DNA of 64,000 bases, taken from contig JADNRV010000012.1 of NCBI GenBank assembly GCA_015499995.1, positions 186,001 through 250,000 on the forward strand. Reading direction: 5' to 3'. This document shows positions 1-64,000 of the stretch, in pieces (position 1 is the first letter of the stretch; each line of letters starts with the position of its first letter). A program made the position numbers and the translations under genes. The notes beneath the pieces are model-generated. The model was not told where the DNA came from, searched no databases, and worked only from the letters and a program-made list of their open reading frames with translations. Source of the DNA: Flammula alnicola. Its lineage: Eukaryota; Basidiomycota; Agaricomycetes; Agaricales; Strophariaceae.

Positions 1-1318
1 GCAAAATTCAAGCCGCCATCGACGCGTCCCTCGTGCTGACAGTCGACTATGTGTCACTGCAGCCGCCCGGGGACAGGTTTTTTGCGTCGTGGTGATTTTC
101 CGTGTCCTTCTTCGAAATGAGATTGGACGACAATAAGTAGATGACAGAGCAGTGGAGTCGAAACTGAACGGTCGAGACCAAGAGTTTTAGAGAGTTGCCA
201 AAAACCGACCAAAGAGTCGCATTGAAGACTTGGCAAAGACGGTCAGAAGAAATTTGCTGTTCGAACTTTATGTATATCAAGAGTGTTTAACCACCATTGT
301 CTCCTCAGAAAGAAATAGCATGAAGAAGGTAAAGATAAAGCAGATCAATCGCAGATAGCCATGGGCGTTCACTGAGTTCACGGAAGGAAGATATCGATTG
401 ACTCGAGCTCGGCGGCCAGCAAATTGAAACGGTTCCGAATCGCGCCGCTAATCCCTTCCGAAGGTAACAACTACAAATAAAATCGTCTTAAGTAGTTGAG
501 GTCGGCGGAGCTTGCACTAATACTCCTCAACTTTCAAGAACCAATCAAGAGCGTTTTTCCAAATGCTTTCCCTTTCCATTCAGAACGCTTGTGAATTCTA
601 AGGTCTACGGGCCGACTAAGTAATATATTTGTCATTCGAACGATGATTCCTAAAGTTGCACACAAAAGCATGTGGATCATCTGTTACGGATTCTGTCGGC
701 ATGTAAAAGCATGTAGCCGTCTTGCCAGAAGAACTTGTCGTAGCTTATAAAGCTGGGACAGCAAATATCGTGCAAATTCAGCTCGCGGCTATTATTTTCA
801 GACCAATTTCTAACTGAAAGACACACAAGGCTGTGAACCTCACTGTACAAAGAAGCCTTGAAGCATCCTCACGATGTTTCTTTTCCACTAGTAGGACGAA
901 TCGGTTGGAGCATAGGCCTCGTGTCAATATGCGCGGTGGACGTAATGAAGCGGACGGGCTGAGTGCCATCTCCCTGAAACGCGAAAGGGACTTAAGCAAG
1001 CACATCAAGTATGACGGTATCAAGAAGAACTCACAATCATCCAAGTCGGGAATCCTGGCTCGAAGGGTACGACACTTTCCAAGTACTTGATGTGTTCGTC
1101 ACTCAAGGATATCTCAAGAGCCTCCAAATTAGCGAGCAGATGCTCGACTTTCCGGCCTCCGATAATAGGAAACACAAACGTCGTTTTCTGCATGAGGTAT
1201 GCAATTGCCACTAGACGAAAGGTCAGTTCAAATGGCGGCGATTTATTCCGGTGGGTATACCTGAGGTGATGTGCTTTGCTCCTACCTCCGCCGCTACTTT
1301 CTCGAGAGCCTTACAGAT
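1..1318. repeat. Left arm of a 1.3 kb inverted repeat
   Basis: Read on the reverse strand, this stretch matches 15221-16543 almost base for base, with only scattered substitutions and small indels. It contains the last two and a half exons of AAD1 plus about 870 bp of downstream DNA. The window starts inside the repeat, so the arm may continue to the left. Apart from the AAD1 exons I see no gene in 1-868; the short reading frames there also occur in the other arm and look like chance. Confidence 0.93.
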
Positions 1319-2380
1319 TGTCTTCTGTTGCTCATTACGCTCCCAATCGGGGTTGGATAACGTGCGTCCCTTCTCTCCAGTCTGAAGGCGCCTCTCCTCC
1401 TCTTCATCAGTCCGAATTTTACCGGCTGCGAGAACGTTCCATGGAGCGAGAGCCATGCCTGTCCAAAGAAAAAGAGCATTTATTTACAGCGTTTCCTTGA
1501 AAGATGTAATGAAAACTTACCTTCGGATTTGCACATAGGAATAATTTCCCGTTCGAATGAGCGTTCGAGCACATTCCATGCTCCTTGATATATAACGAAC
1601 GGCGTCAGCGCATGGTCTCGGGCATACTGATTGGCTTTCGAAACAATCCAGGCAGGTGTATCAGAGATGCCCTGTACGACGTTCTTCGAATCAGCTGAAA
1701 GGGCGCGCGAAAATTATGGCCCGACGTACGAGGTACAGGACCTTGCCCTGTAAAATGAGCGTGTGGAGGGATCTCATCACTTCCTCAACGCTGGTATCCC
1801 AGTCCCACCAGTGAAGATACAACAAGTCGATGTATGTCGTTCGAAGCTTTTTAAGAGATGCCTCGACGGACATATGCAAGGACTTGGCATTGTTCCCGAC
1901 ATAGAGGACTTTCTGGTCGATGGTATTGTTTCGATTTTTGAAATTAGTTGTGTACTGAAGTATCAATTAGCAAGCGTCCGGCGACACGAAAAAAAATAGC
2001 AGTACAAACCTTGGTCGCAATGAACAACTGGTCCCTAATCCCTCTTTCCTCTGCCCACTCTCCAACGAAGATTTCCGAGGTTTCATCTTGACTGTTAAAG
2101 CATATAGTTCAGGAAGTTGATATGACATGAGACGAACACATTCAAGTACTCACTAGTTGTTTGCAGTGTCAATGAAGTTGCCTCCATTGTCAAAATAGGC
2201 ATCCAGAAGCTTAAAACTCGATTCTTTATCCATGCTGCCCATACCGATATCATTCCATTTATCCCCGATACTCATTGCCCCAAGCTGTATAGGAGAGACA
2301 TGTACACCAGCAGTTGGTGACAAAACACGATAACGGCCAAGGCCAGTCTTGGGTTGAGGAGGTGTGGTCCACAGCGACAT
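869..2380 (-). CDS. Aryl-alcohol dehydrogenase-type aldo-keto reductase, copy 1 (AAD1)
   Basis: NADP(H)-dependent aldo-keto reductase of the fungal aryl-alcohol dehydrogenase group, expected to interconvert aromatic aldehydes and alcohols in the cytosol. Seven exons give 387 aa: complement(869-973, 1035-1210, 1261-1458, 1521-1671, 1730-1954, 2010-2091, 2154-2380). All introns are 50-62 bp with GT-AG ends and the frame stays open throughout. Family residues are visible: Asp in FIDTANNY and its Tyr, the active-site Lys in the IATK stretch, His in YLHWWDWD, and the cofactor-binding PIIGGRK motif near residue 310. The ATG lies 56 bp from a TATA box. Exon lengths match AAD2 and AAD3 almost exactly. 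The 3' half lies in the inverted repeat, so it has a broken near-twin at 15.2 kb. The exact substrate cannot be read from sequence. Confidence 0.93.
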
Positions 2381-2435
2381 ATCGTGGTGATAAGGAAGGA
2401 TATGGTGAAGCCTTGGACACCAGATTAGAGTTGGA

Positions 2436-2443
2436 CATTTATA
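2436..2443 (-). promoter_or_regulatory. TATA box of AAD1
   Basis: TATAAATG on the minus strand, 56-63 bp upstream of the AAD1 ATG. AAD2 and AAD3 have TATA elements at nearly the same distance, which supports both the element and the start codons. Confidence 0.6.
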
Positions 2444-3027
2444 TCGGATTCTGGGAGTATAGGTGAGTAATCAAGAAACCACGCGTAGGTCAGGTCGGGG
2501 CTCCTTTTGCCAGTCTCAGTGATACTGACAGTAATCTCGAAGTTCACGCGGGCGGCCGCGAGAGGACAGAGTCCTTTTCAGGTTGAAAAGTTCTCATGAC
2601 GATGAAGGGATGCGGCTCTTCTCGCGGAAGTTGGGCCCGTATAATCTTGTAATCACCCACATTAGAAAGCAAGAACTGCGCAGCAGGAGTGAATGTAAGC
2701 ATCTCTTCCGATTCGTACAGAAAATGAGATGGCGGTCAAGTGCAAGAACGAATGCACTCAAAATGCACTGGCATAGTCCTTCAAAAGTGACAGGTGCAAA
2801 TAGAAGAGCCCCTAGTATTGGCATGTACAACTCCGAGCGAATTCCCTCCAACCCTACTTTCGCCCCATAAGTAACACGCGTATACATTCGACTTACGAGG
2901 GACTTTCGAAAGAGTTCCCATATTGATCATCACGTCCTCAGAAGACGATTCACAAACAGAGTACAAGATAAAAAGGTACACTAAAAGATTCCAGTATTCT
3001 CCTACATACTCACCATACTCACGACAT
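2444..3027. other. AAD1-AAD2 intergenic region
   Basis: Promoter side of AAD1 and 3' flank of AAD2. Overlapping 95-97 codon frames on both strands at 2583-2887 have no recognisable product and are probably noise. Confidence 0.6.
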
Positions 3028-4541
3028 TTATTTACCAGTAGCAGGACGAACGGGCTGGAGAGTAGGCCTCATATCGATATGCGCAACCGACGCTAGTAGG
3101 AAGCAGCTGGTGTCAGTGCCATCTCCCTGAATACGTGACGAAGCATTAGCTAAAACGTTAGACCAGGGGCGGGAAGCACCCACAATCATCGTAACAGGGA
3201 ATCCTGGGTCAAAGTCTACGAAACTCTCCAAATACTTGATTTGCTCATTGCTCAGAGAAAGTTCGAGAGCTTCGACGTTCGCGAGCAGATGCTCGACTTT
3301 ACGGCCTCCAATGATGGGGAAAACGTAGGCTGTCTTCTGCATGAGGTATGCGATGGCCACTATAAATAGTAGAAACGAGATGAGGAGCAACTCGGGAATG
3401 ACGGGTGATTGCAATGGTTGCTTGCCTGAAGTAATGCTCTTCGCTCCAATATCTGCCGCCACTTTCTCGAGGGCCTTACAAACCCTCTTTTGTTGGTCGT
3501 TACGTTCCCATTCAGGTTCAGTGAGCGTACGGCCTTTCTCTCCAGTTTTACGGCGCCTTTCTTCTTCTGCGTCAGTCCGAATCTTGCCTGCCGCGAGTAC
3601 GTTCCACGGACAAAGAGCCATGCCTGGCAATATGAAAAAACATTGAGCGAAGTTCCGCGAGAAATCTACTCGAAGCATACCTTCGACTCTGGCCATCGGA
3701 ATAATGTCGCGCTCGAATGAACGTTCCATTACATTCCAAGCTCCTTGGTATACGACGAATGGCGTCAACGCATGATCCCGCGCATACTGATTGGCTTTCG
3801 AAACCACCCATGCAGGTGTGTCGGAAACACCCTGCAAATTTTTATTTAAGTAACAGAGAAGCGAATATTATCGAGACGGCTTACAAGATACAAAACTTTG
3901 CCCTGTAAGATGAGTGGATGGAGGGACCTCATCACCTCCTCCACGCTCGTGTCCCAGTCCCACCAATGAAGATACAGGAGATCGATATAGGTCGTTCGGA
4001 GTTTCTTCAAAGAAGCTTCGACGGAGATATGCAACGACTTCGCATTGTTGCCGACGTATGAAATTTGCTGTTGGACCGATTTATTGCGGTTTTTGAAGTT
4101 CGTCGTATACTGGCACAGGCTTCAGCTTTTACATAGCTCAAGTCTCAAACGGAGAATGACGCACCTTCGTCGCAATGAACAACTGGTCCCTGATCCCTCG
4201 CGTCTCTGCCCACTCTCCAACGAACATCTCAGACGTCTCGTCCTGGCTAAAAAGTCACAATTCGAGAGCTTTAACGAGGAATATAGGACTGTACGTGATG
4301 AAAATACTCACTAGTTGTTTGCAGTGTCGATGAAGTTTCCGCCGTTCTCGTAGTAGGCATCTAGCAGTTTGAAGCTTGACTCTTTATCCATGCTACCCAT
4401 GCCCGCATCTTGCCATTTATCCCCAATACTCATCGCTCCGAGCGCCAAAGGTGAGACATGCACGCCAGCATTAGGAGAGAAGACGCGGTAGCGACCAAGG
4501 CCCGTCTTTGGGGGAGGAGGTGGACTCCAGAGAGGTGACAT
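3028..4541 (-). CDS. Aryl-alcohol dehydrogenase-type aldo-keto reductase, copy 2 (AAD2)
   Basis: Paralogue of AAD1 with the same role expected: NADP(H)-linked reduction of aromatic aldehydes. Seven exons give 386 aa: complement(3028-3126, 3184-3359, 3426-3623, 3681-3831, 3885-4109, 4165-4246, 4312-4541). The start [16 protein letters not shown] was chosen because it aligns with AAD1 and follows a TATA box; a further in-frame ATG 111 bp upstream is less likely. Catalytic Asp/Tyr (FIDTANNY), Lys (IATK) and His (YLHWWDWD) are present, as is PIIGGRK. Intron 5 (3360-3425) uses a GC donor (TTCAG|GCAAGC) where AAD1 and AAD3 have GT. No other donor keeps the frame. The last exon carries an insertion ([12 protein letters not shown]) relative to AAD1. 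It lies about 650 bp from AAD1 in the same orientation, so a tandem duplication is likely. Confidence 0.93.
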
Positions 4542-4603
4542 ATTTCTGCTGTCGAACGAAGGAAGGGATGGGAAGGTTTGGGAGCAATTAGAAAAAGAGG
4601 GTC

Positions 4604-4610
4604 GTTTATA
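4604..4610 (-). promoter_or_regulatory. TATA box of AAD2
   Basis: TATAAAC on the minus strand, 63-69 bp upstream of the AAD2 ATG, equivalent in position to the AAD1 and AAD3 elements. Confidence 0.55.
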
Positions 4611-5331
4611 TGTGGTTCGAATAAAAGAGGAATAATGGCTCGGATGTTTCAAAAAGCGACTTGACGAACGCTGATGTCACTAAAGCTGTGGTGCGTCATA
4701 CAGTCTTCTGAGACCATCGTGCGGCGCCGGTGGAATCACAGAATTAGGCCAGCCTGAGGCCGCAGGTCGACTTGGCCATTGACATGCCTCTCTTCCTTGG
4801 GAGTACATCTGACGAGTACTACATAGTCCCATACTTGTTGACTATATGGAAAAGAATTCCATTCGACGCGTCTTCTCTCGAAGAAGGGAGGTTCATAAGT
4901 AGCGCAAGCCGCCTTTGACGGTGAGGCTGCGGGACTCGGCGGTCGTCGTGCGTCGATCGAATCTCGAGAGCGAAGTATCGATTATTCGAGCTCCCTGCCA
5001 CTGCTCAGAGTCCGTAGTCGTTTTAATATTTCCAGTTGGCTTCACAAGAAGATCCTAAATCCAGAGGCCAGAGTTCGTGAAGGAAGAGATCTAGAAGCTG
5101 GGGCGAGTACTCCCACGACATCGCGCGACGCGAACGCGCGTCTAACACATCACGCCGACGATTTTGGTTGCCTATTTACATAGCGTTATGTAACGCAGCC
5201 TATGTTTCAAAACCGAAGGCGACCTCCGTCAAAACCTTCACCTGCGTTTACGATGTGTTTACCACCCGTCCTCCCACCCTAAGCAAGAAGGTATCCACCC
5301 AATACACAGAGCGTCAACGGATTCCTTCATC
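4611..5331. other. Intergenic region between AAD2 and the HNH gene
   Basis: Divergent spacer. The part at about 5205-5330 is repeated in degraded form at 6878-7000 (see the HNH relic). Nothing else recognisable. Confidence 0.6.
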
Positions 5332-6641
5332 ATGGCCACAGCTCCTCCTCCTCAGATTAACGTCTACACTTCGTTACCTCGGACTTGTGGCACTTGGCGC
5401 CGACCTCGAGGTTGAACCTACCAATTGGCGTTGGATCCATTGCCTCACTCTCCCACTCGAGAAGCTCCACGCACTCCAATTCTCGCAGAAGCCATACAAA
5501 TGGATCCGCTATGCCATTGGAGTCGTTGTTGGAGCAGAAGGCGACCTCTCTACCAGTTCCGATTCGCCCAATGCTGTGGACTACGACGCTGCCATCCTAC
5601 CAGCTGACTCCGCCGATCTATACTATCACATCAGCAATGAGGGGAAGCGAAGGATATTCCCCGTCGATCCTCAGATCGTGCGCACAAGCATCACAAGTTC
5701 TAGTGTGCACACCCCTCGGAGGGATGACTTCAGGGAAGAAGTTTCAGAGCGGGATGGAAAGCGTTGCATCTTGACAGGGTTTAGGGACATGTACTGCGAC
5801 GCCGTGCACCTTCTTGCCCACAGCCAGGGCGATACCGTATGCTACTCTCACTTTCAATCTGTCCTCGCTCACCATTGCAATCGCGGTAGTACATCTCAAC
5901 TTATACTCAGCACCGCAGTCGAGACTCTGCCAGAGGCGACATCATAGAAGATATCGACGATATCCGAAACGGCCTTTTTCTAAACAAGCTCCTTCACGTC
6001 GCATTTGGTAAAGATCTCGCATTTTTAGTGGTGCGTGCCGCTTGTACGATACCTAATCGGAGCCTAATGGTGCCAATAAGCAGACGCCCAACTTTGCCCT
6101 GAACACGGACGACATCGACCCCACCGCACCACCGACAGAGAAGAGGTGTACATCACATGTCTTTGGGGATGATATCCCCACTTTGGAACTCCATCCGCGC
6201 TTTCGAATCCAGATTCATGATACTCCTGAGTACCCCCCTGCCATTGTCTTCGACGCTGTCTACGCTGGCGCTGTACTTTACCATTTCGGCACTCAGTCAG
6301 TGAAAGGTAACATCACCGCATCTTGGAAAGACATTTTCTACCCCAGTGAAGTCATGACCATGGCACACGCGGATTATAAGGAAAACGTTGATGAACGAGC
6401 CACCGCTGCGGAGAGGAAACAAACCCAAGACCGGGAGCGTGCCGCGCGCCATGAAGCTCGCTGTGAAGCTCGCCGCCAACCCGACACCTTCGACATGCTC
6501 ATGACCCTGCCATATGCCATGGTGCCACGGAATGAGCTGCAGGCGGTGTTGAGAGAAGCCAAAGAGAAGGCAGAGGCAGCGGAGCAGAGACGTGTGCAGG
6601 ACAAAGTTGATGCATGGATGAGGCAAGTCACTGATGTATAG
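5332..6641 (+). pseudogene. Fungal HNH-nuclease-domain protein, frameshifted near the N-terminus
   Basis: Resembles the basidiomycete family of HNH-domain proteins, nuclease-fold proteins of unknown role that occur in many copies in mushrooms. Exons: about 5332-5836, 5890-6030, 6084-6641. Both introns are 53 bp with GT-AG ends. The HNH region is the exon 1 end (RDGKRCILTGFRDMYC then AVHLLAHSQGD). The C-terminus has a charged coiled-coil-like helix and ends at TAG 6639. The likely start ATG at 5332 has a good context, but its frame stops after about 24 codons. The frame carrying the domain (phase of 5384-5836) has no ATG upstream. The break falls near 5395-5402, where TGGCGCCGACC looks like a collapsed short repeat. 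So it is a pseudogene, unless an undetected intron or sequencing error lies there. A relic of the 5' flank lies downstream. Confidence 0.72.
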
Positions 6642-6877
6642 TGCACGTAAAATAGTCCTAGCCTGGCACATGAATTCTGTATTTTGTAGTCCAACCTTCA
6701 ATACTCGTATGTAGCCTACCTCTAAATATTTGTATTAACCAACTTAATGCCTTCATCTCAAGTGTTTGTTTGGAAAGGTTTTCACCTCGATTTTGCGCCG
6801 TAGCTGCTAAGTCTTTCGTCTTCCATAATCGAAAATACTGAACAGACAGATGTGGGATTTGGACCACATAACACCGA

Positions 6878-7110
6878 CCAGGTCAAAACTGAAGGCGACC
6901 TCCATCAAGACCTTCACCTGCCCTTGCGATGAGTTTGCCAGCACCACCTACACCCAACGTCAACGGACAGCCATCCTCATCCACCATAATTCTCCTTTTC
7001 GTTGTAGCCACCCGTCCCTCTAGCCGAAGATCTCATCAAAAAGACGAAGACAGCGAGTCAAGGAGGAGCCGCCTCCTGCTCCCATGCCGTATCCGCCTTA
7101 CCACCACTGC
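6878..7110 (+). repeat. Degenerate copy of the HNH gene 5' flank
   Basis: The segment 6878-6930 closely matches 5205-5250 (shared AAGGCGACCTCC and ACCTTCACCTGC blocks). The following bases also resemble the leader before the HNH ATG (CAACGTCAACGGA at 6955 against GAGCGTCAACGGA). It reads as a decayed duplicate of the promoter/leader region with the coding part lost. A short frame here (6929-7114) is probably not a gene. Confidence 0.6.
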
Positions 7111-8926
7111 ATAACGTTCAAGTTGATCATGAATTTGCCTAGCACTCGGAAACCAATGTTGAATCACAGGTAGCGGGTGGTTGGCAAGTGAAAATTAGTA
7201 ATGGAAGACTCCCCCGTCAAATAAGTCCAGATTGTACCGGTTCTCGCAACACGTAGATAATTTCGCGGAGAAGCTGTACAATTGCTTTGAGTTTAAGGAG
7301 GATATGAAGGCGGTGATCTGAGATCCGAAGTATGAGGCGCATAAGCGCCGGGAAAGTTAGGTCATGACCGGAGAGTATCGACAGCGTGTCGAGAAGATGT
7401 TGCATACGCGTTCTGCCTTAAACCGTTCGCGAGGATATGAGCGTACGGATGGGGCCAACGCAATACACTCAGACACGTACAGCTTCCCAGTAAGCAAAGA
7501 TAGGCAAGTCGACATTCAGATCTGAAAGGTGACACATTTACTCCTTCCGACCAGCAGTTGGAAAGGGGACTGAGGAGTAACTTGGTTTAAAGTTTTGATA
7601 AAGAAAGCTGCGAAAGAGATATTTTAGGAGAAGGAGCAAAGGATGTGCTGAGAACGACAACCATCGATTATCAACGCCTTCAAGGACCGACCTTAGTTGA
7701 CTAACAGCCTGAGACGTTGTCAAGCCCATTTTCGAGTCCTGGTTAGCGGATAAGATTTTGTGCCCGGTAAGAAGGGAGTGACCGACGTGTTTCACTATAA
7801 GATAAAAACAAGTTAATTATGACGCATGCAGGCAGCAGCTGGCAGCTAAGGTTGAGAAAAAATTGCGCATACAATGATCACGATGATCCAGCGATAGATA
7901 GAATACATGTTCAAAATCTACCGTCTTCTTGATGCGATCGGCGCTCAATAGAATACTATCAAGCGCCCATGACGTTCGTATCCACGAGTCATGTTCTGCA
8001 AGGGATAAACAATAATCAATGGAGACTGGGTCGCCTCGAAGTTCAACGACTTTCCGAACAGAAGTTCTAGATTGACATAACGTACCGAGGTGGACAACTC
8101 TCAAGCTGGACCCTTCTCTCAGCACGTACCACCAAACCTAACCCTCTAAGCACTTGTATCCTCCCATTCGAATACCCACTCGACTCTGCCCGGGCCATTA
8201 AAAGCTCTTGACAGACGACGAAACGTGGCATAAGGCCATGACGCCCCGGCGCAGAAAACCCATTGGCACGCAGTTCTGTCCGTCCATTCCCTAAGAAACA
8301 CTTCGATTTAATACAGCGCAGGGTTGACGCATATACTCGAGTATGCACAACGTGGACGTACTTACTGTACTTACTCCTCAGGTAGTCCGGAAGCCCATTG
8401 CGCGTCTGTGTTTCATGACCATCGACGACGCGTGCGTCCGATTCCGCAAGCGTTGACTCGAGGCGTAGCTTGTAGCGAAGGTGGAGCACGATCGAATTTA
8501 GCTAGTGCGTTTAAAGAGAGTTCGCCAAGCCGACGAAGCAACATGCATATAACTACCAATTATCGCTTTCTGTGTCCGCGTTGTCTCTCTAGTACATACC
8601 AGACTTTCACGAGGGATTGACGCAAGAATTCATGATGATGGCGAGAGACAGGAGCCAAAGAATTCTTAAAAAAATAATCACACAGATGGAAAATTATCTT
8701 TTTATTTCGACATATCCAAAAACAAAGCTCCTTGTGCACAGGATCCCCTCGAAGGATCTACATCGCAGAACAAGGAATCGAAAAAAAAAAGAATGACATT
8801 CTAATCTATGTACGTTATGTTACTGCATCCACTTTCCACCAGTATGCTGTTTGTATTCAAGAGCTAGAGCGGGGTTGACACCAATAAGAGGTAAGAGACA
8901 AAAAGACGGGGAGGCGCGCGAGGTAA
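7111..8926. other. Long stretch without a supported gene; 3' flank of OLE1a at its right end
   Basis: Several minus-strand frames of 62-140 codons (for example 7538-7795, 7817-8125, 8067-8489) cannot be joined into a recognisable protein. A hypothetical minus-strand gene is possible but not supported. About 8650-8926 is A/T-rich and is probably the 3' UTR of the desaturase gene. Confidence 0.5.
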
Positions 8927-10580
8927 TCAGCCGAGGATGCCCTCGCTGTCCGAGTACGCCGTGCTGCTGGCATAAGCCGAGCTGAGTTCATTATATCGTG
9001 CAATCTTCAACCGCTGACTAGGAGGAACCGCCTTGTCGTCCAATCCCTGTCGCATACCACCGTGCAGCACACCGACACGCTTCATCGCGAGCAACTACCA
9101 TAAAAATGTCAGATACGCGTCGCCAAGAGTGATACCAGAAACTCACGTTGTGGGCAGCGTTTGAATGGTCGTACACACCACCGAAGAAGGCTGTCGTGGC
9201 GTCCTTGCCAATGAACTTGAGCAGCAGATGCGGGCCTCCTGGATGCTCGTCAATGAAGGACGAGACGTCGTGGATAAATCCGGAGATAAGGATGAGAGGT
9301 CGCTTCAGGGATTGCTCTTGGTCTGAAGGAATAATATTAGCAAATCGCGGCAAAGAAGCGTGAACGGTTGAACGTACAGCTGTCCCAGCTGATGACGGGA
9401 AGATCGTTGCTGTCGGTCGGCCACGCAAGTCTCTCCTGTGTCTCCTTCAACTTCTTCAACTCCATCGTCAATTGTCCCTTACGGACTTCATTTTCAGGGA
9501 AAACCTGGAAATGAGATAAGCAACAGCGGGATACGCTAGTGAAAATAAAAGGGTACCTTGAGATGGCTGGCGAGCCCGAGCTTCTTGCATGTCCAGATGA
9601 ACCACTTCGTGGGGTCATACTGATACCACTTGATGGCGTTGCGGTAATCCATGGGGAACTGATGATGGAAATTGTGATAACCTTCACCGATGGTCACAAG
9701 CGCAGTCGCGAAGTGGTCTTTCGGCGTGTGCTTGTCATCGAAAGGGGTCTCTCCGAGCCAGTGAGCGAGAGAGTTGACGCAGAAAGTGGACTATATGCAT
9801 CAAGTCAGAAATGCGACGTCGACAGGAAAAAATAGAGAAACGTACGTGATGCACAAAGCACAACCTAAGGACACCGGCGTACACATACCCACCACGCGCA
9901 TCGCCCCAGAGCAGCCACGGAATGACAGTCGGAACGATAAAGCTGACAATAATGATCAAGGGAAGGTAGTATTTGTGTTGCCACCTGACGACGGCGGTCT
10001 TGCTCAAGTCGCTAACATCGGCAACGCCGGGCTTTCTGCGAGGCTTGACGAGCATCCAGCCAATGTGGGAGAAGAAGAAGCCGTTGTGGGCGTTGTAAGG
10101 GTCGAGGTCGGTGTCGGTGTAGCGATGGTGAGCGCGGTGACCTCGTGACCACCACTTGATGGACCCTTCGACGGCGCCGGCACCCGCGAGGGCAAGGAAA
10201 TATTGGAGAGGGATGGACGCGTTATACGAGCGATGTGCCCACAGACGGTGATACCCCGCCGTGATACCCAGGCCTGTCACGAAATAATAGAAGACGGCGA
10301 ACAAAAAAGTCTCCCAGCGCAGCTTCGTGAAGTAGGCCCCAATGATGCCCATGATTGGGGTAGCTGTGAGAATGATGACGCTCAACCAGTTGAGTTCCTT
10401 CCGGAAGTTGTTCCACGAGAAAGGAGGCAGGGGTTTCACTGTCTTGAGCGTGTGCTCGACATAGTTGTCCGGGATGTTGAGGTCGGAGGGCGTGTGGTCA
10501 TCGGCAGCGTGAGCAGCCTTTTGCTGGGGGGAAATTGGGGGGGTCATGGGTGCAAGTTTCGTCGGCGAGACGGACGACAT
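8927..10580 (-). CDS. OLE1: Acyl-CoA Delta-9 desaturase with cytochrome b5 domain (OLE1a)
   Basis: ER-membrane stearoyl/palmitoyl-CoA desaturase that introduces the Delta-9 double bond, with electrons passed from its own C-terminal cytochrome b5 domain. Five exons, 479 aa: complement(8927-9094, 9147-9322, 9378-9504, 9557-9790, 9846-10580). The three diiron His boxes are present: HRLWAH, HRAHH in [11 protein letters not shown], and HNFHH in [12 protein letters not shown]. Hydrophobic membrane segments flank them (residues near 70-110 and 200-225). The heme motif HPGG sits near residue 400. The start MSSVSPTKL is the first ATG in frame; upstream codons are in frame but lack ATG and are pyrimidine-rich leader. 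It is head-to-head with paralogue OLE1b and has identical intron positions, so the pair arose by inverted duplication. Confidence 0.94.
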
Positions 10581-10660
10581 GGATGTGGTCGACGTCGAGG
10601 TCGTAAAGAAAGGAAAGAAAGACGGTGACAAATAAAAAGAGGGGAGAGGCGCAGGGTTGA

Positions 10661-10668
10661 CTATTTAT
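10661..10668 (-). promoter_or_regulatory. Possible TATA-like box of OLE1a
   Basis: ATAAATAG on the minus strand about 80 bp upstream of the OLE1a ATG. Spacing is similar to the other TATA boxes in this window. Confidence 0.4.
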
Positions 10669-12172
10669 TCATGACCATCATTTCTTTGGGGATTCACTCT
10701 GGTGCGGGGTTGTACAATATTCATCAACTGCTCCGCGGAATCTCCCTTCCCCCCCATCATTCCAGTAAGGGATCTTTGTGCTATTTGCATCTGGGCATCC
10801 TCCAGGCTGGCCTCACCGTCGTCTCGAGCCCCTTCGACGCAGTACACGACGTCCCCAACGGATACAAGTGCATAGCCGTCGACACGGTCACGTGCAGATG
10901 CTGTCTCCTGCAATTTTTGGGGAGTCCAGGAAAGGAAGGTCCCCACGGCCATGTTGCTTTCACATGTTGCCCTGTAGAAACGTGATGACGTACGTCGCAC
11001 CAGAGTGAGAGTCGGCGATACTCGTTTCAATAATCCCCCAAAGTCTACTGACTCTGGTCTGGGGGCATCCACGCATTCCCTCGGTCAAGCCAAGCTCAGG
11101 GTTCCCGGAATGGGTACTTTTTAAGCGCTCCCGGCAGATAGTGACAGAAGCTAGACGCATCTGAAAAACGCCCCAACAAGTTGTGGTGTGGTGCACCTCG
11201 ACTTTAGAAGGAGAGTTGCGAACTTGTGGGGCGACGATTTCACCATGAGCATGCACATCGACTGCGGTGGATGTATTAGGGTTGGAGCATTCGTTCTCTG
11301 ATATGGGCTGATTATTGGGTGGCCAAGTGGGGTCCTTTTACCAAGGATTGTCGAACATTCGATTTCTGTCACTGTAGTTAAGCATGGTGTTAGCAAGTTC
11401 TGGAAGTTCTGGAAGTTGTGGTCTAATTCTTGTGTCACCGTTGTAGTCAACTGTGGAAGCTTTTCTCGGTCTCCTTGGAGGGTGTCGCCATTCATGCCGC
11501 ACCGATCCTCTAGTTATCGAAGCTGAACAGAGCTTGGCAATCGTGCTAAATGTATCCGGCACCGTTTACGCGGATCCTCGATCGTGCAAGCAGAATGGTG
11601 CTATTTTACATATCAAAAATACCAGAAACGATGCACTGTGTATGATCACTTTGCATAGCTGGATTGAAAAATACGGTTCTCCATATGTAGGCGATCGAGT
11701 GAAAAGTTTCGATCGTTGTGCATTTCTCACGTGCATTGATTGACGCCCGTGGGCCGTAGTAGTAGTAAGTAGATTACACGGCATGGTGAACGCCGGGGCC
11801 CGAGAGTATCAACAAATGGTGGACGCCGTTGGTTATTCTTCAAAGAAAACGATATATCTGATTCGTCACCGAGCCTCAGAAATACATCCATGCTCGCCCT
11901 TTATTCTGGTTCTGCCAACAAGGCACTGGAAGCGGTCAATTGATATTGATGTTCAAACTCCGAGCTGTCGTCCTTCCTCACGCGGCACGCCATGCAGTCA
12001 TGACATGGATGTACTATTAAAAGTCCAGAAAATCTACCTGACTGCGGCGAGTAAAGAGAAAAGGCTCGATGGGACTAATGAACGTGGAGTTCATATTTGT
12101 ATAATGTCATTAGCATAAAACTTACGTTTTCATTTTTTTCACTGCATACCCTCCCCCTTCTTTAGGACTGCC
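10669..12172. other. Shared divergent promoter region of the two desaturase genes
   Basis: About 1.5 kb separates the two start codons. It must contain both promoters. A 135-codon minus-strand frame at 10665-11072 has no recognisable domain and is rejected. CT-rich sequence lies just before the OLE1b ATG. No other feature is supported. Confidence 0.6.
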
Positions 12173-13971
12173 ATGGCGTCTCCAGTCCTGGCCCTCGTTG
12201 AGGATGTCTGTCCGGCACAGTTCCTACCATTGACACCACCTATATCCCCGAAATCGAAGCCCTTCACCATCGCCGCCTCCAAGAAGGCCACGTCGACGTC
12301 GACGCCAGCCCCTGAGCAACCCCACACCAACTACGTCGAACACACGCTCAGAACCGAGCAGCCTCTACCCCCACTCTCATGGTCCAACTTCCACACCGAG
12401 CTCAACTGGCTGAACGTCGCCATCATCTGCGTCATGCCCGTCCTCGGCCTCCTGGCCGCCTACTTCACCCCACTGCGCTGGGAAACCCTCGCTTTCGCCG
12501 TCTTTTACTATTTCGTCACAGGGATGGGGATCACCGCGGGGTACCACCGGCTCTGGGCACACCGGTCGTACAACGCGAGCCCCGTGCTGCAGTACTACCT
12601 CGCCATCACCGCCTCGGGCGCCGTGCAAGGCTCGATTAAGTGGTGGTGCAGGGGACATCGCGCGCACCATCGGTACACTGACACCGACTTGGACCCGTAC
12701 AATGCGCACAAGGGCTTCTTCTACTCCCACGTTGGCTGGATCATGCTCAAGCCCCGCCGCAGGCCCGGCGTCGCCGACGTCAGCGACCTGAGCAGCAGCG
12801 ATGTCGTCCGGTGGCAGCACAAGTGGTTCATCCCGCTGATCCTCATCGTGGGGTTCGCCGTACCGACTATCGTACCGTGGTACTTCTGGGGCGACGCGTG
12901 GGGCGGCTACGTATACGCCGGAGTCCTGAGGTTGTGCTTTGTACATCACGTGTGTTTTTCCCTCCTCATTCACACTGGTTTAAGTTATCCCCACTCTGCA
13001 AATCTATTCCTGACCTCCATTTTGCCTCTATTCTTTAATGGTCTTCAACATTCCTCGTCCCGCAGTCGACGTTCTGCGTCAACTCGCTCGCGCATTGGCT
13101 AGGCGAAACCCCGTTCGATGATAAACATACACCCCGCGATCATTTCGCGACCGCGCTTGTGACGATCGGCGAGGGTTACCATAATTTCCACCATCAGTTC
13201 CCCATGGACTACCGCAACGCCATCAAGTGGTATCAATATGACCCCACGAAGTGGTTCATCTGGGCCTGCCAGCAGATCGGACTTGCCAGCCATCTCAAGG
13301 CACGTTTGTGCCTTCGTGCGTGGGATTCGCGTGCTAACTGACACTGATATCATTGTTATTTTCTGCAGGTCTTCCCAGGGAACGAAATACGCAAAGGCCA
13401 GTTAACGATGGAGTTGAAGAAGTTGAAAGAAACACAAGAACGACTCGTGTGGCCTATAGATAGCAATGATCTGCGCGTTGTCAGCTGGGAAAGCTGTACG
13501 TTTATTTTTTTTTGGTCGACGAAAACTCCGACTCCCCATTTGTTAACCGAATTTCCTCTTCTTTCCAATAGTCCAAGAACAGTCTGAGACACGGTCCCTG
13601 ATCCTCGTTTCCGGATTTATCCATGATGTTTCGTCATTCCTCGACGAACATCCCGGCGGGAGGCATCTTCTCACGAAGCTGGTCGGCCAAGACGCGACGA
13701 CGGCGTTCTTTGGAGGGGTCTATGACCATTCAAACGCGGCTCACAACGTATGCTCTTTCTTGGTCCCCAACCCACTTTGTTGCTCACATTGTTTTGATTG
13801 TGATAGCTCCTCGCGATGAAGCGCGTCGGTGTCCTATATGGAGGCATGCCAACGTGTTTCGATGAATCCGCCGTTCCTCCCAGTCAACGTCTACAGATCG
13901 CAAAATACAGCGACATCAACTCTTGCGCTAGCAGTACCGCTTGCTCCGACGGCCGCGGCAGCCCCAGCTAA
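12173..13971 (+). CDS. OLE1: Acyl-CoA Delta-9 desaturase with cytochrome b5 domain (OLE1b)
   Basis: Paralogue of OLE1a with the same expected activity in the ER membrane. Five exons, 492 aa: 12173-12949, 13066-13299, 13369-13495, 13572-13747, 13807-13971. The His boxes HRLWAH, HRAHH and HNFHH, and the cytochrome b5 HPGG motif, are all intact. The N-terminus ([17 protein letters not shown]) and the last 35 residues differ most from OLE1a, while the catalytic core is nearly the same. Exons 2, 3 and 4 have identical lengths in both genes (234, 127, 176 bp). Intron 2 (13300-13368) has a GC donor (CTCAAG|GCACGT); using the nearest GT would shift the frame. The coding sequence is GC-rich at third positions, which suggests strong expression or recent selection. 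Divergent from OLE1a. Confidence 0.94.
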
Positions 13972-14574
13972 TCTTGGTACTGGCGCTCCTTCCCTTCCCT
14001 TCCTTTATTTTCTCACATGATCTTTTGATGATGTCTGTGTTGCTCTATGCTTTCCTTTATACATGCGTTGCTCCGGTCGTAGTCATCATAGACTTAAAAT
14101 AAGACGACTTACACACTGACTTATAGTACTTGAGTATATATACCTTGATACCTGCTTTCGAGGATTCTTTATTGGGCACCAGTAAGGTGGATTTGGGACA
14201 TTACATTCTTTTGGGGTTTTCATTATTTCAAAATTAACTGCTACTAGATATTAATAAGACTTCGCTTAATTGGACTTCGCATTTCTTCGACCACTCCGGC
14301 ATCCTTGAAGTCGTGGTAAATCGTAGCACAGCTGAGTATTTGATGAAACACCAAAGAGCTTAGTCTGAGCTATTCTCCAGCAGTAAGTAGGAGCGCTGAA
14401 ATACAATTGCCGGAGGCTGCTATAATTAGAACGGAGAACAGGGCCAAATATCTCAGCCGGTCGCTTGAAGCCTCAGGCTCATCGGCACATTTTCAACTCT
14501 ACCTGGACCACGACAACGAAATTGTAGTCCCCTCATACTTCAAGTTCATATCGTGCTTAAACGACCAATTCTTT
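13972..14574. other. Intergenic, 3' flank of OLE1b
   Basis: A/T-rich, no frame of interest. Probably 3' UTR of OLE1b followed by spacer before the convergent EasG-like relic. Confidence 0.6.
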
Positions 14575-15212
14575 GCGACTTGAGGTTGGCAAGCCAGTTC
14601 GCATAGTCAGGACTCATGCCGAAGCCTTCGAAGACGGTCGCCGTTTCCTCAGTCGAAAGCTTCTTGTGAGTAATTTCTCTTCCTAGGAGCGAGGTCAAGA
14701 TTTTAGCAACCTGTTCTCATCATGCTAATTAATATTTCTACGTTCCAGAATCGTTTGCGAAAGTGACGCACGTCGTTATACGTGTACAGCTCGGGCCCGA
14801 AGACCAGCAGATCTTTGTCGGGGCTTTTCACATCAAAGCTTGGAAAGCTGCCTGTATGTTGGAACCAAGTCAGAAACAAGACAGTGTATTCGACCCCAAT
14901 GTCCACGAAGTACTTGTGAACCTTCCCGGTGGGTGCATCACCTGCCTCGAGCTGACTCGCTCCAGAGAACAAAGCGCTTGACGCGTTTGGACACAGCTCG
15001 GTCGATGAAGGGTTTGAGATACGCCAACATAGCGAAAATGGCGAGTACAACGATGTAGACGCGGTCGATTTTGGGGGTCGGCATTGAATGGGTTCTCGCA
15101 GGTCGTCTCGTCCAACCAGTCGATTTCGACGGCCTTGAACGGCTCTGGTGCCTTCGCAGCATGCGAAGTGAGGAGAACAGGATAGTTCGCGACGCGGAGA
15201 AGTTTTGTAAGG
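14575..15212 (-). pseudogene. EasG/NmrA-like reductase relic, 5'-truncated and internally deleted
   Basis: Remnant of the same family as the genes at 36-39 and 58-62 kb. Reading leftward it begins mid-motif at LTKLLRVANYPVLLTSH, so the Rossmann start MTT-ITGGTGKTG is gone. It continues with APEPFKAVEIDWLDETT and ENPFNADP, then shifts frame. GKVHKYFVDIGVEYTVL and WFQ follow in another frame. From there it jumps to SPDKDLLVFGPELYTY, so most of exon 2 is missing. The C-terminus (LLGREITHKKLSTEE, FGMSPDYANWLANL) is recognisable to about 14580. The right edge coincides with the left edge of the AAD pseudogene, marking a recombination junction. Confidence 0.85.
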
Positions 15213-15669
15213 GAAAGGTCCTCTGTAAGGCTCTCGAGAAAGTGGCTGCGCAGGTAGGAGCTAAGCACATCACCTCAGGTAAGCCCACCGGAATAAATCG
15301 CCGCCATTTGAACTGACTTTGCGTCTAGTGGCAATTGCATACCTCATGCAGAAAACGACGTTTGTGTTTCCTATTATCGGAGGCCGGAAAGTCGAGCATC
15401 TGCTCGCTAATTTGGAGGCTCTGGAAATATCCTTGAGTGACGAACAAATCAATTACTTGGAGTGTCGTACCCTTCGAGCCAGGATTCCCGACTTGGATGA
15501 TTGTGAGTTCTTCGCGATACCGTCATATTTTATGTGCTTGCTTAAGTCCCTTCGCGTTTCAGGGAGATGGCACCCAGCCTGGCCGCTTCATTACGTCCAC
15601 CGCGCATATTGACACGAGGCCTATGCTCCAACCGATTCGTCCTACTAGTGGAAAAGAAACATCGTGAGG
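15212..15669 (+). pseudogene. 5'-truncated aldo-keto reductase (AAD) pseudogene
   Basis: Contains the end of exon 5 ([18 protein letters not shown]), intron 5, exon 6 ([23 protein letters not shown]) and exon 7 ([14 protein letters not shown], stop at 15667-15669) of an AAD1-like gene. Exons 1-4 are absent. In exon 6, AAD1 reads TTGGAAAGTGTCG but this copy has TTGGAGTGTCG, a 2-bp loss that shifts the frame. It lies in the right arm of the inverted repeat and starts exactly where the EasG-like relic ends. Confidence 0.9.
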
Positions 15670-16543
15670 ATGCTTCAAGGCTTCTTTGTACAGTGAGGTT
15701 CACAGCCTTGAGTGTCTTTCAGTTAGAAATTGGTCTGAAAATAATAGCCGCGAGCTGAATTTGCACGATATTTGCTGTCCCAGCTTAATAAGCTACGACA
15801 AGTTCTTCTGGCAAGACGGCTACATGCTTTTACATGCCGACAGAATCCATACTTAGTAACAGATGATCCACATGCTTTTGTGTGAAACTTTAGGAATCGT
15901 CGTTCGAATGACAAATATATTACTTAGTCGGCCCGTAGACCTTAGAATTCACAAGCGTTCTGAACGGAAAGGGAAAGCGTTTGGAAAAACAATCTTGATT
16001 GGTTCTTGAAAGTTGAGGAGTAGTGCAAGCTCCACCGACCTCAAACTACTTAGGTCGATTTTATTTGTAGTTGTTACCTTCGGAAGGGATTAGCGGCGCG
16101 AGCGATTCGGAACCGTTTCAATTTTGTTTCAATTTGCTGCGAGCTCCAGTCAATCGATATCCTTCCTTCCGTGAACTCAGTGAACGCCCACTATCTGCGG
16201 TTGATCTGCTTTATCTTTATCTTCTTCATGCTGTTTCTTTCTGAGGAGACAATGGTGGCTAAACACTCTTGATATACATAAAGTTCGAACAGCAAATTTC
16301 TTCTGACCGTCTTTGCCAAGTCTTTGCGACTCTTTGGTTGGTTTTTGGCGACTCTCTAAAACTCTTGGTCCCGACCGTTCAGTTTCGACTCCACTGCTCT
16401 GTCATCTACTTATTATCATCCAATCTTATTTCGAAGAAGGACACGGAAAATCTCCACGACGCAAAAAACCTGTCCCCGGGCGGCTGCAGTGACACATAGT
16501 CGACTGTCAGCACGAGGGACGCGTACGGCGGCTTGAATTTTGC
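15221..16543. repeat. Right arm of the 1.3 kb inverted repeat
   Basis: Reverse-complement match to 1-1318. It covers the AAD pseudogene exons and about 870 bp of downstream non-coding DNA, and ends 155 bp before the AAD3 start codon. Base 1 of the window pairs with 16543, so the match may extend further and is cut only by the window edge. Confidence 0.93.
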
Positions 16544-16618
16544 CCTAAAGACATTATGGAGATACTCTTTTAGCCTGATTTTGTGGTTTCTGATTAATCA
16601 GTCTCGATTTCAGAACGG

Positions 16619-16627
16619 TATATAAAG
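16619..16627 (+). promoter_or_regulatory. TATA box of AAD3
   Basis: TATATAAAG, 71-79 bp upstream of the AAD3 ATG; the best-formed TATA element in the cluster. Confidence 0.65.
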
Positions 16628-16697
16628 GGCTCTATTTTTCTCTTCTGTGGACAAAGACCTCATCGACTCGAGCTCTTATCCTTTCTTGACTTCAAAC

Positions 16698-18211
16698 ATG
16701 GCTGCGTTTCTTACCCCAGCTGCTCCGCCTAAGACCAACCTCGGTCGCTATCGTGTGTTGTCCTCCTTTTCTGGTGTCCATGTCTCGCCAATCCAACTTG
16801 GGGCAATGAACATCGGAGATAAATGGCATGAACTTGGCGTGGGCAGCATGAACAAGGAGTCGAGCTTCAAGCTCTTGGATGCCTACTTTGACAATGGAGG
16901 AAACTTCATCGACACTGCAAATATCTAGTGCGAACTCGAAGGTTCTTATGCGCATATCGACTACCAGCTAACACGACGCATTTTACAGCCAAGACGAAAC
17001 TTCCGAGGAGTTCATTGGAGAATGGGCAGAGAAAAGGGGAATCAGGGACCAACTTTTCGTCGCAACCAAAGTCTGTGGCCTTTTCTTTTATACTCTCGTA
17101 ACCTCAGACATTCTCAGTCCGGTATTAACATTGGATCTAGTTCACATCGAGCTTTAAGCTTCGTAATAATTCTGTCGAACAGAAAGTATTCTTTGTAGGA
17201 AACAGCACAAAGTCATTGCATATATCTGTCGAGGCGTCCCTGAAGAAGCTCCGAACGAGTTATATCGATCTCTTGTACCTTCACTGGTGGGACTGGGACA
17301 CCAGCATCGAAGAAGTCATGAAATCTCTCCATACGCTCATTTTACAAGGCAAAGTTTTATATCTCGTAAGTAATTTAACGACTCTATTTTGCCTCCGTTA
17401 TACAATTTTTGTAGGGAGTTTCGGACACGCCTGCATGGGTTGTTGCGAAGGCTAATCAGTATGCCCGTGATCATGCCTTGACACCCTTCGTCATATACCA
17501 AGGCGCGTGGAATGTCATGGAGCGCTCCTTTGAGCGTGAAATTATTCCGATGTGCAAGTCCGAAGGTAGGCTTCTATTTTGTTCGTGACGATGACCTCTC
17601 ACGTTTCCATCAGGCATGGCGCTTGCTCCTTGGAATGTGCTGGCAGGAGGCAAGATTCGAACCGACGAAGAGGAAGAGCAGCGTCGCCAAACTGGAGAGA
17701 AGGGGCGTACGCTTCTAGGCCCCGACTGGGAGCGCAATGATCAAGAAAAGGCGGTCTGCAAGGCCCTTGAGAAAGTGGCTGCCGAGGTTGGCGCCAAGCA
17801 CATCAATGCAGGTAGGCCCTGTGGATCTAATGCATCTATTGCCGTGCAATAATTCACTTCGATCATTGTCGATTCTAGTGGCAATCGCATACCTTATGCA
17901 CAAAACGCCCTATGTCTTCCCCATTATTGGAGGACGCAAAGTCGAGCATCTGCTTGCCAATATTGAGGCTCTCCAGGTTTCCCTGAACGACGAACAAATG
18001 AAATATTTGGAGAGCGTCGTACCCTTTGATCCAGGATTCCCCAATTGGCTGATTGTGGGTTCTTCACGTCACTGTCGCTTTGACGTCTTTACTGATATAG
18101 TTCTGGTCTTTTCAGGGCGATGGCACCGAGGTTGTTCGCTTGATGGGATCGACTGCAGCGATTGACCTGAGGCCCACCTTGCAGCCTGTGCGACATCACT
18201 CTGGAAAGTAA
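16698..18211 (+). CDS. Aryl-alcohol dehydrogenase-type aldo-keto reductase, copy 3 (AAD3)
   Basis: Third full-length paralogue, expected to be a cytosolic NADP(H)-dependent aryl-aldehyde/alcohol oxidoreductase. Seven exons, 385 aa: 16698-16927, 16989-17070, 17141-17365, 17415-17565, 17614-17811, 17879-18054, 18116-18211. Every internal exon has the same length as in AAD1 and AAD2, and all splice sites are GT-AG. Catalytic residues are seen in FIDTANIY (Asp, Tyr), FVATK (Lys) and YLHWWDWD (His); PIIGGRK is conserved. Exon 3 is the most diverged part ([18 protein letters not shown] against YTTNFKNRN in AAD2). Plus-strand orientation opposes AAD1/AAD2 and faces away from the desaturase pair. Intact and probably expressed. 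Confidence 0.93.
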
Positions 18212-19472
18212 GCTTCATGACGGAGAAGACAAGAAGATTATGGGTTCTGCATAATTTGATTTGCTGAACATGATCTTCAGACTCCCCAGTAAATCTAGGT
18301 TCTAATAGCATTGCACACAAGCATTCGACTGTGTTGTTCTCCTTAAGCACTCGAAGTCGATATCTGATGCATGTTTAGAGGAATGCGCAATCTGCCAGGA
18401 ATCTGGTGCTCGTGACTTTAGATTCATATCTCTTATTCTTATTCCATTTTCCTTATTCTAATACTCGTGATATCTTGATTCCTCAGTTCGCCCATTTTCT
18501 TGAGGCTAATGAGCAAGGACTCCGAGTTGGAGAGGACTCGGAGTGGTCGGAACCCTGTTCCCGGAGCTCGACGACTCCGCCCGGTGGCAAGTTCTGGAAC
18601 GTGAAAGTACACACTTGGTAGAGTTGCTACGTATCGGTCGTTCATCATTGCGTTTTATTCTTTCCAGGGCTGATGTACACCAGTTCCACTGGCAACAGGT
18701 AAATGGTCTAGAGCCAACGCAATATCGTAACTGGTACCCCAATTTTCCGGTACCCTTTCTTCGTAAGGAGGTGAATCCAATAAAGGCTGAATATCATCTA
18801 GGAGCTCAACGATGCAAAACCTGTCGGCTTTGCAAGGCGGACTTGGCTGTAACCATATGAGTAATCTTTAAACATTCAACCCTCCCCAAGGTCAGAAAAT
18901 TAAATCGATTGACTGATTAATTCAAACTGTTTAAATGTGCGACACCACTGTGAAGGGGTAGGAAGTACCCTCCAGCAGTGCTACTTGCCTGTTTAATCGA
19001 GATTTAATTGCTCATTAATCCACAGTTACAATCAGCTCAAGATGCAATATTAATGAGGCTCAAATGTTTAATTAAGATCCATATGGATTTTTGACTTGGG
19101 CTCCGAGCTGTCCGAATTTGCCACCATGTGACCCTGTTTGACGACCCTCTCCCTTTTCTGGAAATGTTCCTCGATCGTGATGTGTGGCGCAAGGCGCTTT
19201 TCTTCCTCTCTCCTCCATCCACCGCCTCGTAGGTCTGAATAAAATAAGTATTAAAATTCTAACTCTCGTATATTTGCCTTACATGATGCAAAGCAGTAAC
19301 GGACAATATTCTGTGGTTTCATTCAATCAATATTGCAAAAAAAGATATTCGCATTGCTACGACATCGACGACACGGCTGAGTCCAATATTTCAAGTAAAA
19401 AAGTTCTTCGCGTTTGGTGCCCTTCCAGCTAGCACCGGCAGAATAGGAACCCGGGTGACCAGATGGCAAGCA
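18212..19472. other. Intergenic region, with a possible small inverted-repeat element at 18863-19080
   Basis: No gene is supported. About 18863-19080 is rich in TTAA motifs and is bounded by ATCTTTAAACATT on the left and its inverted near-match (AATGTTTAATTAAGAT) on the right. This could be a roughly 215 bp non-autonomous element, but the ends are imperfect and I could not define a target duplication. Confidence 0.4.
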
Positions 19473-20376
19473 TCAGTTCATGTCGCGGAAAGCGCTGGAG
19501 TGGAAGACATTGGTGCTCCACTGAGCGACCCAGCGTCCGTCACCGTAGTTCTAGGGGCATCAAATTTTAGTAATTGAGTACTCAACCTGAACAACTGGAA
19601 AATTCTCTCACCAAGTTAGCAGTGCACTTGTAAGAATCACCGTCACAAACAAGCTTGGTGACAGGTACCGGGGCAACTTGAGCACCCTAAGAAGCGAAAT
19701 GATTCAGAAAGAGTTTTGAAAATGTCGCAAGTGTCGATAAGCTTACCTCAGACGCGAAGATGCCTTGGTGGAAAACGTTGGTGCTCCACTGAGCTACCCA
19801 TCTACCATCGCCGAAGTCCTACAGACAAATTGTCATTAATTGATCATCCACCTTCAAGATCTGAAAATTCCTCACTAAGTTGGCAGTGCATTTGTAGGTG
19901 TCGCCATCGCAGACGAGCTTCGTGACAGGAACTGGTGCCATCGCCATTGCACTCTGTTTGTAAAGGTAAGGAAATGACTGTCGGTCACGAAGATTCGAGG
20001 AGTACTTGGACAAATGGAAACGTACAATAGCTGCATCGTGGTCGGGCGCACCGAAGAGACTAGTATGGAAAACGGCGGTTCCCCACTGAGCGACCCACCT
20101 GCCATCGCCATAATTCTAGTAATTTGATTAGTAGGAATTTAACGCGTCCAGAGTATACTAACTTACCAGAGACGCAGTGCATTTGTAGCTATCACCGTCG
20201 CATACAAGCTTGGTGACAGGGACAGGCGCAACCTGGGCCTAAAGGGAAGAATTCGAGTGAGCCATTGGGTGCACACAGGCCACACGGTGACCTACTGCTT
20301 CAGAGGAACCGAACGGAACGGCTACGACAGCTTGGACAGCAGCGAGGAGGGAGATAAACGCAGTGGTGAAGTTCAT
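19473..20376 (-). CDS. Secreted triple-module repeat protein 1, family not recognised
   Basis: Predicted secreted protein of 181 aa. Seven exons: complement(19473-19550, 19612-19686, 19747-19818, 19876-19953, 20026-20115, 20167-20238, 20296-20376). Exon 1 encodes a signal peptide (MNFTTAFISLLAAVQAVVA, cleavage probably before VPFG). The other six exons alternate two module types. Module A is about 25 aa, PVPVTKLVCDGDSYKCTANL. Module B is 24-30 aa, with FGDGRWVAQWSTNVFH. Three A-B pairs make the mature protein, and every intron is phase 0. Each A module has a C-x6-C pair, probably one disulfide per repeat. No known domain is recognised, and no catalytic motif is visible. A role in binding something at the cell surface or outside the cell is a guess. 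A near-identical architecture occurs in the neighbour at 22.4 kb. Confidence 0.88.
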
Positions 20377-20454
20377 GTTGAGAGGCAGTTGTAACGCTTG
20401 AGATTGATGATTGTAAAAGAGGCTGAGTGAAATTGAAGCTGAAAAGGCGTCCCT

Positions 20455-20461
20455 TCTTATA
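20455..20461 (-). promoter_or_regulatory. TATA box of secreted repeat protein 1
   Basis: TATAAGA on the minus strand, 79-85 bp before the ATG; the paralogue has one at a similar distance. Confidence 0.5.
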
Positions 20462-22408
20462 GGTTTTCTGTTTGCCACTAAACAATCGAATACCCTTGCA
20501 CGTTCATGAGCAGCATAGGTATTGTTCACGCGCTCACAGCACAGAACGTCCCTTAATGTACTTTTATGTCCTCTAATCTCGGCGAAGCAGCGTTAGATTC
20601 ATTTTCGGTAGAACGACCTGCGGAGCTCCAGAGTCCCAGCCAATAACATCCCAGTGAATTTGGAGCAATCGAACAGCAAATATTCTACATTCCAACTAGC
20701 ATGAATTACACGAAGCCGAGTAGTGTCATGTATGGGCAATGATTAATGACCCGTGATGCCGATGGCCCGGGAGTGGTGCGAATTGAAAGGGTCATGGACA
20801 GGAATCTCGAAGAAATCAAATTCCAATCCCAAAATTGAATGGCATCCGGGAGAAACCAGCTCCGAAATCTCGAAAGCTTTTCGAATGCTCGCATTTTTTC
20901 GTCTTCATCCGTGTATAGAACTGCCAAAAAATACCAGGGGAAAACGCTCGACTAAAGTTTTGGATCCTTTCAAGGTTGTATTGAGAACACTGGGATGCAT
21001 GAGTCGCCTTGTAAGCAGGATTAGCTTCAGGTCTATTGGCATTGTATCAGGGGGGAACAATCGGAAACATAACTTCCATTATTTCATATGAGTGAGGGCG
21101 ACGAACAATCTAGAAAGCTGTGATAATTCCCATTACCACTGCGCTACCCTCCTTTGATTTGGTATGCGGGCATCAGTCCACGGCGAAGTCGGGGCGCGAA
21201 TGCATCGATTCTAAATCCACATAACAATAGCTATCGAAAATGAGTTCAAACAAAAAGCGCGCTTTCCCGTTAAAACAACTTCTTGTGAAGATCAGTGCAG
21301 TGGCATAGTACAATGACCATGAGTCATTCCTGCAGGCTGGACTCCATCTAGGTTCTAAGGAACTCAGGCCTGATTCTCTGAGGAGCTTTTATATACGTAT
21401 TTGCCATTTTCTAACTTTCAATGGTTTCTCGTCTTAGTACAGAAACAAACGTTCGTGAAAGAGTGTACCCGGCAAGATTCAATATTCAGGCCGTTCACCC
21501 TCGCTTGCAATTGGCAGTGGGGGAGGTGATCCAAAAATATCTTAGCGTGATCGGCAGCGCGGTCTGCCCATCGTCTAATTAAAATCTGGGGAAAGCAGCC
21601 ATAAGTTGCCCGGGAAGACTTTACATTGTACAATGTCAGGTACACCCTCAAGAAGTCGTCTGCAGAGTGAATCAGTCAGGGTAGCACATTTAGTACAAAG
21701 CAAATACTGATGTTCATCAACAGTCCCCATAGTACTTGGAATCTTAATACTGTACCCCGCAGACGCTGCTTTCATGACTCGGTTCTTCGAACTAGTGACC
21801 TGATTACACCCCATACCTCACATGACTATTAGAAGTGCCCGACCCGGAATTAAATCAGGACTGGAGGAACAAGAGCATCCAAAATTTGTCATGTGTGATT
21901 CCCCGATTATCAAGTCCGTATCGATGGTGGTCGTTCTATCCGCGACATAACCCCAAAAGATCATGATTCTTGGGTAGTTCTCCGCATTTCGGAACTCATT
22001 TTGCGTGCGATGACGATAATTAAGCATCCCCTTTAAACGTCAGACATTCATTTAGTTAAATACTAAACGACGTCGCTAAAAGCGTTGAACAGAATAGGTT
22101 TCAGGAATCGACTGACACAGCAGAGGAAATGATGTTGTATTTGCTATTTCGCGTCCAATTAGCATCCGTTGTTAGTGAAGCCAACTCTCAAGATATAATT
22201 AACTTACTTCTATATACTGATTGACCAAGGTTGAAAGTGGCAGTGAAGGTTGTCATTCAATAAATTTCAATCAGTAATTGCAGGAGGCTACTCGAATACA
22301 TGACTTCATCGGACAAATTTTTACGTTGTGAAAACTCTGAAATTCTCAACCAATTTCCTTGCCTTGCCTCGCGTCCGAGCCAGGGGGTCGGGACTTGAAT
22401 GGCGAGTC
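20462..22408. other. Spacer between the two secreted-repeat genes
   Basis: About 1.9 kb with only short overlapping frames on both strands (such as 20753-21091 plus, 21418-21814 minus). None resembles a known protein or the neighbouring repeat family. Probably intergenic. Confidence 0.6.
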
Positions 22409-23309
22409 TCAGTTCTGGTCGAGGAAGGCGCCGGTGTGGAAGACAGAGGTACTCCACTGAGCAACCCAGCGACCGTCACCGAAATTCTACACAAGAAGGT
22501 TAGAAATTAATTTAGCAGCTTGAGGGATTGCACATTGTTCTTACCAAGTTAGCAGTGCACTTGAAAGAGTCGCCATCACAAGCGAGGTTGGTAACTGGGA
22601 CCGGAGCCATGGACCCAGTGGCCTAAAAGGGTAAAATGTTTTCTAGAATCAGACAGAATAGGGCCTCACGGAATTGTCTAAGGCTTACCCCAGATGCGAA
22701 CATGCCTTGGTGGAAAACGTTGGTGCTCCACTGGGCAACCCAGCGACCGTCACCGAAGTCCTATAGACCGAGATTAATTAAGCTGGGATCATGATATCTA
22801 AGTGATTGTATGCATTTACCAAGTTGGCCGTGCACAAAAAGCTATCGCCGTCACAGACGAGTTTGGTGACGGGGACCGGTGCCATGGCCATCTCGCTCTG
22901 TAAAAAAAAATTAGCGTAGGTAGATATTGAGCAAAATGACGAGACCTCGACGCGTACCATGGCTTTATGGTCAGGCTGTCCAAAGAGACCAGTGTGGAAT
23001 ACGGCAGTACCCCACTGGGCGACCCACCTACCATCGCCAAAGTCCTGAAAAGGTGGTTAATTCAAATTTAATGCATTGAAATTAGATCAAACTTGCATAC
23101 CAAGTTTCCAGTGCATTTGAAGGTATCACCGTCGCAAACGAGCTTGGTGACTGGAACAGGAGCAAGATCGTTCTAAAATGTACTACATGAATATGGAGAT
23201 AGGAATGGAGGATGCGTGGACCTACCACAGGTCCTGAAGACCCAAATGGAATGGCCACGACAGATTGGGCAGCGGCGAGAAGAGAAATAAAACCGGCGGT
23301 GAATTTCAT
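22409..23309 (-). CDS. Secreted triple-module repeat protein 2, paralogue of the gene at 19.5 kb
   Basis: Predicted secreted protein, 182 aa, seven exons: complement(22409-22486, 22545-22622, 22689-22760, 22820-22897, 22958-23044, 23101-23172, 23226-23309). Signal peptide MKFTAGFISLLAAAQSVVA, then three A-B module pairs as in its paralogue; all introns are phase 0. Each A module has two Cys six residues apart (VCDGDTFKC, VCDGDSFLC, ACDGDSFKC); each B module has GDGRWVAQW. Corresponding repeats of the two genes resemble each other more than repeats within one gene: repeat 1 ends LFGQPDHKAM against LFGAPDHDAAI, and repeat 2 ends VFHQGMFASG against VFHQGIFASE. The triplication therefore came before the gene duplication. 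Function unknown. Confidence 0.88.
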
Positions 23310-23397
23310 CTTTGGATGCGACGCTATTGCTTGAGAGCGATTGAAAAGTAAGCGAGGTAACTCGGGGGATGAGTGAGGTTAGAGTCAAAGGGCGAAC

Positions 23398-23407
23398 CTA
23401 TTTTATA
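23398..23407 (-). promoter_or_regulatory. TATA box of secreted repeat protein 2
   Basis: TATAAAATAG on the minus strand, 89-98 bp before the ATG. Confidence 0.55.
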
Positions 23408-23769
23408 CATTTTCTCGTACCGATGGATATCCAGATAATATTCCTATCCAATTACAAGCCACACCTGGGGCATACCCAACAAGCACCCTTAATTCTTCCT
23501 GCCTCAGGTCCTTAATCGGATCGGTGATCACCAGGTCATCCAAAACTGGACGAGCCTACGACGGCGAGACAATTCAAGGTCATCTTCCAAGTAGGATGTC
23601 AAGAATCAACTGTACGTGTTTGGGACCGGAGGAGTACTCCAGCGGTTCATAACAGAATCTTCAGGGATACGTCGGCTATAACCATTGTCCTAACCCACGC
23701 TATCTTCTGCCTCGTTTTTGCATGAAGCCCAGCAAGCACCGAAATGAGTACATAGTCGGAACCCGTGAT
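23408..23769. other. Intergenic, between secreted-repeat gene 2 and the hAT element
   Basis: No gene or repeat seen. Confidence 0.6.
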
Positions 23770-23777
23770 GATGGGAG

Positions 23778-23793
23778 TAGGGACTAACACGGA
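23778..23793 (+). repeat. hAT left terminal inverted repeat
   Basis: TAGGGACTAACACGGA, identical to the reverse complement of the right end. Confidence 0.95.
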
Positions 23794-24093
23794 TATATCC
23801 GGGACCGATCCGTAACCGAACCGCGGATTTTACCATATACGGTTCGGATACGGTTCGGATCGGTATGATCCGGATCGACCCGCGCTATTTTTGCACGCTG
23901 TGAGCCACCGCAATGTAGCTCGGTCAATTCTTATCCGTTTTGCTCAAGTAAGGGTGCGTTAGAGAGCTATCAAGGGGGAGAGTTCATTCATGCATTAATT
24001 ACAAACATTGGTATCCACGTCTTTCAGAAAATGGAAAATATAACACTATAGTACAAATTTATTACATATTCTTTCAATTTCATGTGTCTCTGT

Positions 24094-27000
24094 TCATTCA
24101 CCCATGCGTGACTCCACCATTGCTGCAATATCCGAATACTTGGGAAATATAGGGGTTTTAGCCCAAGAACCCAGTGCCACACGTGCCTTGAATGTTTGTG
24201 AGCTCATATTATGTTGCATATGATTCACTTGACGACGACCAGTTGAGAATGCACGTTCAGCATCGACAGAAGTTGCTGTAAAGAAGGAAAAATTAGTAGA
24301 GCTTCTATATAATGAGGAAAGGCAAACCTGGTGCTGAGCAAAATGCCTGCCCCATTCTTGAAAGGCCAGGTCGTGTATTTCTCATTTGATACCAATATTT
24401 CATATATCCACCTGCATCTGTTATGGCGTCCGATGAAGCTACGCTTTCTGCCAGATATGCTTGAATAGAATCAGCAGGATATTTGCTTGAACCTGAGGAA
24501 GCAGAAGAGGGAGCAGCCCATTTTGACTTTTCCTATGATCCGAAAGTAAGAAAAAATCCAAGTTTATGACTTAGAAAATACATTACCTTGGTATTCTTCT
24601 TTGCAACTGGAATCTGTGACTGTGCAGGTGCATAAGTCTTCGACCATCGGTTAATTACCATCTTTTTGATTTCCTTTAACTTTTCCGATGAAACATAGTC
24701 TTTAAGGAACTGCAGCTTCCGATCTGGACACATAACTGGTTTATATATCAGCTATTAAATCCAAAAAATAGGAAATTGAAAAAGCACCAATAGATATAAC
24801 ATAGATCTCACAATCCCATGTCAAGTCCATATATTTCTCGATGAGCAAAACTCCAGCGTGAGCTGCAATCCGAATTACAGCAGGAGTTTCACCGGAAGTG
24901 GAGGATAAGTCAGAGTCGTCATCGGAGGCATCGTCATCATTCTGGGGCTGATCAAGAACAACTGCCTTTAAGCTATCTTGAAGGTGGAATAACATGGGAA
25001 GAGCGTCAACAATAAGAGGGACCTCTGCCTGGGAGAAGAGTAGTGTTACATCTTTAAAAAGCTATTGAAAAATCAGACACAGTTACGTGAATAAAAAAAA
25101 GATATCAACACCTTTAACACCTCTTGAACATCATCTGCCAATTCCCATTGCTCTTCTGAGAGGCGGTATGCCTGCAACTTGTTCCCAGAAACACCTGTCA
25201 GAGCCTCAATAACATCCCTAAAATGCAAGTGTGCAGCAAGACAGTCAAAGTCTGAGTTCCATCGAGTTGGAACACGGCGATCGAGAGCACGCTTGGTTGA
25301 TGAAAGCTCAGGATCCTGGTCGATAAGTTCCTGGAATTTCTCATTCAGTGGCGATGAGTCGTGAACACGGCGTGCAAGTCCAGAAACCTAGATAATATTT
25401 TAGAACAGATATTTAGTAATATTGAATGATGACTGTACCGCCGGAAAGAGTTTAAGTGCCATCTGTTTTTCTGCTTCAGACATCACCACACCTTGATCTT
25501 TCATCTCGCGTATTGCGACATCCCGAAGAGACTTGACGACTGCATCATCATGAGCTACTTGACCATCATCTTCTTGGGTCTCCTCTGCCTCGATTGACGC
25601 TTGTTCAGTGGCTGCAGAATCCTCCTCACCCTCATCTGATCCATCCCCAGGATCCACAACCAGCTCTACCTCTTCGTTGCGATGGTCTGATGCAATCGTG
25701 ATAGATTTCTTTACTTTCGGTTTCTTAAAGAAGAAAGAAATAAAGATCTAAATAGAAACAATTAGCTAATTGCTCAACGGATATTTTTGCAGTTACCTTT
25801 GCAACAAGATTGATTATATGAGCCAAGCATCGCAGGCGTGCATCCATACCCCAGAATGTGGGAATATAGTCAGACAGCAATTCTGCAAGCTTGTCGCAAT
25901 TACTGGCATTGTCCATACATAGACCAAGTAGCTATATAAATGCAGACATTATTATCTATTTTGAAAGATTATATTTATTTTACTTACCTGTTGATCAAGA
26001 CCAAACCGTTTCAAACATTCGGATGTAACTGTGGCCAGATACCGCCCGTCATGTTTTTTAGTCAAGCTATCAAAATAGAAGGAACTGAGAAATAGAGAAT
26101 ATATATCACAGATTTGCCACACACCGAATGAATTCCAGAATTGCACGATGAATTACTCCCTGATCAAACCAAACAACCACAAGGCCAAGATACGAAGAAA
26201 CAAGCGGAGAAGTCCACCCATCGAGAACCAGGTGAATTGTACTGTTTAGTTGCTACATTTAACGTATAAGCACTTTCTAAATCTTATAATGCAAATTAAC
26301 ATACCAAAAAATAGTTCTTTACTGCAATGGAGGCCTGTTCATAGATGTAAAGAAGATCTCGTTGAACAGTCATTGGACTCGGAAGCTTGGTCCCAGGTCG
26401 TAGCATTTCGACCTCAAGTTTATAGTCTTCGTCAAGGACAGAGTTGATCGGACGTGCATTTTTAGCGCAACGAAGGGCAATAAGAGCACGATGAGCTGCC
26501 TCAGAGTAAGAAATAGCTGCCGGCGCTGGCTTTACACGTTCACGGCCTTGCTTTCTCAAGCAAGTATCAACATCCTTCTGCAAATTGCTTGTCCCATCGC
26601 CCGATTTCCCCCGGAGGCGAGTCCGGACAGATGTGTGATTCTGTGGATGTGTTTTGCAAGTGAATATCAAAGTCATAGAAAGAGGCTCTTGGGCCTCAGT
26701 AAAATTCCGTCGCAGTGTGACGTCATAGTGATCGTAGACTTCAGATCTCCACGACATTCGTGCAGCATCTTAAAGAATTTATTTATTTATCATTACTTGT
26801 TAATTTTGTTGAATATACTCACCAACAATCTCTTCATCACTCATGTCCCAGACCTCGAGATCAGTGAGACGGTTGATTGTAGGAGCAGCTTGCCTCTGGC
26901 GACGCTTGATGGGTGATATAAGAACAGGAGGAGCAAAAACATCCCCAGCAGCAGCAGTGTCAGTATCTTCATCACTTGAGTCTGGAGATACTGGTGGAAA

Positions 27001-27174
27001 TTGCTCCCCTGGCGTCTCAAAACCACGCAGACCTGCCCGCCCTCGTGGCCTTGGAGGGGGAGTTACAGGTGGATCCGGTGGTGCAGGAGCTGCAGGGGCA
27101 GCAGCAACAGCCTTGCTGCCCTTGCGGGGCTTGGGAGCAGCCTTGGGAGCCTTGGGCGCGGCCTTGGGAGGCAT
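24094..27174 (-). CDS. hAT transposase with BED-type zinc finger and C-terminal dimerisation domain
   Basis: Cut-and-paste transposase of the Agaricomycete hAT type. Start MPPKAAPKAPKAAPKP at 27174 is followed by a Pro/Ala-rich basic tail. A BED-like zinc finger comes next (WRSEVYDHYDV, FTCKTHPQNH). The catalytic core includes IHLVLDGWTSP (first acidic residue) and CMDNASNCDKL, then an acidic linker (DDASDDDSDLSS). The C-terminal dimerisation motif is TSVDAERAFSTGRRQV, with stop at 24094-24096. Exon ends checked by frame include 26757-26311 region to 26247 side (intron after YFL), the FIR|LTKKHDG junction, LDQQ|LLGLCMDN, and VLK before 25110. I found no internal stop or frameshift in the joined exons, but not every intron was resolved. 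It may be autonomous and recently active. Confidence 0.85.
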
Positions 27175-27391
27175 AACAAGAAGGCGGGGAGGGAAGAAAC
27201 CGTTGGGATGCTCGCAGCGGTTAGTTAACGCGGCGAAAACCACGCTATCCTTGCTTGACGTCGGAGATTGAAAATATATCTATATATGGCTATTTATATC
27301 CGTGGTATCCACGGTTCGCTATAAATAGTCACGGGTACCGAAAATAGTATCCGGATATAAACGGTCACGGGTAGCAACCGGATCTCGTCGG

Positions 27392-27407
27392 TCCGTGTTA
27401 GTCCCTA
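27392..27407 (-). repeat. hAT right terminal inverted repeat
   Basis: Reverse complement reads TAGGGACTAACACGGA, matching the left end. Confidence 0.95.
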
Positions 27408-27415
27408 GATGGGAG

Positions 27416-29359
27416 AGGCCGCGAGGCGGCATTCGTGGAGTTATCCGAACAAAACACGACCTTCGGGAAGGTCAACGTCATTCGAAAAGAATCTTATGAA
27501 TCCAAAGCTTGAATTTGATTTAGATCTGGGGCTTTCGACTGATTACACAATGTTCAAACAATATTCGCAGCTCGTCTTTTGGTTCTCAGCCATTGTCATT
27601 CTTTTGAGAGCTTCGTACCTCAGCACTAACAACGCAGGTCTTGATTGAGGTAAAGTACGTAACTGCATTCTTACATCTTTTGAATTATAAGTGGGGGGTA
27701 TACATTATTGAAATTACTGAGGAGCTAGAGTGGTTAATATTTCAGAAAGTCTTCGTAAGTCGCTAGTGCTGCGTTCAGAAAGGCTTTACAGTCAACGTTC
27801 CTAAACATCATCTGTTTTGTTTCGCGATTGTATGATTTATTAATATTGGAGCTATCGATGGATTCTCAGATGGCTCAAAGGCGAAGGAACGACGGCCAGA
27901 AAAATTACATTGTGCAATCCTGGGAGCTGGATGTAGTTATGTTATCATTGCTTCCCAAGACTCGAAGGTAGAGACAGCGGCGTGCCTTTCCATTGGCTGT
28001 AACAAGTCAGATTTACTTTAAGCTGTGAGCGCAAGAGAAGAATTCCAACTACACCGTCGGGGACCTCCCCCAGAGGCCGATATTTTTCTTTAAAGTAAAT
28101 TGCACTCATGAACCACTGATTGACATGTCTGTAGGGATTCTGTGTGCGTGAATCCCTGAAAAGTTGATTTCGGTGCAATCCCCTTGGTCGGAATCGTGGA
28201 TTGAATGCAGATGCCGAGTGAATTTAGCTTCTAATGGAACCGTTTGACTGTTTGCAAGATATAAGGAGACTTTCTCTCCTCAACAAACCAAAGTTCGTAG
28301 AGCAATCTAAAAATATCTCGCCCGGCCCGATGTCAATGATGTCAAGGCCAGTGAACCAAGGTATTCACTGGGAGAAACCGGTCCAACTCTATTACAAAGG
28401 AGAGAGAGCAAGAAAGAGGCCGGCAATAAGTTCATCGTCATAAAAGCAGACTACTTACGGTCAGCAATCCTAGAAAACCGAAAAATCGGAGGGCAGAGCC
28501 AAATCCCAGCTGTTCTTTGTTGGGCCCCGGCCGCGAGCTAATTCGCATTCCATAAACATGTCTTTGCGGATCCCAACATTAAGAAGCGCATCACTTATCC
28601 TGTGATTTACCAGGGACTCTTATTTAAGACTTCTCCATATGTTAAAGGACGTCAAAGGTATTGGCAGTGGAAATGATTAGTGACTTCTCCCTTCTCAAGT
28701 ATTCGGGGAATAGTCACCCGTTCCTATGATGAAGACTCCGTCCATGGCCTCAATTCCACGAAATATAAATCGTTAACACCGTGATCATGATAGATCTCCA
28801 ATTTGATACTCAAGTCCAAACTAACATCTGTGCACACTTAGAAGGATCGTTCTCGAATTCGATTCAACTATTCTAGAATCCTCACGATCAATGTTGCAGC
28901 TGCCAGAATGCTAGGGAAACAGGGATTACTTGCGATAAATGCACAAGATATTCGTGACAGAGCTTTTCCTGGTAGGACATCTCCAGATATCTGTTGTCTT
29001 TACCCCACGCTCGACACTTACACCTGGCCCAGAACATTTTTATTCGGTTTATTGTAAAATGGAAAATATGCCACCCTCCGAGGACTCACCAGACATGCAA
29101 TGCCCCACGGGCAATTCTCTCTGATGAGGAGTGTCCAGAGGTGTTCAGGGAGTATTACAGCCCCCCAAGTTAGGCATTGTTGTGGATGGTCCATCTCCAA
29201 TGTAGACTGTTGCAAGTGTTATAGTAATATGAGGATAAAATCGAGCTCATTAATAATGAGTTTAATTCTAAAAGTCCCAAGTCTAGTTTAAATTACAGGA
29301 CTCTATCCAAGAGGACATGTCAGCGCGAATTTAGGGCATGCGGCGCGCCTGAATCATTT
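27416..29359. other. Long spacer between the hAT element and LTN1
   Basis: Only frames of 60-80 codons with no recognisable product (27409-27648, 28234-28443, 28939-29124 plus). Low GC. Inverted TTTACTTTAA motifs at about 28012 and 28090 may be chance. Confidence 0.55.
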
Positions 29360-32300
29360 TTAAATAATATCAGACCGGCACAAAGGACAGCTTGACGAAT
29401 GACTCGTATTAAACCACTGGAAGAAGTGAAAGTCAACATCGCGACGCAACGAAAGAGCACAGAGCTCGACAGAACCGAACAATAACACACGCACTTTATA
29501 CAAACACCCAGCATGGAAACGATTTTTGCATGTCTTGCACGGTTTCTTGGGTAGAGTTCCGTCCATGACGCTGATGATACTAGAAACGTAGAAACTCAAT
29601 GAATCGACGACAACAGAAATGGTACTTCAACTCACGAATAGCAGATTGCGCATTCAACCTGGCCTTCGAAGTGGAGGGTCACATTCTTTTTGAAGAGGCC
29701 AAGCCCGTCGACGATACGACCATTCTGGAATCGCGTAATCGTCAGATTCAATCAAACGTCTTGGCTCGAAACAGAGAAACACGAGCAAGAAAAAGAACAC
29801 ATACATGGGCCCAAATAGTCTGCTGCACACCAAGAACCCAGGCCCTCCACCTATTCTCATCCACTCCCACGCGTTTCACGTCCCGGACCTCAATCTTATG
29901 CAGGGGCCAGTCACCAGGTATTCGTAACTTGATTTCTAGCTGGTGTTCGTCCACGGAATACGCAGCCACTACTTCGTTCACCGCACTTGCTACCTTGACA
30001 GACAAATGTTCGTCGGCAAGACCATCGCTGGCGGCATGAGAGCGCACGTGCTCAAGCTCTGCTCGAATGAGGACAGGCGAGAAGTAGGTCGAAGTGTAAG
30101 TTGTCACAGCATTGGTCAGCTGGCGATCTTTGCAGTCGAGCACCCACGCATGGATTAAGGAGGGAATGGTCAATAGTGCTCGATAGTATACATGTGCTGC
30201 CAGGACGGGGATAGTGTGCGGGTTGCCTGGCTCGTAGACTGACAGATGATGGCCGCATCAGTTGACAATTGCATAAGAGAGTTTAAAAAACATACGATCG
30301 ACGTAGAACTGATCCACCGCCCATATGTCCAACTTGAAAGCTTTGACAAGACCGCCTTGATCGAGTCGCAGTAAACCTAAGAAACAGGGTATGAAATGGT
30401 CCAAAACAACGTTCAGGTTTCTGAGTTGCTCGATATAGCTCGATTTCACTTTGAAGGACTATGGATTAACGACATCAGCATTTCAAGACAAGAGAGACGG
30501 CTATGGACGGCACTCACCGCATCCTGGAAAAGATCAAATACAAGCATCCACCCAAGCAGATATCCAAATAAATTTTGGCCCTGCTCTCCACGGTCATCCT
30601 CAGCCACTTCTGCATCATACCCGAATTGCATCTCGCGTCGCAAGATATCGAGTAACTCTGGGGGCAAAGTAGCATGTACAACAGCCTCTATATCCACGCC
30701 GGCCTCGATCACGAAATGCTCTGTGCGCTTCTGGGCAGCAGCTTTAAGGAGTTGATAAGCCATCTTCTGCACTGGCACCGAGGGATCCTCGATGAGGTGA
30801 CACATCTAGGAAGAGTGACGGCTCAGTATGAAAATTCACAGTGAAGTAAGTAATAGGCAAAAGACCTTAGGTAGAGTATCTTGATCTATGAGCGACGAAG
30901 GGAGATGCTGGACAACGGACAGAACAAGTTCTCTGCATACAGAACGAGGTACTGAGGACAATTCTTGAGAATCTAGAAAAGGATTAACGAAAATGGACAC
31001 ACGAACGCTTTAGTAAAAAAAAACGCTCACCATTTCCAAGAACACTCAAATCGCGAATGATGGTCAAGATGCCCATTCTCCTCTCTCCCCACTCCGCCAT
31101 GAGAGCCTTGTTCCTCTTTGCGAGTTCTTCAAGCACAGCCACCAGCCTCAACGCTCTCGCAAGTGCCACCAACCCCGAACCTTCACTGGTCTCACTGGCC
31201 ATATCTTCTTTTTCATCGGAAGGAGAAGCCCGCTCTAGAACACCCTCCAGCACATCAAACACAAAAGCCCAATGGCCTCCAGGCACGTTTTGCAAGATCG
31301 GAGCGAGGTGCATGAAGATCGGCAACATCGCGCTCTCCACTTCTTCATCCAACTCGTCTTCATCGTCATCCGCAGCAAGCACCCATGCCTGACACGCTTT
31401 TACCACATTCACAGCTCGAGTAGGTGGGAGGAATACGACTTCTCCTTCAGGGTCCGGAGCAGATGCAGTAAGCCTTCGCAAGGTAAGCAAGCCTTCTGTA
31501 TTGGCTTTGCGCGGCTTAATACCAAGAAGACCAGCGGCCAACTCGTTTCGATATCTATCCAACCTTGGAGGTTCTGATCCAGTGGCGGTGATGACCGAGA
31601 TCATAGTCATAGCCGTCTGAGGTGCTGGAGATACGGGCGATTAGCAATGACCGTACGCATTCCTAATCCAAGAGAAAGAAACGAACCTGTTTTCTCGTAT
31701 TTCCTCGCCAACTGTACCCATAGGTCGGCCTCAGCGGCATCTATACCATCTTTTAACAGAGAGTCTAGAACTATCTTGAGCACCCTAGCATCACGGACAC
31801 CGTCGCCATTCTTCGCATAGATTACCACGTCAAACAACAACGCCTGCAGCTGAGTTAACCCTTCCTTGGGCTCTTTCCCCGCAAACCCATTCAGAAGTCG
31901 TTCCAAAGCCATCTGTCTCCACGAATCGACATTTTTGCCGGCGAGAGAGTTCAGAAGATAGACGGAAACTTGTTTGGCCTTCACTACGATGTCGTTCAGT
32001 CCTGCTGGGGTGACTTTGTCATCGAAAACTGGACTCCTCGAAGACGCAAATGGCACATTCTGAAGATCCTGGGCGTATATTGACAATGCAAGAAGATGGC
32101 GTAAAGCCCATAGGCCGCGCTTCGCCAGCTGTCTGTCCTCAATGAAAGCCTCCAGCAAAGCGTTGACTATTCGCGCATACGCGGAGAATCCGCGCCGATC
32201 GGTGGATGTCGGCGTTGTGCGTTTTCCTTTCGAGGTTGCTGCGGACGCTGGAGGAATTAAGGCGTCGAGGATCTCAATGCTCGGATCTATGGCCTCAGGT

Positions 32301-35300
32301 GAAAGGTTGTCGAGCGTAGCATCAAGATGTGAAGCAGAAGGGAATATGTCTTCCAGGAGATTAACGCGTAAGCCAGGGGGGTTCTGCGCGAGTAAATGGA
32401 GAACATGTTCCGGCCTAGACACCTTGTTCAGTAAAAGTGTCAAGGAGAAACCATTCTGTAGGAACTCACATTGGATGAACGTGAGTATCTTCCATAAGAC
32501 CCTTCAATCTACTCTTGACGTGATCCACGACCGAAATCTGGTGTTCAGTTGAAGCTGCTTTGAGCCATTCCTGCCATAACGTTTTCCCAGTCACTTGAGA
32601 AGAGCTGACATCGATCTCAGCTCCCTCTGTCCCCGCCGACACCGGAAGGAGGTACGAGAACAAAAAGATAGCGAGCATCAACGACTCCAACAACTCGGGC
32701 CCTTCCAAGAGTTTAGGGAAAACAGCCTGGATGAGGTGAACGCAGACATCGAAAACGAGAGCGTTAAGTTCCTCGCCCTCGATGGCGTGGTCGACATTTG
32801 AAGTAAAAGTAGCGATGATGGCCTGCAGGCATGTGTTTAAACTCGAGTCTGAGATGAAGTAGCCTATGAAGGTTGAGATAAGTATGTGGCATGCCGCTGG
32901 GATTCAGAAGATCAGACGAACCAGAAGACACCAAAATCTGCCGTATGAGCACGAGTTCATCAGATCCCATGGGTCCAGCCAACGACTTTTCGAGTAACCC
33001 GCCAATCAAGGAATCCAACTCTCCCGCTTGTGGTCGCAGGTACTTGGGCAAATGACCTTTCTGCGCCGCGTCCAGGAGACTTCCAATAGATTTTTGATCT
33101 GGAACATGGTCGGTCTCGGAGTTCGAGGAAATGCTTGACAACAAAGAATGCCAGACGGCCAAAGCCTTGGGTTCGTTTTTGCGATGTATGAGGTAAGAGA
33201 GGAGCAACGAAGGCGAAAGATCGAGCAGGCGGAACGCGTGTTGAGATAGCAAAGTGTCCAGCCGCTGCGGACACAGAAAATCCGAGTAAGCAACAAAATC
33301 GTGAATATTGTGAATAGGGAACGAATACCCACATTCGAAAAAACATCATCAAAGAACAAGCCTTCCCTAAACTGGTCAAGGATGCTAACCAGCAGCGCGA
33401 AGCTAACATTCTTTTCTCCATCACCATCTTCTCCTACTTGGTTCTGTTCGCTTAGAACCTTCTCGCATCTCTCGACATCGCCTTCCAAGACCTCCTTCAC
33501 CAAACTCTCGGCTCGTTCCTTCAACAAGGTACCCTCCTTGAACCGATCATAGAAGACCTTCAACAGCGCCGAAACCAAATGCTCATTGTCTTCTTTCGAA
33601 GTCGACGCCTTGACAGCTCGCACGAGCGCATCCCACGCAGAATCAAAGAGCGACTGGTCGACATCGAAGAGACTTTCAAGTGTCTGGGCCAGCAATCGCG
33701 CAGCAGCCCTCTCCTCGACTTTCAACTTCTTGCTCGTCAGCTCTTCCCACACGCGCAAAAATTGCTCTTGCACCAGTGCCTCGGAGGCGGTTTCGATCGA
33801 GGTTGAGCCTTCCAACTTTGGCCCGCCTTGAGCTGAGCGACCCCCATCAGCCCGCATGCGTTTGATGAGGAAAACAGTGCATTCTAGCAAGGACGAAAGG
33901 TATGCAGCTGACGCCGCTATGCGATGGAGTGATGTGAGGGCGCGGTCGTCGATGGCTGCCCAGAAAGAGGTGAAGAATTGCGAGAGCGGCGAAGATGATG
34001 CGGCTAATGCCGAGGAAGCTATAATCTAGGCGTATTCGAAGATGAGTAAACTAGAGGACAGGGCTTCGCTAACAGGACTTACAGAGGATGGAATCGTAGA
34101 AACGACGATGACAACCGTCGGATAGCCCTGCAAAGGGGATCCTGAGCATGCCGATTGCAAGAATTGCAAGAACTCTTGATACGCTTTAGACGGTCGCTTC
34201 TCCGTAGAGGACGAAGCAGAGACATTTTTTGGTGTATTTTGATCGTCGGCGTCAGACTCCGTTCCTTCATCTTCTTCCGTATCCGTGTTGTTTGCGTCCA
34301 ATGTCCAACACTGAGGGAATTCTGAAACAACCAGTCAATTTGTGAGCTCACTATAATCAAACAGGAACTTACGTTTGAGGAACATGAGAAGAGGCTGCCA
34401 CATGACTCCTTGCACTGTTGAATCCGTTTCTACCCAAGCCGATCGTAGAATAGCAGTGCCAATCGTTGGTATCACAGCCTCTAATTGGGCTGAAAGGCAA
34501 TGTTAGGTCGAGTCATACGAACATTTGAGTGATAAACTTACTTTTCTGTGTATTAAGCAGCGTCTGCACAAGACTCCATCCTGCTTTACGAACATTCGGT
34601 TGTGCGAATCCGAAACTTTCTACCTCTACCCATGGGCAAGATTCTGCAGATTGCAAAATTGTCCATAAAGCTGGATTCGAGTAAAACTCTCGGAGATCTT
34701 CCGGTAAATCTGTCGTAGATCCTGGACGCCGTCTGAGTCGAGATAAACGTGAAAACACAGATAACCTACCGAGAATCCAGCGAATGGCACCCAACGCGCC
34801 AATACGCAACCTGGCCTTTCGATCTTGCTCGCTCTCTTCTTGTTCGTCCATTTTCGAACGTGGTGTCACATCTCCATCATCTTTCCGGGGTGTAGAAATT
34901 GCTGATGTCCTCCCGATTCCTCTTTTATGGGATGCCATAGGTGCAGGTTGGGACGGAGGGGGTAGAGGATTGAGATATGCATAGACACCACTGGGATCCA
35001 GTACGGCTCTCTCGACGAATGCATTTAGGGATGAACGGGGACTTTCGTTGAGTAAGAGATTGCTGGTTGACGATGATCCTTGGCTTGGATCTGTTAAGAT
35101 GGTTTCCTTCCAGGCCTTCGACGCGGTTATCGACACTAGGCGATCGACGTCGTGTGTTGCAAGGCACCATGTGCCCAGAATGCTCTCCAATTGAGACTCG
35201 GAGGCAGTCTCTCGGAGGAAGAAGACGATTTGGTCTCGCACAGGAGGGATCTGAAGAAGAGTAGAATGCAAGGACGCAGCCAAGAGTCGCACACGACGCG

Positions 35301-35781
35301 AAGAATTGACGAACAGGGCCGAAACATGGTGAAGCTTGGCAAAATTCAGGGACGTCAGGCTTCGTAACGCGTAATCTATACCACAGAGACTTACCCACAC
35401 TGGTAACATCTCCACTAGAGTGTAAACCAACGAGCTATCTCGGCCTTCCTTCATACATTGATTGATCCAGGCCGACTGTAATTCCTCCAAAGCCCTCGTT
35501 TTGGTCACTTGAGCTTTTTTGCTGATATTCCTCAGCACAACCAGGAGATCCGCAGGTAGTGTATGCGCTAGACCCGTAGTTTCCAAAGGATCCGGCTGAA
35601 CAGGTGCAGGTTTCACTGGAGGAATGTACATCTTGACCCGGGGCTCCTTCTTCTTTCCCTTTTCTCCTTTTCCCTTGGGCTTTTTATCCTTCGGAAGGGG
35701 GTCTTCAGCTGGCGCATGCTTTTTCAGATGCTTTTTCCGTGTACCAGAGCTCGCCGAGGATTTTGGATTGCCCTTGACCAT
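29360..35781 (-). CDS. LTN1: E3 ubiquitin-protein ligase listerin (ribosome quality control)
   Basis: Listerin binds the 60S subunit of stalled, split ribosomes and ubiquitinates the stuck nascent chain. The gene is multi-exon, with an estimated 1,700 aa after removing about 20 introns, within the family range. The N-terminus (from ATG at 35781) is Lys-rich and disordered, followed by the conserved start of the helical array ([21 protein letters not shown] near residue 90). The middle is a long HEAT-like helical solenoid across 29.7-34.5 kb. The C-terminus is a RING finger spread over three exons: CAICYS, then [20 protein letters not shown] with FHAGCLYK, then [18 protein letters not shown] and stop at 29360-29362. 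The intron at 29417-29494 splits LYK from WFNT. Several in-frame short introns make single frames look continuous (for example between WILG and RRRPGS). I did not verify every splice junction. Single-copy housekeeping gene. Confidence 0.93.
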
Positions 35782-36325
35782 GGCAAAATAGCGAAATGAT
35801 GATGAAGGTATTAGATTACGAGGGCAATCACTTTTGTGAAACTTACATCATCGCTCACAAATCCGGATGCGATTGGCATTACGATAGATGACTCGAAACC
35901 GTAATTATGTACTAAAGGCACAGAATCTGTGTTTTCCGTTCAGAATGGATTCTTGATCTCCTCGATACCGCCTCGCACTCAGATCCCATGCCTCATAGCC
36001 TGCTCAATATAATTTCTGAGCTCGACGACAATCTGCGGCATGTAAGTACATTGGCCATTGAATATATCGGGATTTCCTTCCCACGGCTTGGATAGTACAA
36101 TCAGCACCAGGTTTTTTGATTTCTGCAACCACAAGCTAGATATGATTTTAACCAGAATGCTCCGCCCCGATGCGCTTTAAAATACCAGGGCTTCGGTTTC
36201 AACGGTGGCCACAGGCTCTCGCTTACTTCACGATCTAAATTTCGAGAAAAGTTCAACGTCCAATTTGTCGAAATCCTACATGGTTTACAAGGTAAATAAA
36301 ACCCATACTTAATTCTACAAAGTCT
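35782..36325. other. Intergenic between LTN1 and the EasG-like gene
   Basis: LTN1 promoter side and 3' flank of the next minus-strand gene; no additional feature recognised. Confidence 0.6.
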
Positions 36326-37296
36326 CTAAGCCTTGACCCATAGCTTCCTATTGGCCTCTACGTAATCACGAAGAGTTTTCTTCCCTATAACTGCTTTGCT
36401 GCTTGAGAAACATGCTGCTTCTTCCCCGGTAGCGATCTTGTTTTGGGCCCACGCCAACACTCCATTGGCATAGTCTTCTTGCGCTCCAGAGTTCTGGAAG
36501 AATTTGCTGAATTCCTCCTCCGAGAGCCGTTTGTGGATTATCTTCCTCCCAAGGACTTCACTCAAGAGAGCGGCTACCTATTCACAAGGTTTCCTCGATT
36601 AGCTTCAGCGTATTTATATCCCCAGAATTCCACTGACCTCGTCATGGGAGTACAACTGCGGCCCTACTACACAGAAGTCGGTATTTGGGCTCTTTTCAGC
36701 CACGAGGGCATCATAGGAAGCTTTGGCGATATCGTCTACTGCAACGAAGGGCACCTTTCCATCTCCCGCAGCGGAGAAGATTTCATCCCTCTCCCGAATA
36801 CTCTGGAGATATTCGGGCATGATGCCAAAATTCTCTACGATACGAAAGACGACGATGAGTCGTTGTTACTAAAATCGAAGAGCCTCAAAGACACACCTAT
36901 GAACCACGCGTTACGCATAACGGCGTAGCCTATCCCGATATCAGCGAAGTACTGGTGTATTTTGCCGGTCGCCACGCCTCCTTTCTCGATCACACTCGAG
37001 CCACAAAGCACGAATCTCTTGACGCCCTTCGAAATCGCCAGGTCGATGAACGATTTCACAATTGGGAACGGCTCCAACACTGATGGTCCAACGAGATAGA
37101 TTTTCTCGATATTCTCGTCGACCTCGAAGGGGGCTGCAAATGTCTTCTCGTCGAACCAGTTGAATTTGACAGCCTTGAATGGCTCGGGAGCGACGCCGGA
37201 CCGCGAGGCAATGAGCACTGGATAGTTGGAAGCATGGAGGAGATTGGCAATGGCCAAGCCTGTCTTTCCCGTTCCGCCTGTGATAAAAGTTGTCAT
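36326..37296 (-). CDS. EasG/NmrA-like NAD(P)-binding reductase, copy 1
   Basis: Rossmann-fold protein of the NmrA-like superfamily, close in layout to the ergot-alkaloid EasG/FgaFS reductases (iminium or ene reduction) and to many uncharacterised basidiomycete oxidoreductases. Three exons, 282 aa: complement(36326-36577, 36638-36834, 36897-37296). The dinucleotide-binding motif TFITGGTGKTGLA starts at residue 3. Also conserved are FDLAISKGVKRFVL-type helix/strand residues, the DGKVPFVAVDDIA stretch and GPQLYSHDE. C-terminal part is the LGRKIIHKRLSEEEF family region. No classic YxxxK pair of short-chain dehydrogenases is obvious. A TATA box is 75 bp upstream. It is the left-most of five family members here. 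Substrate unknown; ergot-like chemistry is not implied by homology alone. Confidence 0.87.
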
Positions 37297-37312
37297 GATA
37301 ATGGTGGGGAGT

Positions 37313-37379
37313 GAAGTTCCTGTTCTGTCGAGTAAATCCACCGCTGGTTAGATTTGTGTCTCTTCGGCCGGTTTTTATA
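37313..37379 (-). promoter_or_regulatory. Conserved leader and TATA box of EasG-like copy 1
   Basis: TATAAAAAC at 37371-37379 lies 75-83 bp before the ATG. A 25-bp block at 37313-37337 is identical to 39263-39287 upstream of copy 2 (starts ATTTACTCGACAGAACAG on the minus strand). It probably reflects recent duplication of the 5' UTR, but selection on it is possible. Confidence 0.55.
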
Positions 37380-38048
37380 CGCCCAAGTACGTGCTTGATC
37401 ATGTTCTTATTCAGGATCCACTCACATCGAATAGCTTAGTCAGTCACGCAACATATTACTTCGAAGCCAAGAAGGATCTGTAAGGTCAGGGTCCAGACAT
37501 TATTATTAGACGTGCCGATGAGCGAGGAGCGATGTCACCCCCTAGTCAGATTGCTCGCCAAATCCGAAGAAATATTTTGCTGGCCACAGCACAAGCGTCA
37601 GAAAGCGTCGTAAGGTATCAATTTCTTGTAGATATTCAGTCACTTGAAGGTTTCAAAATAAGAAGAAGTGAACCAGATCTTTGGCCAAGATAAGTATGGT
37701 GCTTTTAGCAAAACCTCCTGTATTGACGTAGAGCTGACCGGTTTTGATATGCCTTGACCCGCGGAATCGGATAGAATCGGTCACATAGCCTGACGGATAC
37801 ATGATTTAGCCACGACCAGGCTTTTTACTAAGAAGTACTTGCAAAGAGTTTCGTGCTGGCTTGGACCATCCTATCGCTGCTCTTGACTTTGAAAGAGCCT
37901 CGTTGTTTGAATCTCGATGGCAATGCAATCTTTGCTTAGGCCAACAATCCTGCGTAATTTGCCGCCACTCTGAAAGACCCACTGCTAAACCCTTCCTCCT
38001 TAACTTGAACCTCCTATGGGTTAATAATTAAAGAATTGGTATCGTTGA

Positions 38049-38200
38049 TGGAATTTAGCGCTCAATTTGAATTCGGTGATGACCAATCAACTTGATGAGC
38101 GCTTGAAAACAATAAATATCGTAGAACGATCCTTTCCAACAACAATGCCCAAGTAAATGATATCTCTCCGGATGCCATTGCACCAGCGCCCCTGAAGTCA
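38049..38200 (-). pseudogene. 3' relic of a GNAT acetyltransferase gene between two EasG-like copies
   Basis: Translating the minus strand gives RWCNGIRRDIIYLGIVVGK. This aligns with the second exon of the GNAT gene at 39853 (RWCNGAWSDIIQMGILMED). The flank GATGGAATTTAGCGCTCA also matches GATGGAAATTAGCGCTCA at 39738. Only the tail survives. It shows that EasG-like copies and GNAT genes were duplicated together. The rest of 37380-38277 shows no other feature. Confidence 0.75.
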
Positions 38201-38277
38201 TATTCACTGACCTAATCTAAATTTTATTCACTCTCCCCTTGGTTGTCGGCATCCTAACATAAATTTACAAAGAATCC

Positions 38278-39249
38278 CTAAACCTTGACCCACAGCTTCT
38301 TATTGGCCTCTAAATAGTCACGAAGGGTTTTATTCCCGATAATTGATTTGCTGCTTGAGAACAATGCTTCTTCCTCCCCGGCAGCAATCTTGGTCTGAAC
38401 CCACGCCAACAGCCCTGCGTACTCTGCTTGCCTTCCGAAGCTCTGAAATATTTTGCTGAATTCTTCCTCCGAGATCCTTTTATGGGTGATCTTCCTCCCA
38501 AGGACCGCACTCAAGAGAGCCGCTACCTACCGACAAGGTTTTGGAGGTTAGCTTTGTGATATATTGTACCCCAAACATTTCGCTGACCTCGTCATGGGTG
38601 TATAACTGGGGACCTACTACATAGAAATCGGTGTTTCGGCCCTTTTCAGCGACCAGGGCGTCATAGGAAGCTTTGGCGATGTCGTCTACTGCAACAAAGG
38701 GTACCTTTCCATCTCCCCAACGGAGAAAATCTCGTCCCTATCCCGAATGCTTTGGATATATGCGGAGCCAAAATTCTCTATTATAAAGTAGGCGTCAGGT
38801 GAGATATTCGTCTTTGAGCAGAAGAACCTCAAATCCAAAGACAACGTACCCATAAACCACGAGTTGCGCATAATGGCGTAGTCCACCCCAATATCAGCGA
38901 GGTACTCGTGTACTTTGCCGTATCCCATGCCTCCCTTCTCGGTCACACTCGAGCCATTCATCACGAATCGCTTAACGCCCTTCGAAATAGCCAGGTCGAT
39001 GAAAGGTTTCACAATTGCAAGCGACTCGAACACTGATGGCAGGACGAGATAGACTTTATTGATATTCGGGTCGACCTCGAAGGGGGCTGCAAATGTCTTC
39101 TCGTCGAACCAATCGAATTTGACCGCCTTGAAAGGCTCCGGAGCAACTCCGGACCGCGAGGCAATGAGCACTGGGTAGTTGGCGGCATGGAGGAGTTTCG
39201 CAATCTTAGACCCTGTCTTTCCCGTTCCGCCTGTGATAAAAGTTGTCAT
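38278..39249 (-). pseudogene. EasG/NmrA-like reductase, copy 2, with a single-base deletion
   Basis: Very similar to copy 1. Exons: complement(38278 to about 38529, about 38590-38777, 38850-39249), with the start at MTTFITGGTGKTG. Exon 1 (400 bp) and its splice sites are intact. In exon 2, copy 1 reads ATCTCCCGCAGCGGAGAAG (plus strand), whereas here ATCTCCCCAACGGAGAAAA is one base shorter at 38711-38725. This puts a stop shortly after FSVGEMERYPLLQ. Downstream of the deletion the ancestral frame is open to the TAG at 38278 (ITHKRISEEEFSK). It may be a fresh pseudogene or a sequencing error. Either way the coding potential is otherwise preserved. Confidence 0.8.
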
Positions 39250-39262
39250 GATAGTGGAGGTT

Positions 39263-39287
39263 GAAGTTCCTGTTCTGTCGAGTAAAT
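39263..39287 (-). promoter_or_regulatory. Conserved leader block of EasG-like copy 2
   Basis: 25 bases identical to 37313-37337 upstream of copy 1, at the same distance from the ATG (about 15 bp). A TTTAAAAG element at about 39325 may replace the TATA box. Confidence 0.5.
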
Positions 39288-39852
39288 TTACGTTGGGGGG
39301 ATTTGATTGTCACTTCAGCCACTTTTAAACCTGTAGGAGCGGAATTCTCTTATTAAGCATCCACCGACAAATTTCTTAGTTAGTCATGCAACACCCCTCA
39401 AACATCGTCCTTCCAAGAGGATAAACGAGCCCAAGGTGCTCCAGAATCACGCAATACATGAACCACACACTCGCCGTCCCAAACCGCTGTTTCAAGGAAT
39501 TAATATTGTTGAATTTGCGAGTGCATTGGTCCCACTTACTCAGTTGTAAATACGCATGGAAGTCGTTGTGCCATCTCTATAACCGTTTTGTTTCAGCTTG
39601 AGTTGATATTGGTCTTCGGAGACCGGAATATATCACCTTTGGGCGTTTAATCCGATTGGAACATGGAATTTGGTATTTTTAATATTTGATAACAGCGGAA
39701 AGAAGTGTTCGATCAATTGGCAGCTCCGGACGTATTGTTGATGGAAATTAGCGCTCAGGCTTCGGGATGATCGATGATGGCCAATCCGCGTGCCTTGCGC
39801 TTAAAACCGGGATCACTGTGGCAGTCCCAACAATTTGAAGTATACATAGTCC
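39288..39852. other. Intergenic with duplicated segment flanking the GNAT gene
   Basis: About 39738-39852 matches 38049-38130, including the block GATGGAAATTAGCGCTCA. No reading frame of interest. It is the 3' flank of the following minus-strand GNAT gene. Confidence 0.6.
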
Positions 39853-40537
39853 CTACCGCTCCGTGCTCCTCATCTCCGTCCAATCCTCCATAAGGATACC
39901 CATCTGAATAATGTCACTCCAGGCGCCATTACACCAGCGTGCCTTGCGCTGGCGTCCTTCGTTAATAAATCCACTACGTATAAACGATCAGCGGGGATTC
40001 TCTTTGGACCGAATAAGGACGCAGAAAATGGACTGACATTTTCTTGTAGACCGCAATGGCTCGTTCATTTCCTTCATAGACCACGAGCGAAATGCGGTGC
40101 ATATTGAGATGCAGAAACGCGTAGTGCACCATAAACTTCGTGATCGCCTGCCCATACCCCTTGTTCCAAAATTCTGGCATTAATACGATGGAGTAATCCG
40201 AATGGCGGTGGCCACGCTCCGCATTTCCCCACAATGCAGTAAAGCCAACAAATTGAGGCTTGGATGTCATAATCTCTCTTGCGTCTGAGGATGATGCTTC
40301 TCCGACCGCGATGGGCGAGGGTGATGGGATGGTCTCGATGATGCAGAACATTTCTGCCTTTTTATCTATGATTTCTTTGAATTCTTCTTTGATTTGCTCC
40401 CCTCGTGGAACAATAAACCGATGTGTTATGAGAGGCGCAACTTGGGTATTGTTGTAAATGCCGAGGATGCTATCAAGGTCGCTCGCAGGTGGGGGTTGGA
40501 AAGCGCGCAGGCGGAGGCCACAGGTAAGGTCGAACAT
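39853..40537 (-). CDS. GNAT-family N-acetyltransferase (RimJ/RimL-like), copy 1
   Basis: Acetyl-CoA-dependent acyltransferase of the GNAT fold. Acceptor unknown; relatives acetylate protein N-termini, amino acids or small amines. Two exons, 206 aa: complement(39853-39973, 40038-40537). The intron (64 bp) interrupts YKKI-GF, just before the final strand. N-terminus LRLRAFQPPPASDLDSILGI is the usual first strand/helix. The acetyl-CoA loop is PEFWNKGYGQAITKFM (Q/RxxGxG/A type). HLNMHRISLVVYEGNERAIAVYKK is the conserved C-terminal half. The C-terminus ends MGILMEDWTEMRSTER. The single-exon reading of 187 aa is wrong because it runs into the intron. Next to EasG-like copies and homologous to the copies at 41.1, 45.4, 46.2 and 57.0 kb. 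Confidence 0.87.
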
Positions 40538-41111
40538 GGTGACTTCAGACGATTCACTGCTTCAGTTTCAACCCTTTAACGAGCGAGAGTACCGAGAGTA
40601 CCGCATTTGCGACTCGGACGGCACTGCTAATTGTAAGATTTGGATTGGAACTGGAAAGAATTACCCAGGTTGCCAAAGAAGCTTAAGCGGCCCCGAACAG
40701 GCTAGTGCCTCGTAGGAAGAACGCGGTCGACCGGTGTGATTGACGATCGCGAAATCCCTTTCATGCTCCCCATTTCATGAGTTCCTTGAGGAATCTGAGA
40801 GCATTTCTCCCTACCGTGGTACTCCCTGGGATAGACATAGATCCACTCATGAGTTGCTACGTTTCTGTCATGCCCAGAACTTTACGGGAAGACAAGTCAT
40901 ACTGTGAAATGACTCCAATACCCCCAAAGGTTGATTCTGATGTGTCTATTCATAGCAAGGTCTGTTAGCCGGTTGGCACGCATATGGTTGGCTCGGACGA
41001 ACATCCAGCCACTGGCAACCAGGGAGATACAAATCGCAGAGGTCAGGCCAATGTATAACGAAATGGACCCAAGTAATAAGGCATAGGAATTCAATTCAAT
41101 TTATTCCTTCC
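40538..41111. other. Intergenic between GNAT copies
   Basis: Promoter region of GNAT copy 1 and 3' flank of the GNAT pseudogene. No other feature recognised. Confidence 0.6.
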
Positions 41112-41811
41112 CTCATTCTTCCAATCGCCTACCAGCATCCCCATGTAAATCGCGTCCTTCCACGCACCGTTCTGCCAGTTCGCCTTGCGTTGCCTTCCCT
41201 CGACAATGAAACCGCTGTAATTTTTATCGGAAGAAATAAACGCCACCCAGTATAATGGACAGCATCCGTATAGATAAAATGTACTCGTAACTCACCGTTG
41301 TTTATATATAGCAAGCGTCCCGTCATTTCCCTCTGAGTCTTTAACCGCCAAGAATATACGATGCATATTCAGGAAAGCGTAGTCGACCATAAACTGCGTA
41401 ATCTTCGTCCCATAGCCCTTGTTCCAGAACTTTTTAGCGAGCGTGATGGCGCACTAGGTCGAATGTCAGTGACCGCGCTCCGCTCCTGCCCACAAAATGG
41501 CGGACCCAACAAACTCGGGCTCCGCCACCGAGGATGACCCGGAAGATGTCTCGCTAGGAGCTTCAGTGGATTTCGTTGTTTGGGAGGCGGCCGATGGAGG
41601 AAGCGTCTCGACGATGCAACACATCTCGTTTTTGTCGAGGTTTTCCTTATATTGCTCCCAAATTGCTCCCTTCTTTTCTCTCCTTGTGGAACAGGGAAGG
41701 CAACGTAAGCCCCGGCCGCGACATCTGCGTCGTTTTCAAGGGCGATTATGCTGTCTAGATCGGTGGCAGGTTTAAAGGCCGATATCTGGGAGCTCGAACA
41801 TAGCGAAAGTC
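41112..41811 (-). pseudogene. GNAT acetyltransferase pseudogene
   Basis: Recognisable in pieces on the minus strand. MFELPDIGL is followed at once by a stop, where the active copy reads MFDLTCGLRLRAF. Then come LWAGAERGH with a stop just after it, KKFWNKGYG, QFMVDYAFLNMHR and, after an intron-like gap, GFIVEGRQRKANWQNGAWK with AIYMGMLVGDW. At least two in-frame stops and frame changes rule out a working protein. Short plus-strand frames overlapping it are shadows. Confidence 0.82.
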
Positions 41812-42479
41812 AATCGACTATGCCTCGCTTTAAATGAGATAGCGTGGTGATTTGCCGAGGAGGGAAAAATGGGATGACGACTGATGACGACGGGAGAATT
41901 GGGGTTGAATCCCGCGAGCTGCAACTTATATAACTTCGTTTTTGAAGACGGAGTCTGCTGCCAGTGCGGTGTCTTGCCTGAAGTTGAACGAAAGATTTAC
42001 TGACGGTACGCCGAAGTAATGTTTACTTCAAGAATTCAAGTGATGGCTGCATTCCAAAGCAAAGTAGAAGAACCTGAGATCTTGGTCATTTGATCACCCA
42101 GCATCTACGCGCTGTGCACTCACATATCATTTGATGAAACAGCCATGAGAGCCGTAGCCTTGTGAAATACGCACCCCATGGGCCCAACACTGGGTGCCAG
42201 TGGAGAATTAACGACTCGAGAAAGAAAGGACCGACGCGTCCGTAATACTAACTTGAACTTGGAGGTGAATGTCCAGACGTGAGAACTTCGGATGACCAAG
42301 CAAATATGAAAACGAGCATTCAAAACGGAGGCGACCTACTCTGTTCATGTAAATCTCTCTTTCATCGTCGCTTTATTATAAATAAATTTTCTTTCAATGA
42401 CATTATATATTGGCAAAAAATTGTTTAATGGGATTCATCTAGCATTAATAAAATGCTTAAAAAAGTGATTCATGGACAA
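41812..42479. other. Intergenic, A/T-rich toward the tRNA
   Basis: No coding feature recognised. Low-complexity A/T sequence at 42370-42470 precedes the 3' end of the tRNA gene. Confidence 0.6.
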
Positions 42480-42566
42480 CTCTCTGTCTGGGAGTCGAAC
42501 CCAGCTTTCGCGCGTACTCTCGGTTATTATGACAAGCGCGTGTACTAACCGATATACTAACAAAGA
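42480..42566 (-). tRNA. tD(GUC): tRNA-Asp (GUC) with a 15-nt intron
   Basis: Read on the minus strand. The acceptor stem TCTTTGT pairs with ACAGAGA, with discriminator G. The D arm is TAGTATATCGGTTAGTA. The anticodon stem CGCGC/GCGCG is perfect, with loop TTGTCA. A 15-nt intron (TAATAACCGAGAGTA) lies after position 37. The T arm is CTGGG-TTCGACT-CCCAG. Without the intron it is 72 nt, the normal tRNA-Asp length. The internal A and B boxes are intact. Confidence 0.93.
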
Positions 42567-42701
42567 CATATCATGTCTTACGCATAAAACTAGAAGTTCT
42601 AACTGTTGAGAATATCGTTTGAGTTTGAAACTGACGTGACTTATAGCAGGCGCATGGGTCTGGCTATAGCTACTCTATATAATAAAGCAATCCATCTCAG
42701 C

Positions 42702-44997
42702 CTAATCTGCCGCACCCTGCTTCGCTTCCAGTGCCTCCCTCAGACCCCCTTGTCCTTCTCCACCTACGACAGCTTGCACGGCCGCTGCCAGTCCACTCTG
42801 CAATGGCTCTGACTCCACTGAATCTTCTGTGCGTGCGCTTAGGGGTGGCTCGAGCTCCACCGGTACGTCCGTCATGGGTACGACCCACTCCATGTCGATG
42901 TCGACGTCGATAATGGCGCTGCCAAGCCCAAGGGGGAAGTCGAGGTCTTTGCGGGTAAGGGAGAAGGTTGTTTTTAGGGAGGCTGGCGAGGGGGACGTTG
43001 ATGTTGATGTTGATATCATGTTGGAAGAGGAGGAGGGAGTAGGAGAAGGGGGCGGTTGCAGCATGTGGAATGTAGGTATGAACCAGAACCATCCAATAAA
43101 CACCTGTCGTAATGAATCGAGAATCATCGTTACTGCTTCCACGAAATTAACACAGAAACGAATTCAGAAACCCACCTGTCCAACATAAAGTTTCACCCTG
43201 AGCTCTCTCCCCGCATCCAAAACGATACCTTTATCCAAATTGGCACCGACAAGGGCATCTTCAGGTTTATTCAAATCCAGCGAAGTCGTGGTGACATCGT
43301 TCATCGAATTTGCCTCGGAGTGCGACATGCCAGTCGCGTCCGCATGTTGGGCAATCGCCTTGAGGGTCTCCTGGCGTTCGTGGTGAGCATCTGCGGCCTT
43401 TGCATGCAGATCATGCTTAAGCCCCTGCCAGCGTCCTTCTGATAGTGGACAGAGGGTGTATACAAGGATTTTTTCTCCCTGACGATGGAAAGGTGAGTCG
43501 AATGAAACTCACAACAAAAATAAGGAACGGGAAGAGATAAGTATGAACCTTTTCGTCCACAACCATCTCCTCTGACCCGTCGACAACACCCAGCCTTGCA
43601 AAGCTCCTCACCATCTTTCCCTTATCCCACTTGCCGCTATTGAAAGTCTGACTCGGGACCTCTTCTTCCGTTGATTCTTCATGGGACAGATGCTCCGACC
43701 CGTGCCGCTTCTTCCCTAAGTGGCCGTCAGGATCGCGTGTGTACGCCTCCCACTCTTCGAGGAGGTCAACGAGGCGGTCGTCATACCGCGCTAGTGACGC
43801 CCAGACCTGGCTCTGGGGTGTCGGACTTGAACCACTGCCAGCAGTAGGTCCCTTGGCCATGCCCGTCTTCTCAATGACCATGTTTGCTGCGCGGACAACG
43901 CCCATCTTCACGCCCGACGTCTCCCGCATCCGGAGCTTCAGCTGGGTCAAGCGCACCTTCGGTCTCGGCTCTGTGCTCCTCTTAAATGTTAACGTTGGGT
44001 CCAGCTGCGTCGTTGAGGTCGGTGTCACAGCCCACATATCTTTCGGTGCCTCATGTGCGAGCAGCAACGCCCAATAATACAGAAACCGTCGCTGACTTGG
44101 GATGCTCACGCCTTGCTTCACTTTGCCTGCCTTCGCAGGGTCCTTCTCCGAGGGCGGCTTCATTCGACGCGCCGTATGTAGATCCAGGACGCCTTTCAGT
44201 GCGTCTGTGAACGATTTCTCGGGGTTTGGCGTTGTCGATCTAGGTGAGGAGGCTCCGGTGTCGACGTCCAGAATACCGTCTGTGTCCGACCGCACGGGTT
44301 TCTCGAAGAGGGGCGACTCGGACAGCGGATTAATGGAAATTCCGGCAGATAGTTGGTTCTCGTCGTCGGAGGGAAGAGCATCGATGGTACATTCCATACG
44401 CCTTTTCGCCCATTCCTTCGCTGTGTAGCTGCGTTCGAGTTGCGGAGGCATGGGGCTGTCGTCCAGTGAAAGAAGGTATGCGCACGCCATCGTTCCAGAA
44501 CGGCCCTTGCCAGCTTTGCAATGCAGGACGGCTACGCGATCTGGGGAGCCTTTTAGCCAGACGTGCATCTCCCTCGCGACGAGCGGCATCATGGCAAGTG
44601 GAGGCGCACTGGAAATCGTTCAACATACGTTCGTGAACTCCTGATATACACTCACTGATGATCCGGGAATGGATATCGACTGACGCGCCCTTCAAATTCA
44701 TCCGCGTCGTACGAGTTCTCCTTGATCGGACAAAAGTTGAAGACCCAGTAGTTCTTCCCGTGTCGATGCTCGAGAAATCTGATGGCATCTTCCCTACGAT
44801 TGCGGTACAGGCCTTCAATTCCTGAAGCTGGATAGCCCATAATTATAACCTGGTCCGTTACATAGACCAAATCTACACTACCGGTCAGAGTTGTCTAAAG
44901 CTCCAAATCCAATTCACATACCCAGCTCGACGTTGAGGTTGTGGTCTTTGAATCTGGCCTTGTTCCCTGATACAAGTCGGCGAATGTAGTCTGTCAT
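42702..44997 (-). CDS. PTEN: PTEN-type phosphatidylinositol-3-phosphatase
   Basis: Dual-specificity/lipid phosphatase of the PTEN (Tep1) family, which removes the 3-phosphate of PtdIns(3,4,5)P3 and counters PI3-kinase signalling. Five exons, 685 aa: complement(42702-43103, 43176-43478, 43549-44608, 44656-44872, 44922-44997). The start MTDYIRRLVSGNKARF is the family's N-terminal PIP2-binding region. Next come DLVYVTDQVIIMGYPASG and the P-loop HCKAGKGRSG, with catalytic Cys and Arg and the two Lys that give PTEN its substrate preference. A C2-like region follows with long Ser/Pro/Thr-rich insertions (WDLDTGASSPRSTTPNP-type). The last 130 residues include a Ser/Thr-rich low-complexity tail. It is longer than human PTEN, as is usual in fungi. 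Confidence 0.93.
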
Positions 44998-45384
44998 TGT
45001 GGTGGTAGAAAGGAGAAAAGCAGGGAGGAGGTAAGTGGGAGACTGAGAGTTCGGTTTGAGCAAAGTCGGTTTGTGACGTCACAGGAGCACTTGGGCTAGG
45101 CCCACTGAGTACACCATCTCATCACTTTTGCTCACTCTATCCTCAGCAGCTATGTAAATATACATTTAGTGCATGCGCACATCGTATTTAACTTGCTCAA
45201 TGTTCATATGCCATAGATGGCGCAAAAGAAGAGAGAGTCGACCTTCTTTCCATCTGGGCGCCAGTTTCATTTTCGAAGTTCGAACAAGATCACCAAGTTG
45301 ACGCTCAATGTTTTCTCTCGTTCAAGACGAAAGAAAATGGTTTCCAAAAGAATACAATGTCATAATTTGGTGATTACTGAATTT
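44998..45384. other. Intergenic between PTEN and GNAT copy 2
   Basis: PTEN promoter side and 3' flank of the next minus-strand gene. No further feature seen. Confidence 0.6.
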
Positions 45385-45995
45385 CTAAGCTTCCAAACTT
45401 CTTCTCTCTGCCCATTCTTCTTGCAGAACACCCATGTGGATGTTGTCCTGCCATGAGCCATTAGTCCACCTTGCTTTGCGCGATCGAACTTCCTCAACGA
45501 ATCCACTTTATAGTATGCAGCATGCGAGTCATCAGGAAAGTATCGAACTAAAATCGAAAGCACGTACATTTTTTTGTAGACCGCTGCCGCTCGTTCATTC
45601 TCCTCATGTACAATGAGGGATACGCGGTGCATATTGAGCGAGATGAACGCATAGTCCACCATAAACTTCATCACTTCCGTTCCATAGCCATTATTCCAAT
45701 ACTCTGGAAGGAACCCGATCCCCACATTCGTATCCCGATTTCCTGGCTCCTCCTTTTGTTGGAAGTTGATGAATCCAATGAAGGCCGAGTCTGGGTCGGC
45801 GTCTAAGAGCTCGACAATGCAAAACATAATGGCTTTGTCGACGGCCTTATTCACGTACTCTATCGACATTGTCCTTGGGACAGGGAATAGTGAATTCATT
45901 AATGGCGCCACATATCGGTTATTCGTCAGGCGAAGTAGGTTATCGAGGTCGGACGGGCGACAGGCACGAAGGCGGAGTCTTTCTGTGACGAACAT
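45385..45995 (-). CDS. GNAT-family N-acetyltransferase, copy 2
   Basis: Same family as the gene at 39.9 kb; acetyl-CoA-dependent acyltransferase with unknown acceptor. Two exons, 182 aa: complement(45385-45505, 45568-45995). The 62-bp intron sits at the same codon (KK[N/I]-GF) as in copy 1, and exon 2 has the same 121-bp length. Visible are FVTERLRLRACRPSDLDN, the acetyl-CoA loop PEYWNNGYGTEVMKFM and LNMHRVSLIVHEENERAAA. The exon 2 product GFVEEVRSRKARWTNGSW leads to LQEEWAERRSLEA. Reading through the intron gives a false 211-aa frame. Intact. Confidence 0.88.
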
Positions 45996-46203
45996 GGAGT
46001 GTAACTTGTTGGAGGGGTCACCTCTTCAGAGATTTGTTAAAATATGAAGGCGAAGCTGCGGAAAGGGGGTATTTGAGGGGTTCGAACAGCTGCGCGCTAC
46101 GCAGTTACTGTAGGTCAAAATTATCTGCCCCAGAACAGTGTACACAGCGTCAGTGGCTCGAAATCAGCCGATACCTACGGACTCAATTTCTAATTTTGCC
46201 ATC

Positions 46204-46280
46204 CAGGATCTTCTAAGAACTCGATGATGCAGAACATATGTGGGCTTTCGACGAATTTCCTCGTCTCATCTTCCGAGGTG
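46204..46280 (-). pseudogene. Short GNAT gene fragment
   Basis: Encodes SEDETRKFVESPHMFCIIEF on the minus strand. This is nearly identical, at the base level too, to 57174-57240 in the plus-strand GNAT pseudogene (EDETRKFVESPHMFCIIELL). Only about 75 bp is preserved. The rest of 45996-46820 has no supported gene. Confidence 0.75.
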
Positions 46281-46820
46281 CTGCGGTGGCCCGAAGACTG
46301 ATTACAATCACAATGTGACTCGACCGCAGACTCAACTATCTCTCTAGATTCGGGAGCTTGTGGGATGGAGCAAGGCAAACGCTTAGGCCTTTAGGAATTA
46401 TCCAACGTCTATTTTTGTCGTAGATCGTTGACGCGTCCGCACTGCTGTAACTGGCCATGGGATGCCCCTCCTGTCTTTCTTAAACGACTACGTATACGTC
46501 CTTGTTCCGCTGGAACATCGATTGCATCGCACTTAAGAAAGAAAACGAGCTATCGCCTAGGAGTGACTGGCGGGGCAAATAAATCTGTATCGGTTAGTAC
46601 AAGCGCCCGTCATTGTCGCCAACATATGTACCTTGAAAAAAATTGCACGCCCATACGCTGTGTTCGACTCCTGTACCTTCGGGAGACCTTAAACTTTTGC
46701 ATTATTCTTCGTTCCACAGAAGAACGAGCCATACCCAACTTTTCTCCATTACGAGTACGCACGTTTCAAAGGCTGTGTTCTAGGCAGATCCAAACTGTAT
46801 TCTTTGAGCATAAAAAACTT

Positions 46821-46919
46821 CTCTCTGTCTGGGAGTCGAACCCAGCTTTCGCGCGCTCAGCATTAACGTCTTTCTGGTGATATGACAGGCGAGTGTACTA
46901 ACCGATATACTAACAAAGA
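46821..46919 (-). tRNA. tD(GUC): tRNA-Asp (GUC) with a 27-nt intron, one anticodon-stem mismatch
   Basis: Same acceptor, D and T arms as the tRNA-Asp at 42.5 kb, with discriminator G and anticodon GTC. The intron is 27 nt (TATCACCAG to GCTGAG) and unrelated in sequence to the 15-nt one. The anticodon stem is CTCGC against GCGCG, giving one T-C mismatch at 28:42. The mature form would be 72 nt. It may be functional or a decaying copy. It follows a GNAT copy and a GNAT relic, as the first tRNA does. Confidence 0.82.
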
Positions 46920-47403
46920 CTATACCCTGTTTTCCTCGAGACTGACAAGATGGGGAGCACCTTGGGACCGAGTTCTAACAGGGGAGGTACGTGCAGTTAT
47001 GTATGGCCATGAGCTGAATACTTTCCAAGTGCATGAACTCAATGTGGAAATAAATTAACCATAAATGGGAGTAACGGTCATGAATAAGGAATTCTGGTGG
47101 ACAGTAAGTAGTATACTAATATATCCGTGTCGTACATTCACAAGTAATGTGCTAATTAGACAACACTGCCAGTGCAAAGATCTACTATCTCGTAACCAGC
47201 ATGAAATCAAATAACATCGCCAAGCCTCGCTCGCAGTCCGACGTCGAATATAAATACGAATATGGATACGGATATGGATATGGATGGGCAAAAAAGAAAT
47301 CGGGGAAAGTTGAAGGAACGTGAGTGTTTTCAAATTTCAAGTTGTTGTCATAGTTGGGGTTGATGAAAGTTGTGATGGTGATTCTGGGGGTGTCGCGATG
47401 GCA
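46920..47403. other. Intergenic with a short hexamer repeat
   Basis: 3' flank of the cyclin gene. A GGATAT-type microsatellite (GAATAT, GGATAC, GGATAT, GGATAT, GGATGG) lies at 47245-47287. Confidence 0.7.
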
Positions 47404-49280
47404 TTATGGTTTAGCGGCCTCGACGCTGCCTTCGTCTTTCCCATTGGCTTGTGCGTGTTTAACCGCGGAGAGTTCGCGATGATGCCGGATCTCATCCTTG
47501 ATATCGATTAAGTCTTTCTTGAGGTTCACGTCCCCGTTCTCGGGCCAGCGTTCCAAGCTCCATTGGCGCATGTAGGTGCTGCACTGCAATTCCACGGAGA
47601 CGATATAAGAAGTTGTTAAGGTCAGTAAGAGTAAGGAAGCTCACCCTATAGTACCGCTTGTGCGCGTACTTTTTGTACAGCGATTCGTGTTGAACAGGAT
47701 CGGTGATGATGTACTCCAACATAATAGTGGCGACTGGGATGAGCTCCTTCTCCGCATAAGTGGTATAGTGCTCGAGGTTGGCAGTCTGAATCATCAAGAA
47801 GGAAGAAAAGTAGTGAGTCAATCATCACAATATAGGGAGCAGGATGTGTCCACCCACCCATTCCTCCCGGCCTAAGGTCAACCTGGCAAGCCACATCGAA
47901 GCAGCTGAGAGCAAAGATGGTACCATACCAATCAAGCGCCTCTCGACACAAGCGACTTCGAGCAAATACTTGGCAATGGTTCGCGCATGGACTTCGCAGT
48001 CGTCTGCCTTGCTAGCACGCCTTAACCAGCCCATTGGACCAGGCGCGCGGAGATCCCAGTCAAGGGTCCTCAAGATGTACCTCTCGGCCTTGAGGATCTC
48101 TTCAACGGTATACTGGTCAGCGGCGAGGTACGCGATCTCTTTGACGGACGGCGAGTAGGTCTCTTCGAATTTAGTCGCAATAAAGAAGCAGGCGAGACCG
48201 ACGAGCTGGACCTTCGAGATGGAGATGGGACGAGAACCAAGGAAACGGTCGAGGATATTCACACAGAGGAAGAACGACTCGGATAGGAGGTTGAACCGGG
48301 CATGGACCTGGAGGAGCCAATCGATCAGCACACCGCGGTGTTCCCAGGTGATTTCCGCTTGGTCTTTCATGTAGTCTGGGTTGGGCATCGTAGCCAACTG
48401 GACATGTATGAGTTAAAAATGAAAGCATTGTGACGGAAGACATGTACCTCGATTTCCTTCAAGTACACGCAGACGTCCGCGACGTATTCGCTGACCATCA
48501 GTGGGTCGTCCCAGTCCTCCGCGTCCAAGTCATCCCACAGCTGGACGTTGGACGACGAAGGCTCGACAGCCTCGAGTTCCGAGGCAACCTTGTCTGCCTC
48601 TGCTTGAGAATCGTCCACACATTTTGCGTGGATGACGGGCTTCTCATCCGTATGACGTCTCTTGAACACACGTCCCGTTTCTTCGTCTTTGTGCGGCTCG
48701 TCGACTTCCATCTTCTCTTGGACATGCTCGATCGCGGGCTTAGCATCGATGGTGACCTCTGTCTCCGTCTTCGACACGGTGGTGCTCTCGCTCGGAGCCC
48801 TGACCACAAGACGCCTGGAGGCAGCAATGCCGGCCAAGCGTCTGGCCGGGGGTTTAGCAACCGTTTTCTGTTTTGCCGCTGCAGCTTCCTTCAACTTTTC
48901 CGTCGTCGTCTCCTTGCCCTTGCCGGCTGGGACAGCAGCCTTTGCCTTGTTATTGCCGACCAACCCAGTGACCTCCACCAACACTTCCCTCTTCCTCTTT
49001 ACACCCGTCTCCTTCTCATCCTTTCCGCTCTCTACGGTTTTGGCCTTCGAAGCCGCTGTAGACGCTGTGGCACGGGTGGTCGCGGAAGTGGCCGCGGTGC
49101 CACCTCCCAACACCGATTTTGCGCGTGAGGTGACAATTCTCGACGGTCGTGCGTTGGCATTTTCGTTATCCTTGGTAGAACGTGCCACTCTCGTCGTCCT
49201 CCTCACCTAGACAAATACGATGCCCAGTCAAGACTTGTTTCATTAAAGACGGTGCATAAACTTACTGGGATGGAGGACAT
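47404..49280 (-). CDS. B-type mitotic cyclin
   Basis: Regulatory subunit of the mitotic cyclin-dependent kinase. Five exons, 544 aa: complement(47404-47583, 47645-47785, 47858-48397, 48448-49206, 49266-49280). Exon 1 encodes only MSSIP. The frame at 49206 begins with GTG, so the true start is the ATG at 49280. The N-terminal 250 residues are Lys/Thr/Ala-rich and disordered, with a destruction-box-like REVLVEVTG near residue 80 (RxxL, Asn replaced by Gly). Cyclin box 1 contains RGVLIDWLLQVHARFNLL and FLGSRPISISKVQLVGLA; box 2 continues through ATIMLEYIITDP. The conserved EETYSP and LDWDLRAPGP motifs are present. Adjacent to nothing functionally linked. Confidence 0.93.
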
Positions 49281-49833
49281 CTTCCTCCGTCTCGGAGAAT
49301 CAGTAATAGTAGGCGAATGTTAAGCTATGGTTGGAGGTGTCGCAGAGTGTCAGAAATGAGAGGAAATGTCCAGGTGATGATGAGAGCAGGAACAAGGCTT
49401 GCAAATGAATTTGAATGGTCAAATTTGGATAGAAAAATACAAGTGCAAATAAGTGGGACGCGTTGATCACGTGGGCGCGCGTCGCGTATTAATTGGAAAT
49501 TGCATCTCTTGTCTCCTGTTCGTGCCATGAGGTATATCCTGGAGACACATAATAATGAATAAGTTCAGCTCTCTTTATTACTAAGTATCCTAATTTTTTA
49601 TTTTAAAAACGAGAATCTACACCTACAGAATTCCATTTTCGTACTACGTCCCTGCCAGATGGCATTTCAAAGAACCAAAAGACTATGACAGTGCAACCAA
49701 CCTTCGTGCCATCTATCCTGTGTGAAAGAGTTGAGTACGATAGGCTACCCGCAGCCGCAGCAGTACGGAGGCATAATCAACAATCTCTGACCCATTAGAT
49801 AAAACTAGTGGTTCAATAGTGGTTGGATATAAT
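49281..49833. other. Cyclin promoter region up to the Helitron 5' end
   Basis: Non-coding. Only a short minus-strand frame is present (49325-49528) with no support. Confidence 0.6.
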
Positions 49834-50255
49834 CTATATCTATAAACGCGCTAATTTTCGCACGGCTACCCATCGTGTCAGAATCGACTGCGAGGCCGAA
49901 ATTTGGGCTTAAGCCGATTTTTTTGGCACTAAAAGGGAGCTTCGGATGTTTCTTCGTCGTGCTGTACTCCAAGTTTTGCGATCGCGCAGAACAATCTATA
50001 GCTGCGACGGATTTTCGTGCTGTTTATATGTTTGGCATCAGCGTTAGCTTACGAAAGATGCAAGATGCCGAATTTTTGGCCGTGCGATTTTTGGCCTGTC
50101 GAACACCTCTTGACTGAAGTTGCTTTCTCAACCGCAATTGTACACCGTCGTTGAATCATACGACGAGGCAGCGTCTCACTGCGTCAAACTTTGATAGTCT
50201 GTGGTTATCCTAAACCGTTCTGAGAGAGTTTGCTGTCATTCTGAAATGAGCTGAG

Positions 50256-53200
50256 ATGGATTTGCCAATGTTTCATCTTTCGTTGGTGAGCCTGTCTCAG
50301 ATTATCGCTCGCTCTTAACACAACCATCATAGTCATTCGGGTTTGCTGTCATTTTCTTTATGTCTGCTATAAACCACTTGCGGCGGTCCACGCGTTTACA
50401 GGCTCATGATGAACGTGAGCCTGGGAGTTGGCGTCTGCCTCAGATTGTTTCGGTGAGTGGTTGAATATCTATGAGTAGTCATACTTTAAATGACAATTTG
50501 CATCGCAGGGGGTTGCGCCTTCTGCATACGAACATGCATTTGTTCCTCGCCAACAGCGTAGGCATGCAATGCGGACGTCGACTACGCATCACGTTGTTCC
50601 GTCCCAAATGTCTACGCAGACAGATAGTCGAATTGTCACACCATTCAATGGCAAAGTACAGTTAGTGGAACCGATGGAAGAAGTCAAAGAAGAGCCTGTT
50701 GTCACAGTTGGTAAGTGTTTGTATGATTCTCATAAAGTCATAGTTATGCAATCAACTTGTTTTGCAGACAATGAGCGCCAACCTCTGTCTGATATTGCAC
50801 AGCAAGTGCCTCTCAAGAGCTATAGTGGCGATGACTTACAATTGACGAAGGCGACCGAAGAATTCGAAAAGGAGCGTGTTGTAGTCATGCGTACGTCTTT
50901 CAATAACTGTCATGAAAGAATAGTCATGTAAATGAACCATTTCACAGATGATGCGCGCCGTCCTTTGTTTGCTATTGCACGTCGACTGCCTGTCAATAGT
51001 AATCCTGTCCATGACTTAGGTTACATGAATATTGCATGTGATTTCTGTCATGCTCTTCATTGGGTTGACGAGCGCGTCGTTTCTTCTGCGAAAAATCAGC
51101 AAGCATTTGATAGCTGTTGTGCACATGGAAAAGTAGCTCTGCCTGCACTTCGTGTACCCCCTCGCGCGCTATATGATTTATTTGTCGACAACAGCTGGCA
51201 AGCGAAAGAATTTCGCAAGAATATCGTACAATACAATGCCGCGCTTGCTTTTACGTCGATGGGTGTCTCAATTGATAGGCGCTTTCAAAAATCGGGGCCG
51301 TCTGTCTTTCGCATTCATGGAGAACTGAAACATCTCATTGGTTCTCTCTTGCCAGAAGAGGGGCATTCTCCTACATATGCTCAACTCTATATCTACGACG
51401 TTCGAACGGCAGAACACTACCGCATGACACACGATCATAATACAGACCTTTGCGCAGAAACAATGTCTGTTCTCCAAGATGTCATGCACGATTACAATGC
51501 TTACGCTCCCATTTACCGCCATGCATATGAAATCCTTCAGGATTATGATGCTCCGGATTACACTATCCGCCTCTGTGTTCTTCCCAATCAAGATCCCCGT
51601 CGATATAATCTTCCTACGGCGGACGATGTTGGTGTAATCCTCCCGAGTGCAAATTCCATTCAAGGAGATTATCGAGATATTGTTCTCCATCTTCGTCCAG
51701 AATATTACCATTCAAAAAGCACACAGTCTCCTTTGCACTCCAATATTCTACTGCGGCGGGTCAACGAAGGACATTCAGCATACGCGCCTCTTCACTATGT
51801 TTTGTTCTTCCCCTACGGTGAAGCTGGTTGGTACCGCGAGATGTATCTACCAAACAATCCACGTCGTATTACCCTTCTGCAATATACGGCATATCGTATC
51901 CATCCCCGTGCCACAGAATTTTCAACCATCCTGCGTGGCGGTCATTTATTCCAGCGATACTTGGTAGACATGTATGCATGTATCGATCAAGACCGCCTCC
52001 GGTTCATACGCATGCAGCAGCCTCGATTTCGTGTGACGATGCTGAGCGGAATTGAAGACGCTCTGACCCACAATGATGATCATGTAGATCTTTCGCAACT
52101 CGGTCAACGCACTATTCTGCCCTCATCGTATCTAGGGGGACCCCGCGAAATTCACCAACGCTATCAAGATGGAATGGCAATTGCTCGACATTTTAGGAAG
52201 ATAGATATCTTCTTGACGATGACCGCCAATCCTCAATGGCCAGAGATTAAGCGACAGTTACTCCCTGGACAGACCGCATCCGATCGACCGGACTTGATTG
52301 CACGTGTTTTCCATTTGAAAAAGAAAGCATTAATTCGTGCGATATTGAAAGACGAAATTTTGGGTCCCTGCGTCGCTCACGTATACTCCATCGAATTCCA
52401 AAAGCGTGGACTACCTCACATGCATCTTCTGATTTTCCTGAAAGCTGACTACAAATTGACATCACCGGACAAAATTGATTCTACTATTTGGGCGAGATGG
52501 CCAGACCCGAAGACGCATCCTCGCCTCTTCGAACTCGTGAAGAAGTATATGGTGCATGGACCATGTGGATCTCTGAATCCAAATTCACCATGTATGAAAG
52601 ACGGTAAATGTCACTTTGGGTATCCGAAGTCTTTTCAGGACCACACTTCAGTCGATCACGAAGGTTATCCGCAATATTACCGTCCGAATGATGGGCATGC
52701 ATACGAAATAGGGCCCGAGGACTACCTTCTCGACAATCGTTGGATTATACCTTATAATCCATACCTGATCTTGTGGCTTTGCTGTCATATCAACGTTGAA
52801 TGCGCTGTATTCTTCGGCTCCATGAAATACATCAACAAATACATCGACAAAGGAGGTGATTGCGCTACACTTACTATTCATAACGCCGACGATGAAGTCA
52901 AGCAGTATTTGGATGGTCGTTACATCTCCGCATCGGAAGCCGTCTGGCGAATTTTGCAATTCGAAACCCATGGACAGCAGCCGAACGTCGTCCGTCTTCA
53001 GATCCACCTTCCACATGAACAACATATCACATTCAATCCTGCATCTGATGCGCATGACATTGTTTCCAATGCGACTAATGCGGATACAACACTCACCGCA
53101 TTTTTCAAAGCCAACAAAGACACTGCCGATGTGGGTCGCATTGCACGAACTCTCACATACACTGAGTTTCCGAATGTCTTCGTTCTCAAATCCACTGGTT

Positions 53201-55205
53201 CCAGTCCATCATCGAAAGTATGGGAGCTACGGAAGCGAAAGGGTTTTGCGCTAGGGAGGATGGTGTATGTCGGTCCGACAGCAGGAGAAAGATTCTATCT
53301 GCGTACCTTGCTTACTGTCGCAAAAGGTCCTACTTCATTCGAGGACTTAAAGACAGTGGATGGTGTCAGATATAACACATTCCACGAAGCTTCATTCAAA
53401 CGAGGCTTACTAGAAGACGATGAGGAATGGAGGATTTGTCTTCGAGACGCCGCAGAAATGCAGACCGGCTCTCAACTTCGCTATCTGTTTGCCACCATTC
53501 TTCAGTTTTGCGAACCGGCGAATCCAAAACAACTGTGGATAAATTTTCGAGAGGACATCTGCGATGACATTGCACACAAGCTACATACCTTGGGTCACAC
53601 CGTCGTCACTGAGAGCGATGTTTTTGACTTTGGGCTCTATCTCCTCGATGAAGTCTTGCGCGAGAGCGGCTACAGTCTACAGCATTTTTCATCCATGCCG
53701 CACTCAGTACGCAATTGGGATCGACTCCTACAAAACCGATTGATCATGGAGCAGATGAACTACAACCCACAAGTGGAAAGTGATCTAGCGCAGATTCACG
53801 TTGCTTCCCTCAACGCTGATCAAAAGAGAGCATTCGAAAAATTCACAGACTCTTTACAGAACCGACAAGGCAAGTTATTCTTCTTGGACGGTTATGGAGG
53901 TACCGGCAAAACATACCTCTACAAGAGTTTGTGCCACGCTATTCGTGCACATGGTAGCATCATCATCTGCGTAGCTTCAACAGGTTTAGCGGGTCTACTG
54001 CTGCCTGGAGGACGCACCGGACATTCCATGTTCAAGATTCCTATCGACGATTTGGATGCAAATTCGACATGCAATATTCCTAAAGAAAGTTTACGAGCGG
54101 ATCTTCTACGAGCAGCTGAAGGACTGGTGTTCGATGAGTGCCTCATGATGCACCGTCATGCCTTTGAAGCAATGGATCGTACCTTGCAAGACGTACGAAA
54201 CTCAGAAAAACTCTTCGGAGGATTGACAGTCATTTTTGGCGGCGATTTCGAACAAATTCTTCCTGTAGTTCGTGGAGGGACACGAGCTGACATCGTGAAC
54301 GCGAGCCTACAGCGATCCTATCTCTGGGATGACATGGAAATCGTGACCTTGCGCCAGAATATGCGTCTGGAACATTCACCTGAACACGCAGATTTCGCAC
54401 AGTGGCTCCAAGACACTGGCCATGGAACCAATGGCGACGCTGATGGAAATGTACAACTTCCAGAATCGATGGTGACCTATGATTCTAATGAGCTTATTCA
54501 CAATATCTATGGTGAGATGCTTGACTCACCAACACCCCCCCAAGCAAATTCTTTCTCGAGCGAGCTATTTTGGCACCACGGAATCAAGACGTTGCTGAGA
54601 TGAACAACGACATTTTGCACAGAATGCCAGGTGATGAACTCACCTACTATAGTGCCGACACATTGGAGCCAGAAAGTGGAGGTGCGGGATATGTCGAGGG
54701 TCGCATTCCAATGGAGTTTCTTCATTCCCTTGAGCCATCGGATTTGCCGCCAGCACAATTGCAGATCAAGTTGGGATGTCCTCTGATACTCCTTCGAAAC
54801 ATCAACCCGTCAAAAGGCTTATGTAATGGTACCCGCATGATCCTCCTTCACGGCTACAAACATCTGCTTGAAGTTATGATTCTCGGAGGGGACCATCATG
54901 CGGAGACGGCTTTTATTCCACGCATTGTTCTCAAACCGACATCACAGCAATATCCATTTCTCTGGAAGCGCCGTCAATTTCCAGTCCGCGTGTGCTTCGC
55001 TATGACAATTAATAAAGCTCAAGGTCAATCACTAAATTATGTAGGCATACATCTCCTTATGCCTGTTTTTTGTCACGGCCAACTTTATGTAGCTTTATCC
55101 AGGGCGACTTCGTCTAAAAACATTTGTATTCTACTACCTGATACTCCACTCGGACATAGTAGAAAAACTCTTAACATTGTTTATCCCGAAATTTTAATAG
55201 ATTAG
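50256..55205 (+). pseudogene. Helitron Rep/PIF1-like helicase, single frameshift at a C run
   Basis: Rolling-circle replication initiator fused to a superfamily 1 helicase. Probable exons: 50256-50285, 50402-50452, 50509-50710, 50768-50890, 50948 to the end. The HUH motif is GLPHMHLLIFLK, and the paired Tyr region is MKYINKYIDKG. The helicase has Walker A GYGGTGKT and Walker B VFDECLMM. At 54533-54541 a run of seven C puts the frame out, ending at a stop at 54601. One extra C would restore the family sequence FFLERAILAPRNQDVAEMN. From there an open frame runs to TAG at 55203 (FAMTINKAQGQSLNYVG, YVALSRATS). It is either recently inactivated or a sequencing artefact in a homopolymer. Confidence 0.85.
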
Positions 55206-55304
55206 GTATGACATCCACACCAATGACATCATTTCTTGCCTGACATACTTAACGTCGCAATATTTGAGACATGAACAACTGTTCTTTGCTTCGTTCTGTT
55301 TGCC

Positions 55305-56396
55305 ATGGCACAAACTACAAGCCCACCAGCGGGCTCGATTGTAATGTCCACTGTGTCAATGCTCAGTAACCCACGTCCTATCGACGCCCAGAAAGGCACT
55401 CGGAATATTTTGTTAGATGCCAACGTCTACTGTGAAGATCATCATCGCCAAACGACACTCGGTGTCGTGCGTTACTTCATCCCGGATGCTATGATCAATT
55501 ATCAGTTTTCTACGGAAGACTTCACCCCTGCTTTCATAACGGCCACTGTATGTATATCTTCAGCCTACTACTCGCTCTGTAAACACTACTCATACTATAT
55601 TGAATATGACCGTACTAGATCACTACAATCTCTGAAACATTTCCAAATGTTTATCTTTCCAGCGATGGAGAGTTTAAAGTCAGTGACTATGCATTCATGG
55701 GAGATATCATTGACGTATGCATCTCTTTCCCTTCCATTCTACACGAACTAACTTTTGTCCCATGTACAAGCTTACCATTGCGCACAGTGACATCTCTAAG
55801 AAGAAACACCCCATAATTACAATGACAGGCACTGTCAAACAGTGCGATATGCATGCTCACACTTTTGTAATTGCCGCATCACAGTATAACGCGATTATTC
55901 ACGGTCTCGCTCCAATGTCTCTCGAATGTTACATTCCCGAAGATTCCAAACGATGGCCGACCAACAGAAAACCGAAACCCACCGTAAACTCTGCGATTAC
56001 CGTAACAGGGCTCTTACAACAAATCAAGCGCACTGCTACGAAATCGATCTCCGCATTCCAAGTGCAATTGGTATCGTTCACGTACATCAATCGCTCAACT
56101 GCGTTCGATTCTACGTCTTCCACCGCTGACAGTAAGTTTGACCACTACACATCATATTCTCAACTATAGCAGTTGCCACAGCTTCCGTTGCCCACACCCA
56201 TGCTCACACTCTCTTCAATTACGACGCCACTCCACCTCTCGAGACCGTTCCTGTACAAGACAATTCTGCAGCTCCTCTGAACGTCGTCTCATCCCCGGAC
56301 CCTCCCACAAAACGAAGTCACGACGAAGACGGAGACAGTCTCAACAATGAAAAAGAGGGCAAGCCGTCTGCAGCTAAGAAGAAGAAGAAAGAGTAA
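55305..56396 (+). CDS. Second Helitron-encoded protein, unrecognised
   Basis: Begins MAQTTSPPAGSIVMS at 55305. Proposed exons: 55305-55547, 55663-55714, 55771 to about 56129, then about 56171-56396. The pieces include GVVRYFIPDAMINYQFS, DGEFKVSDYAFMGDIID, HPIITMTGTVKQCDMHAH and AITVTGLLQQIK. It ends with an acidic/basic tail, KRSHDEDGDS then AAKKKKKE, like a nuclear signal. The exon 1-2 join does not keep frame with any GT-AG pair I can find, so a base may be missing or an intron misplaced. The strand-rich middle could be an OB-type single-strand-DNA-binding protein helping the helicase, but that is a guess. Confidence 0.5.
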
Positions 56397-56545
56397 CTAC
56401 TATTACCTACCGAAACTACTACTACATCCTTTTTCTCGCTGTCTCTGTAATCTTCCAAAACGCCATCGATTTCAGTTCCCTGAGCCCTCGATACCGCCAT
56501 AAATTAAATTTTACACTATCACAATTAAATTTTCAGTCGTAAAGA

Positions 56546-56572
56546 CCCGTGCGGAGCACGGGGCTGCGCTAG
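56546..56572 (+). other. Inner Helitron 3' terminus
   Basis: Perfect 7-bp hairpin CCCGTGC-GGA-GCACGGG (56546-56562), short spacer and CTAG (56569-56572) followed by T. This matches the Helitron 3' end structure and lies 374 bp inside the outer end. Confidence 0.75.
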
Positions 56573-56920
56573 TCCATAACATGTTTGAAAACATTTTTCT
56601 CACGTGGGGCTCTGGCTTCTGCGGCGTTTTGCACGCCAGCAAGCCGCGATTTTCTGGCGCGTCTTTCTCGAGGTCGAATATCTCATCGGTGCTCCGTCGA
56701 GCAGAGTCCTCAGTTTTCAGAAATTGGAATTTTTTGCTAATTTTCTGACGATGATAAGAGGTCAAAACGTATGAATGAGATCGATCATTGATGACAAGTG
56801 GCTACTTCTGCCATAAATGGTCAGAGTTGTGTACGATTGTTAGAAGTTGACCTTTGTCCTGGAAAACCATACCGCTTAGCAAATCCACACCGCTCTGGAT
56901 TATCTGAATAATCGATAGCA

Positions 56921-56946
56921 CCGTGCAACGCACGGGTCACAGCTAG
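56921..56946 (+). other. Outer Helitron 3' terminus
   Basis: 6-bp hairpin CCGTGC-AAC-GCACGG, then GTCACAG-like spacer and CTAG, followed by T at 56947. Confidence 0.75.
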
Positions 56947-57042
56947 TTCCTATTGTTAGACTGTGATTCTAATCGATATTTCACCATTATGTGAACTGCA
57001 ATTCGCCGGTTGCAGGATAAGATCAAAAATACTGCACCTTCA

Positions 57043-57482
57043 ATGTTCGTTACAGAAAGACTTCAATTTTGCACCTATCGAAACTCAGACATGGATGCGC
57101 TCCTTGGTATATCCAACAACCAATACCTCACACCTTTAACGACCATGCATTTCCCTGTTCTGCGCATCACCTTGGAAGATGAGACGAGGAAATTCGTCGA
57201 AAGCCCACATATGTTCTGCATCATCGAGCTTTTGGAAGATATTCTTCGTTCATTGGGTTCATCACTTTCAAGAAAAAGGCAGAGCCAGGAAATCAAGACA
57301 CAAACTACATGATTTCGTTGTATGAGAACTACTGGAACAAGCGCTATGGACCGGAAGTCATCAGATTTATGGTTGACTACGCAGCACACTTTCCTTAACC
57401 TGAACATGCACTGGATCTCTCAGGGTTTTCAAGGATAATATTAATGAGAGGGTGATGTCAGTCTATAAGAAATTGTGCGTAC
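57043..57482 (+). pseudogene. GNAT acetyltransferase pseudogene, plus strand
   Basis: Starts intact with MFVTERLQFCTYRNSDMDAL and LTPLTTMHFPVL, then EDETRKFVESPHMFCIIELL. The frame breaks near 57240; the acetyl-CoA loop (ENYWNKRYGPEVIRFMVDYA) is in another frame and ends early in a stop. Homology continues to YKKL at about 57470. The conserved intron and second exon are not found. The segment 57174-57240 matches the fragment at 46.2 kb. Confidence 0.85.
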
Positions 57483-58590
57483 TCTTCAGGTGCAAGTCCC
57501 TCGCTTGAATTGTTTACTCAAATGTGCTATTCTTCCGGTTACTGGTAGCAGATTTTCAAGATGAATGGGCGGAGAACAGAGTGTCTGTGACGCTTTAAAT
57601 GTTTATCACCATCACATATTGTTGCCGTCGAGGCGAGTTGACCTCAAGTTGGAATTCGACTCGCCTCGAAATCAGGGCAACTCGTATCAACTCGTTAATG
57701 TCCACCAGCTGGCAGCCGTTTCCGATTGACAGAGACACCTGCACCGCGCGGCGCGAACTCCTCTATCTGCTAGTCCTAAGTCAACGAGTCGCCTCGAGGT
57801 ACCTCGACGAGTTGACACCCACCGGACCTGGGCATGAACACGTCTCGTTGCGTTCCAGCCATTCAAGCTCCTTCCACTTGTTGTACACGATTCGTACCCG
57901 CTAATGTACATTATGTTATTGAATATATTTCTTGACCTTTTAAAACTACGGCATATTTCACGAATCATCCCGCTGTGGCAGTGCAGATGAGATAGCGATA
58001 GGACGGGATTACATAACATAGATTAGGGCGATCTCCGGTAGTGCCAGGCATGCACTCATCTGTCCACCACGTTCCGGATTGGTCTGCTCCACCGCAAACA
58101 CCGCTTTGTCAAGAAACTGCTGCACGGCTACCTGCCAGAAAGAGTCATCAAAATTTCGAGTTGATGAGTTGTTCACCTCGACTCGCCTCGCCTTGCCTCA
58201 ACGGCAACACTACAACCGCTTACCCAGACAAGCAGGTAAGCATCGCTTAGGTCGCTACCGTGAGCTCCCCTATTCAATCATAATGAATATCAGCTTACGT
58301 CTCAATGCATTGTCTAATAGGGTGTTCGGTATAAACGGATCCGATTTGACTACCAAACGGATTAGAAACAGATGGATGAACTCAACCAGCACGTCGACGC
58401 AGTAGCGTCTAGTGCACTGACATTGCCTATATGGAACAGGTTCACGAAAGATTCGGCTTTACCAGACAATTCACAAAGGGCCATAAATAGCTCAGGAAAG
58501 GCGGTTGCAAGAGCAAGCAACTTTTAACAATCCCCCGATAATTCACCATATTCACCACGCCATAACTGCACCACCGCCACGACTAGGAAC
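57483..58590. other. Intergenic with a palindrome and EasG-like promoter
   Basis: No gene supported. An imperfect 37-bp inverted repeat begins GTCAACGAG and ends CGAGTTGAC (57780-57816). ATAAATAG at 58483-58490, about 100 bp before the next ATG, may be its TATA box. Confidence 0.5.
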
Positions 58591-59551
58591 ATGACAACTC
58601 TTATCACAGGTGGGACAGGGAAGACAGGACTTGCCCTTGCCAAACTTCTCCATGCTGCCAACCGGCCTGTTCTCCTCGCATCGCGTGCCGGGAAGGCGCC
58701 CGAACCTTTCAAGGCCGTGAAATTCGACTGGTTGGACAAGACGACATACGAGAACCCAGTCAACGCCGACCCCAAGATCGATCGCGTCTACATGCTTGTA
58801 CCCGCTATTTTCGACATGCTGTCATATGTTGGGCCATTCATCGACCTCGCCGTGTCCAAGGGCGTCAAGCGATTTGTCCTCTTGAGCGCCAGCCAGGTGG
58901 AGCCAGGCGATGACGCCCTCGGCAAGGTTCACCAGCACCTATTGGACATCGGGGTCGATTACACCGTCTTGCGTCCGACCTGGTTCCAACGTAAGGCCTA
59001 TCCTTGAGCTCGCTTACCCGTGCTTTCTGACGATCATGCTCACTATAGAGAACTTCGGTAAAAATTTCTACTTCAGCATCCGAGAGCGCAACGAGATTTT
59101 CTCGGCTGCCGGCAACGGTCGGATCGCTTTTGTTTCAGTCGAGGATATCGCACAGGCAGCGTTTGATGCGTTGACGGCAGATAAAAGTCCCAACAAGGAT
59201 CTCATGGTCTTCGGGCCTGAGTTGTATACATACGACGAGGTGTGTCCATCTCGTAGATGATCCATGCGTGCAGAAATATTAAAATACTGAAAACAGGCTG
59301 CCAAACTCCTGTCATCGATCCTTGGAAGAGAAATCACTCACAAGAGGCTCTCGATTGAGGAACTGGGAAAGCTTTACACCGGGTATGGCATGAGTGCAGA
59401 GTATGCCAGTTTGCTTAGCGCCATGGAGGGGAACGTCGGAAAAAGCAAAGAGGAGGAGCTTTTCAACACCAGTGACGACAAGAAATTCATCGGCAAGCAC
59501 ACTTTGTTGGAGTACTTTCAAGCCAACCGTGAGTTGTGGATCAAGACGTAG
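58591..59551 (+). CDS. EasG/NmrA-like NAD(P)-binding reductase, copy 3
   Basis: Rossmann-fold reductase, same family as the genes at 36-39 kb but on the plus strand. Three exons, 281 aa: 58591-58990, 59049-59239, 59297-59551. Exon 1 has exactly the same 400-bp length as in all copies. The cofactor motif is TLITGGTGKTGLALAK. Downstream are APEPFKAVKFDWLDK, FIDLAVSKGVKRFVLL, LDIGVDYTVLRPTWFQ, IAFVSVEDIAQAAFDAL and FGPELYTYDE. The exon 1-2 join gives Gln (C|AG) where copy 4 has Glu (G|AG). The C-terminus is LGREITHKRLSIEEL and YFQANRELWIKT. Intact. Tandem with copy 4; promoter regions of the two share sequence. Confidence 0.88.
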
Positions 59552-60703
59552 ATATTGAATGTAACATTCGAAGAAAGTTGTCATTGCCGATAGTGGGCGC
59601 CGGGTTTGAAAAGAATCACTTTATGACTCGAAGCCGGAGGGGTTTGGGAAGGGTTCAGGTAAACAGACGTTGACTCAATATTCCTGACATCGTTTTCGGG
59701 GTGGTTTGGTTGACGAACGCGTCTAGCTAGATAGTGTAATTGCGAGCGTACGCATGTCCGATCCAAAATGCCCAAATTTTGGCACTTATATACGGACTTT
59801 TTTTGGCCGGTTCCGACCGCATAGGGATCCGACCTACCTTTTTGAGGCCACTTCCGTCCGCCAAATAATCGCTGGCGACTAAGGCCTCAAAATTTTGACA
59901 GTCAGGCGGGTACCTTGGGTCCCGACCTCCCTTTGGGTACCACTTCCGCCCGCATAGCGGTCTCGTACCTTGCTGGCGACTAGCCCTCAAAAGTTTTATG
60001 CCAGAGGGGCTCCTCAGGGAGGTCAACGAACGTACGAATTTGCATGAGACCTCTGGGCCGACCAGCCACTTTCGGACCCTCTTTGGATCGGACATGCGGC
60101 CAAATTTTTCGGTTTCCGTCCGCATGAGGATCGAACATAGGCAGGATTTTGAGGCCATTTCCGTCCGCATAAGGATCGGACATATCCCAGGACGTTAGAT
60201 CAGCACTCGTTTGTAACACATCTTCTGGATTGCGACATCTTGACATCGTTGGGCGCAATTACAGCTAATTAATTATCGATAGACCTGATTTGGCACAGTG
60301 CCGGGGATGCCGTTCGAAGTCGGAAAGACCGTTTGCCCTCTCTCACTAGATCTCACTCTGCATAGGCGGTCAAACCAAATCAGGTTCGACTAAACAAAGG
60401 CGCTGAGCGCTGTATCTGCGAAGTGGGTCTATCGATATGCGAGGTGCTGAAGGGGCAAGATACGAGGCAGGATTACACCAAGGTTAGTAATGCACACTGT
60501 CGGAGTCAACCATGATTACAATTCAATGTATTTTAGGGCGTACCCCCTTCAACATACCTGGATTGATCAGCAACATACTTAGAAGCATGGACACTGGCAC
60601 ATTTACAGTTTGACGCGGCTGAGTACGTCTGTTTGCCTAGAACATGTTCGCAATTCAGCTTTGTAAGACCCTTCACAAAGGGTAATAGATAGCGATGAAA
60701 GGC
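59552..60703. other. Intergenic with degenerate tandem repeats at about 59800-60185
   Basis: Repeats of roughly 70-90 bp are recognisable by recurring CCGTCCGCATAAGGATCGG-like blocks and GCTGGCGACTA with CTCAAAA. Apparent frames on the minus strand (59727-60258) are translations of these repeats and are not genes. Confidence 0.6.
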
Positions 60704-60710
60704 TATAAGA
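60704..60710 (+). promoter_or_regulatory. TATA box of EasG-like copy 4
   Basis: TATAAGA about 100 bp before the ATG, in a region that resembles the promoter of copy 3. Confidence 0.45.
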
Positions 60711-60806
60711 GCAAGCCGCTTTTAACGAAGTAGTACTTCACCACCAGCACACTACATTACCACCACCGCATTACCACCTCACCATCACACCACCTTTAGG
60801 AACAAC

Positions 60807-61761
60807 ATGACAACTCTCATCACAGGCGGAACGGGAAAGACAGGACTTGCTCTGGCGAAATTGCTCCATGCTGCCAACCGACCTGTTCTCCTCACATCGC
60901 GCGCTGGGAAGGGCCCAGAACCTTTCAAGGCCGTGAAATTCGACTGGTTGGACAAGACGACATATGAGAACCCATTCAACGCCGATCCCAAGATCGATCG
61001 TGTCTACATCGTCATACCCGCTATAATCGATACGCTGTCGTACGTTGGGCCATTCATCGACCTCGCCGTGTCCAAGGGCGTCAAGCGATTTGTCCTTTTG
61101 AGCGCCAGCCAGGTAGAGCCAGGCGATGGCCCCCTCGGAAAGGTTCACAAGCACTTATTGGACATTGGGGTCGATTACACCGTCTTGCGTCCAACCTGGT
61201 TTCAAGGTAAGTCTCCTCCTCGCACCCACTTTCCTTTGTTAACGCTCTTGATAGAGAACTTCGCTACCAATTTCTACATCAGCATACGAGAGTACAATCA
61301 GATTTCCTCGGGTACTGGGGAGGGTTGCATCGCGTTTGTTTCGGTCGCCGATATCGCACAGGCCGCATTTGAGGCTTTGACGGCTGAGAAAAGCCCAAAC
61401 AAAGATCTGGTGGTCCTCGGGCCCGATCTGTACTCATACGATGAGGTGCATCCATTCCGCGGATGATTCTGCAAGGTCGAAATACTAACATGACGCATGA
61501 GAGCAGGTTGCTAAGCTCTTGTCATCGATCCTTGGAAGAGAAATCACTCACAAGAAGAATTCGACTGAAGAAACAGCGAAGATCTATGCAGGATTTGGCC
61601 TGAGTCCTGAGTATGCGAACGTCCTCGCAGATTTGGAAGCAAATGCTGCGAAAGGAAAGGAGGTGGAACTTTTCAACAGCAGTGCAGACAAGAAATTCAT
61701 CGGGAAGCACACCTTGTTGGAATACTTCAAAGCCAATCGCGAGTTGTGGATCAAGGCCTAG
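60807..61761 (+). CDS. EasG/NmrA-like NAD(P)-binding reductase, copy 4
   Basis: Tandem paralogue of copy 3, 281 aa, three exons: 60807-61206, 61255-61445, 61507-61761. Same cofactor motif (TLITGGTGKTGLALAK) and same exon lengths as copy 3. The proteins differ mostly in exon 2: FATNFYISIREYNQISSG with TGEGCIAFVSVADIA, against FGKNFYFSIRERNEIFSA. That region probably lines the substrate pocket, so the two may have separated in specificity. C-terminus LGREITHKKNSTEETAKI and YFKANRELWIKA. Intact. Confidence 0.88.
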
Positions 61762-62289
61762 GTAGATTCGATAACGTTAATACAATTTGAAGGAATGTTC
61801 ATGAACCCGCTGCTATCGATTGCATATTCGCGAAGGATTGGTTGTTTGAGCGGTCTATGGAAGTGAAGCGTGAAGGGCGTAAACATCGCGCTCGTTGTCT
61901 GTGTTGAGTTGAAAGTGTGCCGACAGCCACTGGCGAGGTCATGGCGATCGACTCACGGTAACCACAGATAGCCACCACAATTCTTGGGATAAAGTCGTCA
62001 TAAATATTCTCTATTTTGTGGAAAAATCCCATACTATTCGCACATGTCGTGGAGAGAGGGCCGCCAAAGCCCAGATTTGGTACACCTCGTTCTGACCGAG
62101 GCAGAGAAACGAAATAGCATACTCAAAGCATACGTACTGCTATTCGCTCGTCAGATAATAACATAAGCACTGCGCGTATGCAAACATGTTCCGGAGACGT
62201 CTCGCCAGCACTGAACACAATTACAGATGTTGAAACGTGCCGAACGGGCAGACGGCTTACGTTCGAGAGCGTTCGGTACAAACAGATTC
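61762..62289. other. Intergenic
   Basis: 3' flank of EasG-like copy 4; no feature recognised. Confidence 0.6.
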
Positions 62290-62895
62290 GGATTGAGGCC
62301 TGAAGACTGGATATAGATAATCCAAGTGGGTCTCTGAGAAACTGTTGTTTGAAGCTGGCAAGCAGGTCCTGCGAGGACACATAATACGTCCAGGTTACGT
62401 TGTTGGTGATTCGCATACTGCTGGTGTGTAACTTTGTCGATTCTTCATGAGTTATGGTGTCCTGATGTAAAATTTTAGTCACGAATATCGATGATTTCAT
62501 TCGGCGTATGGTCAAGGGATGTGTTCAACTTGGACTCGTTCCCGATGTCAACAACACCATAAACATGGTGTCGACCACGTCGCCCGCTGCACCTCTCTGG
62601 CAGCAGTTTCGCCTTTACCTTATGCCGCATTCTCCGTTCTTCATCACCGCACGGCCTTTAACCACTTTCAATGGCATGCTGTCGACATTGGTGCAATACG
62701 GTTTTCCGAAAGAATCGTGCAAATACCTTGTCTGGCGTCGCAAGCTTGAGCAGCACGTTATGGAGGTGGGCGATAACGCCCTCTTCCCTCTCCTGCATTT
62801 CGTTCTCGACGACCTGCCCACCAGCACGAAGTCTCCCGAGTTGGACAATTCCAATACTACGCCCCTCCTGAGACGCGACGGCGGCGACTTGACAT
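62290..62895 (+). pseudogene. LYS2: LYS2 (alpha-aminoadipate reductase) C-terminal fragment
   Basis: Fragment of the large aminoadipate-semialdehyde dehydrogenase, the NRPS-like lysine-pathway enzyme, taken from its C-terminal reductase domain. In order: GLKTGYR then a stop (family GQ) then SKWVSEKLLFEAGKQ. Next is GHIIRPGYVVGDSHTA and a GT-AG intron (about 62433-62478), then VTNIDDFIRRMVKGCVQLG and VPDVNNTINMV. The frame then changes for VDHVARCTSLAAVSPLP and returns for ITARPLTTFNGMLSTLVQYG through FPLLHFVLDDLPTSTKSPEL. One stop and two compensating frameshifts show decay. The N-terminal 80 percent of the gene is not in this window, and the fragment ends abruptly against an unrelated pseudogene. 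Confidence 0.82.
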
Positions 62896-63960
62896 CCTTG
62901 CGAGCATGGCGAAGTAGGTGACACCCTTCCATTCGCAGGCGACCGTGCTGTGGAACGCGCGACGTCGTCACGTCGGATGCCTTCATTACGGAAACATCTG
63001 TCGGTTGGGAAGAGTGCATCAATTTATCATCAACTAAATATGGGAAATATAAAGGCACGCACGCTCCTGCCAGGTGTTCTAAGTTGTAGAGCTTATCGGG
63101 ATTTTCGACGATAATTGATTGTAGTCGATGGGATTCAGGATCCTTGAAAGCTTCTTCGACCACTTGATTGGCAGCCGCGAGGAGGCACTCTTTACCGCGA
63201 TGCTCGGGTATGATATCAACTCCTATGCTGCATTCACCCATATGAAGCAGGTCAAGGAAGGTTTGTGAAGTCCAGAGGTAGACAAGGCCAATCGGGTCCA
63301 GAGTCTTCCATGGCTAGGGCGGAGGAGCAGGAGGACGCCGGTTTTTTTCTCCTTTCTGCGCTTAGTTGCTTGATATTCCCTGATCCTTTCTGCGCGCAGT
63401 TCGTCTCTGAATTTGATTGCAGAGTCATAGATGAAGGCTTGGACTTGCGGGTCAGTCGGCAAATCTGGGAGTTCCCAGAGGGGTGTGGAATATACCTCTA
63501 GCTCGAGGTATTCGCGTCCGAATTCTTTGTCAAACACGGGAGGTTCGGTCTGGGAATGGATATCCATTGGCGCGTAGAGCATGGGTTCGGCTGACGAAGA
63601 TGGTTTTTCCTGAAGATGACTCGAGGATCCTTCATTAGGCCAATTGAGATAATCGACGGGATCCTCGTGAGCCTTGCGAGAACCAGCGGGATCGTAAGAG
63701 AATAGCCCGCTTTCCGGGCGATGAGTAATGAGGAAAGGCGAAGGAGGTTCCGGGAATTTACCCTTGCTTGCGTAGATAGGTAGCACACCATCCTCTTCGT
63801 GGGCAGGAAATAATGATTCCTCTGAATCTTCCTCTAGCTCTCTAGCTCGGCCAAGAAAGCTTCTCTCCATAGGAGAATCTTTTCTTGCTCTGACTGAGTC
63901 GGAGGTGAATTATGTGAGGAGCCAGAATTAGACGATGTTTCTACGGGCATGGGTCCCAGA
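62896..63960 (-). pseudogene. Fungal GNAT-domain protein pseudogene (different subfamily)
   Basis: Reads leftward from MPVETSSNSGSSHNSPPTQS (about 63953), WREAFLAELE, then in another frame LEEDSEESLFPAHEEDG through IYDSAIKFRDELRAERI. A stop (CCC TAG) and frame change near 63330 precede LDPIGLVYLWTSQTFLDLLH and MGECSIGVDIIPEHRGK, the acetyl-CoA loop region. The tail RAFHSTVACEWKGVTYFAML is in yet another frame. At least three frameshifts. It lacks similarity to the GNAT copies at 40-46 kb beyond the fold. The left end touches the LYS2 fragment. Confidence 0.68.
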
Positions 63961-64000
63961 CGCGCATAGAGGAATTACTCGCTGCACTGGACATGTTGGA

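What the first reader, a model, noticed from the sequence alone, without database searches (positions are those of the whole stretch)
19473..23309. Unrecognised secreted protein family built by exon-coded modules
Two genes each encode a signal peptide and three A-B units. Every module is one exon and every intron is phase 0, which is ideal for exon shuffling or copy-number change. Module A has CDGDxxxC, module B GDGRWVAQW. I cannot assign a known domain. Such small, Cys-containing, exon-modular secreted proteins could be adhesion, carbohydrate-binding or effector-like proteins.
Basis: partly seen in the sequence, partly recalled or inferred. Interest (0 to 1): 0.75.

Follow-up and report, generated by a model that had tools for sequence, protein, structure and literature searches.

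The report
Mushroom core-fucose lectin precursor genes
These two neighbouring mushroom genes encode three-part, apparently secreted versions of a known 40-residue lectin (PhoSL) that grips a fucose sugar on animal-type glycoproteins; the gene layout is neat, but the protein family is already known.

Summary
In detail: two tandem minus-strand genes each encode a signal-peptide-like exon and three A-B units, in seven exons with phase-0 introns. "Unrecognised family" is wrong. Each A+B pair is one unit of PhoSL, the core alpha1,6-fucose-specific lectin of Pholiota squarrosa: phmmer E 6e-23 to PDB 6eke, 3 to 8 differences in 40 residues, and a predicted fold that superposes on PhoSL chains (TM-score by PhoSL length up to 0.98). 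Gene 2 equals a public "hypothetical protein" of Flammula alnicola. Three-repeat precursors and the threefold beta-prism are published. Pocket and core residues are kept in 21 of 21 units of seven gene copies, apart from one V3A and Y/F exchanges. Likely mechanism: secretion, folding as a pseudotrimer, linker trimming, binding of core-fucosylated N-glycans, perhaps against fungivores (the last three steps inferred). I found nothing in print on the intron that splits each unit after beta2, which 12 unspliced metagenomic ORFs seem to share. Low interest.

The parts
19473..20376 (-). Gene 1: PhoSL-type lectin precursor, 181 aa, 7 exons: 20376-20296 (signal peptide), 20238-20167 (A1), 20115-20026 (B1), 19953-19876 (A2), 19818-19747 (B2), 19686-19612 (A3), 19550-19473 (B3 + stop)
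   Evidence: splice models; match to PhoSL
22409..23309 (-). Gene 2: PhoSL-type lectin precursor, 182 aa, 7 exons: 23309-23226, 23172-23101, 23044-22958, 22897-22820, 22760-22689, 22622-22545, 22486-22409 (with stop); product identical to public hypothetical protein BDZ97DRAFT_1902163 of Flammula alnicola (P0002)
20026..20229 (-). Gene 1 unit 1 from APVPV to the end of exon B1 (linker included), with its beta2/beta3 intron at 20166-20116
19747..19938 (-). Gene 1 unit 2 from APVPV to the end of exon B2 (linker included), with its beta2/beta3 intron at 19875-19819
19473..19674 (-). Gene 1 unit 3 from APVPV to the stop codon (tail included), with its beta2/beta3 intron at 19611-19551
20456..20461 (-). 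TATA-like box TATAAG, 85 nt upstream of the gene 1 ATG
   Evidence: position; function inferred
23401..23407 (-). TATA-like box TATAAAA, 98 nt upstream of the gene 2 ATG
   Evidence: position; function inferred

Best explanation
Both genes encode precursors of PhoSL-type core alpha1,6-fucose-specific lectins. Shown here: three 40-residue PhoSL units per chain behind a signal-peptide-like N terminus; conserved pocket, cysteine and core-Trp residues; a predicted four-strand fold per unit that superposes on PhoSL. From published work on PhoSL and SL2-1: three units close into a beta-prism around a triad of Trp32, and fucose sits in three pockets, each formed by residues of two units. Inferred: the chain is secreted, folds as a single-chain pseudotrimer with one Cys10-Cys17 disulfide per unit, and the linkers are clipped to give 40-residue peptides starting at Ala1; the trivalent lectin then binds core-fucosylated N-glycans. 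The biological role is most likely binding of non-self (animal-type) glycoproteins, for example in defence against fungivores; this is the weakest step. The confidence given is for family, fold and ligand class; I would put clipping near 0.6 and defence near 0.5.
Against: No binding, expression or cleavage data exist here for these genes. Foldseek's best E-value is only 2.8e-3, with none at or below 0.001; the targets are 38-43 residues long. pTM of the whole chain is 0.65, the prism assembly was not measured, and one of the five models scored 52 against 70-74. No dibasic pair precedes the Flammula units, so the clipping protease is unknown. A review proposes that effectors against animal predators are kept in the cell and secreted ones act on microbes, which fits badly with a signal peptide and an anti-fungivore role.
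Confidence: 0.9

Rival explanations
1. Same lectin family, but the working form is an intact single-chain three-unit lectin (like SL2-1) and the 40-residue peptides arise only during extraction.
For: Recombinant SL2-1 works as an uncut 17 kDa monomer; the linkers share no dibasic site.
Against: PhoSL purified from the mushroom is 40 residues, and its peptide sequence looks like a mixture of the three repeats.
Confidence: 0.35
2. A secreted adhesion or effector protein of an unknown family.
For: Signal-peptide-like N terminus, cysteines, exon modules.
Against: Strong sequence and fold match to a characterised lectin with the binding residues kept.
Confidence: 0.03
3. The lectin serves the fungus itself, e.g. 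in cell-wall or developmental binding, not in defence.
For: The proteins seem to carry signal peptides, while anti-animal effectors are proposed to be kept in the cell.
Against: The ligand of the family, core alpha1,6-fucose, is an animal-type modification (for C. [quoted passage not shown] The abstract of PMC10481521, seen in the listing, says that few studies report fucose in fungi, mostly in Mucoromycotina.
Confidence: 0.3

Closest known systems
PhoSL (Pholiota squarrosa lectin; PDB 6eke, 6fx1, 5xzk, 6a86) and its 180-aa three-repeat gene product
   Same: unit sequence and length, cysteines, pocket and Trp core; three repeats in one precursor
   Different: 3 to 8 differences per 40-residue unit; binding of the Flammula proteins untested; intron layout of the PhoSL gene not seen
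SL2-1 (Streptomyces rapamycinicus) and other actinobacterial three-unit lectins
   Same: three ~40-residue units behind a signal peptide; same conserved core residues
   Different: intronless; only 1-2 residues after the 38-residue core of unit 3 in 16 of 16 three-unit loci; unit positions not conserved between species
RSL (Rhizopus stolonifer lectin)
   Same: named in print as a PhoSL-like core-fucose lectin peptide
   Different: not compared here; its gene was unknown to that paper
Beta-trefoil lectins (actinohivin, ricin B type)
   Same: three repeats in one small chain (comparison made in print)
   Different: the units here match PhoSL beta-prism chains; a trefoil was not excluded by a test of its own

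Membership tests
PhoSL-type core-fucose lectins | ~40-residue unit APVPVTxLxCDGDxYKCTAxLxFGDGRWVAQWxxxVFH | tested here: met
   6 of 6 units in the window, 21 of 21 in the seven genome copies
PhoSL-type core-fucose lectins | three units in one precursor behind a signal peptide | tested here: met
   (signal peptide judged by eye)
PhoSL-type core-fucose lectins | fucose-pocket residues A1, V3, G12, D13, L21, Y/F23, W28, V36 | tested here: met
   counts; residue list; V3 is Ala in 1 of 21 units (C745 copy)
PhoSL-type core-fucose lectins | Cys10-Cys17 pair and Trp32 | tested here: met
   residues present in 21 of 21 units; disulfide and Trp contacts themselves not measured
PhoSL-type core-fucose lectins | four-stranded unit fold | tested here: met
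   TMt 0.88-0.98 for the ten PhoSL rows
PhoSL-type core-fucose lectins | closed threefold beta-prism of three units | tested here: inconclusive
   pTM 0.65; the PhoSL targets are single short chains, so the assembly was not compared
PhoSL-type core-fucose lectins | binds core alpha1,6-fucosylated N-glycans | not testable with these tools
   needs recombinant protein and a glycan array
PhoSL-type core-fucose lectins | linkers cleaved to 40-residue peptides | not testable with these tools
   needs proteomics
AP2 domain (PF00847) | score above Pfam's gathering cut-off | tested here: not met
   30.3 and 29.9 bits against 33.3
PADR1 zinc ribbon (PF08063) | score above Pfam's gathering cut-off | tested here: inconclusive
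   gene 1 product 26.0 against 25.1, best stretch 16 residues; gene 2 product 21.5, below. Each unit has only two cysteines, so I take it as a false positive
Beta-trefoil lectins / inhibitors | beta-trefoil fold | tested here: inconclusive
   none named in the 50 rows shown or, which is not an exclusion

The most novel reading that the evidence does not exclude
The intron that splits every unit after beta2 is an ancestral feature of the agaric branch, present before the unit was triplicated. By breaking up unit-to-unit DNA identity it shields the three units from homogenisation, so fungal units keep their positions in the pseudotrimer, while in the intronless actinobacterial genes units are reshuffled or overwritten. 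The two kingdoms may even have triplicated the unit independently, reaching the same single-chain pseudotrimer twice. (Probability lowered from 0.2 after rechecking: mean identity between units of one protein is about as high in fungi, 0.82-0.83, as in the other proteins, 0.79-0.85, and no lower than between fungal proteins at one position.)
Probability: 0.15. Interest if true: 0.4.

Novelty: new member of a known kind. Interest (0 to 1): 0.15.

Why it matters
PhoSL is used to detect core fucosylation in studies of cancer. The window gives natural variants with their gene structures, and shows that the Pfam hits on these proteins (AP2, PADR1 zinc ribbon) and database names such as 'hypothetical protein' and 'Ig-like domain-containing' mislead. 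The intron layout makes the origin of a single-chain pseudotrimer from a 40-residue unit testable.

Tried and rejected
Rejected: unknown family; AP2 and PADR1 Pfam hits as real domains; beta-trefoil as a first guess from 3 x ~46 residues (none named in the rows, which excludes nothing); copy-number variation of units (0 of 67 database relatives have more than three A cores).

Led nowhere: the main text of the Pholiota nameko transcriptome paper PMC13412918 holds neither 'lectin' nor 'fucose'. None of the 10 papers listed (of 31) holds 'pdi259', the name of relative P0019. Paper searches on PhoSL and introns listed nothing that holds both (15 of 5,812 listed, none with PhoSL); PMC5039751 has no 'intron'. 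One further site of the DNA pattern, on C1, was not followed; the protein search did not return it. Between fungi and bacteria no order of units is clearly preferred, but bacteria alone also reject position clades, so this cannot decide between independent triplication and homogenisation. The unit trees rest on 38 columns, with 53 of 82 inner branches open and 28 of 63.

Rows dropped: the structure alignment A1 used 43 of 67 database proteins. The residue counts use the 45 of 67 that gave exactly three units under its strict pattern. One search used 19 fungal-like proteins plus gene 1 and 9 of 26 other three-unit proteins. Searches left out 5 of 21 bacterial loci (L051, L060-L063) in which fewer than three units were found; further left out 5 of the other 16 loci and 8 of 19 fungal-like proteins. 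The fungal group includes metagenome proteins of unnamed origin that I placed there by sequence. In one search seven A cores in P0008, P0019 (2), P0027, P0031, P0047 and P0049 also lacked an adjoining B core but are not followed by Val; I count them as altered B halves or annotation faults, not as introns.

Full report
WHAT IS THERE. On the minus strand the window holds two tandem genes, 20376..19473 and 23309..22409, about 2 kb apart. Each has seven exons. The first encodes a signal-peptide-like N terminus (judged by eye). The other six alternate between "A" (ending CDGDxxxCTxxL, with x where residues vary) and "B" (starting [ND][YF]GDGRWVAQW). The 12 chosen introns are 51-72 bases, GT-AG and phase 0. 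Spliced products are 181 and 182 aa. Gene 2 is identical to P0002, a public hypothetical protein of Flammula alnicola (Strophariaceae), so that splice model is independently annotated. P0001, another protein of that species, has a longest contig of 247,847 bases, the length of this assembly's contig C745, and differs from the C745 copy at 1 of 180 residues. The window is therefore most likely from Flammula alnicola.

COPIES. A genome search gave 42 exon-level matches on five contigs, which resolve into seven complete three-unit genes: two on C24 (the window), two on C92, one each on C19, C807 and C745. C92 is 97.8% identical to the window over 4.7 kb, with related flanks (90.3% and 86.4%), and is probably the allele; C19 and C807 are 99.98% identical over 6 kb. 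So there are three or four distinct genes, depending on whether the C19 and C745 copies are alleles. In the chosen models 42 of 42 introns are phase 0. The 21 A-to-B introns had one candidate each; 6 of 42 introns also allow another phase.

HOW IT WORKS. Yamasaki et al. (PMC5958098; parts 1-3 of 5 read) solved the PhoSL trimer: a threefold beta-prism with swapped strands, a Trp32 triad at the axis, and fucose bound between two chains by A1, V3, G12, D13, L21, Y23, W28 and V36. They report that the cloned gene codes for 180 aa with three repeats, and propose a pseudotrimer whose linkers are cut. Vainauskas et al. (PMC5039751; part 1 of 6 and passages read) show that the three-repeat Streptomyces protein SL2-1 binds core alpha1,6-fucose and elutes as a monomer, and note three-repeat relatives in Pholiota nameko and Hypholoma sublateritium. 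In the seven genome copies these residues are kept in 21 of 21 units, except V3 (20 of 21) and the Y/F exchange at 23. I therefore expect the same fold, valency and ligand. Secretion, clipping and defence are inferred. In C. [quoted passage not shown] Against the defence idea, a review proposes that anti-animal effectors are stored in the cell (PMC6272156, passages), while these proteins seem to have a signal peptide.

A PROCESSING CLUE. In 3 of 45 three-unit database proteins (P0021, P0022, P0031) the dibasic pair KR stands directly before the first unit. In many Streptomyces relatives unit 1 follows a signal-peptidase-like AxA motif. Both would leave Ala1, a fucose contact, as the free N terminus of unit 1. 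The Flammula chains have a short spacer instead (SSEAAQV or SSGPVNDL before unit 1).

THE INTRON INSIDE THE UNIT. In the model, beta2 of unit 1 ends at residue 52 and the intron of gene 2 falls right after residue 52. Twelve seemingly unspliced metagenomic ORFs (P0056-P0067) hold 14 A cores. In 14 of 14 the residue after the final Leu is Val, as a phase-0 GT donor would give. In the 6 that read through to a B core the inserted 18-22 residues end in Gln, as a CAG acceptor would give. Only the proteins were seen, not their DNA. Seven other A cores without an adjoining B core, in six proteins, are not followed by Val, among them P0008 with an 11-residue insert in its third unit; I read these as altered B halves or annotation faults. 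By eye, P0056 also reads through a linker intron at about the place seen here, while P0057 shows a linker without one. So the within-unit intron seems widespread and linker introns less constant. I saw no mention of it in what searches listed (open-licence papers only) or in the parts of the two papers read.

UNIT HISTORY. Holding all first, second or third units of fungi and bacteria together is rejected (p-AU 3.7e-7, 2.9e-4, 2.4e-8; 11 fungal and 11 bacterial proteins). Fungal units as one clade are not rejected (p 0.19), but the best tree does not show that clade (2 changes) and only 4% of bootstrap trees do. Within fungi alone, position clades are not rejected or only weakly (0.076, 0.22, 0.036). 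Within bacteria alone they are rejected (7.5e-4, 3.2e-4, 1.6e-6). Within one window gene the three A-to-B introns are 53-67% identical to each other and the linker introns 47-57%, against 48% for shuffled sequence. This fits fungal units that keep their positions and bacterial units that are homogenised or reshuffled. Against it: mean identity between units of one protein is alike in the two groups (0.82-0.83 in Strophariaceae-like proteins, 0.79-0.85 in the bacterial group), and in the former is no lower than the identity between proteins at one position (0.77-0.82). Whether the triplication was shared cannot be decided from 38 columns.

DISTRIBUTION. A pattern scan of 84,980 bacterial and archaeal species genomes matched 161 stretches, of which 21 were confirmed as relatives. 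All 21 records are named Streptomyces, Actinacidiphila, Saccharothrix or Actinosynnema, which are actinobacteria. This is a lower bound, as the scan needs short patterns.

VERDICT. Correct anatomy, wrong novelty claim: new members of the known PhoSL family, one of them already in public databases as a hypothetical protein.

Noticed in passing
window 23778-27407: A 3.6 kb DNA transposon of hAT type: 16-base matching terminal inverted repeats starting TAGGGACTAACACGG, 8-base target-site duplication GATGGGAG, weak Dimer_Tnp_hAT hit below the Pfam cut-off (E 0.0026), absent from the C92 counterpart.
   Followed up: partly
window 18847-19092: A 246-base insertion flanked by the 7-base direct repeat GACTTGG just downstream of gene 1; absent from the C92 counterpart, and the alignments of C19, C807 and C745 break at the same points: MITE-like.
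   Followed up: partly
window 1024-2368, 3173-4523, 15214-15515, 16700-18200: Related stretches of aldo-keto reductase (aryl-alcohol-dehydrogenase-like, recalled) genes beside the lectin pair, one seemingly a decayed fragment; only a piece of the 16700-18200 gene was tested against Pfam.
   Followed up: partly
window 12170-13970: A delta-9 fatty-acid desaturase-like gene, read by eye.
   Followed up: no
P0001-P0051, the 45 three-unit database proteins: 26 of 135 units carry Gly instead of an aromatic residue at position 15 (CDGDTGxC): 17 in unit 3, 7 in unit 2, 2 in unit 1, which suggests altered binding sites.
   Followed up: partly
L049 (Streptomyces sp. NBS 14/10): Units 2 and 3 are identical over 38 residues, a sign of recent unit copying in an intronless bacterial gene.
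   Followed up: partly
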